Source: Brucella haematophila (GTDB lineage: Bacteria > Pseudomonadota > Alphaproteobacteria > Rhizobiales > Rhizobiaceae). Taken from it: a DNA stretch of 64,000 nt. How positions within the stretch are numbered: the first letter of the stretch is position 1; every line of letters starts with the position of its first letter. This document shows, in pieces, positions 1 to 64,000 of this stretch. Made by a program: the position numbers and the translations under genes. The notes beneath the pieces are model-generated. The model made no database searches, was not told the origin of the DNA, and worked only from the letters and a program-made list of their open reading frames with translations. The stretch lies in contig NZ_VCPE01000002.1 of the NCBI RefSeq assembly GCF_005938105.1, forward strand, positions 248,001 through 312,000, in the 5' to 3' direction.

Positions 1-1188
1 ACCCATACGACCGGTTTCACCAACCGAATATGGCGGGAAGTTGTAATGCAGCATGAAGGATTCTTTGTAGGTGCCGGTCAGGGCATCAATCATCTGCTCG
101 TCTTCGCCGGTGCCGAGCGTGGCAACAACGATAGCCTGCGTTTCGCCACGAGTGAACAGCGCCGAACCGTGGGTGCGCGGCAGAAGGCCAACTTCCGAAA
201 CGATTGCACGAACGGTCTTCAGATCGCGGCCGTCAATGCGGCTGCCGGTGTCGAGAATGTTCCAGCGAACAATCTTGGCCTGCAGATGCTTGAAAATGGT
301 CGCGAACTGCTCGGCCGACATTTCCGGCTCTTCAACGCCTTCCGGGAAGAAGTGAGCCTTCGCCTTGGCCTTTGCAGCGTCAACAGCAACGTAACGAGCC
401 TGCTTTTCGGTGATCTTGTAAGCGTCGCGCAGGTCGTTTTCGATAACGGCGAGCACCTTGGCTTCGAGGTCCGACAGGTCTTCCGGCTGGAAATCACGTG
501 GTTCCTTGGCAGCAACTTCAGCGAGCTTGATGATCGCGTCGATTACTGGCTGGAAGCCCTTCTGGCCGAAAACAACGGCGCCGAGCATGACTTCTTCGGA
601 AAGTTCCTGCGCTTCCGATTCGACCATCAGCACTGCGTCGGCAGTACCGGCAACGACCAGATCGAGCTTCGATTCCGGCATTTCGTCGATATTCGGGTTC
701 AGGACGTATTCGCCGTTGATGTAGCCAACGCGTGCGCCGCCGATCGGGCCCATGAAAGGAACGCCGGAAATGGTCAGCGCTGCGGAAGCTGCAACCATCG
801 ACAGGACGTCGGGGTTGTTTTCGAGGTCGTGCTGAACAACAGTCAGAACAACCTGCGTGTCGTTCTTGTAGCCATCAACGAAGAGCGGACGGATCGGACG
901 GTCGATCAGGCGCGAAACGAGGGTTTCGTTTTCGCTCGGACGACCTTCACGCTTGAAGTAGCCGCCAGGGATCTTGCCGGCAGCGTAGGTCTTTTCCTGA
1001 TAGTTGACGGTCAGCGGGAAGAAATCCTGACCTGGCTTTGGTTCCTTGGCAGAAACGACAGTCGCCAGAACGACGGTTTCGCCATAGGTTGCCAGAACAG
1101 CGCCGTCAGCCTGACGGGCGATCTTGCCGGTTTCGAGCGTGAGCGGACGACCGCCCCATTCGATTTCCACTTTGTGGGTATTGAACAT
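1..1188 (-). CDS. pnp: Polyribonucleotide nucleotidyltransferase (PNPase), N-terminal part, cut by window edge
   Basis: The reading frame is open from an ATG at 1188 through the left edge, so only about 396 N-terminal residues are present. PNPase degrades RNA 3'-5' by phosphorolysis and is part of RNA turnover complexes. The start [20 protein letters not shown], the [13 protein letters not shown] segment and the [18 protein letters not shown] segment are the first RNase PH-like domain. The helical linker follows, and the second RNase PH domain begins with [19 protein letters not shown]. The KH and S1 domains lie outside. A GAGGA Shine-Dalgarno lies about 7 nt upstream of the ATG. It sits downstream of rpsO, the classical rpsO-pnp order. 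Confidence 0.96.
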
Positions 1189-1285
1189 ATCTTGTCCTCA
1201 TATGGAGACGCCGCGCAAAGCGCTAAGGCATCTCCCGGGTTGGCGGACAGGCCACGGGCAAGACAACGGGAAGCTCAGATTGATA

Positions 1286-1382
1286 GTATGATCTTATCCG
1301 AAAACCGGTTCCCACTTTTCGGGATCATACTTTTCCCGGGTATTCTCTCATCCGAAAAGTCTGCAACTTTTCAGGATCATAC
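1286..1382. repeat. Two tandem copies of a palindromic intergenic repeat
   Basis: In the 407-base rpsO-pnp gap two related imperfect palindromes follow one another (about 1286-1330 and 1341-1382). Each has a TCCGAAAA...ACTTTTC-type core flanked by inverted arms ending in GGATCATAC. The same core recurs at 47936-47979 and 49073-49121. Nothing else recognisable is in the gap apart from the rpsO terminator. Such elements are typical of rhizobial intergenic mosaic repeats; the assignment to a named family was not checked. Confidence 0.7.
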
Positions 1383-1562
1383 CCGCCGAACTACCTGCAA
1401 TCCTGCCCCATGACTGGTCCAGGTCATGAGCCTTATGGCTCGTCATCGGCATGACGGAATGCACCTTGTGCGCCGTCTCATGCCAGTGGGCATTCGCCCG
1501 ATACTCTCGCATTCTCTTTTGGAAAGCGGCTATCCGCTCTTCCTCGGAATGCTCAAATCAAA

Positions 1563-1587
1563 CGGGCGACGCTTGTGACGTCGCCCG
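1563..1587 (-). terminator. Hairpin terminator after rpsO
   Basis: A perfect 9-bp inverted repeat CGGGCGACG/CGTCGCCCG with a 7-nt loop begins 9 bases past the rpsO stop. On the minus strand it is followed by TTTGATTTG. It could act as terminator or as a processing/stabilising hairpin between rpsO and pnp, as in other bacteria. Confidence 0.75.
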
Positions 1588-1595
1588 ATTTACCG

Positions 1596-1865
1596 TTAGC
1601 GGCGCAGGCCGAGACGGCCGATCAGCGCCTGGTAGCGCGCTGCGTCCACGCCCTTGACATAGTCAAGAAGACGACGGCGCTGCGAAACCAGCTTCAGAAG
1701 GCCGCGACGCGAATGATTGTCATTCTTGTGGCCCTTGAAGTGTTCGGTGAGGTTGGCGATACGCTCGGAAAGAACGGCAACCTGAACTTCAGGAGAACCG
1801 GTGTCACCTTCCTTGGTGGCGTATTCCTTGATAAGTGCTTGCTTACGCTCAGCAGTAATCGACAT
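1596..1865 (-). CDS. rpsO: 30S ribosomal protein S15
   Basis: The 89-residue protein is the normal S15 length. It begins [16 protein letters not shown] and carries the family pattern [17 protein letters not shown], the [12 protein letters not shown] motif and a basic C-terminus ending IGRLGLRR. S15 binds 16S rRNA early in assembly of the small-subunit platform. The frame stays open upstream to 2078, but the ATG at 1865 with AAAGGG 6-7 nt before it and the conserved N-terminus set the start. Upstream lies truB, separated by a repeat-bearing gap; downstream lies pnp. S15 often autoregulates translationally, but no such site was identified here. Confidence 0.97.
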
Positions 1866-2081
1866 CGTAAACCCTTTCTTGATGAGAGGAAAAACAGACG
1901 CCCAGGCCGGGATGTCGTCCAGCGCGGGCCAACTTACACGATCTGATCTGCATTTCTGCATGATCGCTGATGGGGCATATAGTGCAAAAACGGCAAGAAT
2001 GCCAGCATCAAATATGCCCCAGCAATTGCGAAGACTTTTTAGCACCACAGTTGCATTCTTCGTGATGCCGCGCTGCAAAGA

Positions 2082-2165
2082 GCAATTTTCTGTGTTCCGG
2101 TGCTCACGTACCTAAAAGTACGCTCCGCTCCGGTACTCGAAAATCACTCTTTTCGCCACGGCCTG
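2082..2165 (-). repeat. 84-base intergenic repeat, copy 1
   Basis: This 84-base segment in the 320-base truB-rpsO gap is about 90% identical (two single-base indels, few substitutions) to 49795-49878 on the opposite strand. The core contains inverted GTACGTGAGCACCGG and ACCGGAGCG...GCGTAC parts, so it can fold. It lies wholly in non-coding DNA. The remainder of the gap shows no gene; the rpsO promoter is expected here but no clear boxes were assigned. Confidence 0.8.
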
Positions 2166-2185
2166 ACGAATTTGCAACTATGGTG

Positions 2186-3160
2186 TTAGTTAGCCGTGAA
2201 AACGCGCTTCGGCTTGAACTGACCATGCTCGATATAGCCAATGGCGAGCAGTTTTCCGCGCGCGGTGACACAGGCTTCATCCGCTTCCAGCGGGGCATCG
2301 CGGCCACGCAGGATGACCGGATTGCCAAGACGCACACGCTGCGCCTGTTCTTCGGTCAGCGGAATCTGCGGCAGGCAGTCGAGTGCTGCGCCCGTATCGA
2401 TCACCAGAGCATCAAGGCCGGAAAAATCGCGACGCGGCACAGGTTCGACCGCGTTGCCATCCTCGTCCTTCGGTGGCAGAGGCGGCCAGACGGCTTCCAG
2501 TTCCGTCAGCGTGACGAAATCTTCTTCCGTGAACGGAGCGACTTCGATGCGGCGCAACTCGGAAATATGGCCGAAGCAGCCGAGATCGCGCCCCATATCG
2601 CGCGCCAGCGAGCGCACATAGGTGCCCTTGGAGCATTCGACTTCGAATGATGTGCGGTTGTCGTCGTGGAATTCGACGATCTCCAGACGATCAATCTCGA
2701 CTTCGCGTGCCGGGATCTCCACCGTTTCGCCTTCACGGGCGAGATCATAGGCGCGTTCGCCGTCGATCTTGATGGCGGAGAACTGCGGCGGAATCTGCGA
2801 GATGAGGCCGGTATAGTTTGGCAGCAGAGCTTCGACGTCTTCACGCGACGGGCGCTTGTCGGAGGTCTTGGTCGCCTGACCTTCCAGGTCGTCGGTCGAG
2901 CGTTCTTCGCCCCAGGTCACCGTGAAACGATAGACCTTGGTTCCGTCCATGACATAAGGCACGGTCTTGGTGGCTTCACCCAGAGCAATCGGCAGCATGC
3001 CGGATGCGAGCGGGTCGAGCGTACCGGCATGGCCGGCCTTCTCGGCATTGAACAGCCACTTGATCTTCGAGACCGCTTCGGTCGATCCCATACCTTTCGG
3101 CTTGTCGAAAATAACCCAACCGGAAACCGGACGGCCTTTTTTCTTACCCCGTCTTGCCAT
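2186..3160 (-). CDS. truB: tRNA pseudouridine(55) synthase TruB
   Basis: This enzyme converts U55 of the tRNA T-loop to pseudouridine in the cytoplasm. The 324-residue protein starts with a basic tail [14 protein letters not shown], followed by the TruB signature [16 protein letters not shown] and the catalytic loop [16 protein letters not shown] with the nucleophile Asp49. The RMATKT-like segment [20 protein letters not shown] and the C-terminal PUA-like part follow. The start lies 3 bases after the rbfA stop codon, so the two genes are co-transcribed and probably translationally coupled. The GGAG before the ATG lies inside the end of rbfA. Confidence 0.97.
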
Positions 3161-3163
3161 GCT

Positions 3164-3613
3164 TTATTCGTCTCCATTGCGGGAGGTTTCATCCTCGCCA
3201 GCGTCTTCATCGTCATGCGAAAGATCACGCGCCACTTCCGGCGAACGCAGAAGAGCGTCGATCTTCGAAAAATTGTCGAAACTTGTGTCGGAGCGGAAGC
3301 GGAACTCCGGCATGTATTTCATCTGGCCAAGAACCGGCGCCATGCGACCACGAATGAATTTCGCGTTTGCGGCCAATGCCTTGACGATGGATTGCGGGTC
3401 AACATTGCCAAGCGGCATAATGAAACAGGTGGCGATCTTCAGGTCGGGCGACATGCGCACTTCCGAAACGGAAATGACGGTGCGCTCGATCAGATCGTCG
3501 CGGATTTCACCGCGCTGGAGCAATTGCGCCAATGCATGACGCACCTGTTCGCCAACGCGAAGCTGGCGCTGCGAAAGGCCGCCTGAGCCTTTGGGGTCCG
3601 GAGAACGTGCCAT
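3164..3613 (-). CDS. rbfA: Ribosome-binding factor A
   Basis: RbfA assists late maturation of the 30S subunit (16S rRNA 5' end, cold adaptation). The 149-residue protein starts [20 protein letters not shown] and has the KH-like fold pattern [20 protein letters not shown], then [20 protein letters not shown] and RKAP-type [19 protein letters not shown]. The C-terminal tail is acidic, as usual in alphaproteobacteria. The ATG at 3613 is chosen over an upstream in-frame start at 3658 because of the GAGGAT ribosome site and the conserved N-terminus. It is followed directly by truB. A strong terminator separates it from infB, so it probably has its own promoter or depends on read-through. Confidence 0.95.
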
Positions 3614-3740
3614 AGCTATATCCTCGATAAACAGCCACAAACCGGTATCCAGCCTCACGGGCTGTCCGACAACATGACTTGAAAATTATGGGCGTAACTT
3701 ACCACAATTCAGATGGGAGTCAGACCCTCGGAACCGGGCA

Positions 3741-3776
3741 ATAAAAAGCCGGACCGCCCCTGTCGGGCGGTCCGGC
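3741..3776 (-). terminator. Rho-independent terminator after infB
   Basis: A perfect 12-bp stem GCCGGACCGCCC/GGGCGGTCCGGC with a 5-base loop is followed on the minus strand by TTTTTAT. It begins 10 bases after the infB stop codon. Confidence 0.92.
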
Positions 3777-3785
3777 ACATAGTTG

Positions 3786-6614
3786 TTAGAGCGTGCGCGT
3801 AATATGTTCGACGCGGAACGCTTCGATCGTGTCGCCGGCGCGAATGTCGTCGTAGTTTTCGAACGCCATACCGCATTCCTGGCCCATCGGCACTTCCTGC
3901 ACTTCGTCCTTGAAGCGCTTGAGCGTCTTGAGCTTGCCTTCGTGGATAACCACGTTGTCGCGGATGAGGCGAACGCCTGCACCACGTTCAACCTTGCCGT
4001 CGATAACACGGCAACCGGCAACCTTACCAACCTTGGTGATGTTGAAGACTTCAAGAATCTCAGCATTACCGATGAAGGTTTCACGACGTTCTGGCGACAG
4101 AAGACCCGACATCGCTGCTTTCACATCTTCGATCAGATCGTAGATGATGTTGTAGTAGCGGATTTCAGTGCCCTGCTGCTCGGCAGCGTCACGCGCCTGC
4201 TTGTTGGCACGAACGTTGAAGCCGATGATTGCTGCATTGGAGGCTTCGGCCAGCGACACGTCGCTTTCCGTGATACCACCTGCGCCCGAATGGACGATGC
4301 GAGCACGCACTTCGTCGGTGCCGAGCTTGTCGAGCGCCGTAATGATTGCTTCGACCGAACCCTGCACGTCACCCTTGATGACGAGCGGGAATTCCTTCAA
4401 GCCATTCACCTGAAGCTGGCTCATCATCTGCTCAAGCGAGCCGCGCTGACCAGTCTGACGGGCAACAGCCTTATCGCGAGCAAGGCGCTGGCGATAATCA
4501 GCAATTTCACGAGCCTTGGCTTCGTTGGCAACAACTGCGAAGCGATCGCCTGCCTGCGGCGTACCCTGGAGACCAAGGACTTCAACCGGCATTGCAGGTC
4601 CTGCTTCCTTGACGTGTTCGCCACGGTCGTTGACCAGAGCGCGCACACGGCCCCATTCGTTACCAGCAGCGATAATATCGCCCGGATGCAGCGTACCCTT
4701 CTGAACCAGAACGGTTGCGACCGAACCACGGCCACGATCAAGCTGCGCTTCGATGACGACACCTTCAGCCGTACGCTTCGGATCTGCCTTGAGATCAAGG
4801 ATTTCAGCCTGCAACAGAACTGCTTCAAGCAGCTTGTCGAGGTTGATCTTGTTCTTGGCCGACACTTCGACGTCGAGCACTTCACCGCCCATCGATTCCA
4901 CGAAGACATCGTGCTGCAACAGGGCAGTACGAACCTTCTGCGGATCGGCAGATGGCTTGTCGATCTTGTTGATCGCAACGATGATCGGAACACCAGCCGC
5001 CTTGGCATGGTTGATCGATTCAATCGTCTGCGGCATCACGCTGTCGTCAGCGGCAACCACCAGAATGGCAATGTCGGTCGCCTGCGCACCACGGGCACGC
5101 ATTGCGGTAAAGGCAGCGTGGCCCGGCGTATCGATGAAGGTGATCTTCTGGCCGTTCTGTTCGACCTGATAAGCACCAATATGCTGGGTGATACCACCGG
5201 CTTCGCCCGACACCACGTTGGCGTGACGGATCGCATCGAGGAGCGACGTCTTGCCGTGATCGACGTGACCCATGATGGTCACGACCGGAGGACGCGAAAC
5301 CAGTGCTGCCTGATCGTCCGCAACGTCAAAGATACCTTCTTCAACGTCCGATTCCGCAACGCGCTTGACGGTGTGGCCGAATTCTTCAGCAATCAGCTGC
5401 GCCATATCGGCATCGATCACGTCACCCGGCTTCATCATCTGGCCCTGTTTCATCAGGTACTTGATGATATCCACCGAACGCTCGGTCATACGCTGTGCGA
5501 GTTCCTGAAGCGTGATGGTTTCAGGCACAGTCACTTCGCGAGAGATTTTCTCGCGGGTTTCCTGCATCTGCGAACGCTTGAACTTTTCCTGACGGCGACG
5601 CATGGCCGACAGCGAACGCGAACGACCTTCGTCTTCCAGATTGCTGGAGATCGTCAGCTTGCCACGACGGCGATCGTCTTCGGTCTTGACCACCTTCGGG
5701 GCGCGAGCGTCCGGCTTGGCGGGCGTGCCACGACGAGCAGCGGTTGGGCTGCTGCCACGACGATCATCTTCATCGCCGGACTGGCCAGGCCTGCGAAGCT
5801 GGCTCTGCGGCAGCGGCTTGCCCGGTCCGGGAGCGGCTTCTGCAAGTGACGGCGCCGGACGCGGTGCGCCCGACTGCGGGCGATTGCCCTGCTGCGGACG
5901 GCCAGCGTGCTGCGGACGGTTGCCCTGCGGTGCGCCACGCGAATCGTCGCGGCGTTCAGGACGCTCGGTGCGCTGCTCGCCACGTGCTTCCGGCTGCGGA
6001 ACGCGCTTGGCAGCTTCTTCCTCGGCCTTGCGGCGTGCTTCGGCTTCAGCCTTGAGACGTGCTTCTTCCTCAGCCTGACGGCGTGCGGATTCTTCACGCT
6101 CCTTGGCGCGGCGTGCATCTTCTTCGGCGCGGCGCTTGGCTTCTTCAACCGCACGTGCGCGTTCTTCGACTTCACGCACCTGCGCTTCTTCAAGCGCGCG
6201 GCGGCGTGCGTCCATTTCGGAGCGCGACAGCGTGTTCAGCACCATGCCGGAGCGATCGGTCGGGCGCGGACGCGGTGCCTGCTGGTTGGGACGCTGCTGC
6301 ACGGGGCGCTGCTGTTGCTGCGCGACATGCGGCTTCGCTACCGGAGCAGCAGCAGCTGGTGCTACCGGTGCCTTCGGCTGAGGCGTCGGCGCAGCAGGAG
6401 CGGCTACAACAGGCTTGGGAGCCGCTGCTTCCACTTCCGGCTTGTCGTCTGGCCGTGAGAACTTGCGCTTCTTGGTTTCAACGACGACAGCCTTGGTGCG
6501 GCCGTGGCTGAAATTCTGGCGCACGGTGCTCTGCTCAACGCCTGGCCGCTTCATGGTCAGGGTCTTCTTGGGGGTGACGCCCAGCGTCTTGTCGTCGTTT
6601 GTGTTATCGCTCAT
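3786..6614 (-). CDS. infB: Translation initiation factor IF-2
   Basis: IF-2 is the GTPase that places initiator tRNA in the 30S P site and promotes subunit joining. The protein has 942 residues from the ATG at 6614 ([19 protein letters not shown]). It has a long low-complexity N-terminus: Pro/Ala-rich to about residue 120, then an Arg/Glu/Ala-rich coiled coil to about 220, then basic Gln/Pro-rich sequence. The IF2_N segment ([20 protein letters not shown]), the G domain with [28 protein letters not shown] and NKID, and domains II-IV follow. An upstream in-frame start at 6704 is rejected for lack of conservation. It lies in the rimP-nusA-ylxR-infB order. Confidence 0.97.
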
Positions 6615-6753
6615 TACGTTCCGTTTCCTTCGCGGCTCCGGCCGCTCTACTCGAGCATTATCCAACGCGACCCAGTCGGGTTGGATAATGCTCCAGTCAT
6701 CCACTCAACGCATAATCCGGTATGAGGCCTGCCAGCCTCGGCAAGATTACGCT

Positions 6754-7368
6754 CTAATTCGAATCCGTTGCGCTTTCACCGCGATAGCGATGCAGCAATT
6801 GCGCCCGCTTTACGAACCCGACAGCCGCCTTTCCTTCAAGCACGGCTGCATGTATCACATTTCCGCCCCCAAATGCCAAATCCATTTCTTCTCCCGTAAA
6901 AAGGGTGAAGGCAGGGATATCGGGGCCATCAAGATGCACCACGGCGCGCCGGGCCTGATCGAGCTTGCGCACGCCATCGGCTGCCGCTTCCTGCGCATGC
7001 AGCACCATGGCCGCCGTGCCCGTGCGGATCGCCTGATCCACCTTGGTCGAGCCCGTTACCACCGCGCCAGCCTTGCGCGCCAAGGCGAGACTGCCCAGGG
7101 CGGATTTTGTCAGCAGCTGGTCTACCAGCGCGCCAAGATCGTCCTGCGGCTTCACGCCTTCCTTCAGCGCCCGCGCAAAAAGCTTGCGCTTGATCGCTTC
7201 ATCCACCAGACGGCGCTCGGCCTTGACCCAGCATCCCCTGCCCGGCAGGTTTCTTTTCAAGTCCGGCACGACGGAACCGTCTGGCCCTGCAACAAAGCGG
7301 ATCATGTCATCGGCAGAACCGCTTTCGCGCGTGACGATACAGGTTCTGTCATTCATATCCTGCTCCAC
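6754..7368 (-). CDS. YlxR-family RNA-binding protein fused to an L7Ae-like domain
   Basis: The 204-residue protein has an N-terminal YlxR (DUF448) domain with RTCIVTRESG, MIRFVAGPDGSVVPDLKR and LPGRGCWV. A C-terminal part (ALGSLALARKAGAVVTGSTK onward) resembles L7Ae/YbxF RNA-binding proteins. It always accompanies nusA-infB in alphaproteobacteria; a role in transcription or translation is presumed, not proven. Start is ambiguous: GTG at 7368 with GGGAG 5 nt upstream, or ATG at 7356 (MNDRTC) with GGAG 6 nt upstream. It lies between nusA and infB. The 311 bases between it and nusA hold no gene or clear signal that I can see. Confidence 0.88.
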   Translation of the reverse strand: MEQDMNDRTCIVTRESGSADDMIRFVAGPDGSVVPDLKRNLPGRGCWVKAERRLVDEAIKRKLFARALKEGVKPQDDLGALVDQLLTKSALGSLALARKAGAVVTGSTKVDQAIRTGTAAMVLHAQEAAADGVRKLDQARRAVVHLDGPDIPAFTLFTGEEMDLAFGGGNVIHAAVLEGKAAVGFVKRAQLLHRYRGESATDSN

Positions 7369-7679
7369 GCAAACTCCCGCTCTGCCGTATACGGACTTGT
7401 ACTCAACTTCAAAACTGGCAACGCTTCCGCCGCATTGTTCTCAAATCGGGCGGTTTGTTGCTCCGCCGGACATATCGAATGCAACGCGTGGCGCTGTACC
7501 AGAGCCGGGGCCTCGCCACAACCCGAAACGTCGCGGAAAGCCCACTGAAACCGGAACGACCCGATCAAATCGGACAAACAGGCCTCATTTTTCGGTATCA
7601 AGTATTGGAGCCGCACAGCTTACTCCTGAATTGCTTCAGACGTAAGAACCCGTGCGGCCCCAGAACTTCTCAGCGCTTC

Positions 7680-9305
7680 TTACGAAGCAGCTTCTTCTTC
7701 ACCGGCTTCAGCCTCGACTTCCGCTTCGGCTTCTTCCTGAGCGGCGGCTGCCAGCTCTTCTTCCGTGATCCAGCCAGCCTTGAGGCGGGCAGTCAGGATC
7801 ATCTGTTCGGCATCGACGCGCGAAACATCGAAAGACGAGAGAATGCCGCTATGGGTGACGGTGTCGCCATCCTTGCGCTCACGCCAGCCAACGAGATCGT
7901 CGACAGCGTAACCGGCAAAGTCTTCGATCGACTTCACGCCGTCTTCACCGACAGCAACCAGCATGGCGGTCGTCAGGTTCGGCAGTTCGCGAAGTTCGTC
8001 TTCGACGCCCAGTTCCTTGCGGCGCGCATCCAGTTCACCTTCGAGGCGATCCAGATATTCACGAGCACGCTGCTGGATTTCAGAAGCCGTATCGTCATCG
8101 AAACCATCGATGGATGCAATTTCACCCGGCTCGACATAAGCCAGTTCTTCAATCGAGGCAAAGCCTTCGGAAGCAAGAACCTGACCGACCATTTCGTCGA
8201 CGTCGAGGGCTTCCATGAACAGGTTCGAACGCTCGGTGAATTCCTTCTGACGACGTTCGGACTCTTCGTCCTCCGTCAGAATGTCGATGTCCCAACCGGT
8301 GAGCTGCGAGGCGAGGCGGACATTCTGGCCGCGACGACCGATCGCTAGTGATAGTTGGTCATTCGGGACGACAACTTCAATACGTTCCGCGTCTTCATCG
8401 AGAACAACCTTGGCAACTTCAGCAGGCTGAAGCGCGTTGACGATGAAGGAAGCCGCATCCGGCGACCACGGAATGATGTCGATCTTTTCGCCCTGAAGTT
8501 CGGCAACAACGGCCTGAACACGCGAACCGCGCATACCAACGCAGGCGCCGACCGGATCTATGGACGCATCGCGCGAAACAACGGCGATCTTGGCGCGCGA
8601 ACCCGGATCACGGGCTACCGACTTGATCTCGATAATGCCGTCATAGATTTCCGGCACTTCCATGGTGAAGAGCTTCGCCATGAACTGCGGATGGGTGCGC
8701 GACAGGAAAATCTGCGGGCCACGCTGTTCGCGACGCACGTCGTAAACATAGGCGCGGATACGGTCGCCATAACGGAAAGCTTCACGCGGGATCAGTTCGT
8801 CACGGCGCACGATGGCTTCGCCACGGCCCAGATCGACGATCACATTGCCGTATTCGACGCGCTTCACGGTGCCGTTGACGATCTCGCCAACGCGATCCTT
8901 GTATTCGTCATACTGGCGGTCACGCTCGGCTTCGCGCACTTTCTGCACGATGACCTGCTTGGCCGACTGGGCAGCGATACGACCGAAATCCATCGGCGGC
9001 AGCTGATCAGCGATGAAGTCGCCAATCTGCGCATCCGGGTTGCGGTCACGTGCGGTGAACAGCGAAATCTGCGTGGCGTAGTCTTCGACATTCTCGACCA
9101 CTTCGAGCAGACGCTGAAGCTTGATCTCGCCCGACTTCGCATTGATGTCGGCGCGGATATTGCTTTCCTGACCATAACGCGAACGCGCTGCCTTCTGGAT
9201 CGCATCGGCCATGGCCGCAAGAACGATCTCGCGGTCAATCGACTTCTCGCGTGCGACCGCATCGGCGATCTGCAGAAGCTCCAGCCTGTTAGCACTGACT
9301 GCCAT
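7680..9305 (-). CDS. nusA: Transcription termination/antitermination protein NusA
   Basis: NusA binds RNA polymerase and nascent RNA, modulating pausing, termination and rRNA antitermination. The 541-residue protein has the N-terminal polymerase-binding domain ([20 protein letters not shown]) and an S1 domain ([20 protein letters not shown]). Two KH domains follow ([38 protein letters not shown]). The acidic repeat-type C-terminus ends in a Glu/Ala-rich tail. AAGGAG lies 6 nt before the ATG. It follows rimP by 66 bases, so rimP-nusA-ylxR-infB looks like one operon. Confidence 0.97.
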
Positions 9306-9371
9306 AGGTCTCTCCTTGGTGTCGCACCCGGCTTCTCCTTGCGCCGAATGCCTGAAACTTGTTTCGTCGGC

Positions 9372-10055
9372 TTATTTTTCGTCAGCCGTATCTTCTGTCG
9401 TCACTTCTTCCGGCGCATCGCCCAGATCGGCTCCCAAATCGTCTCCCAAATCGTCTCCAGGAATGCGGCCTTCGCGAAGGGCCTTGTCCTTGCGCAGCGC
9501 ATCGCGGATCAGATCGTCGGTCAGGACCAGACGCGCATCCGAAATCACGTCGAAGGGAATACGCACGACCGGTTCGTTGCCGTAAGACACCTGATCACTT
9601 TCGATCACGACTGTCTCGGCATCGCCCAGCACGATACGACCGCGGAACTTCTTGCGGCCTTCATGCACGATGGAGGTTTCCACCTTGGCAATATGGCCCG
9701 CCCAATCGGCGAAATCCGACTTGCGCACCAGCGGACGGTCGATGCCCGGCGACGAAATTTCCAGATGATACTTGCCGCTGATCGGGTCCTCGACATCGAG
9801 CACCGGCGCGACAGTGCGGCTGACCAGCTCGCAATCGTCAACGGTCATCGTGCCGTCGGGACGTTCGGCCATGATCTGCAAGGTCTGGCCGTTGAGACCG
9901 GAAAGACGCACGCGCACAAGACGAAAGCCCAGCGTATTGAGCACCGGCTCAATAATGCCTGCCACTTTCGCATCGATGCCCGTTTCGCGAATGATGCGCT
10001 CATCCACAGCCACTTTCGGCGTCTCTGCTTCGTTTGCCTGAACCTGTTCCGTCAA
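9372..10055 (-). CDS. rimP: Ribosome maturation factor RimP
   Basis: RimP is needed for 30S assembly. The 227-residue protein begins [20 protein letters not shown] after a TTG initiator at 10055. An AGAGG ribosome site lies 7 nt upstream, and the N-terminus matches the Brucella RimP I remember; the frame extends upstream to 10154 without good reason. Family sequences are [30 protein letters not shown] and the C-terminal SH3-like part. The tail contains a three-copy 12-base tandem repeat (9421-9456), giving repeated DDLG units that are absent from the Brucella version I recall. It heads the nusA-infB operon. Confidence 0.95.
9421..9456. repeat. 12-base tandem repeat inside rimP
   Basis: Three copies of a 12-base unit (CCCAGATCGGCT, then two exact CCCAAATCGTCT) are read on the minus strand as repeated Asp-Asp/Ala-Leu-Gly units in the acidic RimP tail. 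Because the unit is a multiple of three, copy-number change keeps the frame. Confidence 0.85.
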
Positions 10056-10106
10056 CTCTAAACCTCTCAAAGGGGTCGAAAAACCTCTATTTCCTAAGTC
10101 TAAGTA

Positions 10107-10140
10107 ACAAAAAAGAGCGGGACCGGACGGACCCACTCTT
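10107..10140 (-). terminator. Intrinsic terminator upstream of rimP (end of trmB transcript or rimP-nusA leader attenuator)
   Basis: The minus strand reads a stem of about 12 bp (one G-U pair and one mismatch) with a 4-base loop. AAGAGTGGG and CCCGCTCTT are the outer arms, and a T run follows. It ends about 50 bases before the rimP TTG start and lies 177 bases past trmB. The distance favours a leader attenuator for the rimP-nusA-infB operon, but a trmB terminator is equally possible. Confidence 0.8.
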
Positions 10141-10200
10141 GTTCGTTCGACCAAGAATTTGAGAGTTATATACCAGCGGAAGCGGATTTTTTCAAGTCCC

Positions 10201-10313
10201 GCTTCCGTAAAGCATTTCCAGCAAAAGTGCGCAGCGGTTTTGCGTAGGATAATGCGTAAAAACAGATAGATAGAGCGGCTTCACGACGCCGTTTTGATCG
10301 GAACTGCTCTAGA
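10201..10313. repeat. Palindromic intergenic element between trmB and rimP
   Basis: This stretch contains inverted GCAAAA/TTTTGC arms around 10221-10243 and AGAGC/GCTCT-ended arms around 10272-10311. The wording (GCATTTCCAGCAAAAGTGCG, then AATGCGTAAAAACA) is one I recall as common between genes of rhizobia and Brucella. Only one copy was seen in this window, so the repeat status rests on memory. Confidence 0.5.
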
Positions 10314-10316
10314 AAT

Positions 10317-11018
10317 TCAACGCCTGATAAATGTCAGATAGGCAGCCTTGCGGCCCTCGCGGAAGGCCTTGGCCTCATAACGCGTGCCCGGCCAGCCTTC
10401 ATAAGCGTCATTCCAGTCCGACGGTCCTTCCGCCTGCCACTCGAAGGCATCGTGACGACGGCAATGCTGTAGCGTCCAGTTCACGTAATGCTCGATATCC
10501 GAAGCGAAGCGGAATTTCGCGCCAGGTTTCAAAATGCGGGCGAAGCGATCCAGATTAGCGTCGCTGACAAAACGGCGCTTCCAGTGGCGGCGTTTATGCC
10601 AAGGGTCAGGATAGAACAGGTCGATACCGGACAAAGAGGCATCCGGCAGCCAGTCGAGAACCGCTGTCGCGTCTTCATCGTAAAGCCGCATATTGGGACG
10701 CGGCTCCGGATCGAGCGCCGCCAGCATCTTGGCCATGCCGTTGACGAAAGGCTCGACGCCGATAAAACCCGTCTGCGGATAGCGACCCGTTTCGTGATGC
10801 AGATGCTCGCCGCCGCCAAAGCCGATTTCCATGCGCACGGCGTCAACCGCGATGGGGAACAGCGCGCGCAGATCCTGCGGGGCAGGCTTGGCAAGGTCGA
10901 GCTTCAGCTCGGGCAGAAGTTCCTCGAACAGGTTCCGCTGATGGCTGCGCAGTGGTTTGCCGTGACGACGGCCAAAAAAGTTTCCGGCACCGCGCAGAGG
11001 ATGGGTTTCTTCGGTCAT
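10317..11018 (-). CDS. trmB: tRNA (guanine-N7-)-methyltransferase
   Basis: TrmB methylates G46 in the tRNA variable loop using S-adenosylmethionine. The 233-residue protein has the SAM-binding motif [13 protein letters not shown], the family motif [13 protein letters not shown], the catalytic-site [19 protein letters not shown] segment and the C-terminal [19 protein letters not shown]. It lies downstream of metK, which makes its cofactor. A palindrome separates the two genes, so they may be partly uncoupled. The ATG at 11018 has only a weak ribosome site. Confidence 0.95.
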
Positions 11019-11040
11019 GTTCTATCCGTCGGAATAAGCG

Positions 11041-11067
11041 AAGAGCGCGGTCAATGACCGCGCTCTT
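11041..11067. terminator. Long perfect inverted repeat between metK and trmB
   Basis: AAGAGCGCGGTCA and its exact complement TGACCGCGCTCTT are separated by one base. The hairpin can form on either strand. It lies 58 bases past the metK stop and 22 bases before the trmB start. T-richness is poor on the minus strand, so it could attenuate rather than fully stop metK transcripts. Confidence 0.65.
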
Positions 11068-11125
11068 TGATATTTGCAAGACACATAACGCCAAGCGGTC
11101 TGTGATGCAACTTTTGGAACAGGCT

Positions 11126-12388
11126 TTAAGCGACAGATGCCTTCAACGCCTTGGTAAGATCGGTCTTCTCCCAGGAGAAGGAACCGTCACGACCCGGCTT
11201 GCGGCCAAAATGACCGTAAGACGAGGTCTTGGCATAGATCGGCTTGTTGAGATCGAGATGCTTGCGGATACCGGTCGGCGACAGGTCCATCACTTCACGC
11301 AGCGCTTCTTCAACAGCGGCTTCAGCAACCTTGCCCGTGCCGTGCAGATCGACATAGACCGACAGCGGCTGTGCAACGCCAATCGCGTAGGAAAGCTGGA
11401 TCGTGCAGCGGTCGGCAAGATTTGCCGCCACGACATTCTTGGCCAGATAACGCGCAGCATAAGCAGCCGAACGGTCGACCTTGGTCGTGTCCTTGCCGGA
11501 AAATGCGCCGCCGCCATGCGGAGCCGCACCGCCGTAGGTGTCGACGATGATCTTGCGGCCAGTCAGGCCTGCATCACCGTCCGGGCCGCCAATGACAAAT
11601 TTGCCGGTCGGGTTGATGTACCAGTTGCAGGTGGCTGCAATCGGAAGCTCGCCCAGCGCATCACGGATATAAGGCTCGACAACCGAGCGAACCTTCTTGG
11701 AATCCCAGCTGGCATCCAGATGCTGCGTCGAGAGCACGATCTGCGTAACTTCGGCAGCCTTGCCGTTTTCGTAACGCACCGTAACCTGGCTCTTGGCGTC
11801 CGGGCCAAGCTTGCCCGCATCGCCTTCGCCCTTATGGCGCGCTTCGGACAGCTTTTCGAGAATCTTGTGCGAGTAATAGATCGGGGCAGGCATCAGATCC
11901 GGGGTTTCGCGGCAAGCATAGCCAAACATGATGCCCTGATCGCCAGCGCCTTCTTCGCCCTGACGGTCGGCAGCATTGTCCACGCCCTGCGCAATGTCGG
12001 CAGACTGCGGATGCAGAAGCACGTCGATCTTCACCGTCTTCCAGTGAAAACCGTCCTGCTCATAGCCGATTTCACGGATTGCCTTGCGCGCTGCCGAACG
12101 GAAGCGGGCCGGATTGATCAGCGGATGGCCGGCGGCATCCTTAGCGATCGAGCCGTCCTTGTTCTTCTTCAGGAAAGTCTCCGGTACGCGCACTTCGCCG
12201 GCAATCACCACGCGATTGGTGGTGGCAAGCGTTTCGCAGGCAACACGAACAGACCACGGATCCACGCCAGTGCGGCGGGCTTCCTTGTAGATCATGTCGA
12301 CGATTTCATCGGAGATGCGGTCGCAAACCTTGTCCGGGTGTCCTTCAGACACAGATTCGCTGGTGAAGAGATAAGAACTGCGCGACAC
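11126..12388 (-). CDS. metK: S-adenosylmethionine synthase
   Basis: MetK makes S-adenosylmethionine from methionine and ATP. The 420-residue protein starts at GTG 12388 ([20 protein letters not shown]) with AGAGGGG 6 nt upstream; the frame extends to 12439, but those residues are not family-like. Signatures are [17 protein letters not shown], the hexapeptide-like [12 protein letters not shown] and the glycine-rich [19 protein letters not shown]. It is slightly longer than E. coli MetK because of alphaproteobacterial insertions. Neighbours are the PraR-like regulator and lnt upstream and trmB downstream. Confidence 0.97.
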
Positions 12389-12412
12389 GGGTAACCCCTC
12401 TTGAAAATCCAA

Positions 12413-12465
12413 CGGAGAACATCTCCGCCTAGGAAACACAGTAGCGCCCGGAACTTTCCGGGCGC
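12413..12465 (-). promoter_or_regulatory. Hairpins in the metK leader
   Basis: Two hairpins precede the metK ribosome site: GCGCCCGGAA/TTCCGGGCGC at 12444-12465 (10-bp arms, 2-base spacer) and CGGAGA/TCTCCG at 12413-12427. The larger could be a weak terminator for the upstream regulator gene; together they could be a leader control element. I do not recognise a known S-adenosylmethionine riboswitch. Confidence 0.45.
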
Positions 12466-12621
12466 GTCAAAGTGTTAGCGAAGTTAGGATCGAACCGTCA
12501 ATGCATTTTCGTATCGCGACGGGGCGCAGCCGGAAAAATTCATTCCCAAGGCCGCCAAGCCTACGCCAAAAGGGGAAAAAGGCGAATAAACCGCCAAAAT
12601 GCAGGGGTAACAGCGGATTGC

Positions 12622-13035
12622 TTACTCGGCGTCTGCTGCGAGCGACTTCACCAGATCGATGATTTTCCGGCGTACCTTCGGATCTGAAATCTTCGTGAAC
12701 GCACGGGTGAGCTGAACGCCTTCATTGGAATTCAGGAAATCGACCACATAGGTCGCTTCATTGTCTTCCGCAAAGCCTTCCTGGCCAACAGGGGTCGATC
12801 CCGGTGCATCTTCGAAGAAAAAGGAAACCGGAACATTGAGAATGGCGGAGATCGCCTGAAGGCGGCTGGCGCCGACGCGATTGGTGCCCTTCTCGTATTT
12901 TTGAATCTGCTGAAACGTGATGCCCAGATTCTCGCCGAGCTTTTCTTGACTGAGGCCCAGCATGTTGCGGCGGAGACGAATGCGGCTGCCGACATGTACG
13001 TCGATTGGGTTGGGCTTCTTTTTATTCTCAATCAT
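12622..13035 (-). CDS. Xre-family transcriptional regulator, PraR-like
   Basis: The 137-residue protein has an HTH_3 domain at about residues 14-70 (VGSRIRLRRNMLGLSQEKLG, ITFQQIQKYEKGTNRVGASR). A helical C-terminus ends in RRKIIDLVKSLAADAE. This is the regulator conserved next to metK and lnt in many rhizobia. It resembles PraR, described as a regulator of surface and quorum functions in Rhizobium and Azorhizobium; the name is given from memory, and the function in this organism is inferred only. The start ATG at 13035 is followed by a lysine-rich MIENKKKPNPIDVH, as in relatives. Confidence 0.88.
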   Translation of the reverse strand: MIENKKKPNPIDVHVGSRIRLRRNMLGLSQEKLGENLGITFQQIQKYEKGTNRVGASRLQAISAILNVPVSFFFEDAPGSTPVGQEGFAEDNEATYVVDFLNSNEGVQLTRAFTKISDPKVRRKIIDLVKSLAADAE

Positions 13036-13193
13036 ACAGCTGTCACTCCTCGCGGCTGCGAGCTTTCATTCATGTACTGTTCATCTGAACAGGGATAACA
13101 TCACGTTGTGGGAGGTAGTCTGACGCGTTTCGCACGACTTCGCACGTGGGAACCGTCACCGCGCCGGTATAACATCTTAACAAAATTGCCGTG

Positions 13194-14816
13194 TCAATGA
13201 AAACGCCTACGGAATGACACCCTGAAAGCAGCGTTGACAAAGAGTAAGGTTAACAGGATCGATATCGTCTGTTTCGATCCGGGAGCGGTGCCCCAAAATG
13301 GAGCACGAGCTGACGGTAGGGAAGCATCAGCAACCCCGACGACGTCCAGTGCCAGCCCTTCAGTGATTCGACCGTAGGAATCCGTCACCGCCGAAAGGCC
13401 GTTATTGGCCGCGCGTATCAGTGGTAAACCTTGCTCCACTGCACGAATCTGCGCTTGCCTGAAATGCTGATAGGGGCCCGGCGTGTCGCCATACCAGCCA
13501 TCATTCGTGACATTGACAATGGCATTGGGGACGACGGCATTGGGAACGCCTGCCTGCGCGCCGGAAAAACCAAGCTCGTCCGGGAAAATCGCTTCGTAGC
13601 AGATAAGCGGCAGGAAAGACTGGCCCGGCCTGACATTCAAAAGGCGCCGCGAGGAGCCGGCGGTAAAGCCGCCCGGCATTTCCACCACTTCCTGAAGCCC
13701 CAGACCGCGCAGAAAGGTCTCGAACGGCAAATATTCGCCGAACGGAACAAGATGCACCTTGTCGGTTGCGTCGGTAATCTCGCCCCGGTCGTTGATCGAA
13801 TAGATGGAATTATAATAGCGCGGCTCGCCATTGCCTGCCGCCTTCTCCTCGCGCACGGCGCCGGTCAGAAGCACCTGGCCGTCCTGCAATGTATTGCCAA
13901 TCAGCGCGAGCGCGTCCGGCGTCGATGTCAGAATATAGGGCACCGCCGTTTCGGGCCAGATGATGATATCAGGCTTCGGCTTGCCATCGGCTGGCGCTTG
14001 CGCCGTCAGAGCAATCAGCTTGTCGAAGATCGAGCGCCGCTGGGCATTATCCCATTTCATGCTCTGCGGGATGGAGGGCTGCACGATACGGATATTGACC
14101 GTGCCCTTCTCATCACCGATGGCGGGCGCATGCGACAGGGTCCACACGCCAAAGCCGACATGGGCTGCGGCCAGAAGAATGGCCAGAACGATGCCGCTCT
14201 TTGCCAACCGTCCACCAATAAGCAATGCAGGCGATGCGAAGATAAACACAGCCAGCGCGCTCATGCCGACAAGGCCGACCACGGCGACCGATTGCATCAG
14301 CACCGGCACCGGCATGGCCGCATAGCCGATGGCATTCCATGGAAAACCGGTCAGCAGAAACGTGCGCAACCATTCCGCAAGCGCGAAACCGAAGGCCAGC
14401 GCGAAAATACGCCCCAGCCCGTCCGACCAGAAGATGCGCGCGACCATGGTCGCGAAGGCATAGAAAATCGCCAGAAAGGCAGGCAGTCCCAGAACGGCCA
14501 GCGGCAAGGCCCAGGCAAACTGGTCTGCATCGACCAGAAGAGCTGTGCCGATCCACCAGAGGCCCGAGACGAAATAGCCGAAGCCGAACCACCAGCCGAC
14601 CATTGCAGCGGGCAGAACGCGACGGATGGGGCCTGCATCGGCACGCGCCAAAGCGCCGTCGATCAGCCAGACGAGGATCGGGAAGGAAACAAAACCGGCA
14701 ATGAAGAGATCAAAAGGCGGCTGGGTCAGTGTCGCAAAGGCGCCGCTCAAAAAAGCGGCCAGCGCACGACGCCAGCCGCTAGAAAGAATGATCCTGCCCG
14801 CAAACCGTTCGATCAT
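13194..14816 (-). CDS. lnt: Apolipoprotein N-acyltransferase
   Basis: Lnt adds the third acyl chain to the N-terminal cysteine of lipoproteins in the inner membrane. The 540-residue protein has about six N-terminal membrane segments (residues 10-230), then a nitrilase-type domain. The expected catalytic triad is present: Glu289 in IIIWPETAVPY, Lys353 in TDKVHLVPFGEYLPFE and Cys406 in LICYEAIFPDE. A last hydrophobic helix lies near the C-terminus. Its ATG overlaps the stop codon of the CorC-like gene by one base, so translation is coupled. Confidence 0.96.
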   Translation of the reverse strand: MIERFAGRIILSSGWRRALAAFLSGAFATLTQPPFDLFIAGFVSFPILVWLIDGALARADAGPIRRVLPAAMVGWWFGFGYFVSGLWWIGTALLVDADQFAWALPLAVLGLPAFLAIFYAFATMVARIFWSDGLGRIFALAFGFALAEWLRTFLLTGFPWNAIGYAAMPVPVLMQSVAVVGLVGMSALAVFIFASPALLIGGRLAKSGIVLAILLAAAHVGFGVWTLSHAPAIGDEKGTVNIRIVQPSIPQSMKWDNAQRRSIFDKLIALTAQAPADGKPKPDIIIWPETAVPYILTSTPDALALIGNTLQDGQVLLTGAVREEKAAGNGEPRYYNSIYSINDRGEITDATDKVHLVPFGEYLPFETFLRGLGLQEVVEMPGGFTAGSSRRLLNVRPGQSFLPLICYEAIFPDELGFSGAQAGVPNAVVPNAIVNVTNDGWYGDTPGPYQHFRQAQIRAVEQGLPLIRAANNGLSAVTDSYGRITEGLALDVVGVADASLPSARAPFWGTAPGSKQTISILLTLLFVNAAFRVSFRRRFH

Positions 14817-15931
14817 CAGGCCTCTTTGAAGGTTTCAGCATCCTCGACCGTGGCCGGTGACTGCTCTTCAGGCTTGGTGGTGACGACAGCGCGCTGCTGT
14901 CTGCGGCGGTCGGCAGCGGAAAGCGGCACGATACGCACCTTCTTCACGCGGCGCGGATCGACTTCGAGCACATGGAATTCGTAACCCGGTACAGCCTGTA
15001 CCACCTCGCCACGCACCGGAATCCGGCCGAGAACAGAGAAGATCAGGCCGCCGACCGTGTCGACATCCTCGCCATGTTCGCCCACCTCGAAAGAGGGACC
15101 AATCTTTGCGGCGAATTCATCCAGATCAGCTCGCGCATCGACGACGAACACGCCATCGGCTTCCTCGGCGATCATGATTTCTTCGTCGTCATGCTCGTCT
15201 TCAATATCGCCGACAACCATTTCGACGATGTCTTCCAGCGAAACAAGACCATCGGTGCCGCCATATTCATCGATGACCAGCGCCATCTGGATATGGGTTG
15301 CCTGCATACGGGCCATCAGCCCGCTTGCCATCATCGACGGCGGCACGAACAGCACCTTGCGCATGAGGTTAAGCTCGCCAATCGTCTTGGTGAGATCGAT
15401 GCGGCTCATATCGAATTTCGGTGGCGTTGCCGCAGCAGGGGTCTTGGCCGTCGTGCGGCGGCGCGTTTTCTGGCGCGCCTGACGCGTGATGAAATTCAAA
15501 ACATCGCGAATGTGGATCATGCCGCGCGGATCATCCAGCGTTTCGGCATAGACCGGCATACGGGAGTGACCGGATTCCTCGAAGAGTTCCAGCACTTCCC
15601 AAAGCGGCGTGGAAATTTCCACCGCCTCGACATCCGCACGCGGAATCATCACATCTTCGACGCGGATTTCACGCAGGCGCAGGATGTTGTGCAGCATCGC
15701 CTTTTCTTCGGGCGAGAATGCGGAATCCTGTTCGCTCGTCGTACTGGACAGGGCATCGGCCAAATCTTCACGCAGGGAAGACTGCTGTCGCGAGCGGATG
15801 AAAGGGAAAATATTTGACAGAAGGGAGCGCTTTTCGGCCGCTACAGGCCGCTGCGTACTTTGCCCTTCGGCGTCTTGGGTCTCGCTGCGATTCTCGCCAG
15901 CGGACGGAGGTTGTGAGGTTTGATCAGCCAT
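14816..15931 (-). CDS. CBS-domain CorC/TlyC-family protein
   Basis: The 371-residue protein has a variable charged N-terminus, then DVMIPRADVEAVEIS and two CBS domains (to about residue 230: HSRMPVYAETLDDPRGMIHI, VIDEYGGTDGLVSLEDIVEM). The C-terminal CorC_HlyC domain is VGGLIFSVLGRIPVRGEVVQ. There is no DUF21 membrane domain, so it is the soluble type often called magnesium/cobalt efflux CorC or hemolysin TlyC; the true role is uncertain. ATG 15931 lies 2 bases past the ybeY stop; an in-frame TTG at 15937 is less likely. phoH-ybeY-this gene-lnt form a conserved operon. Confidence 0.9.
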   Translation of the reverse strand: MADQTSQPPSAGENRSETQDAEGQSTQRPVAAEKRSLLSNIFPFIRSRQQSSLREDLADALSSTTSEQDSAFSPEEKAMLHNILRLREIRVEDVMIPRADVEAVEISTPLWEVLELFEESGHSRMPVYAETLDDPRGMIHIRDVLNFITRQARQKTRRRTTAKTPAAATPPKFDMSRIDLTKTIGELNLMRKVLFVPPSMMASGLMARMQATHIQMALVIDEYGGTDGLVSLEDIVEMVVGDIEDEHDDEEIMIAEEADGVFVVDARADLDEFAAKIGPSFEVGEHGEDVDTVGGLIFSVLGRIPVRGEVVQAVPGYEFHVLEVDPRRVKKVRIVPLSAADRRRQQRAVVTTKPEEQSPATVEDAETFKEA

Positions 15932-15933
15932 GG

Positions 15934-16440
15934 TCAATCGTTGTTAATGGTCTCTTCGGATACAGCATAAGGGTCGGGGATGGCAATAGCATGAAGAATT
16001 TCGCGCTCACGGCGCTCCATTTCTTCTGCTTCCTCGTCGGTTTCATGATCGTATCCCAAAAGATGCAGGAATCCATGCACGACAAGGTGTGAGAGGTGAT
16101 GGTCGAGAGGTTTGCCTTCTTCAACCGCTTCACGCTCTACAGTTTCGCGAGCGATGACAATGTCGCCCAGCATCGGTCCCGGCTGGGCACCAGCCTTGAC
16201 CGGAAAAGCAGGAAACGACAACACATTGGTAGGCTTGTCCTTGCCGCGCCATTCGGCGTTCAGCTCCTGAATGGACGCATCGTCGGTAAAGACGACGCTC
16301 AATTCGCTGTCGGCATTCTTGAGGCCAAGATTGGCCCATGCCGCCTCGACAGACTTTCTGACAAGTCCTTCAAGTGTTGTTTCATCCGGCCAGTTGCCGG
16401 CTTCGATTGTTATATCGATATGGATCGCGTTGTCTGACAC
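15934..16440 (-). CDS. ybeY: Endoribonuclease YbeY
   Basis: YbeY is a zinc-dependent RNase acting in 16S rRNA 3'-end maturation and ribosome quality control. The 168-residue protein carries the strict metal motif [11 protein letters not shown] (His122, His126, His132), preceded by TNVLSFPAF and [11 protein letters not shown]. It lies downstream of phoH, with 143 bases between that contain only a GTCTGCC/GGCAGAC hairpin near 16500. The CorC-like gene follows immediately. Confidence 0.95.
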
Positions 16441-16583
16441 GTTCTGCGGCGGCTTCCCCTCACAGCAAGCCGCTTCGTCCTTTCAGTTGTTCGAAAGCCG
16501 TCTGCCCCAAAAAGGCAGACAGCATTTTTTAGATCGTAACTCTGACGACCAATTACAAGTCCTTGGCCTTAATCGGGTCGCTC

Positions 16584-17657
16584 CTATTCCGGACGAACCG
16601 GCTGCTGGACATGCGTCTTGGCATCGCGGTCATAGGCGTTGACGATTGCCGCCACCAGTGGATGTCGCACCACGTCTTTCTGGGTGAATCGCACCTTGAT
16701 GACGCTTTCCACATCGTCCAGCACGCGAAGCGCTTCGACAAGCCCGGATTTCTGACCGGGAGGAAGATCGATCTGGCTTGGATCTCCCGTCACGATCATC
16801 CGCGATCCTTCACCGAGACGCGTCAGGAACATTTTCATCTGCATGGATGTCGTGTTCTGCGCTTCATCGAGGATCACCGCCGAATGGGCCAGCGTGCGCC
16901 CGCGCATGAAGGCCAGCGGCGCGATTTCGATGACGCCTGCGGTGATGGCGCGCTCGACCTTGTCGGCGGGCATCATATCGTAAAGCGCGTCATAGAGCGG
17001 ACGCAGATAGGGATCGACCTTTTCCTTCATGTCACCCGGCAAAAAGCCCAGGCGTTCGCCCGCTTCAACAGCCGGGCGGGAAAGGATGATCCGCTCCACC
17101 AGACCGCGTTCCAGCAGCATGGCTGCATGGGCGACGGCCAGATAGGTTTTACCCGTACCGGCAGGACCGACACCGAACACCAGTTCGGAACGGTCGAGCG
17201 CCCGCATATAGGCGTCCTGTGTCGGCGTGCGCGCGAAGATCGTCTTCTTGCGCGTGGAAATCTGGGCGGCGGATAGCTTGCCCTTGTTTTCCATCGTCGG
17301 CAGATCCAGCTGATCATCAGCCGCAATGGCCATGCGCAAGGCGCCATCGACATCCGATGCCGTCAGTTCATGACCCTTCTGCACGGTCTCATAAAGATGA
17401 TCGAGCGTGCGGCGCGCCTGTTCGGTCGCGGTTGGTTCGCCCCGGATCGAGAGTTGGTTGCCCTTGGAGCGAACATCGACACCGAGTTTTTGCTCGATAC
17501 GTGCCAGATTTTCGTCGAACTGACCGTAAAGCGCACTGGCCAGGCGGTTGTTCTCGAAAGTGAGCACGATATGGGCCATATCCGAGGCCCCGGTAGTCGG
17601 GCTTTTTTGCGTTAGAGTGGTTGGCTTGGCAGGTCTCAGCTTTTCCGTGGCGCTCAA
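16584..17657 (-). CDS. phoH: PhoH-family ATPase
   Basis: The 357-residue protein has an N-terminal KH-like part (residues 28-90) and a P-loop ATPase with GVGPAGTGKT at 162-171, LSRPAVEAGERLGFLPGDMK, VILDEAQNTT and MIVTGDPSQIDLP. PhoH proteins are putative RNA-linked ATPases; their exact substrate is not known, and the phosphate-starvation name does not imply Pho control here. The start is a TTG at 17657 supported by GAGGAG 6 nt upstream. It is the first gene of phoH-ybeY-corC-lnt and lies 118 bases downstream of miaB. Confidence 0.94.
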   Translation of the reverse strand: MSATEKLRPAKPTTLTQKSPTTGASDMAHIVLTFENNRLASALYGQFDENLARIEQKLGVDVRSKGNQLSIRGEPTATEQARRTLDHLYETVQKGHELTASDVDGALRMAIAADDQLDLPTMENKGKLSAAQISTRKKTIFARTPTQDAYMRALDRSELVFGVGPAGTGKTYLAVAHAAMLLERGLVERIILSRPAVEAGERLGFLPGDMKEKVDPYLRPLYDALYDMMPADKVERAITAGVIEIAPLAFMRGRTLAHSAVILDEAQNTTSMQMKMFLTRLGEGSRMIVTGDPSQIDLPPGQKSGLVEALRVLDDVESVIKVRFTQKDVVRHPLVAAIVNAYDRDAKTHVQQPVRPE

Positions 17658-17775
17658 CCGTATCTCCTCAAGAGTTCACGCATTGCAATCACAGTTCCGA
17701 CGGGATCATCGGCCCGACAGGATTATCGGCGCGAGACTCAAGCGCCGAAACATCTGCCTGAACGGTATCATGCCT

Positions 17776-19176
<1,401 letters not shown>

Positions 19177-19267
19177 GCGGGGCTATCTACAGCTTTTGTT
19201 GCCGCATTGGAAGGTGACAAACTGAACGGCTTTTTCGCTATCGCATTTTCGAAAGCGATTGCGCGCA

Positions 19268-20071
19268 CTAATCGTCGGCAATCTCGCGGCCCAGAAGCGC
19301 ACTTTGCAAAAGCGCCCTCACCCGGGCCTCCATAGTGCGGGCCAGCATCTTGCGGTCTGTGGCTGCCGTGACAACCATCGGCTCTCCGAAGCGGATTTCA
19401 ACATCGATGGCGCCTTCGCGCAGGATGCCTTTCAGATGCGGCATCAGCTCGACATCGCCCGGCCAGGATGCAATCGGGCGAAAGTAACGCCCCATGGCCA
19501 TACCGTGCACGCCGGTATAGGCAATGGCGACCGGCTGCACGAGCACTTCCGGCACGCCGGCTTCCTTGATCGCCGCATGGGCAGCGCCGAAAAGAGCGGT
19601 CTTGAACGGCAAGACCCGATTGCCATCGGATGTTGTGCCTTCGGGAAACAGTACCATCGCATCTCCCTCGCTCATCCGTGTTGCAATTTCAGAGGTTTGT
19701 TCGCCGGTCTTGCCGCGCCGCTCGCGCTCGACAAAAACAGTCCGCTGCAAAACAGCGAACATGCCGAAAATCGGCCAGTTGCGCACCTCGGACTTGGCGA
19801 TGAAGGACACCTGCCCGACCGAGGACAGAACAACAATATCGCTCCAGGACGTATGATTGGCGACGAGCAACAACGGGCGACCACGATGCATTTCACCGAC
19901 CGTGCGCACACGAAAGCCGAACAGCCGCGCAATCATGCGGTGGAACGTGTTGGGCAGGCTGCGTTTCCAACCGTTCTTGAGCTTTAGAAACACATATTGA
20001 ACCGGGATCAGCGACAGGCTCAGCATGACCATGGCCGCAAGAACGAGAAAGACCCGGATCGCGCCGATCAT
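19268..20071 (-). CDS. olsA: 1-acyl-glycerol-3-phosphate acyltransferase family protein, probable lyso-ornithine lipid acyltransferase
   Basis: The 267-residue membrane-associated acyltransferase has one N-terminal hydrophobic segment (residues 5-28). Motifs are VANHTSWSDIVVL (the H-x4-D catalytic motif) and the LFPEGTTSDGNRVLPF block. PlsC-type enzymes make phosphatidate. The placement next to miaB and rimI matches the place of olsA (second step of ornithine-lipid synthesis) in Sinorhizobium and Brucella, which is why that name is favoured; plsC activity cannot be excluded. Its start overlaps the rimI stop codon. Confidence 0.82.
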   Translation of the reverse strand: MIGAIRVFLVLAAMVMLSLSLIPVQYVFLKLKNGWKRSLPNTFHRMIARLFGFRVRTVGEMHRGRPLLLVANHTSWSDIVVLSSVGQVSFIAKSEVRNWPIFGMFAVLQRTVFVERERRGKTGEQTSEIATRMSEGDAMVLFPEGTTSDGNRVLPFKTALFGAAHAAIKEAGVPEVLVQPVAIAYTGVHGMAMGRYFRPIASWPGDVELMPHLKGILREGAIDVEIRFGEPMVVTAATDRKMLARTMEARVRALLQSALLGREIADD

Positions 20072-20568
20072 TGCGGTCTCTTCAGATCGCGCCGCAGAAC
20101 GAGCGCCGCCGAGCGCCCATTGGCGGTTTCGTAATAGGCCGGACGATCGCCGACCTTCTGGAAGCCGAGGCGACGGTACAGCGCCTGCGCAGCGACATTG
20201 GCTTCATCGACTTCGAGAAACAGCGTTTCCGCCCGCTCCTGATAGAGATAGCGCAACACCGCATCCATCAGCGCCCGCCCGACACCCTGTCGCTGCACGT
20301 CGCGTGAAACGGCGATGGTGAGGATTTCCGCCTCACCAGCCACCAGCCGCGCCAGCACGAAGCCGCAGGCGTCATTGGGCTTGCCTTCCGCACGAGCGAC
20401 AAAGCCGAAAACCGTATCCTGCGCGATCAGCGAGCGAAAATCGTCGGAACTCCAGCCATGATGAAAAGCGACGGCATGAATGCGCTGGATCGCATGGCTG
20501 TCCTGTGCGCTTAGAGCTTCCACTGAAACCTGTCGGCGTCCGAAGCGACCGAATGGCAAGCCCATCAT
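20068..20568 (-). CDS. rimI: Ribosomal-protein-alanine N-acetyltransferase RimI
   Basis: RimI acetylates the N-terminus of ribosomal protein S18. The 166-residue GNAT domain shows AEILTIAVSRDVQRQGVGRA (acetyl-CoA pyrophosphate loop), LEVDEANVAAQALYRRLGF and a YYETANGRSAALVLRRDL tail. It lies directly after tsaB (3-base gap) and overlaps olsA, a compact tsaB-rimI-olsA unit. RimI and TsaB are commonly encoded together in bacteria. Confidence 0.9.
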   Translation of the reverse strand: MMGLPFGRFGRRQVSVEALSAQDSHAIQRIHAVAFHHGWSSDDFRSLIAQDTVFGFVARAEGKPNDACGFVLARLVAGEAEILTIAVSRDVQRQGVGRALMDAVLRYLYQERAETLFLEVDEANVAAQALYRRLGFQKVGDRPAYYETANGRSAALVLRRDLKRPQ

Positions 20569-20571
20569 CGG

Positions 20572-21261
20572 CTATTCTCCGGCCTGCCTGCGTGGCAATG
20601 CAAACCCCACTTGCGGCTTGGCATCAGGCCCGCGCATATAAAGCGGCTTCGGCGCATCACCGGCTGTGCGTGTGGCTGCCAGACGGGCGAAAGTGGCAAT
20701 AGTGGCGGTCGGTTCGATGGGACCGAGCGCAAACTTGTCGCCCAAAGCCTCGTTTATCGATCTTGCTGCCGATCCGGCCAGTACGGTTTCGAGGGGCGCA
20801 TTGCCTGCAAAGGCTTCCGCTTCTTCCCGCGACAAAACCGATGGCTTGGACAGAGCAGCGCCGTTAGCGTCGAATGTCTGCCCATAAATCTCGCCGCGAT
20901 GCGCGTCGAGCAGGATCGTCACCGGCTTGCCCGGCACTCGTGCAAGTGTCTCGTCAGCCAGCGCCTCGAATGCCGTCACGCCAATGGCCGGGCAGCCGAG
21001 CGCCAGCGCAAAGCCTCGCGCCGCCGAGACACCAATACGAACGCCCGTGAAAGAACCGGGGCCGATATTCACCGCCACACGGTCGATATCCTTTATCGTG
21101 ACGCCCGCTTCCGCCAGTGCACGCGAGACATAATCCATCAGCACTTCTGCATGCCCCTTGCCGATATTCTCGCTGACCTGAGCAAGAACGACATCGCGGC
21201 CAGCGTCATAGACGGCTGCTGCGCAATAGGAAGCGGCGGTATCGAGGGCGAGTATCTTCAT
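20572..21261 (-). CDS. tsaB: tRNA threonylcarbamoyladenosine biosynthesis protein TsaB
   Basis: TsaB is the inactive-kinase-like partner of TsaD in making t6A37 of tRNA. The 229-residue protein starts MKILALDTAASYCAAAVYD and has HAEVLMDYVSRAL, the conserved NIGPGSFTGVRIGVSAARGF and a degenerate ASKHA C-terminus. The ATG at 21261 is chosen over an in-frame start at 21297 because the family begins with MKILAIDT-like sequence. It is first in the tsaB-rimI-olsA set. Confidence 0.93.
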   Translation of the reverse strand: MKILALDTAASYCAAAVYDAGRDVVLAQVSENIGKGHAEVLMDYVSRALAEAGVTIKDIDRVAVNIGPGSFTGVRIGVSAARGFALALGCPAIGVTAFEALADETLARVPGKPVTILLDAHRGEIYGQTFDANGAALSKPSVLSREEAEAFAGNAPLETVLAGSAARSINEALGDKFALGPIEPTATIATFARLAATRTAGDAPKPLYMRGPDAKPQVGFALPRRQAGE

Positions 21262-21422
21262 GCACTTCCGGGTAAATGAGAATTGGCCCCGCGACAAGCC
21301 TAACCGTAATGAGCCGACACCAAATCACTCTCAAAGAGCAGCGGTTCTTGCGATTTTCGGCATTTCCTGCGGAACAAAATCCCTCGGCAGGCGTTATCTC
21401 GCCGGGTGCGGGAAGGTCTTGT

Positions 21423-21441
21423 TGTTGCCTTTGCGGCAACA
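21423..21441. other. Small hairpin in the tsaB-dps intergenic region
   Basis: TGTTGCC and GGCAACA are separated by 5 bases. The 323-base gap between the divergent tsaB and dps genes must hold both promoters. I could not assign -35/-10 boxes or an OxyR or iron-regulator site with confidence. Confidence 0.4.
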
Positions 21442-21584
21442 GGTTTGCTGCAATACGGGCCTTTTACAGATTTGACGGTGCCGTTTGTGCGTCGTTTCGA
21501 CCGCTCCCAACGCTGGCGATTTCCCCAATCGCTGCGAGCTGGCCAATCGCTCGCGCCTGATTGTGCAAAGGATATGAGGATAAA

Positions 21585-22082
21585 ATGTCCAATAAGTCGA
21601 CGCATGCAACCCGCAACGATCTTCCTTCCAATACCAAGACGACCATGATCGCGCTTCTGAACGAAAATCTGGCTGCGACCATCGATCTTGCGCTGATCAC
21701 CAAGCAGGCGCATTGGAACCTCAAGGGGCCGCAATTTATCGCAGTGCACGAGATGCTCGACGGTTTCAGAACTGAACTCGACGATCACGTCGACACGATT
21801 GCCGAACGCGCGGTTCAGCTTGGCGGCACGGCCTATGGCACATCGCAGATTGTCGTAAAGGACACGAAGCTGAAGCCGTATCCGACCGATATTTATGCGG
21901 TTCACGACCATCTGGGCGCGCTGATCGAACGCTATGGCGATGTCGCCAATCTTCTGCGCAAGTCGATCAAGGATTCGGATGAGGCGGGCGACGACAACAC
22001 GGCAGATATTTTCACTGCCGCATCACGTTCGCTGGACAAGGCGCTTTGGTTCCTCGAAGCCCATGTGCAGGAAAAGAACTGA
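21585..22082 (+). CDS. dps: DNA starvation/stationary phase protection protein Dps
   Basis: Dps forms a dodecamer that oxidises and stores iron and protects DNA from peroxide. The 165-residue protein has the dinuclear ferroxidase ligands in [20 protein letters not shown] and [20 protein letters not shown]; its helical C-terminus ends [12 protein letters not shown]. The ATG at 21585 with GAGGAT before it is preferred over an in-frame start at 21561. A strong terminator follows, so it is monocistronic. Confidence 0.95.
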
Positions 22083-22106
22083 GACTAACCCTCACACAGT
22101 CAAACA

Positions 22107-22132
22107 AAAGGCCGGGAAATATCCCGGCCTTT
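22107..22132 (+). terminator. Rho-independent terminator after dps
   Basis: The 11-bp stem AAAGGCCGGGA/TCCCGGCCTTT has a 4-base loop and is followed by TTCC on the plus strand. It lies between dps and the convergent aminopeptidase gene and may work in both directions. Confidence 0.9.
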
Positions 22133-22153
22133 TCCATTTCTGCTATCCAGCTC

Positions 22154-23407
22154 TTAGCTCGCCCATTCGCCGCGACGCATCACCGGCTCGCGGCTGCCAT
22201 CGGCCTTGATGCCGTCGACATCGATCTCGCCAGAGCCGATCATCCAGTCGATGTGGATGAGGCTGGAATTGCCGCCCTGCGCCTTGATCTGTTCCGGCGT
22301 CAGCTTGGCGCCATCGATGAAGCACTTGGAATAACACTGGCCAAGCGCGATATGGCTCGCGGCGTTTTCATCGAAAAGCGTGTTGTAGAATAGAAGGCCG
22401 CTTTGCGAGATCGGCGAGGAATGCGGCACCAGCGCCACTTCACCGAGCCTGCGCGCGCCTTCATCCGTATCGAGCACTTTCGACAGCACTTCTTCGCCGC
22501 GGGTCGCTTTGGCTTCGACGATACGGCCCGCCTCGAAACGCACTGCGATGTTTTCGATCAGCGTGCCCTGATGCGAAAGCGGCTTGGTGCTGGCGACATA
22601 GCCATCGACGCGCAAGGCATGCGGCGTGGTGAAAACCTCTTCCGTCGGAATATTCGGATTGCAGGTAATGCCATTCTTGGCCGTCGACGCGCCGCCATGC
22701 CATTCGTGACCATCGGCAAGCCCGACCGTCAGATCGGTGCCCGGACCCTTGAAGTTCAGGGCGCTATAAGCCTTGCCGTTCAGGAAGCGAGTACGGGTGC
22801 GAAGCGCCGCATTATGTGCAGCCCATGCGCCAATCGGATCTTCCACATCCACACGCGAAGCGGCGAAGATGGCCTCGGCCAGCTTGCGAGTCGCAACCTC
22901 TTCCGGCTCATTGGGGAACATCAGCTTCGCCCATGCCGCATTCGGATAGGAAACGATGTTCCAGTTGATGTCGAACCCGGCGATCTTTTCCAGCGCCGGC
23001 TGATAGGCCTTGGAGTTGGCGCGATTGGCACGCGAGACCTTGGCGGCGTCCTGACTGGACAGAAGCATCGGATTGTCGGCAGCAATCGCTAGACGCGCCG
23101 CACCTTCCGAATAGGCCTTGGCCATGCCCTGATAGAGCCAGTCCGCGGCGCGGTCGAAGCTTGCATCGGGTGCATTTTCATAGCGGGCCAGTGCAATCTG
23201 GTCATCGGCGAAGAACGGCGTCACCAGACCTGCGCCCGCCTTATAGGCATGTTTGGCAATCAGTCGAACCAGCGGCAGGGCGACAACCGGCGCCGTGATG
23301 ATCAGATCCTGTCCCTCGCGCAATTGCAGACCGACGCGCACGGCGACTTCCGCCAGACGTTCAAGCTTTACGGGATCGATGACGGGATTTTGCATATCGT
23401 GAGCCAT
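22154..23407 (-). CDS. M29-family aminopeptidase
   Basis: The 417-residue metallo-aminopeptidase (thermophilic aminopeptidase T/AmpS family) releases N-terminal residues from peptides. Recognisable parts are VKLERLAEVAVRVGLQLREG, FPNEPEEVAT, the metal-site segment GTLIENIAVRFEAGRIVEAK and the end SSLIHIDWMIGSGEIDVDGI. The start at 23407 (MAHDMQNPVIDPVK) has AGAGG about 10 nt upstream. In-frame starts up to 23509 add non-conserved residues; 23395 is an alternative. The operon context is solitary. Confidence 0.92.
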   Translation of the reverse strand: MAHDMQNPVIDPVKLERLAEVAVRVGLQLREGQDLIITAPVVALPLVRLIAKHAYKAGAGLVTPFFADDQIALARYENAPDASFDRAADWLYQGMAKAYSEGAARLAIAADNPMLLSSQDAAKVSRANRANSKAYQPALEKIAGFDINWNIVSYPNAAWAKLMFPNEPEEVATRKLAEAIFAASRVDVEDPIGAWAAHNAALRTRTRFLNGKAYSALNFKGPGTDLTVGLADGHEWHGGASTAKNGITCNPNIPTEEVFTTPHALRVDGYVASTKPLSHQGTLIENIAVRFEAGRIVEAKATRGEEVLSKVLDTDEGARRLGEVALVPHSSPISQSGLLFYNTLFDENAASHIALGQCYSKCFIDGAKLTPEQIKAQGGNSSLIHIDWMIGSGEIDVDGIKADGSREPVMRRGEWAS

Positions 23408-23579
23408 GGGCTGCGGACCTCTTTGATGCGAAAGCGCCTCCCTCAAGAAAGGGGGCGTCATGAAAGAATCACTTCTGTACACTTGCCGCCAGTTTATCAG
23501 ATGGCGCAATTAAACCACGTTCTTTTCGGGATATGGTCTATACTGGATGCTGCGGTCAGCAATATGGAAAGCAAAGAGA

Positions 23580-23852
23580 ATGAATAAGAAAGCGCTTGTT
23601 TTATTGGGACTTGCAGGCCTGCTGGCCGGTTGTGTCACCATGACGCCGGAAGAGCGCCGCGCCGCCGATGAACAGACATGTCTCGGCTATGGTTTCAAGC
23701 CGCGGACAGACGCATTTGCCAACTGTCTGCAACGGCTCGATCTCGACCGCCGGGCGGATCGCCGCGCATGGGAAAACCGCGTCGATTTTTACGACCAGCC
23801 CATCATGCTCTATCAGCCGATCTATCGTCCAGTTGTGGTTCGCCCCCGCTAA
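23580..23852 (+). CDS. Small predicted lipoprotein
   Basis: The 90-residue protein has a lipoprotein signal peptide MNKKALVLLGLAGLLAGCVT with lipobox LAGC (Cys18). A charged body (TPEERRAADEQTCLGYGFKP, CLQRLDLDRRADRRAWENR) and a Tyr/Pro-rich end follow. The pattern of a Cys followed by GYGFKPRTDAFANC is shared by many small rhizobial lipoproteins of unknown role. The start follows an AAAGAGA site. It is convergent with the SleB-like gene and ends before a shared terminator. Confidence 0.8.
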   Translation: MNKKALVLLGLAGLLAGCVTMTPEERRAADEQTCLGYGFKPRTDAFANCLQRLDLDRRADRRAWENRVDFYDQPIMLYQPIYRPVVVRPR

Positions 23853-23882
23853 TAGCGATGGAACGCAGAGCTCAAATGAAAA

Positions 23883-23911
23883 TGCGGGCCAATCGGAAAG
23901 ATTAGCCCGCA
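23883..23911 (-). terminator. Terminator between the lipoprotein and SleB-like genes
   Basis: TGCGGGC/GCCCGCA outer arms extended by an imperfect inner stem are followed on the minus strand by ATTTTCATTT. It is placed to end the minus-strand hydrolase gene and possibly the convergent lipoprotein gene. Confidence 0.75.
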
Positions 23912-23931
23912 CCGAAGCTGTTCAAATCAAC

Positions 23932-24933
23932 TTATAGAGGCGTTTCCGGACGATCCTGCGACAGAAGCAATGCGCCGATTGCATCGGCCTGCTTCTGGTC
24001 TGCCGCGGCATAGCCGAGCGTTTGCGGCTGGCTTGCAGGCGCCGACGTATCGAATTGCGGCTGGTAGGATGCGACCTGCTGAATCTGCGGCTGTGCCTGC
24101 GCTAAGCCATTCTGGTGCGAGAGGCGATTGCCGCGTGCCTGCGGGCCAAGGCCGCTGCCGCGAATGGAGGTTTCCATCTTTGCGGCATCCGCCAGCGCGA
24201 CCTGTACGGTGGGCGCTGCTTCCGGCACGGGTCCGGCTTGCGGCAGCGTCACGTCATAAGACGGATCTTGCGGTGTGGATGGCGATTGCGGCGAATAGGC
24301 GAGAGCCAGATTGTATGGCTCCTGTGGCACCGGGTTCTGCAACGAACCGTCGCGATTGCGCTTCTCGTAGAAAGAATTACCGCCGGCAACCAGCACGTAA
24401 TGCATGTTGTTATACGGGAACGACAGGCCAGCCGTGTGGAAGAACATGGCATTCTTCAGCTTCGGATGGCGCTGGCCCTTCAGCACGGCATCGGCTGCGG
24501 CCTGAACGTCGGGCAGCTTGCCGGATTCCATCTTGCGGCTGAGCACGCCGGGCGCGAACTGGTTCTTCTGGCCGACAACGCCACAGATCGTATCCGGATA
24601 ACGGCCCGATGCGAGACGGTTCATGACGACCGTGCCAACGGCCATCAGACCATCAGGGCTGGACCGGTTCGATTCGAAGAACATTGCGCGCTCGAGGCAC
24701 TCCCTGTCCTTCGCCGTGTAGGTATAGGTCTTGACGCCGTTAACCGACTTGACGTGGCTTACAGCCGCCGTCTTCTCAGTCTTGGCTGTGGTGCCGGTCG
24801 TCGTGCAGCCCGTCACTACGAAGGGCGCTACGAGCAGTCCTGCCAATACAGGCAGCTTCCAATTACCAGCGCGCGTCAACGGCTCAGTCTCATATTCAGG
24901 ACCCTTAACTGAAGCAGTCGATCCGAAGGCCAA
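23932..24933 (-). CDS. SleB-type cell wall hydrolase, predicted lipoprotein
   Basis: The 333-residue frame has a hydrophobic segment LPVLAGLLVAPFVVTGC with lipobox VTGC, so the protein is probably anchored in the envelope. Next comes a Hydrolase_2 (SleB) domain, YTYTAKDRECLERAMFFESN, VGTVVMNRLASGRYPDTICG, QFAP, AMFFHTAGLSFPYNNMHYVL. The C-terminal 130 residues are Pro/Gln-rich and disordered. It likely cleaves peptidoglycan. The first start is a TTG at 24933 with no clear ribosome site. A TTG at 24879, giving LTRAGNWK as signal n-region, is a plausible real start. Confidence 0.85.
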   Translation of the reverse strand: MAFGSTASVKGPEYETEPLTRAGNWKLPVLAGLLVAPFVVTGCTTTGTTAKTEKTAAVSHVKSVNGVKTYTYTAKDRECLERAMFFESNRSSPDGLMAVGTVVMNRLASGRYPDTICGVVGQKNQFAPGVLSRKMESGKLPDVQAAADAVLKGQRHPKLKNAMFFHTAGLSFPYNNMHYVLVAGGNSFYEKRNRDGSLQNPVPQEPYNLALAYSPQSPSTPQDPSYDVTLPQAGPVPEAAPTVQVALADAAKMETSIRGSGLGPQARGNRLSHQNGLAQAQPQIQQVASYQPQFDTSAPASQPQTLGYAAADQKQADAIGALLLSQDRPETPL

Positions 24934-25456
24934 GAATGACCAGTACGGGTCTAGCTGCGGTGCAAGTCAAAGCAGGTGAAGATCAAAAATCAAACAACCT
25001 GCCGTCGCTCGTCTTCTTCAAGGTTTTGGAATTTTTAGGCCAAAAAAAGGCAATGGGTCAAATTCCGAAATTGCCGAAACCATCGAAACGGCTGCAAATG
25101 AAACCCGAATCACGAGCGTAATTGCCCACACAAACCATTCAAAACTATTAATAATTTCTTAATGCACCTGCAGAAAAGAGATAAACCTTTGATTTGATGG
25201 AAATCATAGTTCCTCAATACAGGCCACATCGCTGCCTTAATTCGCAACTGCTGTAAAATTTTGATATATCTTGCTTCATCGGGTTGGGAAAATCTGCGGC
25301 GTAACTGTTTTAGCAAGTCTTGCGCCGGTTCCTTCAACTTTGGTGCACGTGGCGTAACATTCCGTGAGATTGGCCATTTTTGGCCTTTTCGGCGCCTCAT
25401 CTGGCCGAATCGGCTGACACGGACAACTGGCAAAACGGGCATTTCCAAAAGTGATC
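24934..25456. other. Gene-poor stretch between the SleB-like gene and phoB
   Basis: About 520 bases without a convincing gene. The part next to 24934 is AT-rich and probably holds the hydrolase promoter. A 134-residue minus-strand frame at 25110-25514 begins just past the phoB stop, contains the phoB hairpin and has no family-like sequence. I treat it as spurious. Confidence 0.5.
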
Positions 25457-25488
25457 GAGCCCGCCTTTCGGTCACGAAAGACGGGCTC
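25457..25488 (-). terminator. Hairpin terminator after phoB
   Basis: GAGCCCG(T)CTTTCG and CGAAAG(G)CGGGCTC form a long stem with one internal mismatch and a 4-base loop, 27 bases past the phoB stop. T-richness after it is modest. Confidence 0.7.
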
Positions 25489-25514
25489 AAAGAGCAGTTT
25501 TTATCGAAGTTCAA

Positions 25515-26201
25515 TCAGCCGAAAGAATAACCGGCGCCGCGCACCGTGCGGATCGGATCGAGCGCGCGACCGAAGTTGATGGCCTTGCGCAGGCGTCCGA
25601 CATGGACGTCGACAGTGCGATCATCGACATAGATGTCCGGTCCCCAGACACCGTCGAGCAGCTGGCTGCGGGAGAAAACGCGGCCTGGCGACATCATGAA
25701 ATATTCCAGCAGGCGGAACTCCGTCGGTCCAAGACGAACTTCCTTTTCCTTGCGGTAAACGCGATGCTGCTGGCGGTCGAGCACCAGATCGCCGACCTTC
25801 AGCACATGCGACAGCAGGCTTGGATTGGCACGGCGCAGCATGGCCTTGACGCGAGCCAGAAGCTCAGGGGTCGAAAACGGCTTCACCACGTAATCATCGG
25901 CGCCGACGCTTAAGCCCCGAACGCGTTCGCTTTCCTCGCCACGGGCGGTCAGCATGATGACCGGCAAACGTTCCGTTTCCGGCCACTGGCGCAGACGGCG
26001 GCACAGTTCGATGCCGGATACGCCAGGAAGCATCCAATCGAGGATGAGAAGATCCGGTACGTTCTCGCGCAGCGCGATTTCAGCCTCGTCGCCGCGTAGC
26101 ATCGTATCCACCTGATAGCCCTCGGCCTCAAGATTATAGCGCAGCAGAACGCTCAGCGCTTCTTCGTCTTCCACCACAGCGATTTTGGGTACCTGTGACA
26201 T
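25515..26201 (-). CDS. phoB: Phosphate regulon response regulator PhoB
   Basis: The 228-residue OmpR/PhoB-class regulator has a receiver domain with acidic pair EDEE at 11-14, phospho-acceptor Asp55 in LLILDWMLPGVSG and Lys in VVKPFSTPELLARV. A winged-helix DNA-binding domain follows (LGPTEFRLLEYFMMSPGRVF, VDVHVGRLRKAINFG, TVRGAGYSFG). It activates genes with Pho boxes under phosphate limitation, including pstS here. It is last in pstSCAB-phoU-phoB; a hairpin lies in the 146-base phoU-phoB gap. Confidence 0.96.
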   Translation of the reverse strand: MSQVPKIAVVEDEEALSVLLRYNLEAEGYQVDTMLRGDEAEIALRENVPDLLILDWMLPGVSGIELCRRLRQWPETERLPVIMLTARGEESERVRGLSVGADDYVVKPFSTPELLARVKAMLRRANPSLLSHVLKVGDLVLDRQQHRVYRKEKEVRLGPTEFRLLEYFMMSPGRVFSRSQLLDGVWGPDIYVDDRTVDVHVGRLRKAINFGRALDPIRTVRGAGYSFG

Positions 26202-26295
26202 CCAATATTCCCTATTAAAATCCGGCGAGCGGAAGATACACGTCCCCCCATCGACCGCGTGTCGCCGCGCTATTCACTCATTCTCCACCGCGTTG

Positions 26296-26333
26296 TGGAG
26301 CACCTTTCGGCAAAGCCGTCCTGATGTGCTCCA
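26296..26333 (-). other. Nested hairpin between phoU and phoB
   Basis: TGGAGCAC/GTGCTCCA outer arms enclose an inner CGGC/GCCG stem. No T run follows on the minus strand, so an RNA-processing or attenuation role is more likely than strong termination. Confidence 0.5.
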
Positions 26334-26347
26334 AACGCAGCGCTTAC

Positions 26348-27070
26348 TCAGGGCTTGCGTGCCTCATCCACGACGATGCCGTGGCTCAGGTCTTCTTTCG
26401 GTCGTTCGGCAGGCATCTGCAGGCCGGTAACGATGTAATAGACGGTTTCCGCAATGTTGGTCGCGTGGTCGCCGATGCGCTCGATATTCTTGGCGCAGAA
26501 CAGAAGATGCGTGCAGGCCGAAATATTGCGCGGATCTTCCATCATATAAGTGAGCAGCTCGCGGAACAGCGAGGTGTACATGGCGTCGATCTCGTCGTCG
26601 CGATCCCGCACGACATTGATCTGCTGCACCGAGCGCGACGCATAGGCGTCGAGCACGTCTTTCAGCTGGGTCAGCGCCAGTTCGGCCAGGGTTTCAAGGC
26701 CGCGATAGAGCTTGACCGGCTGGCGGGACTCCGAAACGGCTGCAACGCGCTTGGCAATGTTCTTGCCCAGATCGCCAACACGCTCCAGATCGGCAGAGAT
26801 GCGGATCGAACCGATGATCTCACGCAGATCGACAGCCATCGGCTGACGCTTGGCGATGATCATCACGGCCTTGTCGTCGATTTCGCGTTCGCTGGCGTCG
26901 AGGATCAGGTCGTCGGAAATGACGCGCTGTGCGAGAGCGTTGTCCGCATTGACAATAGCGGCGACCGACTGTTCGACCATACGTTCCGCATGTCCGCCCA
27001 TTTCGGCGATCTTGTGGGTGAGAAACTTCAGTTCCTCATCGTAGGAACGAACGGTATGCTGAGACGGCAT
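26348..27070 (-). CDS. phoU: Phosphate transport system regulator PhoU
   Basis: The 240-residue protein is all helical, with two PhoU repeats. The metal-binding motif is seen in each (DDLILDASEREIDD in the first, RDRDDEIDAMYTSLFRELLT in the second), then CAKNIERIGDHATNIAETVY. PhoU links the Pst transporter to the PhoR/PhoB signal and restrains phosphate uptake. ATG 27070 (MPSQHTVRSYDEEL) is preferred to an in-frame start at 27172 that would overlap pstB. The gap to pstB is 94 bases. Confidence 0.96.
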   Translation of the reverse strand: MPSQHTVRSYDEELKFLTHKIAEMGGHAERMVEQSVAAIVNADNALAQRVISDDLILDASEREIDDKAVMIIAKRQPMAVDLREIIGSIRISADLERVGDLGKNIAKRVAAVSESRQPVKLYRGLETLAELALTQLKDVLDAYASRSVQQINVVRDRDDEIDAMYTSLFRELLTYMMEDPRNISACTHLLFCAKNIERIGDHATNIAETVYYIVTGLQMPAERPKEDLSHGIVVDEARKP

Positions 27071-27164
27071 GGTAGACCTCGTAATATAAATTGCGGGGAA
27101 GCCGCACTTCTGTTTGTTCTGGCACAGTCCGCGAGCAAGGGTGTTTGTCCCCTGCCCCGGTTTG

Positions 27165-27986
27165 TTAGCCAAAGCGTCCGGTGATGTAGTCCTGCGTGCG
27201 CTTTTCGGTCGGCGCAGTGAACATCGTTTCCGTGTCGCCCACTTCGACCAGATTGCCGAGATGGAACATGGCAGTGCGCTGCGAAACGCGGGCCGCCTGC
27301 TGCATGGAGTGGGTGACGATGACGATGGTGTAGTTCTGGCGCAGTTCGTCGATCAGCTCTTCCACCTTTGCGGTAGCAATCGGATCGAGCGCCGAGCAGG
27401 GTTCGTCCATCAGAATGACTTCCGGGCTAACCGCAATCGCACGTGCAATGCACAGGCGCTGCTGCTGACCGCCGGAAAGACCCGTTCCCGCATCGTGGAG
27501 GCGATCCTTCACTTCCTCGAACAGGCTGGCCTTCTGAAGGCTCGTCACGACGATCTCTTCAAGATCGGTCTTGGAACGGGCCAGACCGTGAATGCGCGGG
27601 CCATAAGCCACGTTCTCGTAGATCGACTTCGGGAACGGGTTCGGCTTCTGGAACACCATGCCGACACGGGCGCGCAGTTCCACCACATCGATCTTCGGAT
27701 CGTAGATATCCTCATTGTCGAGGGTGATCTTGCCACCGATGCGGCAACCTTCAATCGTGTCGTTCATGCGGTTGAGCGAGCGAAGGAATGTCGACTTGCC
27801 GCAGCCGGAAGGACCGATCAGCGCCGTCACCATCTTTTCCGGAACATCCAGATTGACGTCGAAAAGGGCCTGCTTCTCACCATAGAATACGCAAACCTTG
27901 TCGCCGCGCATCTTTACGGAACTGGCGTTGGCGTTCATCTTTTCTCCTACGGCTTTCTCGAGAGTACGTTCTGTCATCAAGTTCAT
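27165..27986 (-). CDS. pstB: Phosphate ABC transporter ATP-binding protein PstB
   Basis: The 273-residue ATPase of the high-affinity phosphate importer has Walker [22 protein letters not shown]-loop [18 protein letters not shown], signature [15 protein letters not shown], Walker [16 protein letters not shown] and switch His in [11 protein letters not shown]. An N-terminal extension of about 25 residues precedes the domain; starts at 27977 and 27938 are alternatives. It is co-directional with pstA, 15 bases apart. Confidence 0.97.
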
Positions 27987-28001
27987 AGCTTCGACTCCCG
28001 T

Positions 28002-29321
28002 TTACCAGCGGCGCTCAAACCGGCGGCGCAGAATGATTGCTGCAATGTTCATCACGGCCAGGAACAGAAGCAGGACGATGATAGCGCCGGACGTGCGTTC
28101 CACAAAGGCGCGTTCTGCTTCATTGGCCCACATATAGATCTGGACAGGCAAGGCGGTTGCCGGTTCCATCGGGGTGGACGGAACATCCGCCACGAAGGCC
28201 ACCATACCGATCAGCAGAAGCGGAGCGGTTTCACCAAGCGCATGGGCAAGCCCGATGATGGTGCCCGTCAGAATGCCGGGTGCGGCCAGCGGCAGGACGT
28301 GATGGAAGACCATCTGTGTCTTGGAAGCGCCGAGACCAAGCGCTGCGGCACGGATCGATGGCGGCACGGCGCGAAGTGCGGCGCGCGTTGCGATAATGAT
28401 CGTCGGCAGCGTCATCAGCGTCAGAACCAGACCACCGACCAGCGAAGCCGAACGCGGCAGGCCGAAGAAGTTGACGAAAACCGCCAGACCCAACAGACCA
28501 AACACGATGGACGGTACGGCTGCGAGGTTGTTGATGTTCACCTCGATCATATCGGTCCAGCGGTTCTTCTTGGCGAACTCTTCCAGATAGATCGATGCGG
28601 CGACGCCGATAGGCAGAGCCAGACCCAGCACGATCAGCATCATATAGAGCGAACCGACCAGCGCCACACCGAGACCGGATGTTTCCGGGCGGCTCGATGC
28701 GCCAAAGGTGAAGAGGCCGGTATTGAACGCCTCCTTCATGACGCCTTCTTCCGAAAGCGTCTTCATCCAGCCGACCTGACGGTCGGAAACCTTGCGGCTC
28801 GTTTCAGGCACGGTCAGATCGATCTGCCCCTTGAAAGCGGAATCGATGTCTGCGCCTGCCAGAACCGGAACGGTCTGCGTCGTGCCGATGAGTGACGGAT
28901 TGTCCATCACCATCTGGCGAAGCTGAATGCGTACGCCATCCGAATAGAAGCGACCGAGATCGCGCATGGCCGGACGGTCCGTGGGCGACACGCCAAGCTT
29001 TTCAGCAAGGGCGTTGCGCACCAGAAGCGGATAGTTCGCTGTGATCAGCACATTCGGATCGGTCGCGCGCTTGTTGCCCGGATCGATCACCTGCGCTTCA
29101 AGCTTGACCGGCAGGTAAAGCGTCGTCTGCCAGAAAGCGGTGTAGCCCTTGGAGAAAACCGAGAACAACAGCGCGCAGAGGAAGAACACACCAATCGCGA
29201 TTGCAGCAATGCCATAGAGGCGGAAGCGGCGTTCGGCGGCATAGCGGCGCTTGAGCCCGATATCGCGGCGCACCGGCTTTGCAGAAACCGCGCCGCTTGC
29301 GTTGAAGGTCGTATCGGTCAT
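28002..29321 (-). CDS. pstA: Phosphate ABC transporter permease PstA
   Basis: The 439-residue inner-membrane permease has a first membrane segment at about residues 35-55 and a long periplasmic insert to about 215. The conserved transport domain follows, with the EAA loop RAALRAVPPSIRAAALGLGA and PLAAPGILTGTIIGLAHALG. The extra-long N-terminal half is usual for alphaproteobacterial PstA. Its ATG shares a base with the pstC stop codon, so translation is coupled. Confidence 0.95.
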   Translation of the reverse strand: MTDTTFNASGAVSAKPVRRDIGLKRRYAAERRFRLYGIAAIAIGVFFLCALLFSVFSKGYTAFWQTTLYLPVKLEAQVIDPGNKRATDPNVLITANYPLLVRNALAEKLGVSPTDRPAMRDLGRFYSDGVRIQLRQMVMDNPSLIGTTQTVPVLAGADIDSAFKGQIDLTVPETSRKVSDRQVGWMKTLSEEGVMKEAFNTGLFTFGASSRPETSGLGVALVGSLYMMLIVLGLALPIGVAASIYLEEFAKKNRWTDMIEVNINNLAAVPSIVFGLLGLAVFVNFFGLPRSASLVGGLVLTLMTLPTIIIATRAALRAVPPSIRAAALGLGASKTQMVFHHVLPLAAPGILTGTIIGLAHALGETAPLLLIGMVAFVADVPSTPMEPATALPVQIYMWANEAERAFVERTSGAIIVLLLFLAVMNIAAIILRRRFERRW

Positions 29322-30814
29322 TATTCGTACTGCTCCCGGTACTTGCGCACGATGTGCAGCGCAAAGATGTTCATGATCAGCGTCAGGACGAAAAGCGTGA
29401 TGCCGAGCGCAAAGGCAACCAGCGTCTGCGGCGAGTTGAACTCAAGATCGCCGGTCAGCTGATTGACGATTTTCACCGTGATGGTGGTCATCGCGTCGAA
29501 TGGATTGATATTGATGCGTGCCGCAACGCCTGCCGCCAGAACCACAATCATGGTTTCGCCGATGGCGCGTGAGGCTGTCATCAAAAGTGCGCCGACAATG
29601 CCCGGCAGAGCCGCTGGCAGCACAACGCGCTTGACGGTTTCGGAGCGGGTTGCGCCAAGACCGAGCGAGCCGTCGCGCAGCGTGCGCGGAACGGCGGTGA
29701 TGATGTCGTCGGAGAGCGAAGACACGAAAGGAATGAGCATCACGCCCATGACGAGACCAGCTGTCAGAACGCTCTGCGCCATGATGAAGCCCTGACCGCC
29801 CGCAATCGCGGCGGAAAGGTCACGCAGGAACGGGCCAACCGTCACAAGGGCGAAGAAGCCGTAGACGATACTTGGAATACCGGCCAGAAGCTCAAGCACC
29901 GGCTTGACCACCGTGCGCACGCGCGGCGAGGCATATTCGGCCATGTAGATGGCGGCGAACAGGCCGACCGGAACCGCGAACAGCATCGCAACAAGCGCGA
30001 TATAGAGCGTACCGGCCAGAAGCGGGATCAGACCGAACTGGCCCGTTTCACCACCGGAACCGGCAGCGGCAAAGCGCGGATCCCAGACCGTACCGAAGAA
30101 GAAGTCCCAAGGGGAAACAGCCTGAAAGAAGCTGATCGTCTGGAACAGCATCGAGCAGATGATGCCGATGGTTGTCAGAATGGCGATGCCGGAAGCGGCG
30201 ATCAGCCCCCACAGCACGATGCGCTCGACATTGTTGCGGGCGCGCATGCGGCGGTTGATCGTGGAGAGGCCGAAAATCAGACCGGCAACAGCAATGACCA
30301 GCGCCACGGCAGCGCCGATAGTGTGGGTGAGGTCCGTCGCCTTCTTCAGATAGAGGGCGATGGGCACCATATAGTCCTGACCCTCGGTCGCGAGAGCCAC
30401 GCCCTTGTTGCCAAGAACCGTGCGCGCATCCTGATAGCTGGATGGGAAGCTTTCCAGCTCAGCCGGCGTCAGGCGCTCAAGACCATTGGCGAGGCCGCGC
30501 ACCATACCGAGCTGAAGGCTGCGATTGGTATAGGAACCACCCTCGACCGCATCGGGCAGGCGCGAGGAGGCGCTGTGATCGAGATAAACAGACGCTCCGA
30601 TGGCCCAGACAGCAAGAAACAGAACTGCAGGCAATGCAGAAACGAGGAAAACCCACCAGCCATGATAATGCGGGCGGGAATGCATTTTCTCGGCCGTCGG
30701 CCCTTGTGGGGCGACAGGCTGCGCTTTGTCCAGTGCAACAGCGCGCTGACGGCCGATAAAGAAGCCGACTAACCCGATTGCAATGACGCTAACGAGAACC
30801 AGAAAGAAGGACAT
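29321..30814 (-). CDS. pstC: Phosphate ABC transporter permease PstC
   Basis: The 497-residue permease has membrane segments at residues 3-20, about 56-75 and about 166-185, then the transport domain (LIPLLAGTLYIALVAMLFAV, ELLAGIPSIVYGFFALVTVG, EAA loop PRTLRDGSLGLGATRSETVK). It pairs with PstA to form the phosphate channel. The N-terminal extension before the conserved domain is longer than in E. coli, as is normal in this order. A hairpin lies between pstS and this gene. Confidence 0.95.
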   Translation of the reverse strand: MSFFLVLVSVIAIGLVGFFIGRQRAVALDKAQPVAPQGPTAEKMHSRPHYHGWWVFLVSALPAVLFLAVWAIGASVYLDHSASSRLPDAVEGGSYTNRSLQLGMVRGLANGLERLTPAELESFPSSYQDARTVLGNKGVALATEGQDYMVPIALYLKKATDLTHTIGAAVALVIAVAGLIFGLSTINRRMRARNNVERIVLWGLIAASGIAILTTIGIICSMLFQTISFFQAVSPWDFFFGTVWDPRFAAAGSGGETGQFGLIPLLAGTLYIALVAMLFAVPVGLFAAIYMAEYASPRVRTVVKPVLELLAGIPSIVYGFFALVTVGPFLRDLSAAIAGGQGFIMAQSVLTAGLVMGVMLIPFVSSLSDDIITAVPRTLRDGSLGLGATRSETVKRVVLPAALPGIVGALLMTASRAIGETMIVVLAAGVAARININPFDAMTTITVKIVNQLTGDLEFNSPQTLVAFALGITLFVLTLIMNIFALHIVRKYREQYE

Positions 30815-30928
30815 TCAATTTCCCCGGTTGCCCTGAAAAATGCGAAACGACATAGACATGACCCCTATGACCAGACTGTCAGTTCCGCGCGATTGCGCCT
30901 CTCATATTAGAATGGCGCGAAAGGAGAA

Positions 30929-30957
30929 GAACGCGGGGAGGTTTCATCCCCGCGTTC
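30929..30957 (-). terminator. Hairpin between pstS and pstC
   Basis: Perfect 11-bp arms GAACGCGGGGA/TCCCCGCGTTC with a 7-base loop lie 14 bases past the pstS stop. TTCTCCTTTC follows on the minus strand. Partial termination here would give more pstS than permease mRNA, a common arrangement for binding-protein genes. Confidence 0.7.
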
Positions 30958-30970
30958 CACAGTTTTAGTC

Positions 30971-32017
30971 TTACTTTGCAGCCATCGTCTTGCCTTCGGT
31001 GAAGGCAGCGCGCTGTGCTTCGCGCTCTGCATCCGGAGCCGGAACCAGACCGTATTCAGCGAGCGGGCCGTCAGGACCGATCATCTGATCGTTCAGGAAG
31101 AAATCAACATATTCCTTGAGGCCCGGAACGACGCCGAGGTGAGCCTTCTTCACGTAGAAGAACAGCGGGCGCGAAACCGGATATTCACCCGAAGCAACGG
31201 TGGCAGCCGACGGCGTGATGTCGTTGACGGTCGCAACCTTCAGCTTGTCGGCGTTGTTTTCGTAGAAGTAGAGGCCGAAAACGCCAACGCCGGTCTTGTT
31301 GGAGTCGATGCGAGCCAGCGTTTCAGCATAGTCGCCGTCGATGTCGACAGCCTTGCCGTCCTTGCGAACTGCGATACAGGCCGAAGCGGCAGCCTTGTCG
31401 TCGAGACCGGCCTTCTTGATTTCGTCCAGAGCGCCCGAGTGCTTGCAGCCGTCAGCAAGAACCTTTTCTTCGAAAACTTCACGGGTACCGTGCTTTTCGC
31501 CCGGGATGTAGGCAGCAATGTCCCAATCCGGCAGGTTCGGGTTGACCTGGTTCCACTTGGTGTTTGGATTGTCGACCAGCTTGCCGTCGACAACAACCTT
31601 GGCGGCCAGAGCCTTGTAAACGTCTTCAGGCTTCAGCTTCCAATCCGGACCCTTAGCGTCGGTCGCGAATACGATGCCGTCATAACCGAAGCGCACTTCC
31701 TGAACGTCCTTGACGCCAGCGTCGACGCAAGACTTCAGTTCCGTGTCCTTCATGGCGCGCGATGCATTGGCGATATCGATGGTGTTTTCACCGACGCCCT
31801 TGCAGAATTCCTTGATACCTGCGCCCGAACCGCCCGATTCAACAACCGGCGTCTTGAAGTTCGGGAAGGTTTCGCCGAAGGTTTCAGCGACGATCTTTGC
31901 GTAAGGCAGCACGGTCGAGGAACCGGCAACCTGAATCTGATCGCGCGCCTGGGCAGCGGAAACCGACAGAACGGCAGCAATGGCCAGCGCCGCGGTCGAG
32001 GAAATCATCTTGTTCAT
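30971..32017 (-). CDS. pstS: Phosphate-binding periplasmic protein PstS
   Basis: The 348-residue protein has a signal peptide cleaved near MISSTAALAIAAVLSVSAAQA. The mature sequence DQIQVAGSSTVLPYAKIVAE contains the phosphate-site serine segment, with VVESGGSGAGIKEFCKGVGE and IDIANASRAM further on. It captures inorganic phosphate for PstCAB. It is first in the pst operon and directly behind a Pho box. It belongs to the long (about 35 kDa) alphaproteobacterial subgroup with GEKHGTREVFEEKVL. Confidence 0.96.
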   Translation of the reverse strand: MNKMISSTAALAIAAVLSVSAAQARDQIQVAGSSTVLPYAKIVAETFGETFPNFKTPVVESGGSGAGIKEFCKGVGENTIDIANASRAMKDTELKSCVDAGVKDVQEVRFGYDGIVFATDAKGPDWKLKPEDVYKALAAKVVVDGKLVDNPNTKWNQVNPNLPDWDIAAYIPGEKHGTREVFEEKVLADGCKHSGALDEIKKAGLDDKAAASACIAVRKDGKAVDIDGDYAETLARIDSNKTGVGVFGLYFYENNADKLKVATVNDITPSAATVASGEYPVSRPLFFYVKKAHLGVVPGLKEYVDFFLNDQMIGPDGPLAEYGLVPAPDAEREAQRAAFTEGKTMAAK

Positions 32018-32082
32018 GAGCAGCAGCTCCTGTTGTAAAAAGCCTATGACGATTAGCGTCAGTAGCCGTCTACGCGCTCTAT

Positions 32083-32111
32083 ATTACATTCATATGACAG
32101 TAATGTTACAG
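32083..32111 (-). promoter_or_regulatory. Pho box (three 7-bp direct repeats) and -10 of pstS
   Basis: Read on the minus strand, CTGTAAC-ATTA-CTGTCAT is two PhoB half-sites at 11-bp period (32094-32111). A weaker third half-site ATGTAAT follows 4 bases later and runs into TAATAT, a likely -10. The site is 66-94 bases upstream of the pstS start. This matches the known PhoB recognition pattern almost exactly. Confidence 0.9.
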
Positions 32112-32189
32112 GTTTGTATCAATGCTCCGCGCCACCAATTGTGTGGGGTTTCGCAGGCATTGGAAGAGCTGCTGGAACTGGTATGGGAA

Positions 32190-33365
32190 TCAAAGCCGTA
32201 GGCGCAGCAGACGGGCCCCCGTGGCCTCGATGCCCGCTACATCGGCGTTGGCAAAGGCAAAACGCAGAAACGCTTCCTGTCCTTCACCGAAGAAGACGCC
32301 CGGCAATGTGACAATGCCGAGCGACTTTGCAAGGCGCTCTGCCACCGTCACAGAAGATACGCCGTCAAAGGGATGGCGCACGAAGGCAAAATAGGCTCCC
32401 ACCGCCTCGACGCGCCAGCCATCGACGCCCGCCATGACGGAACGAAGCGCTGCCGCCCGGCGTGCAATCTCCTTGCGGTTTTCATTGCGCCATGCTTCCA
32501 GCGGCGCAAGCGCACGGGCAACAGCCACCTGCGGCGCACGCGTGGCGCAGATTTGCAGATTGTCCATTACCTTGGCGATATTGGAAACCATATCGGCACC
32601 CGCAACAATCGCCCCCAGACGATGCCCCGGAATGCAGAAGGATTTTGAGAAACTATAGAGCTGGATCAGATGCGACGGCCAGTCGGCCTCGCCGAACAGC
32701 CCGTGCGGCGCTTCACCGGCATTCGGCAGAAAATCGCGATAGGTTTCGTCGAGTATCAGCCACGTGCCGTTGGCACGGCAGAGCGCGTAGATCTGGCCAA
32801 GCAGTTCTGGCGGATAGACCGCGCCAGTCGGATTGTTCGGAGAAACCAGCGTCAGCGCTTTCACACCGGGATGCAGCGCCGCCCGCACATCCTCGACTGT
32901 CGGCACAAAGCCGTTTTCCGCAAGACATGGAAATGAAGCCGGCTTGATGCCGAGCATTTCCAGCGAAGAGCGGTGGTTGAAATAGAACGGATCGGTGGTC
33001 AGAACCGTATCGCCGCAGCCAGCCACGCACATGATGGCGGCGATGAAAGCCTGATTGCAGCCGGATGTAACATGCACATTGTGCACTTCAATCGATGCAC
33101 CATAAAGCGAAGCGACATGTTCGGCATAGGCCTGACGCAGCACGGCCTCGCCTTGAATCGGTCCGTAGCCAGCGCAGGCGAGCGACCCTGCCGCCTCGCC
33201 CAGAAACTGCAACATGTCAGGATGCGGCGGATAGCCCGGAACCGCCTGCGAAAGGTCAATCAGCGGACCGTGGCTGCCGTCATAATCCCGTGCCCAGGCC
33301 TGCACAGCCGGAATGGGCGGTGCGGAGAGTTGATCGATCAGCGGATTGACGGCAGGCAGATTCAT
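32190..33365 (-). CDS. Pyridoxal-phosphate aminotransferase, class I/II
   Basis: The 391-residue fold-type I aminotransferase contains SPNNPTGAVYPPELL (Asn for PLP), ILDETYRDF (Asp) and YSFSKSFCIPGHRLGAIVAG (Schiff-base Lys in SKS). The C-terminal substrate Arg is in EAFLRFAFANAD. Substrate is unknown; aspartate- or aromatic-type activity cannot be told from sequence alone. ATG 33365 (MNLPAVNPLIDQL) with GGGAG 6 nt upstream is preferred to 33392. It is transcribed away from the Pho box, on the same strand as pst but upstream. Confidence 0.92.
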   Translation of the reverse strand: MNLPAVNPLIDQLSAPPIPAVQAWARDYDGSHGPLIDLSQAVPGYPPHPDMLQFLGEAAGSLACAGYGPIQGEAVLRQAYAEHVASLYGASIEVHNVHVTSGCNQAFIAAIMCVAGCGDTVLTTDPFYFNHRSSLEMLGIKPASFPCLAENGFVPTVEDVRAALHPGVKALTLVSPNNPTGAVYPPELLGQIYALCRANGTWLILDETYRDFLPNAGEAPHGLFGEADWPSHLIQLYSFSKSFCIPGHRLGAIVAGADMVSNIAKVMDNLQICATRAPQVAVARALAPLEAWRNENRKEIARRAAALRSVMAGVDGWRVEAVGAYFAFVRHPFDGVSSVTVAERLAKSLGIVTLPGVFFGEGQEAFLRFAFANADVAGIEATGARLLRLRL

Positions 33366-33425
33366 TGGCGGCTCCCATGGCAATTGCGCCACTCTTATCG
33401 TGAAGGGCCGGTCGGTTGAAGCCGT

Positions 33426-33842
33426 TTATTCGCTGGGTCGCGAAAGCACATAGGCCGCAGACCCCAGCATGAAGATCGTCACGGCAATTGCCAGCAGCGG
33501 GCCCGGATGAGCGCCCCACCAGAAAAGCCCGTAGCCGAAAGTCATGCCCAGACAGGCATAGAGCTTTGCTTTTGGCGGAATGGCGCCACGGTCGCGCCAC
33601 TTGATGATCAGCGGGCCGAAACGCGGATCGCGAAGAAGCCGCGCTTCAAGCCGGGGCGAAGACCGCGCGAAGAACCACGCCGCCAGTATGATGAAAATCG
33701 TTGTCGGCATGACCGGCAAGAGCGCCCCGATAATGCCAAGCGCCAGCATGACAAATCCGAGCACGAGAAACAGCACCCGCTTGCCGGTGGAGATCGCCGG
33801 AACGGAGGCATTCGTGTTCGTGTCGGAAGGATCGTCCTGCAT
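33426..33842 (-). CDS. YbaN/DUF454-family inner membrane protein
   Basis: The 138-residue protein has a polar N-terminus, a hydrophobic pair of helices around 22-60 (VLFLVLGFVMLALGIIGALL) containing the family motif PVMPTTIFIILAAWFFARSS, a polar loop RDPRFGPLIIKWRDRGAIPP, and a second hydrophobic pair near the end. DUF454 function is not established. It is upstream of the aminotransferase on the same strand, 60 bases apart, possibly one transcript. Confidence 0.88.
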   Translation of the reverse strand: MQDDPSDTNTNASVPAISTGKRVLFLVLGFVMLALGIIGALLPVMPTTIFIILAAWFFARSSPRLEARLLRDPRFGPLIIKWRDRGAIPPKAKLYACLGMTFGYGLFWWGAHPGPLLAIAVTIFMLGSAAYVLSRPSE

Positions 33843-33899
33843 GGTTTCCGTTGGAATCGCACCTGTTCGCCACAGGCTTATAGCAGGATTTCTTCCATA

Positions 33900-34415
33900 A
33901 ATTGCACTGGCTGCACGGTCAAAGAAACGTCATAAGCCCCGTTTTCCGGCCTGTGGATAACAAAAAGGCGACCTGTGAAAATTGCCATTCACACGCCAAA
34001 ATTGTAATTTTGCCCGGGAAATGCCGCATTTCAACAACTTTTAGAAGGCGCTTCAAAACTTAGTCTACAAATAAAAATTGTAGGCTCAGACGCGAGCTTA
34101 GCAAAGGTCGCAAGCAGCTTTTCTTGGATTCAGCAGCCGAAAACATGGACGCGTTGAGCCACGCGCCAGATTCCTAACGAATCGTAAACGCTTTTACAGC
34201 AATCGAACTGAATCTTTCCAAATATTCCTCAGTTTTGTTTCGGATCATAAGTAAACAACGCATAGTATAGGATGATTTTCCGCTGCGGATATAGATTCAA
34301 TTACCGCATAATGTTCTCATTCGAACCACGTCATCGCCACATTTAGATTCCACTTCGCTCAGGTCTTTCTCAGCAAAACTGTCAAAGCGCCCCGTTAACA
34401 ACTAGTGGAACTGGT
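33900..34415. other. AT-rich intergenic region upstream of the RlpA-like gene
   Basis: About 515 bases without a gene, clearly more AT-rich than the surroundings. It probably contains promoters for the divergent DUF454 and RlpA-like genes. No tRNA, small-RNA pattern or repeated element was recognised. Confidence 0.5.
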
Positions 34416-34772
34416 ATGAACTTCAAGACCCGTATGGCTATGCTCGGCTTTGCAGCAACCAGCCTTCTCGCTGTCAGTGCAATCGAAGCCTCGGCACAGC
34501 AATGCGGCGGTGCCTCCTGGTACGCCCTGACCTCCCGCACGGCATCGGGTGAACGTATGAACCCAGCCGGATTGACCGCAGCGCACCGCTCCCTGCCGCT
34601 TGGCAGCAAGGTCAAAGTTACCAATCAGAGAAATGGCAAGTCGCTCGTCGTGCGCATCAACGACCGCGGCCCGTTCATCAAAGGACGCGTGCTGGATCTC
34701 TCCAAGGGTGCTGCAAGCCGTCTCGGCTTCATTGGCGCCGGACACACCAAGGTCTGCTTCACGCCGATGTAA
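34416..34772 (+). CDS. RlpA-like double-psi beta-barrel secreted protein
   Basis: The 118-residue protein has a signal peptide ([20 protein letters not shown], cleavage about ASA-QQ). A DPBB domain follows: [60 protein letters not shown] and AASRLGF. RlpA proteins bind or cleave denuded peptidoglycan; this is a minimal version without SPOR domain. The catalytic-type Asp in NDRGPF is present. It is convergent with the ATP-grasp gene, with a shared inverted repeat at the end. Confidence 0.88.
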
Positions 34773-34796
34773 TCCGGCGTAAAGACATCTTCGGAT

Positions 34797-34839
34797 AATA
34801 AAGTGATAGCGGCCCGGATTGGACCGCTATCACTTTATT
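34797..34839. terminator. Bidirectional terminator between the RlpA-like and ATP-grasp genes
   Basis: Perfect 16-bp arms AATAAAGTGATAGCGG/CCGCTATCACTTTATT have an 11-base loop. It ends the plus-strand gene and includes the stop-codon region of the minus-strand ATP-grasp gene. Confidence 0.85.
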
Positions 34840-36295
34840 TGCGATCCAGCCGGTCGGTGAACCACCTGGTCAGGTTGATCCAGACGTCATCCTTTTCCGC
34901 CGCATCTTCGATGCCGTGTTCGAGATTGGGATTGTCGTTGACTTCGATCACCACGACACCGTCATCGGTTTCCTTCAGATCGACACCGTATAAGCCATTG
35001 CCGATGCACCGCGCGGCGCGCAGGCCTGTTTCCAGAACCGCTTGCGGGGCCTCTGCCAGCGTGTAGGTGCGAAAGCCGCCCTCAAGCGGTTTGCCGCCGG
35101 TATCGTGCTTCACAATCTGCCAGTGGTTTTTCGCCATCATATACTGGCAGATGAAAAGCGGTTTGCCGTCGAGAACGCCGACGCGCCAATCGAAGCGGGT
35201 CGGCATATATTTCTGCGCCAGCAACAGATCGCTATCCTGAAGCCACAGCATCGCCAGCGCCTTCAGCTCACCCAGATCACTCACCTTCTTCACGCCGCGC
35301 GAGAAAGAGGAATCCGGGATCTTGATGACCAGCGGAAAGCCAAGCAGATCGGCAGCTCGCTCCAGATCCTCCTCACCCGCAATCATCACGGTCTGAGGCA
35401 CCGCCACATCATTGGCCTGCATCAGCTCGTGCAGATAGACCTTGTTGGTGCAGCGGATCATCGAAATCGGATCGTCGATGACCGGCATGTTTTCCTGCTG
35501 CGCCCGGCGCGCAAAGCGATAGGTGTGATTGGAAATCGACGTGGTTTCGCGGATGAACAGCGCATCGTAATTGGCAAGACGCGAGAGGTCCTTCTTGCCG
35601 ATTGGTTCGACCTCGACACCAAGTCGCGCCGCAATCTTCGCCCAGTGCTTCAGGGACGCCATGGATGATGGCGGCATCGCCTCTTTCGGATCGCAGAGCG
35701 TCGCCACGGAATAACGGGCCGGAACTTTGGGCTTGGCCGCCCGCCATTCGCGCTGGGTATAGCGGTCGAGCGCATCTTCAAAGCGCTCCTTTTGATGTTT
35801 CGAGAATTTTGAAATATTGGAGAAGCCGATTTTCTGGATACGCGCCCACTCACCCGGCTTGATCGTCACTTCCAGCGACGGCGCGCGGAACCAATCGAAC
35901 AAAAGCCTGCCGAAACGCTCGAATTCCGGGTTTTCAGCCAGACCGAAATGGACGTGAATGGTTTCAGGCGCTTTTTCCGGATGCTTGCCCAGCGCCTTGT
36001 TGAGCATGTCTTCCAGTTCGGGGATGGCATTCTCATAGAGCCGACGCTCGGAAAGGTCGATCATCGTCTCGACGGACGGAACGATCCGGTGGCCGCGCGC
36101 TTCCGCCAGAAGCGAGGCATAATAGCCGCGGCTCTGATAGGCATAGGTGCGCGACAGGTTGATGATGCGCGGGCGCTGCTGGCCGTTGAACAGCGCCGGA
36201 TGTGCGAGATAGTCACGATTGGTCATGACCTTGTGCGGTGTGGCGCCATTATCGATATCCGAGAGGCGCCCAACGAGAATGACGCAGATCGTCAT
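34835..36295 (-). CDS. RimK-like ATP-grasp ligase with N-terminal RLAN domain
   Basis: The 486-residue protein has an N-terminal RLAN-type region (about residues 1-180; INLSRTYAYQSRGYYASLLA, EARGHRIVPSV). A middle part ANYDALFIRETTSISNHTYR leads into an ATP-grasp domain: VIDDPISMIRCTNKVYLHEL, ATP-binding Lys325 in LVIKIPDSSFSRGV, and metal ligands around Glu451-Asn455 in VVIEVNDNPNLEH. ATP-grasp ligases of the RimK group make amide bonds to amino acids or peptides; the substrate here is unknown. ATG 36295 overlaps the stop of the GNAT/C39 gene (ATGA); the in-frame start at 36433 is rejected. Confidence 0.92.
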   Translation of the reverse strand: MTICVILVGRLSDIDNGATPHKVMTNRDYLAHPALFNGQQRPRIINLSRTYAYQSRGYYASLLAEARGHRIVPSVETMIDLSERRLYENAIPELEDMLNKALGKHPEKAPETIHVHFGLAENPEFERFGRLLFDWFRAPSLEVTIKPGEWARIQKIGFSNISKFSKHQKERFEDALDRYTQREWRAAKPKVPARYSVATLCDPKEAMPPSSMASLKHWAKIAARLGVEVEPIGKKDLSRLANYDALFIRETTSISNHTYRFARRAQQENMPVIDDPISMIRCTNKVYLHELMQANDVAVPQTVMIAGEEDLERAADLLGFPLVIKIPDSSFSRGVKKVSDLGELKALAMLWLQDSDLLLAQKYMPTRFDWRVGVLDGKPLFICQYMMAKNHWQIVKHDTGGKPLEGGFRTYTLAEAPQAVLETGLRAARCIGNGLYGVDLKETDDGVVVIEVNDNPNLEHGIEDAAEKDDVWINLTRWFTDRLDRK

Positions 36296-37401
36296 CAGTC
36301 TGTCCCTTTTTCGAGAATCACTGCTGCCCTGAGCCCATCGCTGCCGAAACGGGCGATGCGGTCGAAGATGTGGAATGGAACCGGCACATTGGCCGCATCG
36401 GCGATGCTTTCGCCCTGTTCCTCTTCCACCCATGGATCATGAATAAAAATGTGACGGCCATCCTCGCCATGGGCGAGCACCCAATGCGGCACTTTGTTGC
36501 CGAACATAAGATAGCCGCTGATCAGAACGATCACCGACGCGCCACGCCGGAGCGCGGTGACGATGTCGAACAAGGTGAAGCCACGATAATCCACCGGGAT
36601 ACCATAGGCTTCCGTGCGCTGGCGAAAATCGGTTTGCGCAAGTTGCATCACCCGGCGCTTTTTCTCCGAACGCACCGATTGCAGAAACAGCATGTCCTCA
36701 ATGGAAACGATGATGGACGCTTTCAATCCGTGTTCATAGCCCGCGACGGCAAGGCCGAAAGGTTCGCAGCCGCCTGGTCCGGACATCATGTAAATCGTGG
36801 TCGCGTCACGCCACAGGCGCACTTCCAGCACCGGATCGAGTTGCACCACCGGCTTGTGATAGGCGAGCGCCATCATCAGACAGGCCGCCCCGCAGGTGAA
36901 GTCGGTCGTCTGCCGGTAATAGGGGAATGTCGTGATCGGCGGAACGCCTCCGCGCACCGTCTTTTCGAAGCGCAGGGCGTCGGAATGATCGGCATAATAG
37001 TCGAGATAGCGCCCGATTGGGCGATAACCATTGCGCTTATAAAGCGCGATGGCCCGTGCATTGTCCTCGCGCACTTCGAGCCGCAACAGCGGCCGGTCGT
37101 GCTCATAGGCCGCCGTTTCAGCAGCCTGCAACAGAAGCCCGCCTATTCCCTTGGCGCTCGCATCCGGATCGACGGCGATCGAATAGAGCCGCGCCATCGC
37201 CGTACCGTGCCGGAAAAGGATCATCGCATAGCCGATGATGTGGCCATCGACTTCCGCAATAATCGTTTCAGCCGTGGGGCGCGCGATCAAGGCGCGGAAG
37301 GAGCGTCGGGAAATGCGGTCTGCTTCGAAGCAGCGCTCTTCGATGCGTAACAACGCATCAATGTCGTCTGCCGTGGCCTTGCGCGTGGTTGCGCTTGTCA
37401 T
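36295..37401 (-). CDS. Fusion of GNAT acetyltransferase and C39-like peptidase
   Basis: The 368-residue protein combines a GNAT domain (residues 1-150; LYSIAVDPDASAKGIGGLLL is the acetyl-CoA loop, LEVREDNARAIALYKRNGY) with a papain-fold C39-like peptidase (152-365). The catalytic Cys170 is in TTDFTCGAACLM, His306 in VPHWVLAHGE and Asp322 in FIHDPW. All three candidate catalytic residues are intact. The start at 37401 (MTSATTRKATADD) is chosen over 37449. It is coupled to the ATP-grasp gene by overlap, which suggests one pathway or complex. I recall this pair as widely conserved but without a proven product. Confidence 0.9.
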   Translation of the reverse strand: MTSATTRKATADDIDALLRIEERCFEADRISRRSFRALIARPTAETIIAEVDGHIIGYAMILFRHGTAMARLYSIAVDPDASAKGIGGLLLQAAETAAYEHDRPLLRLEVREDNARAIALYKRNGYRPIGRYLDYYADHSDALRFEKTVRGGVPPITTFPYYRQTTDFTCGAACLMMALAYHKPVVQLDPVLEVRLWRDATTIYMMSGPGGCEPFGLAVAGYEHGLKASIIVSIEDMLFLQSVRSEKKRRVMQLAQTDFRQRTEAYGIPVDYRGFTLFDIVTALRRGASVIVLISGYLMFGNKVPHWVLAHGEDGRHIFIHDPWVEEEQGESIADAANVPVPFHIFDRIARFGSDGLRAAVILEKGTD

Positions 37402-37691
37402 CCCGTGGCCTTTGCAAATGGACCTCAAAGGTCCCGTGGAATGTGCCAACCATTGGCATATTCGCTGGCAAAAACAAGCTCCCCGAGCATGGCAAAATTA
37501 TGAGTGGCAACTGGGCATCCTCACGGTCTGAAAAACACAATAAATTCAATCTATAGTTGCACAATTGCGCAATACCCGCGTTAACCATTAATTAAGATGT
37601 TGGGCGATGAAGCGGCAAATCGAATTGACTCCGGAGTGTTTCAGATTTTAACGTTTCGTTAATAAACGAGTATCCGGCAAGGGCGTTGAGT

Positions 37692-38315
37692 ATGTTTTGC
37701 GTTGTTCGCTCGACCAAGAAAATTATGGCAGCAGCTGCTTTCGCGGCTTCGGTGCTGATGACAGGCTTTGGTGCTGAAGCAGCCTCTGGCGACTTCATGC
37801 ATACCGGGAAAGTCACTTCCCAGCCGATAGGCCATTACGAGTTCTGCAAGCGCGAAGCGCAGGAATGCAATATCGTAAGCCGGGACACCAGCCCGTTGCA
37901 GCTTGACCATGCCAACTGGCAGCGCATTGTCGACGTCAATCTCTCGGTCAATGAACGCATCAAGCCGATGACCGATATGGAAATCTACGGCGTCGAGGAA
38001 TATTGGACTTACCCAACCACCGTTGGCGATTGCGAAGACTATGTGCTTCTCAAGCAGCGCGAGCTGCAAAAGGCCGGTATTCCGATCAGCGACCTTCTGA
38101 TCACCGTCTTGCGCAAGCCGGATGGCGAAGGCCATGCCGTCCTGACCGTCCGCACCGATCGCGGCGACTTCGTCCTCGACAATCTGACTGATGAAGTGCT
38201 GCGCTGGAACGAAACCGATTACACCTATCTGAAGCGTCAGGCCACGAACAATACCGGCCGCTGGGTCACCATCGAATCCCCGGACAACCTGCTGGTCGGC
38301 TCGGTTCGTCACTAA
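37692..38315 (+). CDS. Periplasmic transglutaminase-like cysteine protease (BTLCP family)
   Basis: The 207-residue protein has a signal peptide (about residues 1-31, cleavage after GAEA). Family parts are DVNLSVNERIKPMTDMEIYG, the Cys motif TVGDCEDYVLLKQRELQ, the His motif GEGHAVLTVRTDRGDFVLDN with its Asp, and the end WVTIESPDNLLVGSV. Members of this family (LapG-like) are periplasmic proteases that can cleave surface adhesins; the target here is unknown. The start at 37692 follows an in-frame TTG at 37686. It is divergent from the GNAT/C39 gene. Confidence 0.9.
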   Translation: MFCVVRSTKKIMAAAAFAASVLMTGFGAEAASGDFMHTGKVTSQPIGHYEFCKREAQECNIVSRDTSPLQLDHANWQRIVDVNLSVNERIKPMTDMEIYGVEEYWTYPTTVGDCEDYVLLKQRELQKAGIPISDLLITVLRKPDGEGHAVLTVRTDRGDFVLDNLTDEVLRWNETDYTYLKRQATNNTGRWVTIESPDNLLVGSVRH

Positions 38316-38333
38316 ATCGTAAGCTACCGAAAA

Positions 38334-38534
38334 TTGAACTCAGGCCCGGAACATGCTAGACAGTCCGGGTCTAAAAAGGAGAGGCCGGTGCGGTTAGCCC
38401 GGCTCCCGTGCAAAGGTTTCTCAAGTGATGCCAGACACGGGTCCTGACCTTCGCGGTTCTGTTTGCAACCCTGTCGAGTCCCCTGACCTTCAACTTCGGA
38501 GCAATGGTGCGCCGGAGGATCAAGGGTTTGGGCA
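38334..38534 (+). promoter_or_regulatory. Putative promoter and structured leader upstream of the VOC gene
   Basis: TTGAAC at 38334-38339, a 17-base spacer and TAGACA form a plausible promoter. Downstream, GGAG-AGG-CCGG (38378-38388) can pair with CCGGCTCC (38399-38406). Alternatively CCCGTG (38405-38410) pairs with CACGGG (38436-38441), which excludes the first stem at two positions. This could be a structured 5' leader or small RNA; I cannot name a family. Confidence 0.35.
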
Positions 38535-38957
38535 ATGAAACAGCAAATCTCCGTTATCACACTTGGTGTCGCCGACTTGGCCCCTTCGCGTCGCTTTTAC
38601 GTCGAAGGCTTCGGCTGGACGCCGATATTCGAGAATGAAGAGATCGCCTTCTACCAGATGAACGGTTTCGTGCTCGGCACCTTTCTCAAAACTTCGCTGG
38701 AAACCGACATGAACCGGAGCGGCCTCTTGCAGCCCGGCGCATTTTCACTCGCCCATAATGTGGAGCAAAAATCCGATGTCGCGCCGCTGATGCACCGTCT
38801 GGTGGAGGCTGGCGGTACGCTGCTGCGCGCCGCCGACGCGCCTCAGCATGGCGGTTTTCGCGGCTATGTCGCTGACCCCGACGACCACGCCTGGGAAATT
38901 GCCTGGAATCCGGCCTGGCAGATCGATGAAAACGGGCTCGTGACCTTCGGGCTTTAG
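38535..38957 (+). CDS. VOC (glyoxalase/bleomycin-resistance) family protein
   Basis: The 140-residue protein has two beta-alpha-beta-beta-beta modules: QISVITLGVADLAPSRRFYV, GWTPIFENEEIAFYQMNGFV, then DVAPLMHRLVEAGGTLLRAA, FRGYVADPDDHAWEIAWNP. The metal-binding site can be partly guessed (Glu/His near FRGYVADPDDHAWEI). Substrate is unknown. A hairpin terminator follows at 38992-39020. The preceding leader region is described separately. Confidence 0.9.
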   Translation: MKQQISVITLGVADLAPSRRFYVEGFGWTPIFENEEIAFYQMNGFVLGTFLKTSLETDMNRSGLLQPGAFSLAHNVEQKSDVAPLMHRLVEAGGTLLRAADAPQHGGFRGYVADPDDHAWEIAWNPAWQIDENGLVTFGL

Positions 38958-38991
38958 GCGCGCAACACACTCAGCTTTGTTTGAAACCAGC

Positions 38992-39020
38992 CCGAAGAGG
39001 CTGTCGGACTGCCTCTTCGG
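38992..39020 (+). terminator. Hairpin after the VOC gene
   Basis: Perfect 10-bp arms CCGAAGAGGC/GCCTCTTCGG with a 9-base loop lie 34 bases past the stop. Only TTACCCCC follows, so T-richness is weak. Confidence 0.6.
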
Positions 39021-39201
39021 TTACCCCCATTCAATTCGGCGGCAAAGCCCAAGAGGCGATTCCGCATCGCCGCTATTTGCGTTATGATTTGATTCTGGCT
39101 GCTTCCACGCCTCCCCCCTCCAATCGGGAAAGCATTTTTCATGCGGGAAGTATCAATCATCGAACCAACTGTTCGAGCAAAAAGCATGAGGAGGGATTGC
39201 G

Positions 39202-39234
39202 ATGACCGCTCGCCACAGAAGGTCACAACGATGA
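39202..39234 (+). CDS. Ten-codon upstream leader ORF coupled to the DnaB-like ATPase gene
   Basis: AGGAGGG lies 6-7 nt upstream of an ATG, the best ribosome site in the neighbourhood. The ORF encodes MTARHRRSQR and ends in TGA inside ATGA, whose ATG starts the downstream ATPase gene. The next gene itself has only a weak AAGG far upstream. The layout suggests that ribosomes translate the mini-ORF and re-initiate. The peptide is basic (five Arg/His). Whether it acts as a sensor of Arg/His supply or only as a coupling device is unknown. Confidence 0.6.
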   Translation: MTARHRRSQR

Positions 39235-39947
39235 AATTGTCGTCTCCCATCTATCACCTGAAGCACCGCGCCAAGCGCCTTGCACGCGATGCCCGAATTC
39301 CACTTCATGCCGCGCTGGATCAGATGGCTGCGCAGGAGGGCTACAAAAGCTGGAGCATGCTCGCTCAGAAATCGTCAGCCTCCATGTCCGGCAAGGACCT
39401 GTATCAGAGCTTGCACGCTGGTGATCTGGTTTTGATCGGCGCACGTCCTGGCCACGGCAAAACCCTGCTCAGTCTGGAGATTTTGATCGAAGCGATGAAG
39501 GACGGAAAACGCGGCCTGTTCTTCTCGCTCGATTACAATGAAAATGATATAGCCAGCCGGTTCGAAAAGCTCGGGACACGTCCCGTGCTATTCAGCGACC
39601 GCTTTATCTTCGACAGTTCTGATGCGATCAGCGCCAGTTATGTTGCAGAAAGACTGAGCCGTGAACCGGCTGGCAGCTTCGCCATTATCGATTATCTGCA
39701 AATTCTTGACCAAAAACGCGACAAGCCGGAGCTTATGGTGCAGATCAATGCGCTCAAAGCTTTTGCCCGCGAGCATGCGATGACCATCATCTGCATTTCC
39801 CAGATCGACAGGTCTTTCGATCCCGATGTCAAGGTCTGCCCGGATCTCGACGACGTCCGGTTGCCAAATCCGCTTGACCTATCGCTGTTCAACAAAACCT
39901 GCTTTCTCAACAACGGCACTTTGCGACTTCAGCTCAACGGCAACTGA
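39231..39947 (+). CDS. DnaB/RecA-like P-loop ATPase (single-domain helicase-like)
   Basis: The 238-residue protein has a basic N-terminal helix region, IYHLKHRAKRLARDARIPLH, then a RecA-fold ATPase. Walker A GARPGHGKT is at residues 70-78, FSLDYNENDIASRF follows, Walker B AIIDYLQILD is at 151-160, and TIICISQIDRSF is the sensor strand. It looks like the C-terminal DnaB helicase domain without N-terminal or primase-interaction parts, so a replicative helicase role is unlikely. The start at 39231 is set by ATGA overlap with the leader ORF; an upstream in-frame ATG at 39186 is an alternative. Confidence 0.85.
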   Translation: MKLSSPIYHLKHRAKRLARDARIPLHAALDQMAAQEGYKSWSMLAQKSSASMSGKDLYQSLHAGDLVLIGARPGHGKTLLSLEILIEAMKDGKRGLFFSLDYNENDIASRFEKLGTRPVLFSDRFIFDSSDAISASYVAERLSREPAGSFAIIDYLQILDQKRDKPELMVQINALKAFAREHAMTIICISQIDRSFDPDVKVCPDLDDVRLPNPLDLSLFNKTCFLNNGTLRLQLNGN

Positions 39948-39980
39948 TCGCCAGCGAAGGATTATCTGCGGCGCGAGCAA

Positions 39981-41513
39981 TCACGCCGCAGAAATCAACC
40001 GTTCCGCACCGATGCGATAGGAAATTGCGCCAGCTAAGTGAATGCGGCTGATCTGATCCACACCGTCGAGATCGGCCAGCGTGCGGGCAACTTTCAGGAT
40101 ACGATGATAGGCCCGAGCGGAAAAGCGCATCTGCTCGCTCGCATCGCGCAACAGCTTCAATCCCGCCGCATCCGGTCGCGCAACATCCTCGATCAGCTTT
40201 GCCGAACAATGAGCATTCGTCATCGATGGATCGAACCCCAGCGCCGCGTAGCGGGCAGCCTGTAAGGCCCTCGCGCGGGCGACCCGTTGCGCCACGGTTT
40301 CGCTGCGCTCCGACTGCGCAGGCTGGATGAGGTCCAGAGCCGAGACGGCAGGCATGTCGACACGCAGGTCAATTCGGTCCAGAAGCGGCCCGGAAATCCG
40401 CGCCTGATAATCCGTCTGGCAGCGCGGTCCGCGCGCGCAGGTGTGGCCGGGTTCACCCGCCATCCCGCAGCGGCATGGGTTCATGGCGGCAATCAGCTGA
40501 AAACGCGCCGGATAGCTTGTGCGATGATTGACGCGGGCAATCAGACATTCTCCCGTTTCCAACGGCTGACGCAGTGAATCCAGCACCTGTGGCGAGAATT
40601 CGGGAAACTCGTCGAGAAACAGCACGCCATTATGTGCGAGCGACACCTCGCCCGGGCGGGCACGCAGGCCGCCGCCAACCATTGCCGCCATGGATGCCGA
40701 ATGATGCGGCGACCGGAATGGTCGGCGATCTGACAGTTTTCCGCCTGCAAGCTCGCCGGCAATGGACGCGATCATGGACACATCCAGCAATTCGCGCGGA
40801 GACAGGCGCGGCAAGATCGATGGCAGGCGCTGCGCCAGCATCGACTTGCCGGAACCGGGCGGGCCGACCAGAAGCAGGTTATGATTGCCCGCTGCGGCGA
40901 TTTCCAGCGCGCGCTTCGCCGTTTCCTGTCCCTTGATATCCGCAAGGTCCAGCAGGTTTTCGCTGGAAACGCGCATGGAGGGATCGGGCGGTGTCAGAAC
41001 CTGCGTTCCACGAAAATGATTAGCAAGCGCGATCAGGCTGCGCGGCGCGAGAATGTCGATATTGGCGCCAGCCCAGGCCGCTTCCGGCCCGCAGGCATAC
41101 GGGCAGATGAGCCCCTTCTCTTCGCGGTTGGCCCCAATGGCAGCGGGCAGAACGCCTGCTACCGCTGTGATCGACCCGTCAAGCGACAGTTCGCCCAGCA
41201 CCAGATAGGATTGAATGGCATCGGCGGGGATGGCCCCGATAGCCGCCATCAGCCCGACCGCGATCGGCAAATCGTAATGCGACCCTTCCTTCGGCAAATC
41301 GGCAGGCGCCAGATTGACCGTGACACGCTTGGTGGGCATGGACAGCCCGGAGGCGTGCAAGGCCGCCTGTACGCGTTCACGACTTTCCGCCACCGCCTTG
41401 TCGGGCAGACCGACAATCGACATGCCCATCTTGCCCGGAGCAACCATGACCTGCACATCGACAGGCACTGCTTCTATGCCCTGAAAGGCAACCGTTCCAA
41501 CCCGCGCGACCAT
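39981..41513 (-). CDS. YifB/ComM-family Mg chelatase-like AAA ATPase
   Basis: The 510-residue protein has an N-terminal Lon-protease-like domain (VARVGTVAFQGIEAVPVDVQ, GMSIVGLPDKAVAESRERVQ, APADLPKEGSHYDLPIAV). A Mg-chelatase AAA domain follows with LLLVGPPGSGKSMLAQRLPS, NGVLFLDEFPEF and AMNPCRCG...CQTDY; the cysteines there are typical for this family. The C-terminal helical domain ends YRIGAERL. ComM of naturally transformable bacteria is a branch-migration helicase; a related DNA role is inferred. ATG 41513 is chosen rather than 41537. It is convergent with the DnaB-like gene. Confidence 0.92.
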   Translation of the reverse strand: MVARVGTVAFQGIEAVPVDVQVMVAPGKMGMSIVGLPDKAVAESRERVQAALHASGLSMPTKRVTVNLAPADLPKEGSHYDLPIAVGLMAAIGAIPADAIQSYLVLGELSLDGSITAVAGVLPAAIGANREEKGLICPYACGPEAAWAGANIDILAPRSLIALANHFRGTQVLTPPDPSMRVSSENLLDLADIKGQETAKRALEIAAAGNHNLLLVGPPGSGKSMLAQRLPSILPRLSPRELLDVSMIASIAGELAGGKLSDRRPFRSPHHSASMAAMVGGGLRARPGEVSLAHNGVLFLDEFPEFSPQVLDSLRQPLETGECLIARVNHRTSYPARFQLIAAMNPCRCGMAGEPGHTCARGPRCQTDYQARISGPLLDRIDLRVDMPAVSALDLIQPAQSERSETVAQRVARARALQAARYAALGFDPSMTNAHCSAKLIEDVARPDAAGLKLLRDASEQMRFSARAYHRILKVARTLADLDGVDQISRIHLAGAISYRIGAERLISAA

Positions 41514-41551
41514 AAGCCCCCACTCGCCACGCAGCACATCCCTAAAGTGAG

Positions 41552-41588
41552 AAAATGCTTAAATACAACCAGAGGATTTAAGCATTTT
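41552..41588 (-). terminator. Bidirectional terminator after the autotransporter gene
   Basis: Exact 13-bp arms AAAATGCTTAAAT/ATTTAAGCATTTT lie 47 bases past the autotransporter stop and before the ComM-like gene, with T runs on both strands. Confidence 0.85.
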
Positions 41589-41634
41589 TCCCGAAACAGA
41601 TCAAGAACGTCGTTTGGCGGTTAAGGACTGGAAT

Positions 41635-44352
41635 TTACCAGGACACGCGCGCGCCTATGCGACCGGAGAGAAGCCTGAAACGCTCGCCACCAAGATTGAA
41701 CTCATAGGATGCATTGGCATAGAGCGCGGTATTGTCGGCAACCTTGGTCGTGAAACCGGCACCGAGTTCCAGGCTGGTTTCTTCCCAGGACGGGCGAAGC
41801 CTGTCATTATTGAAGTAGATCGTATCGCTCGCCTTGAACTGGTGCCAGACATTGGCCAGCACGAACGGATTGAACGGCCGTTCATTGATTGTGTAATTGC
41901 CTTGCAGGCGCGCACCGACACGACCGGTCCATGAGTCGTTATTGTCATAGCTGATGGTGCCGCCGGGATCGGTTGCCTCATCAAAATTCTGATACTGCCA
42001 ATAGATCTGCGCCTGCGGTTCGATCACCCATTTTTCGGTGATCGAGAACTTCTTGCCTGCTTCCAGAGAAGCCGACCATTCCTTGCCGTGGAAGCTGGAA
42101 CTGTAGTTCGCCACAGATTCCGTATCGATGCTGAGCCAGGAATGCATGACGATGGCGTCGATATAGGCCTCGTCTTCCCAGGTATGGGTCCAATAGGCGC
42201 CGAGACTATAGGCATCGACATCGATGTTACCGATCTCGATATTATTGCCATAGATGTTTCTGGCGCGCATGTCGCCCCAACCGCGGGCATAGCCGGCCAT
42301 GAGACCGAACGTATCGAGCTGACCGTTATCATGTTCGGCGCGATAGACCGGCACGCCGAACTGCATGCCCCACTGGTTACCCTTATAGCGCTGATCGGCG
42401 AATGTGCTCAGGTTCTGGCGATACTGATCGCCGAACATACGCGCCCAGATGATTTTCTTGTTTGCTTCGTCACCGAACCAGGACTGTTCGCCATGGCGTT
42501 CGTGGAACGTGCCGAGAGCCACGCGCAGCAGGCCGCGCACGACAGTGGGCGTTGCGCCCAGGATCGGAACTTCGGGACGAACCAGTGTCACGCTGCCGCC
42601 GCCGTCGCCATCACCCGATCCACCTCCGGTGCCGCCGCCAGTTCCGCCACCCGTGCCGCCGCCGGAACCTCCGCCAGAGGAACCGCCGCCGGTATTGCCA
42701 TCGCCGTCGCCATCACCTTCATCAGGTCCGGGCAACAACCAGATCGGCAAATCCGGATTGCTGGCATCGATGCCGGAGAAGTTGTTGCGCAAGTACCAGT
42801 TGTTCTCGGTGCCAGCCGTCACGCCGCCTTGCACCAGCTGATATTCGTAAATACCGGCAGAAGCGCGCCGCGCCAGATTAAACGTGCCCTCGCCGGTGGT
42901 GGCCCCGTTAACTGCCTCCACCACGAGAATGCCGTTCTGCTGGGTCTCTGCGCCCGTTCCGCCAACATTGGTGACCACGATGCCGGTTGAACCGGTCGTC
43001 GTGCCGCCCGAAATAACCAGCTTGTCGGACGGCGCATTGTCGCTGGCCAGAACCGTATTCAGCCAGAGCTGGCCGGAATTACCCTGATAATTGCCGACGA
43101 TGGTGAGGCTGTCCGACGTGGAATTGGAGCCGTTGGTGAGATCGATCACGCCTGCATTCACCACCTGTGTGAGACTGCCGCTCGCTGCAGGGCTGATGGT
43201 CCATGTGCCGCTGCCTGCGCGCAGATAGCTGGTCGAATCGATCGTGAGCGTGCCGGTCGAGGTGCCGCTGTCGCCGAGTGTCAGATTGCTGTTCATCGTC
43301 AGCTCGGACGCGCTCTGGAGCGCAATAAGCTCCCAGTTGATCAGGCGCTGCGGATTGCTGCCTTTGGTGTTCTGCCAGACGAGCTGATCCGTGCCGAGCC
43401 CGCCATTGATCTGGATGCTTTTCAGCTGGGTATCGGTCAGCCCCTGAAACACGGCAACGTCATTTTCCGTGCCCATATCGATGCCGCCGATCAGACCGCC
43501 GGTCCACAGCATATAGTCGGCGCCCGCGCCCGCCATCAGCGAGCCGGTCACTTCACCGCCGGACAGGAGGAAGACGTCGTTGCCAGCGTCCTGATTCACC
43601 GTTGCGCTGACACGGCCGCCGCGCATGTCAAAAATATCGTCGCCGGAGCCTTGCGAAACGCTGCCATTTATCTGGCCGGGGTCGTAGTTGATGATCGTGT
43701 CATTGCCGGAACCAAGCGCAATCGTGCTCTGGATCGTGCCGTAATTCTGCACATAGGTCTGGCTGGCGCCGTTGACGAAAATACCATTGTTAAACGAAGC
43801 GCCAGTGGTGTTGATGATGTTGGTCGCGCCATCGCCATTGATGGTGACACCATTGTTCAGCGTACCGTCATTGGTGATGTTATTGGTGCTGTTGCCAGTG
43901 AAGCTGAAAACCGAATTGATATGCGAATTGGCATAATTGTGGACCGTATAGGTGCCGTTGCCGCTAATCGTCAGGCCACCATTGATCGTGGCGCGATTGT
44001 CGAAAACGAGGCTGGTCGCATCAGTTATGACCGCGCTCTGCATATTGCCCGAATTGTCGACGGTCAGAGCACCCATGCTGCTGGCCGTGAACGGACCGTT
44101 CAGATTGGTGTTCTGCTGGATCACGACATCAAGGCTGCCAAGTCCGCTGGTGCTGAACCCGTTCGGATTGCCATTACACACGACTGTATCGCCCGACGCG
44201 GGTGATGCAGGCGTACAATCAGCCAGCGCCGTTTCTGTATAGGGAAAGAGAAGAAGAACCCCGATGACGGGTATCGGCATTTTAAACTGAGGTGCGGTTA
44301 AGCGCAGTAACGGAAAGGCGTGACTTTTTCTGTTCTCAGTCGAGTTACGCAT
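41635..44352 (-). CDS. Type Va autotransporter with RTX-like passenger repeats
   Basis: The 905-residue outer-membrane protein has a signal peptide (to about 44, LADC). A beta-helix-like passenger (50-525) ends in an autochaperone-like part YEYQLVQGG...NNWYLRN. A Gly/Ser/Thr linker (545-587; repeated GGGS, GGGT and DGDG) leads to a C-terminal autotransporter beta-barrel (630-905) ending FRLLSGRIGARVSW. Residues 214-323 contain six GSGNDTI-like motifs at about 20-residue spacing (GSGDDIF, DAGNDVF, GAGADYM, GTENDVA, GLGTDQL), resembling RTX Ca-binding repeats. ATG 44352 has GAGGGG 6 nt upstream. A role in adhesion is inferred. Confidence 0.88.
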   Translation of the reverse strand: MRNSTENRKSHAFPLLRLTAPQFKMPIPVIGVLLLFPYTETALADCTPASPASGDTVVCNGNPNGFSTSGLGSLDVVIQQNTNLNGPFTASSMGALTVDNSGNMQSAVITDATSLVFDNRATINGGLTISGNGTYTVHNYANSHINSVFSFTGNSTNNITNDGTLNNGVTINGDGATNIINTTGASFNNGIFVNGASQTYVQNYGTIQSTIALGSGNDTIINYDPGQINGSVSQGSGDDIFDMRGGRVSATVNQDAGNDVFLLSGGEVTGSLMAGAGADYMLWTGGLIGGIDMGTENDVAVFQGLTDTQLKSIQINGGLGTDQLVWQNTKGSNPQRLINWELIALQSASELTMNSNLTLGDSGTSTGTLTIDSTSYLRAGSGTWTISPAASGSLTQVVNAGVIDLTNGSNSTSDSLTIVGNYQGNSGQLWLNTVLASDNAPSDKLVISGGTTTGSTGIVVTNVGGTGAETQQNGILVVEAVNGATTGEGTFNLARRASAGIYEYQLVQGGVTAGTENNWYLRNNFSGIDASNPDLPIWLLPGPDEGDGDGDGNTGGGSSGGGSGGGTGGGTGGGTGGGSGDGDGGGSVTLVRPEVPILGATPTVVRGLLRVALGTFHERHGEQSWFGDEANKKIIWARMFGDQYRQNLSTFADQRYKGNQWGMQFGVPVYRAEHDNGQLDTFGLMAGYARGWGDMRARNIYGNNIEIGNIDVDAYSLGAYWTHTWEDEAYIDAIVMHSWLSIDTESVANYSSSFHGKEWSASLEAGKKFSITEKWVIEPQAQIYWQYQNFDEATDPGGTISYDNNDSWTGRVGARLQGNYTINERPFNPFVLANVWHQFKASDTIYFNNDRLRPSWEETSLELGAGFTTKVADNTALYANASYEFNLGGERFRLLSGRIGARVSW
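42590..42722. repeat. Low-complexity coding repeat for the autotransporter Gly-rich linker
   Basis: Imperfect 12-base units with CCGCCGCC-type cores encode repeated GGGS/GGGT in the linker between passenger and barrel. Unit size is a multiple of three, so length variation would stay in frame. Confidence 0.75.
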
Positions 44353-44563
44353 CAAAATCCCCTCGAACAATATTCGACAAATCACCGAATATTACGAATT
44401 CTGCATTAAAGAGTGGGATTGGCAATAACATAAATTAGATGATTATAATTTTATCAGACAGTGTTGCCCAAACAGAGCCATGAGACGAAGGCGGCATGTT
44501 TCATTTTGGTTTTGCAAGTTTTCTCAATGGTATAATCATAATAAATGATTACCTGACTAACAA
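44353..44563. promoter_or_regulatory. AT-rich region upstream of the autotransporter gene
   Basis: The 307 bases between gshB and the autotransporter (44353-44659) have no gene. This section is strikingly AT-rich, with TAAATTA...TATAATTTTA and several ATAAT stretches. It is the likely promoter and a possible binding site for an AT-preferring silencer such as MucR; no specific box is claimed. Confidence 0.4.
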
Positions 44564-44595
44564 GAAACGGGCTTCCATTGCTGGAAGCCCGTTTC
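44564..44595 (-). terminator. Rho-independent terminator after gshB
   Basis: Perfect 14-bp arms GAAACGGGCTTCCA/TGGAAGCCCGTTTC with a 4-base loop are followed on the minus strand by TTGTTAG, 64 bases past the gshB stop. Confidence 0.85.
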
Positions 44596-44659
44596 ACAAT
44601 ACTGATAGCTTTTGATCTGAAACGATCTTGCCCCGGATGAATCGGGTCCGAACTCTCTT

Positions 44660-45598
44660 TTATCGCTTTGCTTCCACCGCATCCCAGAACAGCGCAGCAA
44701 TATTGGTGCCGTCGAAACGTTCAATCTCGCGGATGCCCGTTGGCGACGTGACGTTGATCTCAGTCATATAATCGCCGATGACATCGATGCCGACCAGAAT
44801 GAAGCCGCGTTCCCGCAAGGACGGTCCGATGCGTTCGCAGATTTCGCGTTCGCGCGGTGTCAGCTTGCTCTGTTCAGCCTTGCCGCCAGCATGCATGTTG
44901 GAGCGGGCGTCGGTTTCCGATGGCACGCGGTTGATCGCACCCACCGGCTCGCCGTCGATCAGAATGATGCGCTTGTCGCCTGCGCGCACATCTTTCAGAT
45001 AACGCTGGGCAATGAACGGCTCGCGGAAGAGCTGGCCGAACATTTCGAGCAGCGATGAGAGATTGCGATCGCCATCGGCCAGATGGAACACGCCCGCGCC
45101 GCCATTGCCGTAAAGCGGCTTCAGGATGATGTCGCCGAACTCCCGACGGAAATCCATGACTTCCTGTGGGTCCTTGGTGATGAGCGTTTCCGGCATCAGA
45201 TCGGGAAACTCGGTGACAAAAATCTTTTCGGGGCTGTTGCGCACCCAGGCCGGATCGTTGACGACCAGCGTCTTTGGATGAATGCGCTCCAGAAGATGCG
45301 TGGTGGTGATGTAATTCATGTCGAAAGGCGGGTCCTGACGCAGCAGCACCACATCCATTTCCGACATGTCGCGGCGGATAGGTTCGCCCAGTGTGAAATG
45401 GTCGCCCACAATGTCGCGCACGTCCAGCTTTTCGAGACGGGCCGAAACGACGCCATCGCGCATCGACAGGCGGTCAGGCGTATAGTGATACAGCTCGTGG
45501 CCGCGCTTCTGCGCCTCCAGCGAAAGCGCAAATGTCGTGTCGCCCTTGATGTTGATCGTGCTGATATGGTCCATCTGGACCGCGACTTTGAGAGCCAT
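44660..45598 (-). CDS. gshB: Glutathione synthetase
   Basis: GshB joins glycine to gamma-glutamylcysteine using ATP. The 312-residue ATP-grasp enzyme starts [20 protein letters not shown] and shows [75 protein letters not shown] and the metal-site end [16 protein letters not shown]. Length is normal. ATG 45598 is chosen over 45673, which would add a non-conserved extension. Confidence 0.96.
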
Positions 45599-45818
45599 GA
45601 TTTCCTCGCGATTCGAAGTTGCGGGAAATCTAAAACGGAATGAACCGGCGATATAGTGCCTTTCTGCCGTCAAAACGCCGCCGTTCCTGCCTTTCAGGCA
45701 CTTTCGGCCCGACGGAGAAACACAAAAAAGTGTTTGCTATGGGGCCTCACTTCCAAAGCACGCGGCCCACCCCATATGATGGATCACAAATAGATCCCCC
45801 TAGATTCAAGGGAACCCC

Positions 45819-46841
45819 ATGAAAAAGATCGGCTTTCTCTCCTTCGGCCATTGGTCGCCCTCACCGCAGTCGCAAACCCGTTCGGCTGCCGATACGCTGT
45901 TGCAATCGATCGATCTGGCTGTCGCCGCAGAAGAACTGGGGGCCGATGGCGCCTATTTCCGCGTGCACCATTTTGCGCGGCAGCTCGCCTCGCCCTTCCC
46001 GCTTCTGGCCGCAGTCGGCGCCAAGACCAGCAAGATCGAGATCGGCACTGCCGTGATCGACATGCGCTATGAAAACCCGCTTTACATGGCGGAAGATGCA
46101 GGCGCTGCCGACCTGATCTCTGGCGGACGCTTGCAGCTCGGCATCAGTCGCGGCTCGCCGGAACAGGTGATCGACGGCTGGCGTTACTTCGGCTACGCGC
46201 CGGAAGAAGGCCAGACGGATGCGGATATGGGACGCAAACATGCGGAAGTATTTCTGCGCACCCTGAAGGGTGAAGGCTTTGCCCAACCCAACCCGCGTCC
46301 GATGTTCCCCAACCCGCCCGGCCTGCTGCGTCTGGAGCCGCATTCCGAAGGACTGCTCGACCGCATCTGGTGGGGTGCGTCGTCAAACGCCACGGCTGTC
46401 TGGGCGGCCAAGCTCGGCATGAACCTGCAAAGCTCCACGCTGAAAGACGATGAGACCGGCGAGCCGTTCCATATCCAGCAGGCCAAGCAGATACGCGCCT
46501 ATCGCGAAGCCTGGAAGGAAGCGGGCCACAGCCGCACGCCACGCGTTTCGGTGAGCCGCAGCGTTTTCGCGCTCGTCGACGACCGCGACCGTGCCTATTT
46601 CGGTGCCGGCGGCAAGGAGCAGGACAGCATCGGTTACATTGATGAGAACACGCGGGCAATCTTCGGCCGTTCCTATGCGGCAGAGCCGGAAGATCTGATC
46701 AAGGAACTGGCGCAGGACGAAGCGATTGCCGAGGCCGATACGCTGCTTCTGACGGTCCCCAACCAGCTCGGCGTCGACTACAACGCCCATGTGATTGAAG
46801 CGATTTTGAAACATGTCGCTCCGGCGCTTGGCTGGCGCTAG
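45819..46841 (+). CDS. LLM-class (luciferase-like) flavin-dependent oxidoreductase
   Basis: The 340-residue TIM-barrel flavoprotein contains LAVAAEELGADGAYFRVHHF, LLAAVGAKTSKIEIGTAVID, MRYENPLYMAEDAGAADLIS and GGRLQLGISRGSPEQVIDGW. It probably uses FMN or F420-like flavin to act on an unknown organic substrate as monooxygenase or reductase. It stands alone with a strong terminator (46858-46891) after it. Confidence 0.9.
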   Translation: MKKIGFLSFGHWSPSPQSQTRSAADTLLQSIDLAVAAEELGADGAYFRVHHFARQLASPFPLLAAVGAKTSKIEIGTAVIDMRYENPLYMAEDAGAADLISGGRLQLGISRGSPEQVIDGWRYFGYAPEEGQTDADMGRKHAEVFLRTLKGEGFAQPNPRPMFPNPPGLLRLEPHSEGLLDRIWWGASSNATAVWAAKLGMNLQSSTLKDDETGEPFHIQQAKQIRAYREAWKEAGHSRTPRVSVSRSVFALVDDRDRAYFGAGGKEQDSIGYIDENTRAIFGRSYAAEPEDLIKELAQDEAIAEADTLLLTVPNQLGVDYNAHVIEAILKHVAPALGWR

Positions 46842-46857
46842 GCGCATCATGATCAGC

Positions 46858-46891
46858 AGCGGCTTTGCCCCACAGGAAGGGCGAAGCCGCT
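46858..46891 (+). terminator. Terminator after the luciferase-like gene
   Basis: AGCGGCTT(T)GCCC and GGGC(G)AAGCCGCT form a 12-bp stem with one mismatch, followed by TTT. It begins 17 bases past the stop. Confidence 0.85.
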
Positions 46892-46989
46892 TTTGTATGT
46901 TTGCCCTATTGGTGCCATGTCAGAGGTTTCCAATTAACAGGAAACTGGTCTAAGCAGAAAATCCGTAAGACGCTTTTCGGGAGGAAAAG

Positions 46990-47865
46990 GTGACGTCCGT
47001 CAAAACCGCCATATTCGCCGACCATATCGCCGAGCTGGGCGAGGGTCCGGGTTACGATCCGCTGACGGGCCACGTCTGGTGGTTCGACATTCTCGGGCAG
47101 AAACTGATCGAGCGAAACTGGGACAGCGGCGCAATAGAGATCCATGATCTCGGCATGAAAGCCAGCGCGCTTGCCGTCATCGACCGCGAGCGCCAGCTTC
47201 TGGTCAGTGAACACGGGCTGTTCATCCGCGAACGCGCCAATGGCCGCCTGACCATGCATCATCCGCTGGAAGCCGATAATCCGGTGACACGCTCCAACGA
47301 TGCCCGCGTCCACCCGTCCGGTTCATTCTGGATCGGCACCATGGGCCGCAAGGCCGAGAAGGATGCTGGTTCCATCTGGTGGTATCGGGAAGGTCAGGTG
47401 AAGAGGCTCTTCTCCGGCATCACGATCACCAATTCGATCTGCTTTTCCCCCGATGGAAAGATTGCCTATTTCGCCGATACCGACCGCAACATCATCTGGC
47501 GCGTCGATACTGATCCGGAAAATGGCTTGCCGGTTTCGGAAAAGAGCGTTTTTCACCATCGGATTGAAGAAGGCGGTGTGGACGGATCGGTCGTGGATGC
47601 GGAAGGCACCGTCTGGAATGCCTGCTGGGGCGGAAAGGCGCTGCATGCCTATTCGCCGCAAGGTCGTCTGACCCGCTCTATCGAGCTGCCGGTTACCCAG
47701 CCGTCTTGCCCGGCCTTTGTCGGCCCGGATGCGGCGGTGATGATCGTGACCAGCGCCCATGAAGGCATGAACGACGAAGCCCGCAATGCCGACCCTCATG
47801 CAGGAAAAGTGCTGTTGCTTGACCTGACATTGGCAGGGCGGCACGACCCACCGGTGCTGCTCTAA
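46990..47865 (+). CDS. SMP-30/gluconolactonase-family hydrolase
   Basis: The 291-residue six-bladed propeller lactonase has the metal-ligand segments LGEGPGYDPLTGHVWWFDIL (Glu), SNDARVHPSGSFWIGTM (Asn), TITNSICFSPDGKIAYFADT (Asn) and GGVDGSVVDAEGTVWNACWG (Asp), so the Ca/Zn site is complete. It likely opens a sugar lactone. The start is GTG 46990 with GGGAGG 5 nt upstream. It is followed by a terminator. Confidence 0.9.
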   Translation: MTSVKTAIFADHIAELGEGPGYDPLTGHVWWFDILGQKLIERNWDSGAIEIHDLGMKASALAVIDRERQLLVSEHGLFIRERANGRLTMHHPLEADNPVTRSNDARVHPSGSFWIGTMGRKAEKDAGSIWWYREGQVKRLFSGITITNSICFSPDGKIAYFADTDRNIIWRVDTDPENGLPVSEKSVFHHRIEEGGVDGSVVDAEGTVWNACWGGKALHAYSPQGRLTRSIELPVTQPSCPAFVGPDAAVMIVTSAHEGMNDEARNADPHAGKVLLLDLTLAGRHDPPVLL

Positions 47866-47884
47866 AAGCTGCTAAAAAGACAAA

Positions 47885-47905
47885 GGCCCCGGAAGGGGCC
47901 TTTTT
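47885..47905 (+). terminator. Terminator after the SMP-30 gene
   Basis: GGCCCC-GGAA-GGGGCC followed by TTTTT lies 20 bases past the stop. Confidence 0.92.
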
Positions 47906-47935
47906 ACATTCCAAAATCAAGCGCTCTTTTTGCAC

Positions 47936-47979
47936 GCACATCTTGTCCGAAAACCGCTTCGCACTTTTCGGGATGTGCT
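47936..47979. repeat. Palindromic intergenic repeat, third copy of the family
   Basis: GCACATCTTGTCCGAAAA...ACTTTTCGGGATGTGC has the same core as the repeats at 1286-1382 and 49073-49121, but its outer arms are GCACATC/GATGTGC. It abuts the stop codon of the DUF1330 gene. Confidence 0.75.
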
Positions 47980-48273
47980 TTAGCCTTCAAAAGCCTCGAC
48001 GATGATGACTTCGCCATCCGCGACCGTCCGGCGTATCGCGGCTGCGGCCTGATATTCCGGTGAATTGAAGCAATCGAGAGCGTGCTGCATGGTCTCGAAT
48101 TCGATGACGACATTGCGCGCACGACCTTTTCCTTCGACGGCTTCCGCCTTGCCGCCACGCGCCAGAAACTTGGCGCCATAGCGCTCGAATGCAACCTTGG
48201 AGCCTGCCACATAATCCTTGTAGCGTTCCGGGTCGCGGACATCCACGCGAGCGATCCAATAGGCTTTTGTCAT
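47980..48273 (-). CDS. DUF1330-family protein
   Basis: The 97-residue dimeric alpha-beta-barrel type protein begins MTKAYWIARVDVRDPERYKD and has the family run FLARGGKAEAVEGKGRARNV, VVIEFETMQHALDCFNSPEY. Function is unknown; the fold is related to stress-responsive A/B barrel proteins. The ATG at 48273 has GGAGGA about 6 nt upstream. It follows pyrF by 21 bases, so it is in the pyrF transcript. Confidence 0.9.
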   Translation of the reverse strand: MTKAYWIARVDVRDPERYKDYVAGSKVAFERYGAKFLARGGKAEAVEGKGRARNVVIEFETMQHALDCFNSPEYQAAAAIRRTVADGEVIIVEAFEG

Positions 48274-48294
48274 GCTTTCCTCCTCCAATATTGT

Positions 48295-48996
48295 TTACGC
48301 AACCGAGCGCATTTCCTCCAGAATGGCAAGCGCTGACGCTTTGCGATCCGCCGCTCCGACAATCGGTCGCGCCACAACCAGATGGCTCGCGCCTGCCCGA
48401 AGCGCATCCGCAGGCGTCATGACGCGCTTCTGATCGCCCTTTTCAGCGCCTGCGGGACGAATGCCCGGTGTCACTACGGCCATATCCGGCCCGATTGCCT
48501 GACGAATGGCGGCGGCTTCGGCTGCGGAAGCGACGATACCGCCCATGCCCGCCTCGCGCGCCTGACGCGCACGCTTCAGCACCAGCGTTTCCGCATTGTC
48601 GGAATAGCCCGCTTCCCGAAGGTCGGCATCGTCCATCGAGGTCAGCACCGTCACGCCGAGCAGGCAGAGATCGGACCCCTTGGCCGCTTCGACAGCGGCG
48701 CGCATAGCTTTCGGATAGGCATGCAGCGTAAGCATCGAGACGCCCATCTTCGCAACATTCTCCACGCCCTTGGCGATGGTGTTGTCGATGTCGAGCAGCT
48801 TCATGTCGAGGAAGACTTTTTTCTTCGCCGCGATCAGGCTCTTTGCAAAATCGAGACCGCCCGCAAAAACCAGCTGATAGCCGATCTTGTAGAAGGAAAC
48901 GGCATCGCCAAGTTCCTCAACGGCTTTTTCCGCTTCGGCGATAGTTGGCACGTCGAGGCCCACGATCAGTTGATCGCGCAATTCTGTCGTCGTCAT
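48295..48996 (-). CDS. pyrF: Orotidine 5'-phosphate decarboxylase
   Basis: PyrF makes UMP from OMP, the last step of de novo pyrimidine synthesis. The 233-residue TIM barrel has [20 protein letters not shown], the catalytic Asp/Lys block [40 protein letters not shown] and [14 protein letters not shown] 48996 is chosen rather than 49104. DUF1330 follows in the same operon; a palindromic repeat lies upstream. Confidence 0.96.
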
Positions 48997-49072
48997 GAAA
49001 GTCTCCGCTGTGATTTTATCTTGAGCGGGATCTATTTCACTTTGAACGTCACCCCGCTCAAGCATTTTGCTT

Positions 49073-49121
49073 GAGCATGATCTTCTCCGAAAACCGGTGC
49101 CCACTTTTCGGGATCATGCTC
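49073..49121. repeat. Palindromic intergenic repeat, fourth copy, fused to a second hairpin
   Basis: GAGCATGATC...GATCATGCTC arms enclose the same TCCGAAAACCGG...ACTTTTCGG core seen at 1286-1330. A separate hairpin CTCAAGCA-TTT-TGCTTGAG (49057-49075) overlaps its left end. It lies upstream of pyrF, in DNA transcribed only if pyrF has a long leader. Confidence 0.75.
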
Positions 49122-49187
49122 TAATCGCACAACGGGGCGCGGTACGAAAGATACCGCGCCCCGAAATATGCAGATTGAACGGGAGAA

Positions 49188-49754
49188 TCAGCCTGCCCGG
49201 CTGATCACGCTCTGACAGACCGCGGTGAGCATTTTGGCGCTACGCTCATCCTTGAGCGTGCCGTCTTCGTTGAATGCTGCCGAAGCGCGGCCGACCGAAC
49301 ATTGTTCGGTCACGACCTGCGTTCCCACCGCCATGAGTACGGCACGCAGGTGATAGAGCCCGCGCATACCGGCGAACATGCCGTCCGACGTCGAGCACAA
49401 ACCGACCGTCAGCCCGCTATAGGGGCGAAGCGGCTGGTCGCCATCCCTGGAAATGCGGCTGACCCAATCCAGCGTGTTTTTCAGCAGCGGCGGGATCGAC
49501 GCATTATATTCCGGCGAGCAGATCAGAAGCGCGTCGTGTTCGGCAAAGAGCCGACCGAGCTTCATGGCATTTTCCGGAACGCCATGCTCCTTTTCCAGAT
49601 TCTGGTCCATCAGCGGTAGCGGATAATCGGCAAGCGTAATGCGGGTGACGTCCGCACCCTGCGCCCGCAATTCCTGTTCGGCGGCATCCGCCATATGACC
49701 CGAGAAAGCGCCAATACGGATCGAACCGGCGAAAACAAGAATGCGTGCGGTCAT
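49188..49754 (-). CDS. NADPH-dependent FMN reductase-family flavoprotein
   Basis: The 188-residue flavodoxin-like protein has the FMN loop VFAGSIRIGAFSGHMADAAE, LADYPLPLMDQNLEKEHGVP, the LICSPEYNASIPPLLKNTLD motif and DGDQPLRPYSGLTVGLCSTS. It reduces quinones, chromate or azo compounds in relatives; substrate is unknown here. ATG 49754 with AGGAG 6 nt upstream is preferred to the TTG at 49760. It is monocistronic, and the 84-base repeat lies behind its start. Confidence 0.9.
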   Translation of the reverse strand: MTARILVFAGSIRIGAFSGHMADAAEQELRAQGADVTRITLADYPLPLMDQNLEKEHGVPENAMKLGRLFAEHDALLICSPEYNASIPPLLKNTLDWVSRISRDGDQPLRPYSGLTVGLCSTSDGMFAGMRGLYHLRAVLMAVGTQVVTEQCSVGRASAAFNEDGTLKDERSAKMLTAVCQSVISRAG

Positions 49755-49794
49755 GGACAACTCCTATGAAGTCAGTGTCTGAATCAAAAAGCGG

Positions 49795-49878
49795 CAGGCC
49801 GTGGCGAAAATGGTGATTTCGAGAACCGGAGCGCAGCGTACTTTTGGGTACGTGAGCACCGGAAGCACAGAAATTGCC
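49795..49878 (+). repeat. 84-base intergenic repeat, copy 2
   Basis: Near-identical (about 90%) to 2082-2165, in opposite orientation relative to the plus strand. It lies between the FMN reductase and pmtA genes and can fold through GTACTTTTGGGTAC and flanking GCG/CGG arms. No gene or further feature in the gap. Confidence 0.8.
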
Positions 49879-49915
49879 AGTTGCAGACCGGCATGGTGAC
49901 TTTTGGATCAGACAC

Positions 49916-50515
49916 TCAGCCGAGCGGCCTGCGGTAAACCCACAGCTGCGCCGGCGGAACGTTGCGCATGACGAAATCATAGCGCTGAACCGTGTAGTTT
50001 CCGCGACCAGCGGGAACCGGCGGCAGGGGGCCATAGCTGATCTGCATGAACGGACGGCCACGCGGAATACGCGTCAGCATGTCTTCGATGAGCTGGATGC
50101 GACGCGCCATCGGGAAATTGAGCAGCGGTACGGCAGAGACAATACTGTCGAATTGCTGGTCCTTCATCTCGCCAAGCGTGGTGTCGAGATCGAACGCATC
50201 ACCCTGGATGATGTTCACCTCGGGATATGTCTTGTTCAGATGCTCAACGAAATCCTGCGAATATTCGATGGAGTAAAGATCAGACGGCTTCACCCCATGC
50301 TTGAGGATCGCCTTGGTGATGACACCGGTGCCCGGTCCAAGTTCCAGAACCGGCAGGCCCGAATGAATGTCGATCACACTGGCCATGCGTCGCGCGGTAA
50401 TGGAGCTGGTCGGCAGAATGGCGCCAACCGCTTTCGGACCGTCAATCCACCCTTTGAAAAACCGGATTTCCTCGTCGAACTTCGCGGCGAGTTTCCTGCC
50501 GAGTTGACCTGCCAT
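49916..50515 (-). CDS. pmtA: Phosphatidylethanolamine N-methyltransferase PmtA
   Basis: PmtA methylates phosphatidylethanolamine stepwise to phosphatidylcholine using S-adenosylmethionine. The 199-residue protein has VGAILPTSSITARRMASVID, SAM motif PVLELGPGTGVITKAILKHG, YSIEYSQDFVEHLNKTYPEV, IIQGDAFDL and SAVPLLNFPM, all typical of the Sinorhizobium/Rhodobacter PmtA group. ATG 50515 has GGGAG about 8 nt upstream; ATG 50530 is an alternative. It lies near dnaJ. Confidence 0.9.
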   Translation of the reverse strand: MAGQLGRKLAAKFDEEIRFFKGWIDGPKAVGAILPTSSITARRMASVIDIHSGLPVLELGPGTGVITKAILKHGVKPSDLYSIEYSQDFVEHLNKTYPEVNIIQGDAFDLDTTLGEMKDQQFDSIVSAVPLLNFPMARRIQLIEDMLTRIPRGRPFMQISYGPLPPVPAGRGNYTVQRYDFVMRNVPPAQLWVYRRPLG

Positions 50516-50596
50516 TCCGCATGCTCCCATTGTCGTTATTGGACAAGCTTATGCCGCTTTCAATTCCCTAAGCAAGGCAGGAATAAGGAAAATATG

Positions 50597-50627
50597 AAAA
50601 AAGGGAGCCACATGGCTCCCCTTTTTT
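50597..50627. terminator. Bidirectional terminator between dnaJ and pmtA
   Basis: AAAAAAGGGAGCCA-CA-TGGCTCCCcTTTTTT is an intrinsic terminator in both directions at the dnaJ 3' end. Its last bases reach the dnaJ stop codon. Confidence 0.9.
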
Positions 50628-51759
50628 AATCACCTATTCCCTCGAAGAATTCCTTCATCCGCGAGAAGAACCCGGCCGATTTCGGGCTGTTCTCCTGCGA
50701 GGAGAGTTTTTCGAATTCCTCCAGCAATTCGCGCTGGCGCTTTGACAGATTCTGCGGGGTTTCAATGTCGATCTGGATATAGAGATCGCCCACTGCCTGC
50801 TGGCGCAGAACCGGCATGCCCTTGCCCTTGAGGCGGAACTGCTTGGCGTTCTGCGTACCGTCCGGAACCTTCACGCGGGTCTGGGTGCCGTCCAGTGTCG
50901 AGACTTCGAACTGACCGCCCAGCGCCGCTGTGGTCATCGAGATCGGCACCTTGCAATAAAGATCAGACCCGTCGCGCTGGAAGAACTCATGCGGCTTGAC
51001 CGACAGGAAGATGTAGAGATCGCCCGACGGTCCGCCGCGCATTCCAGCTTCGCCTTCGCCTGCAAGGCGAATACGGGTGCCATCCTCGATACCGGCCGGG
51101 ATATTGACCGACAGCGAACGCTCCTGCGTTACACGGCCCTGACCATGGCACTTGCCGCAAGGGTCCTTGATGACCTGTCCGCGACCATTACAGGTCGGGC
51201 AGGTACGCTCGACCGAGAAGAAGCCCTGCGCCGCGCGAACACGGCCCGAACCCGAACACACGGTACAGGTGGTGGGCTGCGAACCGGCCTTGGCTCCAGA
51301 ACCGGAGCATTCGTCACAGGTGATGGAGGTGGGCACGCGAATCTGCGCGGTCTTGCCGGCAAAGGCTTCTTCGAGCGTCACTTCCATATTATAGCGCAGA
51401 TCGGCGCCACGTTCGCGACCGTTGCTGGAACGGCGGCGACCGCCACCCATCATCTCGCCAAAAATATCTTCGAAAATGTCGGCAAAACCGCCTGCGCCAG
51501 CAAAGCCATTGCCGAAACCGCCACCCATCCCGCCATTTTCAAAGGCAGCATGGCCGAAACGGTCATAGGCAGCCCGCTTCTGCGGATCCTTCAGCGTTTC
51601 GTAAGCCTCGCCAATTTCCTTGAACTTGCGTTCAGCTTCCGGATTATCCGGATTGCGATCAGGATGGTACTGCATGGCGAGCTTGCGAAAAGCCGCTTTC
51701 AGCGTCTTGTCATCGCAGGACTTTTCAACGCCCAATGCTTCGTAATAATCGATCTTCAT
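50626..51759 (-). CDS. dnaJ: Chaperone protein DnaJ
   Basis: DnaJ is the Hsp40 partner that stimulates DnaK ATPase. The 377-residue protein has a J domain with HPD at 32-34 ([19 protein letters not shown]) and a Gly/Phe-rich region ([20 protein letters not shown]). Four CxxCxGxG zinc repeats ([32 protein letters not shown]) and the C-terminal substrate domain follow. ATG 51759 rather than 51795. It lies downstream of dnaK with a terminator between. Confidence 0.97.
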
Positions 51760-51843
51760 ACGTCCGTTACCCCGGCGGCTGGACCGGACTCCCAACCGGA
51801 GCCTTCGTTATTATTCGTCATATGCCGAATACAGAAACTGGCA

Positions 51844-51868
51844 AAAGCCCGGCATGGAGCCGGGCTTT
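51844..51868 (-). terminator. Terminator between dnaK and dnaJ
   Basis: AAAGCCCGGC/GCCGGGCTTT with a 5-base loop lies 20 bases past the dnaK stop. It may reduce dnaJ relative to dnaK. Confidence 0.85.
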
Positions 51869-51887
51869 CACTGTCAGCGGCAGATGA

Positions 51888-53798
51888 TTACGACTTCTTC
51901 TTGTCGTCGTCGATTTCTTCATAGTCGGCGTCAACGACATCGTCCTTGGACGAAGCCTGTTCGCCGCCTTCGGCGTCCGCACCTTCAGAAGCCTGCGCTG
52001 CCTCATACATGGCCTGACCAAGCTTCATCGCCGTTTCAGCAAGCGTCTGGGTCTTGGCCTTGATGTCTTCGGCGTCGTCGCCTTCAAGCGAGGTCTTGAG
52101 CGCTGCAACAGCACCTTCGATTGCCTGCTTGTCGTCTTCCGAGACCTTGTCGCCGTAATCCTTCAGCGACTTTTCAGTCGAGTGGATCAGGCTTTCGGCC
52201 TGGTTCTTGGCTTCGACAGCGTCACGGCGCTTCTTGTCGGCGTCGGCATTGGCCTCAGCGTCCTTGACCATCTTTTCGATGTCGGCATCCGACAGACCGC
52301 CCGAAGCCTGAATGCGGATCTGGTGCTCCTTGCCGGTGCCCTTATCCTTGGCCGAGACGTTCACGATACCGTTGGCATCGATGTCGAAGGTCACTTCAAT
52401 CTGCGGCACGCCACGCGGTGCAGGCGGAATGCCTACGAGGTCGAACTGGCCGAGGATCTTGTTGTCGGCAGCCATTTCACGCTCGCCCTGGAAGACGCGG
52501 ATCGTCACAGCCGACTGATTGTCTTCAGCGGTGGAGAAGGTCTGCGACTTCTTGGTCGGAATGGTCGTGTTGCGGTCGATCAGACGGGTGAATACGCCGC
52601 CGAGCGTTTCGATGCCGAGCGACAGCGGGGTCACGTCGAGCAGCAGAACGTCCTTGACGTCGCCCTGCAGAACGCCACCCTGAATTGCCGCGCCCATGGC
52701 GACGACTTCGTCCGGGTTCACGCCCTTGTGCGGTTCCTTGCCGAAGAAGGCCTTCACGACTTCCTGGATCTTGGGCATGCGGGTCATGCCGCCGACCAGA
52801 ACCACTTCGTCGATTTCACCAGCCTTGAGGCCGGCGTCCTTGAGAGCAGCCTTGCACGGCTCGATGGTGCGCTTGACGAGATCTTCAACCAGGCTTTCGA
52901 ACTTGGCGCGCGACAGCTTGATTGCAAGATGCTTCGGACCGCTCGCATCGGCGGTGATGAACGGCAGATTGATTTCGGTCTGCTGGGCAGCCGACAGTTC
53001 GATCTTTGCCTTTTCGGCAGCTTCCTTGAGGCGCTGCAGAGCAAGCTTGTCGTTCTTCAGATCGATACCGCTTTCCTTTTTGAACTCGGTGATCATGTAG
53101 TCGACAATGTGCATGTCGAAGTCTTCACCGCCGAGGAACGTGTCGCCGTTGGTGGACTTCACTTCGAAAACGCCGTCGCCGATTTCAAGCACCGACACGT
53201 CGAAGGTACCGCCGCCAAGATCGTATACGGCAATGGTCTTGCCTTCGTTCTTGTCGAGGCCATAAGCCAGCGCAGCAGCGGTCGGCTCGTTGATGATACG
53301 CAGCACTTCCAGACCGGCAATCTTGCCTGCGTCCTTGGTGGCCTGACGCTGGGCGTCGTTGAAGTAAGCCGGAACAGTGATAACGGCCTGCGTGACGGTT
53401 TCGCCGAGATAGGATTCAGCCGTTTCCTTCATCTTCTGAAGGATCATCGCGGAAACCTGCGATGGCGAATACTTCTTGCCGTGAACTTCTACCCACGCAT
53501 CGCCATTGTCGCCCTTGACGATGTGGTACGGGACAAGATCCTTGTCCTTGGTGACCATCGGATCGTCGAAACGGCGGCCGATCAGGCGCTTGACTGCAAA
53601 AAGGGTGCCTTCCGGATTGGTGACAGCCTGACGTTTCGCAGGCTGACCAGCGAGACGTTCGTCACCATCGGTGAAAGCAATGATGGAAGGCGTCGTGCGG
53701 GCGCCTTCGGCATTCTCGATGACCTTCGCGCTCTTACCGTCCATGACGGCGACGCAGGAGTTGGTCGTTCCCAGATCGATACCAATAACTTTAGCCAT
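51888..53798 (-). CDS. dnaK: Molecular chaperone DnaK (Hsp70)
   Basis: The 636-residue Hsp70 starts [20 protein letters not shown] and has the ATPase motifs [19 protein letters not shown] and [20 protein letters not shown]. The linker and substrate domain follow ([19 protein letters not shown]), and the C-terminal tail ends in [13 protein letters not shown] 53798 is preceded by GGAGAGAAAT; the four extra upstream residues are not used. A heat-shock promoter candidate is listed separately. Confidence 0.98.
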
Positions 53799-53881
53799 AT
53801 TTCTCTCCATTCAGCAAACCGCCAAGACCTCTACCGAGCGTTCCATGGGCGGTTCCTACGGTTTTCACAATGCCCGCTTCA

Positions 53882-53909
53882 AGGTTGGGTTTCCGGTGGT
53901 TTTTTCAAG
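53882..53909 (-). promoter_or_regulatory. Candidate sigma-32 (RpoH) promoter of dnaK
   Basis: Minus-strand CTTGAAA is followed after 13 bases by CCCAACCT, about 84 bases upstream of the dnaK start. CTTGAAA matches the -35 of alphaproteobacterial heat-shock promoters; the -10 is a weak match. Confidence 0.4.
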
Positions 53910-54040
53910 AGCCCCCGGCCTGTCATCGAAGCCCTGTGCGAGGCGTATATAAGAAAGGCGCTTTTTCACTGCAAGTCAGAACAGCCGGACAGCCTTAAAT
54001 TCCTTCCCGGCTATTCTGACAGGTCTGTTTCCAGACGGTT

Positions 54041-55027
54041 CTAGACCTCTACGAAACCACTATTTTTGCCCGCGCGATAGATCGCATCGATAAAGCGCTG
54101 ATTTGCCTTGGAATTCTCCAACGAAAACAAGGATACGTCCTCGCCCTGCACCGCGCGCACGAAGCTTTGTGCCTGCAACTGATAATGGTTTGCGTCCGAA
54201 AACGACCATTCCGTCGCTTCCGTGTGGCCTGCGTCATAAAGCGTGATGCGGCCATGACCATATTTGCCGGTGTTGAACGGCGCGTGAACTTCAATGAAGC
54301 CCTTGTCGCCGTGGAAAACCATGGTCTGGCGTCCTGCAAGCTGAGTCGCGACATAGAAGGTCATGTCAAAGCCGTCGAATCGCGCCGCGACATTGGCATA
54401 ACGGTCGGTGCCAAAGTTCGGATCGATTTCAACCGAAGCCTGCACCGAGAGCGGTTCCTTACCCGTCACCATACGCGTCACAACCGTCGGGTAAACGCCG
54501 ATATCGGGCAGCGCGCCACCGCCAAGGTCCGGCTGGTTGCGCATGTTGCCCGGATCGACGTTGAAATAGGTGAAAGCGCCCTGAACATGGCGCAACGTGC
54601 CAATGGCGCCTTCCGCCAGCAAGGCGCGCAGCTTGATCCACTGCGGATGATAATAGACCATGAAGGCTTCGGCGATGGTGACCTTATGCTTGTCGCGCGC
54701 GGCGATGAGCTGGTCGATATCATCGGCCTTGAGTGCGATGGGCTTTTCGCAAAGCACATGTTTGCCGGCTTCTGCCGCCTTGATCGTCCATTCGATATGC
54801 TGCGATGTCGGCAGCGGGATATAGACACCGTCCACCTGATCGCTGGCGAGCAATTCCTCATAGGAGCCGAAGGCAAGCGGTGCGCCAAAACGATCAGCCA
54901 CGGCACGGGCACGGGCGTGATCGCGGCTCGCTATCGCATGGACAACCCCGTTATCCGACGCGGCGAATGCGGGAATCACCTGCGTGACGCCGATTTTGGC
55001 GGTGGAAAGAATACCCCAGCGGAACAT
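54041..55027 (-). CDS. Gfo/Idh/MocA-family oxidoreductase
   Basis: The 328-residue protein has an N-terminal Rossmann fold ([40 protein letters not shown]), the family EKP motif [20 protein letters not shown] and the C-terminal substrate domain ([20 protein letters not shown]). It is an NAD(P)-dependent dehydrogenase on an unknown sugar or cyclitol. It lies alone between dnaK and the nucleotidyltransferase-like gene. Confidence 0.93.
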
Positions 55028-55075
55028 GCCATTTCCTTCGTTCAGATCGTTACTCTCACAAAACTCATCGCCGAA

Positions 55076-55723
55076 TCATTCTGGCGTATCCCAGTCCTGA
55101 AAAGTCAGTTCCGGCCAGTATGAAAGCGCGCGGCGCGCCTTGGTTCGGTGCGTTGCGGCGTTATCGATGGCACGATTAGGCCTGAGACGAAACGAAAAAA
55201 TGTCGTCGAGGCCGAAGGGCGCATGTAACGTCAGCGTGTTGTCACTTTCCGCCCTCGCCCCGACGCAATGCGCAATGGTTGAAAACCGCCTGATTGATTC
55301 CGTGGCAGAGCGCAGCGGTTCATAAGGCTGACCGAAGCGCTGTTCGAACCACAGATGCACCCGCGCCTGATTGCGTATTTCAACCGGTAATGGAAGATCG
55401 CTGAAAAGTGCCTTTCCGTGCTCAATCAGCCGATCTTCTGCCTCCCAGGACAGATCGCGTACATCGAAATAGAAAATATCGACATCCTTGATGCCGTGCA
55501 GCGCCGGGCGCTCGGTCAGGTGATTCCAGACGCTGTTATAAAGCGCCCCCGAGACGATCCAGAATTCGGGACTTTCCTCGCCATTTCCAGCCTGTTTACT
55601 GGCCGTAGCAAGGTCTTGAAGACGTGAGAAAACGACTTTCAGGAGCGGATTGTGCAGGATGATCTCCGTGAAGACCGCCCGCTGTTCGTGCTCAGGCAAT
55701 CCGGCATAGCGCAGATGGTTCAT
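55076..55723 (-). CDS. Nucleotidyltransferase-like protein (COG3575/DUF925)
   Basis: The 215-residue protein begins MNHLRYAGLPEHEQRAVFTE and contains WIVSGALYNSVWNHL and the strong motif IKDVDIFYFDVRDLSWEAED. Asp residues there could bind metal as in nucleotidyltransferases. The VEIRNQARVHLWFEQRFG segment and a C-terminal KARRALSYWPEL complete the family pattern. Substrate is not known. ATG 55723 is favoured over 55777. Confidence 0.85.
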   Translation of the reverse strand: MNHLRYAGLPEHEQRAVFTEIILHNPLLKVVFSRLQDLATASKQAGNGEESPEFWIVSGALYNSVWNHLTERPALHGIKDVDIFYFDVRDLSWEAEDRLIEHGKALFSDLPLPVEIRNQARVHLWFEQRFGQPYEPLRSATESIRRFSTIAHCVGARAESDNTLTLHAPFGLDDIFSFRLRPNRAIDNAATHRTKARRALSYWPELTFQDWDTPE

Positions 55724-55868
55724 CCTGCTTGTTCCTATCGATTTCGGTTTGGATTCAAGTTTCAGCGCTACAAGCACTGCGTAAAAAGAAGTTCATGAGC
55801 GTCCTTCGTAATATTATAAGCCGCTAATAAGACTTGTTATTCCGTTCTACACATGCTCTGTGCGCGCT

Positions 55869-56411
55869 ATGCAAACAGGATCTGTTACAAAAGTGCTTGG
55901 CATTTTTGCCATTGCTGCCGCTGTCATCGCTTGCTTTGCCCTCGTGGGACTGGCTTTGGTCTACGGGATGTATGGCGTCATCTTCATTGATGGCGTTGCA
56001 AGCGCCGTTCTCCTTGTCGTCTTCTCCGCAATATTCTGGTTCACCAAGATCGACTGGCGCAAGCCGGAAGCAGCCGCGATCATGATTTCGTTCATGGCCT
56101 TCACTGCCATGTTCTTCGATAGCCGCGGCAACCCGGTCTATAACCAGCCGCTGGCATGGATTTTCGGCAGTCCCGGAAGTCATATGCAGATCAGGGAAAT
56201 CGTCAGCCATGGCGGCGGGAGCACCGGCGTGAACTATGATTTCCAGCTCGTCAACATCTATGGCGCCATCGAACGCTCCATCAGCGGCTGGATCGTCATC
56301 CCGTTCCGCTTCTTCGAATATCTGGTGGTGCTGTCCGTTGTCGTTTCAATCATCACCTTCATCAGAAACCGTTCCGGCAGCAACTGGTTGCCGGACAATG
56401 CTCGTGAATAG
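55869..56411 (+). CDS. Predicted inner membrane protein of unknown function
   Basis: The 180-residue protein has hydrophobic segments near residues 8-32, 35-58, 68-85 and 137-162, with polar periplasmic-type loops between. The loop between the third and fourth segments contains WIFGSPGSHMQIREIVSHGG. I recognise no family motif. ATG 55869 is preferred to an in-frame GTG at 55860. It precedes the DUF3829 gene by 40 bases, so the two are probably one operon, with no clear promoter assigned. Confidence 0.7.
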   Translation: MQTGSVTKVLGIFAIAAAVIACFALVGLALVYGMYGVIFIDGVASAVLLVVFSAIFWFTKIDWRKPEAAAIMISFMAFTAMFFDSRGNPVYNQPLAWIFGSPGSHMQIREIVSHGGGSTGVNYDFQLVNIYGAIERSISGWIVIPFRFFEYLVVLSVVVSIITFIRNRSGSNWLPDNARE

Positions 56412-56451
56412 ATCGGAACACGGCGTCCGATTCTTTAAAGAGGAAAAGCAC

Positions 56452-57375
56452 ATGAGACGATTTTCGCCGCGCGCAATCCTGTTTGCGTTTCTGGCAGTCC
56501 TTCTGCCTGCCACGGCCTTCGCGCAATCCGCCGATGAGGCAGATCCGAATGCCGCCATCGAGAAGATGAACGCCTATGTTTCGCTTCTCAACCGCACGAT
56601 CCGCGCGTCGGAATCGCTCGGCAGATATGACAGCTGGGTCGATATGAAAAAGGGCCCGACCGGCAAGGAGCGCAATGTCTACGGGCTCTATTCGCTCTAT
56701 GACGTGCGCAGCGAAATCGAAGCCGCCGAGGGCGCGACCAAGGCCGACCCGAAAATGCCTGATCTTGATGCGGCCATGGAAAGCTACATCGCGATTTACC
56801 AGAAGCTGGCGCCGGTGATCGAAAAAGCCAGCAAATATTATGATCGCAAGGACTATATGTCCGACAAGTTTGCCGAAGCCAAAGCCTTTCACAAGCAGAT
56901 TGCCGACTATGCGCCGGAATTCCTGAAGGAGCGCAAGCGCGTCGACGCGCTTCTGGATGAAGAAAAGAGCAAGATCGATCTTGCCGAACTCGACGCCATT
57001 GAAAAGGCGGAAGGCAAGAAGGCCAACTGGCATGTTCGCAATGTCATGATGCGCGCCAAATCGGTGGTGGACCTGCTGCCGGACAATGACAAGCCGGTGG
57101 TCGACATGGAAGCCTTCGGCAAGGCCATGGATGTCTATGCCGCCGCCGTACGCGAAATGGACGATTACGCTTCGGAGCACCCGAACTCCTTCCACGTCTT
57201 CGAATCGCGCCCGGCAAGCCTGCTTGGCAAATTGCGCTCGTTCCAGCAAGCTTTGCAGAAGACCAAGGGCGACGCCCGCAAAGCACGTATCGGTTCGGAT
57301 CTCGAATGGATCTTGAATGACTATAATATGATGGTCTCGACCTCGCAGTCAGCCACCATGTTCTCCAAGGACTGA
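56452..57375 (+). CDS. DUF3829/YiiG-like secreted protein
   Basis: The 307-residue protein has a signal peptide (RRFSPRAILFAFLAVLLPAT, cleavage near AFA-QS) and a long helical body with repeated charged segments: MNAYVSLLNRTIRASESLGR, YIAIYQKLAPVIEKASKYYD, DALLDEEKSKIDLAELDAIE. YiiG/DUF3829 proteins are often lipoproteins, but no lipobox Cys is here. Function is unknown. AGAGGAAAAGCAC precedes the ATG. A terminator shared with the convergent MFS gene follows. Confidence 0.82.
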   Translation: MRRFSPRAILFAFLAVLLPATAFAQSADEADPNAAIEKMNAYVSLLNRTIRASESLGRYDSWVDMKKGPTGKERNVYGLYSLYDVRSEIEAAEGATKADPKMPDLDAAMESYIAIYQKLAPVIEKASKYYDRKDYMSDKFAEAKAFHKQIADYAPEFLKERKRVDALLDEEKSKIDLAELDAIEKAEGKKANWHVRNVMMRAKSVVDLLPDNDKPVVDMEAFGKAMDVYAAAVREMDDYASEHPNSFHVFESRPASLLGKLRSFQQALQKTKGDARKARIGSDLEWILNDYNMMVSTSQSATMFSKD

Positions 57376-57396
57376 TCCATCTTTACTGGTACGGAA

Positions 57397-57429
57397 AGAA
57401 AAAGCCGGGGTACAACCCCGGCTTTTTCT
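57397..57429. terminator. Bidirectional terminator between the DUF3829 and MFS genes
   Basis: AAAAAGCCGGGG-TACAA-CCCCGGCTTTTT forms an intrinsic terminator on both strands between convergent genes. Confidence 0.9.
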
Positions 57430-57447
57430 TGTCGTTTTGAATTGCGG

Positions 57448-58659
57448 CTACATGCGTCGCAGCACGGGCGGGGCCAGCGTCAGCAGTCCGGCCAGCGTCA
57501 TGGCAAAGCCAACCCACAAGGGCGCATGGAGACCATATCCTGCTTCCATAGCCTGACCGCCGATCCACGGGCCAAGGCCGAGACCAATATTGATGACCGA
57601 TGCATGCATTGCATTCACCAATGTGCCGGGATGGGCAATGCGCATCACACGGGCCACGAAGGCTGGGTTCAGTGCAATTCCCGTCAAGCCGATCATCACA
57701 ATGGCAAGGATCGCAGCCGGCTTGAGTTCGGCGAAGAGCGCGAAGATCAGCATGGCCGCAAGCATCACCACAAGGCCCGCAAAGATGGTCACGATCGTGT
57801 GCCGGTCGGCAAAACGACCGGAAACATAGTTGCCGACGATATTGGCCGCGCCATAGACGGCGAGCAGAAACGGAACCTGCATGGCCGAGAAACCGGCCAG
57901 TTCCACGGTGATTGGCGACAAATAGCTGTAAACCGCAAAGGACGAGCCGATGACCAGCGCGCTGGTGGCATAGGCCGCCCAGAGCTTCGGCTTGCGCATT
58001 TCCGCCAGTTCCGAGCGAAGGTCAGCCTGCGGTCCGTCACGGGTCGTTTCGATCTTCAGCGCGATGACCAGCGCGCACAGCAGAATGAGAACCACGATGC
58101 TCCAGAAGCTGGCGCGCCAGCCGAATGCGTTGGTGATCGCCGTGGCAATCGGAACGCCGAGCACGGTGCAGAGCATCAATCCGGCAAAGACCAGCGACGA
58201 TGCCCGCCCCCGCAATTCCGGCGCAACCAGTTGTGCGGTAATGGCCAGCATGAGGCCGAAACTCGTCGCTGCGGCCATGCCGGTCAGCACACGGGCGGCC
58301 AAAAGCACATGGAAATTGCTGGTGGAGGCGGCCACGCTCTGGGCAAGCGCGTAGAAAATCAAAAGGCCTAGCAGCCCACGCTTGTTCTCGATCTTCAGGG
58401 CCAGAAACAGCACGGTCACCAGCGGACCGCCGATCATCATGCCCAAAGCATAGAGCGAGATCAGATTGCCGATATCCGCAATGGACCGGCCAAAAGCCTC
58501 CTGCAACGAAGGCATCATGCCCGAGATCATCAATTCGGAGGTCGTCAGCGCAAAAACGCCGAGACTGAGGCAATAGACAACCATCGGTATTGCCCGCGCC
58601 TCTTTACGGGACGCAACCGCCCCTTCCGCCGCAAGGGCGGATTCGCACGAATCGTTCAT
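57448..58659 (-). CDS. MFS transporter, DHA1-type drug/sugar efflux
   Basis: The 403-residue protein has 12 predicted membrane helices (first at about 25-45: VVYCLSLGVFALTTSELMIS) and the loop GALGMMIGGPLV-type signature seen as SLYALGMMIGGPLVTVLFLA. The VARVMRIAHP region is in the second half. It belongs to the AraJ/YdhP/CmlA-like group of 12-TM exporters; substrate is unknown. It is divergent from the TetR gene, which probably controls it. It has no signal of degradation. Confidence 0.9.
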   Translation of the reverse strand: MNDSCESALAAEGAVASRKEARAIPMVVYCLSLGVFALTTSELMISGMMPSLQEAFGRSIADIGNLISLYALGMMIGGPLVTVLFLALKIENKRGLLGLLIFYALAQSVAASTSNFHVLLAARVLTGMAAATSFGLMLAITAQLVAPELRGRASSLVFAGLMLCTVLGVPIATAITNAFGWRASFWSIVVLILLCALVIALKIETTRDGPQADLRSELAEMRKPKLWAAYATSALVIGSSFAVYSYLSPITVELAGFSAMQVPFLLAVYGAANIVGNYVSGRFADRHTIVTIFAGLVVMLAAMLIFALFAELKPAAILAIVMIGLTGIALNPAFVARVMRIAHPGTLVNAMHASVINIGLGLGPWIGGQAMEAGYGLHAPLWVGFAMTLAGLLTLAPPVLRRM

Positions 58660-58690
58660 GGAGACGAATCCCTATTTATGTAATAATGAT

Positions 58691-58737
58691 TATATAATTC
58701 ATATCGACTTGTTCGGAGAGGTCAAGCGAATTATATA
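58691..58737. promoter_or_regulatory. Candidate operator for the TetR/MFS pair
   Basis: TATATAATTC (58691-58700) and its exact inverted complement GAATTATATA (58728-58737) flank a 27-base centre in the 104-base divergent region. Each arm could be bound by a TetR dimer, or the arms overlap the two promoters. AT-rich -10-like elements are within the arms. Confidence 0.55.
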
Positions 58738-58763
58738 AGACAGACTATAGAAAGGGAGGAAAA

Positions 58764-59372
58764 ATGGTTTCGCGCGGTCGCCCGCGCAGTTTCGATCGCG
58801 ATGCTGCGCTGGACAAGGTCATGAAGGTATTCTGGGCCAAAGGCTATGAATGCGCCCAGATCAGCGATTTCACGGCAGCCATAGGCATTACGCCGCCGAG
58901 CTTCTATGCCGCTTTTGGCAATAAGGAGCAGGCTTTTCGCGAGGCCGTCGATTTTTATCGGCGCACCATTGGCGCCACTCCCTTCGCAGCTCTGGAAGAC
59001 GCCGCCACCATTCAGGATGGCATACGCCTCTGGCTCGAATTGAGCGCGGACAGCGCCTTTGCCTGTCCGGCTGGCGGCTGCTTGATCAGCGTCAGTTCGA
59101 TCCAGTGCAAACCGGAGAATGTGCCGGTCAAGGAATTCCTGACTACCATTCGCCATACCAATCAGGAACTGCTTTCCAAGCGCCTGCAACGCGCCTTGCG
59201 CGAGGGCGACCTGCCGCCGGATACCGATATCACCCAGATGAGCGAGTTTTACCACGCAATCCAGCAGAGCCTCTCCTATGAGGCGCGCGACGGCAGTTCG
59301 CGTGCGGCAGTGCAAAAGATTATCGACATGGCCATGCGTGCCATGCCGCAACGTCAGGCTGTTCCTGCATGA
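58764..59372 (+). CDS. TetR-family transcriptional regulator
   Basis: The 202-residue protein starts RGRPRSFDRDAALDKVMKVF and has the TetR HTH (GYECAQISDFTAAIGITPPS, FYAAFGNKEQAFREAVDFY). A helical ligand domain with a Cys-rich segment ACPAGGCLISVSS follows, of the type common in AcrR/NemR-like regulators. It is divergent from the MFS transporter gene, with an inverted repeat between; a repressor of that gene is inferred. Confidence 0.92.
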   Translation: MVSRGRPRSFDRDAALDKVMKVFWAKGYECAQISDFTAAIGITPPSFYAAFGNKEQAFREAVDFYRRTIGATPFAALEDAATIQDGIRLWLELSADSAFACPAGGCLISVSSIQCKPENVPVKEFLTTIRHTNQELLSKRLQRALREGDLPPDTDITQMSEFYHAIQQSLSYEARDGSSRAAVQKIIDMAMRAMPQRQAVPA

Positions 59373-59403
59373 CGAAGACCGAAACCGCTCTTCTCCCCCT
59401 TAA

Positions 59404-60186
59404 CTAATTCAGCCACTTCCGCGTGGCCGCCTCAAAGGTTCCATCCTTCTGCGAAAGATGGAGCCATTGATTGACGAAAGCAGCCAAGTCCCCGTCCCGC
59501 TGGATCCAATATGCCTTCTCGACATAAGTGAACGGCTTTTTGACAGAAGCAGCGCACAAAATATCAGGATGCAGTTTCTGTTGCAGGCGCGCTTCCACGG
59601 CATCCGTCATCATCAGATCGGCCTTTCCGCCAGCAAGCGCGTCGAAAATGCCTTCATTGTCTTTCCATGGGATGAGCTGCACCTCTTTCAGATTTTCCCG
59701 CACGAAGGCTTCATTGGTGCCGCCCGGATTGAAAATCACCCGCACCGAAGGCTGGTCAACATTTGCAAGCGTTGCAAACTTGTCCTTATCCGCACAGCGG
59801 GTGAGCGGCGCTTTTCCGTCTTCCAGATAAGGCGTCGAGAACAGACCTGTCTTCTGCCGTTCAAGAGTGACTGAAACGCCACCCATGGCGATGTCGAACT
59901 TGCCGTCCGCGAAATCAGCGGAAAGATTTTTCCACGACGTCTGAACCAGTTGCAGCCGGACACCAAGCGCTTTGGAAAGAGCTTCCGCCTGATCGATATC
60001 GAAACCTTCGAATGATCCCGTTTCTGGCTTCTTGAAGCTGAATGGCCGGTAATCACCTGTCGTGCCGACTTTCAAAACACCGTCAGCCAGTATTCTGTCC
60101 AATCGGGACTTGTGGTCCGCATCGGCGAATGACGGTCGGGACAACAAGAAAATGAAGCAAAGCAAACAATAAAAAATAGGTCTCAT
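59404..60186 (-). CDS. PheC-like periplasmic cyclohexadienyl dehydratase / solute-binding-fold protein
   Basis: The 260-residue protein has a signal peptide (to about 21, SFA-DA). A two-lobed solute-binding fold follows: LDRILADGVLKVGTTGDYRP, GFDIDQAEALSKALGVRLQL, FDIAMGGVSVTLERQKTGLF, VRVIFNPGGTNEAFVRENLK and TDAVEARLQQKLHP. The GGVSVTLERQ and FNPGGTNE segments match cyclohexadienyl dehydratase (PheC) rather than an ordinary amino-acid binding protein. PheC dehydrates prephenate or arogenate in the periplasm. No ABC permease genes adjoin. Function by similarity only. Confidence 0.75.
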   Translation of the reverse strand: MRPIFYCLLCFIFLLSRPSFADADHKSRLDRILADGVLKVGTTGDYRPFSFKKPETGSFEGFDIDQAEALSKALGVRLQLVQTSWKNLSADFADGKFDIAMGGVSVTLERQKTGLFSTPYLEDGKAPLTRCADKDKFATLANVDQPSVRVIFNPGGTNEAFVRENLKEVQLIPWKDNEGIFDALAGGKADLMMTDAVEARLQQKLHPDILCAASVKKPFTYVEKAYWIQRDGDLAAFVNQWLHLSQKDGTFEAATRKWLN

Positions 60187-60225
60187 TTAAAAAACTGCCT
60201 TCACAAAAGACATAAGCATGAACGA

Positions 60226-60251
60226 AAAAGGCCCCGTTTCCGGGGCCTTTT
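60226..60251 (-). terminator. Rho-independent terminator after pheT
   Basis: AAAAGGCCCCG-TTTC-CGGGGCCTTTT is followed by T residues on the minus strand, 3 bases past the pheT stop. It probably also marks the start region of the PheC-like gene. Confidence 0.9.
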
Positions 60252-60254
60252 GAT

Positions 60255-62669
60255 TTATCCGCGCAGTACGCCGCCGGTCTGTTTGACGACGCTAGCCACG
60301 ACCTGCTTCGACAGTGCTTCGAGATCCTCGTCAGTCAGGGTGCGATCCTGCGGCTGCAGCAGCACTTCCACCGCGATCGATTTCTTGCCTTCGCCAAGCG
60401 ATGCGCCCGTGAAGATATCGAACACCTGCACACCGACGATCAGCTTCTTGTCGGCAGCGGAAACCGCTTTCACGACATTGCCTGCTTCGACATTCGCATC
60501 GACCACAAAGGCATAATCGCGCTTGAGGCTCTGGAACTGCGACAGGTTGAGCGCTGGCTTAGTGCGGGTCGCCTTTGCCTTCGGCTCTGGGATCGCATCG
60601 ATATAGATTTCGAAGCCGCAGAGATTGCCCGATACATCGAGCGCTTCCAGCGTGTCCGGATGGAACTCGCCGAAGGTGCCGAGCACGACCTTGGGGCCGA
60701 GTTTCAGCGTGCCCGAACGACCCGGATGGAACCATTCCGGACCACCGGCTTCGATCTGGATGCGATCAACCGGCGCACCGGCAGCTTCCAATGCGGCCAG
60801 TGCATCGGCCTTGGCGTCGAACACACCGACCGTCGCGGCATTGCCGGACCAGAAACGGCCAGCGCCTTCAACGCCCGCCGTTCCACGACGGATACCGCCC
60901 GCCACACGGCGCTGCTTCTCCGGCGTGTCGCCTTCGTAAATGCCCGACACTTCGAACAAAGCGATATCGCCGAAACCGCGATCAGCATTGCGCTGTGCCG
61001 CAGCCAGCAGGCCGGGCAGTAGCGACGGACGCATATCCGACATGTCGGATGCAATCGGGTTGGCGAGCTTCAGTTCCGGCTGGCCGCCGCCAAATGCCTT
61101 GGCCTGCGCTTCGGAAATGAAGGAATAGGTCACCGCTTCCAGCATGCCACGCGACGCGAGCATGCGGCGGGCATGGCGCGTGCGGATCTGCAAGGTGGTC
61201 AGGATGCGGCCATTGACGGCGCCATGGCTCGGCAGCGGCTGCGGCTCAATCTGGTTGATGCCGTGAATACGCATGACTTCTTCAACGAGGTCGGCCTTGC
61301 CTTCCACGTCTCCGCGCCATGTCGGCACCGTCGCCTTGATGACCTTGCCGTCACCTTCAACACCGAAACCGAGGCGCTTGAGAATATCCAGCGAGGCATC
61401 GTAGGAAACCTCGATACCCGTCAGGCGCTTCACTTCCGTGACCGGGAAGTCGATGACGCGCGACGCAGGAGCCTTGTAACCGACAACGTCGAGAACCGTC
61501 GGCTGTCCGCCGCACAGATCGAGAACCAGCTTGGTCGCAATTTCCGCACCCGGAACCATCATTTCCGGATCGACGCCGCGTTCGAAACGATAGCGCGCAT
61601 CGGTGACGATGCCGAGTTCACGGCCCGTGCGTGCGATCATGCGCGCATCCCACAGAGCGGATTCGATCAGCACATCCGTGGTGTTTTCGTCGCAGCCCGA
61701 ATGCTCACCGCCCATAATACCGGCAATCGATTCGGGGCCGTTCTCATCGGCAATGATGTACATGCCGGTGTTCAGCTTGTACTCGCGCTGGTCGAGCGCC
61801 AGAATGGTTTCGCCATCCTTGGCGGCACGCACCGTCAGATTGCCCTTGACCTTGGCGGCGTCGAACACATGCAGCGGACGGCCGTGATCGAAGGTCACGT
61901 AATTGGTGATATCCACCAGTGCATTGATGGGGCGCAGACCGATTGCCTTCAGACGCTGCTGCATCCATTTCGGGCTCGGGCCGTTCTTCACGCCCTTGAC
62001 CATGCGCAGCGCAAAGCCGAGGCAGAACGGGTTTTCCCCATTCTGATCGAGAATGATCTTGACCGGCGTTTCGCCTTCGCCCTTGGCGGCGGCAGGCAGC
62101 GTGTTCTTCAGCGTGCCGAGACCGGCGGCTGCCAGATCGCGGGCAATGCCGTGAATACCGGTGCAATCGGCGCGGTTTGGCGTGAGGCCGATTTCGATGA
62201 TCGGATCATCAAGGCCCATATAGGCCGCAAAGCTGGTGCCCACCGGTGCATTTTCCGGCAGATCGATGATGCCGTTGTGCTCGTCGGACAGTTCCAGCTC
62301 GCGCTCGGAACACATCATGCCGAAGCTCTCGACGCCGCGAATCTTGCCGACCGACAGCGTGACATCAAGACCCGGAACATAGTCGCCCGGACGGCCCAGA
62401 ACACCGACCAGCCCGGCGCGGGCGTTCGGCGCACCGCAAACAACCTGTACCGGCTTGCCATCGCCCGTATCGACGGAGAGCACGCGCAGCTTGTCAGCAT
62501 CGGGATGCTGGGTGGCGCTCACCACCTTGGCGATCTTGAAAGCCTTGAAGGCAGCCCGGTCATCGACCGATTCCACTTCAAGACCGATATCGGTCAGTTT
62601 CTCGACGATCTGGTCGAGCGTCGCGTCGGTTTCAAGGTGATCCTTGAGCCAGGAAAGCGTGAATTTCAT
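60255..62669 (-). CDS. pheT: Phenylalanine--tRNA ligase beta subunit
   Basis: PheT forms the alpha2-beta2 enzyme with PheS that charges tRNA-Phe. The 804-residue protein starts [20 protein letters not shown], then an EMAP/OB tRNA-binding domain ([30 protein letters not shown]), the B3/B4 editing domain and the B5 domain ([31 protein letters not shown]). The FDX-ACB anticodon-binding C-terminus ([20 protein letters not shown]) is complete. It follows pheS by 21 bases. Confidence 0.97.
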
Positions 62670-62690
62670 TTGTGTATCCCTTTCCTGTCC

Positions 62691-63800
62691 TTACGCGCTC
62701 AGACCACCGAACAGCGTCGGCAGATCGAGCGGACGGAAACCGTAATGGTTGATCCAGCGCACATCGGCGTCGAAGAAGGCACGCAGATCCGGCATGCCGT
62801 ATTTCAGCATGGCGATGCGGTCGATGCCCATGCCCCAGGCAAAGCCCTGATAGATGTCCGGATCATAACCGGAAGCGCGCAGCACATTCGGATGCACCAT
62901 GCCGCAGCCCAGAATTTCGAGCCAGTCATTGCCTTCGCCGAACTTCACATGCGGGCCGGAACGGTCGCACTGGATATCCACTTCGACAGACGGTTCCGTG
63001 AACGGGAAGAAGCTCGGACGCATGCGCATCGTCACCGAAGGCACTTCGAAGAACGCCTTGCAGAACTCTTCCAGCACCCATTTCATGTTGGCGACATTGG
63101 CCGACTTGTCCACGACCAGACCTTCGACCTGATGGAACATCGGCGAATGGGTGGCGTCGGAATCCATACGATAGGTCTTGCCCGGGATCACGATGCGGAT
63201 CGGCTCGTCGCGGCCTTCCTTGTCACGGATCGCTGCGAACTTCTCCATCGTGTGCACCTGCACCGGCGAGGTGTGCGTGCGCAGAAGCTTGCGCTCGCCC
63301 TTCTCGTCCGGATTGAAGAAGAACGTGTCGTGCATTTCGCGCGCCGGGTGCCCTTCCGGGAAATTCAGCGCTGTGAAATTGTAGTAATCGGTTTCGATAT
63401 CCGGGCCTTCGGCAATCGAGAACCCCATATCGGCGAAGATCGCGGTGATTTCGTCCACCACCTGGGAAATCGGATGAATGCGACCGCGCGAAGCAGCACT
63501 TTCACGGACCGGCAGCGTCACATCGACCTTTTCGCGCTCAAGGCGGGCGGCAACCGCAGCCTTGCGCAGCGCAGTCTTGCGCTCGGTCAGCGCATCGGTG
63601 ACGCGGTTCTTCAAACCGTTGATCGCCGGTCCCTGAACCTGGCGCTCTTCTGGCGTCATGGTGCCAAGCAGCTTCAGCTTCTCGGAAACCGTGCCCTTCT
63701 TGCCCAGTGCCGCGACGCGGACCGCTTCAATCGCCTGCTCGTCGCTGGCGGCGGCGATTTCGCCCATGATCGTTTGTTCGAGTTGTTCAAGATCGCTCAT
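62691..63800 (-). CDS. pheS: Phenylalanine--tRNA ligase alpha subunit
   Basis: The 369-residue class II catalytic subunit has a coiled-coil N-terminus ([36 protein letters not shown]). Motif 1-type [34 protein letters not shown], motif 2 area [20 protein letters not shown] and motif 3 [17 protein letters not shown] complete the fold. The active-site residues are intact. ATG 63800 has AGGGAC about 8 nt upstream. Its leader carries repeated segments and a short ORF (see findings). Confidence 0.97.
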
Positions 63801-63803
63801 TTG

Positions 63804-63923
63804 TTACGTCCCTGTCGCGTCTTAGACGCTCCACGCCTCTTGGTTAGCTTCCCACTCGTGTCTAAAGACACTCGTCGCCTCTTGGTTTACGTCCCTGTCG
63901 CGCCTGCAACGTCCACGCCTCTT
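63804..63923. repeat. Direct repeats in the pheS leader
   Basis: The 16-base TTACGTCCCTGTCGCG occurs at 63804-63819 and 63887-63902, and TCCACGCCTCTT at 63830-63841 and 63912-63923, so the order is repeated with an 82-83 base period. CGCCTCTTGGTT also occurs at 63834 and 63876. Function is unknown; an internal duplication of the leader is the simplest reading. Confidence 0.8.
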
Positions 63924-63926
63924 CAT
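63822..63926 (-). CDS. Possible 34-codon leader ORF upstream of pheS
   Basis: A minus-strand ATG at 63926 opens 34 codons ending in TAA at 63822. The predicted peptide is basic at the start (MKRRGRCRRDRDV) and then repeats NQEA-Ser/Trp-SV (residues 14-20 and 28-34). It contains one Phe codon only, so a classical phenylalanine attenuation peptide is not supported. No good ribosome site was seen before the ATG. It may be chance produced by the direct repeats. Confidence 0.3.
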   Translation of the reverse strand: MKRRGRCRRDRDVNQEATSVFRHEWEANQEAWSV

Positions 63927-63964
63927 CGGCGATATTTGCGGTGGGCACCAGATAAGAAAGAAAA

Positions 63965-63994
63965 ACCCGCGCCAGCCGAGCCAGCGCGGGTTCC
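63965..63994 (-). terminator. Rho-independent terminator upstream of pheS
   Basis: AACCCGCGC/GCGCGGGTT arms with an 11-base loop are followed on the minus strand by TTTCTTTCTT. It most likely ends the gene upstream of pheS that lies outside the window (rplT in many relatives). Being about 160 bases before pheS, it could instead be part of the pheST leader. Confidence 0.8.
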
Positions 63995-64000
63995 CCAAAT

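Follow-up and report, generated by a model that had tools for sequence, protein, structure and literature searches.

A RLAN ATP-grasp ligase and a linked GNAT acetyltransferase in Pseudomonadota, with a C39-like protease domain as an optional part

Introduction

In Brucella haematophila, the genes for an ATP-grasp ligase and for an acetyltransferase-protease fusion lie next to each other, which raises the question of which enzymes at this locus form one system and what that system makes. The locus was analysed within a window, meaning the whole stretch of 64,000 nucleotides. The first-pass annotation had proposed three steps in which the ligase extends a substrate, the acetyltransferase caps it and the protease trims or releases it.

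RLAN and GNAT-DUF3335 are families already named in Pfam, and the fusion of GNAT to DUF3335 was noted in a 2023 review citing Iyer et al. 2009 (extract of PMC10318531). R2K.3 ATP-grasp ligases were proposed in 2015 to ligate peptides that a linked GNAT then caps with an acyl group (extract of PMC4431377). No characterised product of the RLAN-GNAT pair was found among the literature matches listed, in a coverage that mostly leaves out subscription papers. Measured here are the optional status of the C39 domain, a minimal viral form and a variant with GCS2 and FGase.

Methods

The survey of 397 sampled Pseudomonadota genomes gave 84 RLAN matches, from which 69 loci were fetched, near-duplicates being omitted. 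The set of named records comprised the best 80 of at least 586 relatives and is skewed to the window's own kin. Genes in the fetched loci were predicted with a simple script, a GNAT was counted if its score exceeded 60 bits, and distances were taken between stop-to-stop frames. The main set of 156 RLAN loci excludes 20 loci of family f102 and three plasmid loci, which are described separately.

Results

The coordinates of the first-pass annotation (34835-38315) are correct, and the locus comprises the following features:

34835..36295, minus strand: P0001, RLAN/RimK-like ATP-grasp ligase, 486 aa plus stop
35771..36217, minus strand: RLAN domain of P0001, residues 27-175 (PF14401, 147 bits)
34841..35713, minus strand: ATP-grasp half of P0001, residues 195-485, LysX/ArgX/RimK fold (K325, E451, N453 and N455 invariant)
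36295..37401, minus strand: P0002, fusion of GNAT and DUF3335 (C39-like), 368 aa plus stop
36952..37395, minus strand: GNAT domain of P0002, residues 3-150, RimI/Ard1-like fold (E109, Y135 and Y136 conserved)
36313..36927, minus strand: DUF3335 C39-like peptidase domain of P0002, residues 159-363 (Q164, C170, H306, D322)
36295..36295, minus strand: one-base stop/start overlap of P0002 and P0001 (TGATG), read from the sequence
37686..38315, plus strand: P0003, Peptidase_C93, 209 aa
34416..34772, plus strand: P0004, RlpA/DPBB (DPBB_1, Pfam)

The two minus-strand genes had been described as overlapping by four bases (ATGA), which is wrong; the stop codon of P0002 (36297-36295) and the start codon of P0001 (36295-36293) have a single base in common. 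The intergenic gaps flanking the pair are 62 and 284 bp.

P0001 belongs to the RLAN family, as the PF14401 domain scores well above the gathering cut-off of 25 bits and is joined to a RimK-like ATP-grasp domain. The ATP-grasp residues named at first pass, Lys325, Glu451 and Asn453/455, proved invariant in 77 of 77 RLAN proteins, and the RLAN domain has a conserved N46 and a motif running from G57-Y58 to R67. In a structure search with the whole model, in which ATP-grasp chains filled the matches, the closest fold to the ligase half was LysX/RimK-like. P0001 nevertheless scored far below the equivalog cut-offs of RimK, the S6 glutamate ligase (NF007764, 26.5 bits versus 331), and of LysX/ArgX (TIGR02144, LysX_arch, 74.7 bits versus 275.6).

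P0002 fits a GNAT-DUF3335 fusion, with a DUF3335 match (PF11814) of 268.4 bits against a cut-off of 25, a Cys-His-Asp/Glu triad and an attached GNAT. The Cys170-His306-Asp322 triad suggested earlier was borne out by an alignment of 50 C39 domains, in all of which C170, H306 and also Q164 are kept, with position 322 occupied by D in 42 domains and by E in the other 8. Pfam gave no ABC domain in P0002 of the kind fused to bacteriocin-transporter C39 peptidases. The GNAT domain has a RimI/Ard1-like fold by structure search, GNAT rows having filled the match lists, and fell slightly short of the RimI equivalog (TIGR01575, 80.1 bits versus 86.4 needed). Its conserved E109 and Y136 align with a solved S18-alanine acetyltransferase, and we take them to have the catalytic roles of the RimI Glu and Tyr.

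The linkage of RLAN and GNAT genes is far above chance expectation. In the set of 156 RLAN loci, which are not independent (L153 repeats L061 and L184 repeats L070, among others), a GNAT of the P0002 family is fused to RLAN or lies within 300 bp of it at 152, lies 1.1-1.4 kb away at two more and is absent from two. GNAT-RLAN fusions occur (L069, L071 and L072), and in L138 all domains lie within one reading frame. The earlier view of ligase and acetyltransferase as a coupled unit therefore stands, with a GNAT at 154 of the 156 loci. The rare co-occurrence that would have spoken against it is excluded, since 62 of the 63 genomes with DUF3335 among the 397 sampled also have RLAN. RLAN itself is present in 81 of the 397, so that the locus may conceal a metabolite or modification that is possibly widespread. 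Fourteen control genomes, E. coli among them, gave no RLAN match. A search of 185 bacterial genomes for RLAN-less ligases gave 44 matches, 42 of them in frames of at least 484 aa and two in short frames of 332 and 201 aa.

The C39-like protease domain is an optional part of the RLAN-GNAT system. At 53 of the 156 loci a GNAT is present and the fetched stretch holds no C39 domain, and at 57 the nearest GNAT lacks one; at four of these 57 (L069, L071, L072 and L112) a separate gene for a GNAT-C39 protein is nonetheless found within 1.5 kb. Maricaulis parjimensis (L192), an environmental species, has a stand-alone GNAT, whereas the acetyltransferase is a fusion in Mesorhizobium ciceri WSM1271 (L163) and Azospirillum brasilense (L210). 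On a ligase tree of 155 rows, made by a quick method and with several long branches (L212, whose ligase is split over two frames, was omitted), at least 15 changes in C39 presence are required. The protease as an obligatory trimming or release step was rejected because of the 53 C39-less loci and because 19 of the 81 RLAN genomes are without any DUF3335. Some genomes with a C39-less GNAT at RLAN have a GNAT-C39 gene elsewhere (for example G045 and G097). Separating the acetyltransferase-ligase core from the optional protease turns a three-enzyme guess into a two-enzyme assay.

Four viral contigs carry the minimal form, consisting of GNAT and ATP-grasp only, and offer small proteins suitable for biochemistry; the ligase of one locus, L258, had no match in an annotated phage collection. 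At the 20 RLAN loci of family f102, RLAN lies beside GCS2, FGase and C39_2 genes and a GNAT is found at only one, which indicates that the ligase can work without GNAT. GCS2 adjoins RLAN in 18 of these 20 fetched loci, and the GCS2/FGase variant provides a second handle on the substrate. A GNAT accompanies one (L221) of the three plasmid RLAN loci, and on the Pseudomonas aeruginosa plasmid pZYPA1927 no GNAT lies within 8 kb of RLAN. Over all 179 RLAN loci (the 156 together with the f102 and plasmid loci), a GNAT is present at 156.

The C93 protease P0003 and the RlpA-like P0004 look like bystanders, as the first-pass annotation had allowed. They were rejected as parts of the system because their homologues are limited in range: that of P0003 occurs at 7 of the 156 loci, from the window's genus and from two Bartonella records, and that of P0004 adjoins the pair in 5. 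P0003 matches Peptidase_C93 and scores 46.1 bits against the 320 of the LapG equivalog (NF045674). No third gene cluster was found near the pair in more than 11 of 81 stretches.

Among known systems, the NAGGN pathway, in which Ngg (TIGR03103) acts with AsnO and an M42 peptidase, has the same GNAT and RimK-like ATP-grasp parts, a peptidase companion and an N-acetyl dipeptide logic (extract of PMC8070244). However, Ngg is a single polypeptide, and against its equivalog cut-off of 569 bits P0002 scored 30 and P0001 was unlisted at 0.001. RLAN was also considered as a substitute for NAGGN synthesis and rejected: 12 of 37 genomes with Ngg above the cut-off also have RLAN, against 7.5 expected by chance, so there is no mutual exclusion, and the window's genome has both, with a true Ngg elsewhere (895.6 bits). 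In the mammalian NAAG route, NAT8L is the separate aspartate N-acetyltransferase, and mammalian NAAG synthetase is not known to have an operon, RLAN or C39 domain. This RimK-family enzyme links an amino acid to an N-acetylated one (extract of PMC7866086). RimABK likewise pairs an ATP-grasp ligase (RimK, which polyglutamylates RpsF) with a protease (RimB) that undoes its product, but this protease is a retropepsin rather than a papain fold, and the abstract on the system names no GNAT (PMC11957791). LysX/ArgX, predicted from the model to be closest in fold to the P0001 ligase half, differs in having the carrier LysW; no LysW-type C-terminus was found in the 156 fetched RLAN loci. The R2K.3 ligases differ in that P0001 has RLAN and matches the R2K_3 Pfam model weakly (31.4 bits versus a cut-off of 26.3).

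Discussion

The reading that we prefer, and to which we give about even weight, is that the pair is a cytoplasmic system for making a small N-acetylated peptide, with C39 as an optional hydrolase. The RimI-like GNAT would acetylate an amino acid or short peptide at its alpha-amine. The RLAN/ATP-grasp enzyme would use ATP to activate a carboxylate as an acyl phosphate and couple it to the amine of another amino acid, so that the product is of the acetyl-X-Y type. NAGG synthetase (acetyl-Gln-Gln, bacteria) and NAAG synthetase (acetyl-Asp-Glu, mammals) would serve as models, and the C39-like domain, if present, may be an amidase or peptidase dedicated to breaking down or recycling the product. 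We infer the small-molecule substrate, the cytoplasmic site, the order of the steps and the hydrolytic role of C39.

Several points argue against an acetyl-peptide. The GNAT fold is nearest to Ard1/RimI, which act on protein N-termini; a solute or storage peptide would hardly be expected on viral contigs; NAGGN synthesis is not replaced by RLAN; RLAN is mostly without GNAT in f102 and has none within 8 kb on pZYPA1927; and no metabolite is tied to the pair in the literature matches listed. A jumbo-phage survey further predicts host-protein modification by phage GNATs and R2K ATP-grasp ligases (extract of PMC7824862). The G045 link, of which there is one instance, was also counted on this side.

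The main rival, which we consider unlikely but worth keeping in view, is modification of protein or peptide ends, in which GNAT would acetylate protein N-termini and the RimK/LysX-like ligase would add amino acids at the C-terminus, either of the same proteins or of their partners, with C39 removing the tag. It is weakened by the missing LysW-like carrier in the 156 loci, by the want of a recurrent third gene and by the ten largest small-ORF clusters near the pair, which contain no conserved target-like gene (a target may be encoded elsewhere), and the GCS2/FGase variant suggests small molecules instead. Slightly less probable is a portable GNAT and ATP-grasp pair that acts on both ends of one peptide or protein, blocking it at the N-terminus and extending it at the C-terminus, RLAN and C39 being later add-ons; it would have spread through about a fifth of sampled Pseudomonadota, with temperate phages carrying the minimal form as a lysogenic-conversion module.

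Salvage or detoxification is improbable: GNAT would block and C39 cleave small toxic or imported peptides, which the ligase would rebuild or tag. Additional copies of DUF3335 found apart from RLAN (L130 and L131) have putative oligopeptide ABC transporter ATPases, identified by eye, in their vicinity, but C39 is dispensable and no transporter family is prominent beside the core pair in the stretches examined. C39 peptidases and phytochelatin synthase are both papain-fold cysteine enzymes, and this shared fold, with the GCS2 genes of f102, would fit a chemistry of thiol or gamma-glutamyl peptides in which C39 is a transpeptidase, as phytochelatin synthase is. We regard this as quite improbable. 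The C39 profile listed no phytochelatin synthase among PDB sequences at E up to 10 (a weak test), and the window's genome appears by eye to have its own gshB (44660-45673). RiPP clusters can contain ATP-grasp ligases, GNATs and C39 proteases, but graspetide-like maturation of a ribosomally made peptide is very improbable here, with such short gaps flanking the pair, no ABC domain in P0002 and most of the ten small-ORF clusters restricted to Mesorhizobium-type loci; a carrier or RiPP precursor was rejected on the LysW and small-ORF results. One mixed small-ORF cluster, of 11 loci, overlaps the RLAN antisense strand in L081; from its position alone we judged it to be a shadow ORF.

Organisation of the gene pair

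The system under study consists of two adjacent minus-strand genes in the window:

36295-37401, minus strand: P0002, 368 aa, GNAT + DUF3335 fusion, located 5' of P0001
34835-36295, minus strand: P0001, 486 aa, RLAN/RimK-like ATP-grasp ligase, following P0002

DUF3335, a C39-like peptidase family, was matched in P0002 with a score of 268.4 bits alongside the GNAT domain using a Pfam search. The P0002 stop and P0001 start share a single base (TGATG), and not the ATGA overlap claimed in the first-pass annotation. The ligase residues it had listed (K325, E451, N453 and N455) were kept in 77/77 ligases, and for its proposed C39 triad C170 and H306 were confirmed in 50/50 domains, position 322 being D in 42 and E in 8. 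Among named records, Ochrobactrum teleogrylli comes closest, with 97% identity in P0001. The ligase is patchy in the genus, being whole in 12 of 24 genomes (B. haematophila included), absent in 10 and in pieces in two, both of low quality. A gene of the set is fragmented in assemblies G001 and G006 of the genus comparison and in loci L236 and L212. A glutathione synthetase gshB-like gene was recognised by eye at 44660-45673 of the window, approximately 8 kb away from the pair.

A stable core and an optional peptidase domain

Among 397 Pseudomonadota genomes, RLAN was found in 81 and DUF3335 in 63; by hand count across the two match lists, RLAN was present in 62 of the 63 DUF3335 genomes and DUF3335 was absent from 19 RLAN genomes. 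The first locus set (n=76) comprised the window and 75 RLAN loci among 80 fetched stretches, these 75 representing 69 of the 84 RLAN matches of the 397-genome search and six relatives from the genus comparison. The second set, from named genomes, comprised the best 80 of at least 586 relatives, yielding a total of 156 loci, in which GNATs were identified with profiles built from proteins of the fetched loci. A family GNAT was fused to RLAN, or its frame lay less than 300 bp away, in 73/76 loci of the first set and 79/80 of the named set. The GNAT was farther from RLAN in L113 (1386 bp) and L211 (1081 bp), and the profile search of the 156 loci detected none beside RLAN in L099 and L119; the GNAT-C39 of the L099 genome sits on a separate contig (L100). 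The two genes are co-oriented in relatives of the window and divergent elsewhere, for example in Pseudomonas loci L214, L215 and L218. GNAT and RLAN are fused in L069, L071 and L072, and one frame holds GNAT, C39 and RLAN in L138. The ligases of L200 and L216 (Sulfopaludibacter), both from records titled Acidobacteria, group closely with Hyphomonas in the tree, and these contigs are perhaps misbinned.

The nearest GNAT carried C39 in 97/156 loci and lacked it in 57/156, four of the latter having a separate GNAT-C39 gene within 1.5 kb, and 53 loci with a GNAT contained no C39 domain anywhere in the fetched stretch. Mapped onto a 155-ligase tree, presence of C39 in the locus required 20 changes, with at least 15 forced by well-supported branches; scoring by the nearest GNAT alone gave 22 changes, with at least 17 forced. 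Because C39 is absent from 53 loci and changes repeatedly on the ligase tree, acetyltransferase and ligase are the stable core in these loci, and the protease is optional to the pair. R107 (P0002 numbering) was present in 104/104 C39-fused GNATs versus 41/57 stand-alone GNATs, and from these residue counts is possibly tied to the C39 domain; E109 was kept in 102/104 and 57/57, respectively, and Y136 in 101/104 and 57/57. L130 and L131 hold additional DUF3335 copies whose GNAT part is weak; the stretches fetched there contain no RLAN, and nearby genes resemble, by eye, peptide ABC transporter ATPases.

Viral and GNAT-free forms

Relatives are encoded on nine viral contigs. RLAN is absent from the match in seven (two of which give the same match); one remaining match is cut at the contig end, and L263 retains the first 60 of 150 RLAN positions. 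In L258-L261 the GNAT frame overlaps that of an RLAN-less ATP-grasp ligase, the GNATs scoring 120, 88, 79 and 74 bits, respectively. The position of the L258 pair between tail genes and an integrase suggests that this contig is a temperate phage.

The genome family f102 shares an RLAN operon with a Legionella adelaidensis plasmid and has RLAN in 32/57 genomes. Neighbours were counted in 20 of those 32 RLAN loci (L233-L252), separate from the 156 above: GCS2 lies next to RLAN in 18, with FGase following in 17 of the 20 and a C39_2-type peptidase preceding in 14, and a single locus has an adjacent GNAT; the GNAT link of RLAN fails in this family. L119 also belongs to f102, with GCS2, FGase and C39_2 genes in place of GNAT. 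On the P. aeruginosa plasmid pZYPA1927 (L219), no GNAT was found within 8 kb of RLAN, and the ligase adjoins ggt, asparaginase and amino-acid ABC transporter genes.

Proposed function

RLAN and GNAT-DUF3335 are already named families, and the GNAT fusion is reported in a 2023 review citing Iyer et al. 2009 (PMC10318531). Among the literature matches listed, where one query concerned NAGGN only, no characterised product of the pair was found; judged among the same matches, what this analysis adds is the measurement of a core with an optional part, a minimal pair on viral contigs and an alternative operon with GCS2 and FGase.

The pair would combine an amide ligase with an alpha-amine acetyltransferase, producing an N-acetylated short peptide. 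Its composition and neighbourhood fit such a synthesis, since ligase and acetyltransferase occur together without a LysW-like carrier (not found in the 156 loci) or a common third gene (no third gene cluster was present in more than 11/81 stretches). Precedents for N-acetylated short peptide synthesis are described in reports on NAGGN (PMC8070244) and NAAG (PMC7866086). Three points count against this reading and keep a system modifying protein or peptide ends as the main, though less likely, alternative: the pair's GNAT is similar to acetyltransferases of protein N-termini, the pair occurs on viral contigs, and phage GNATs and R2K ligases are predicted to modify host proteins (PMC7824862). 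That RLAN excludes N-acetylglutaminylglutamine synthetase (Ngg) was ruled out, as both occur in 12/37 Ngg genomes, including that of B. haematophila. In L101 (G045; 12-10809), AsnO, Ngg and M42 peptidase genes are followed first by a 249-aa gene with no Pfam match and then by GNAT-C39, DUF2817 and DUF155 genes.
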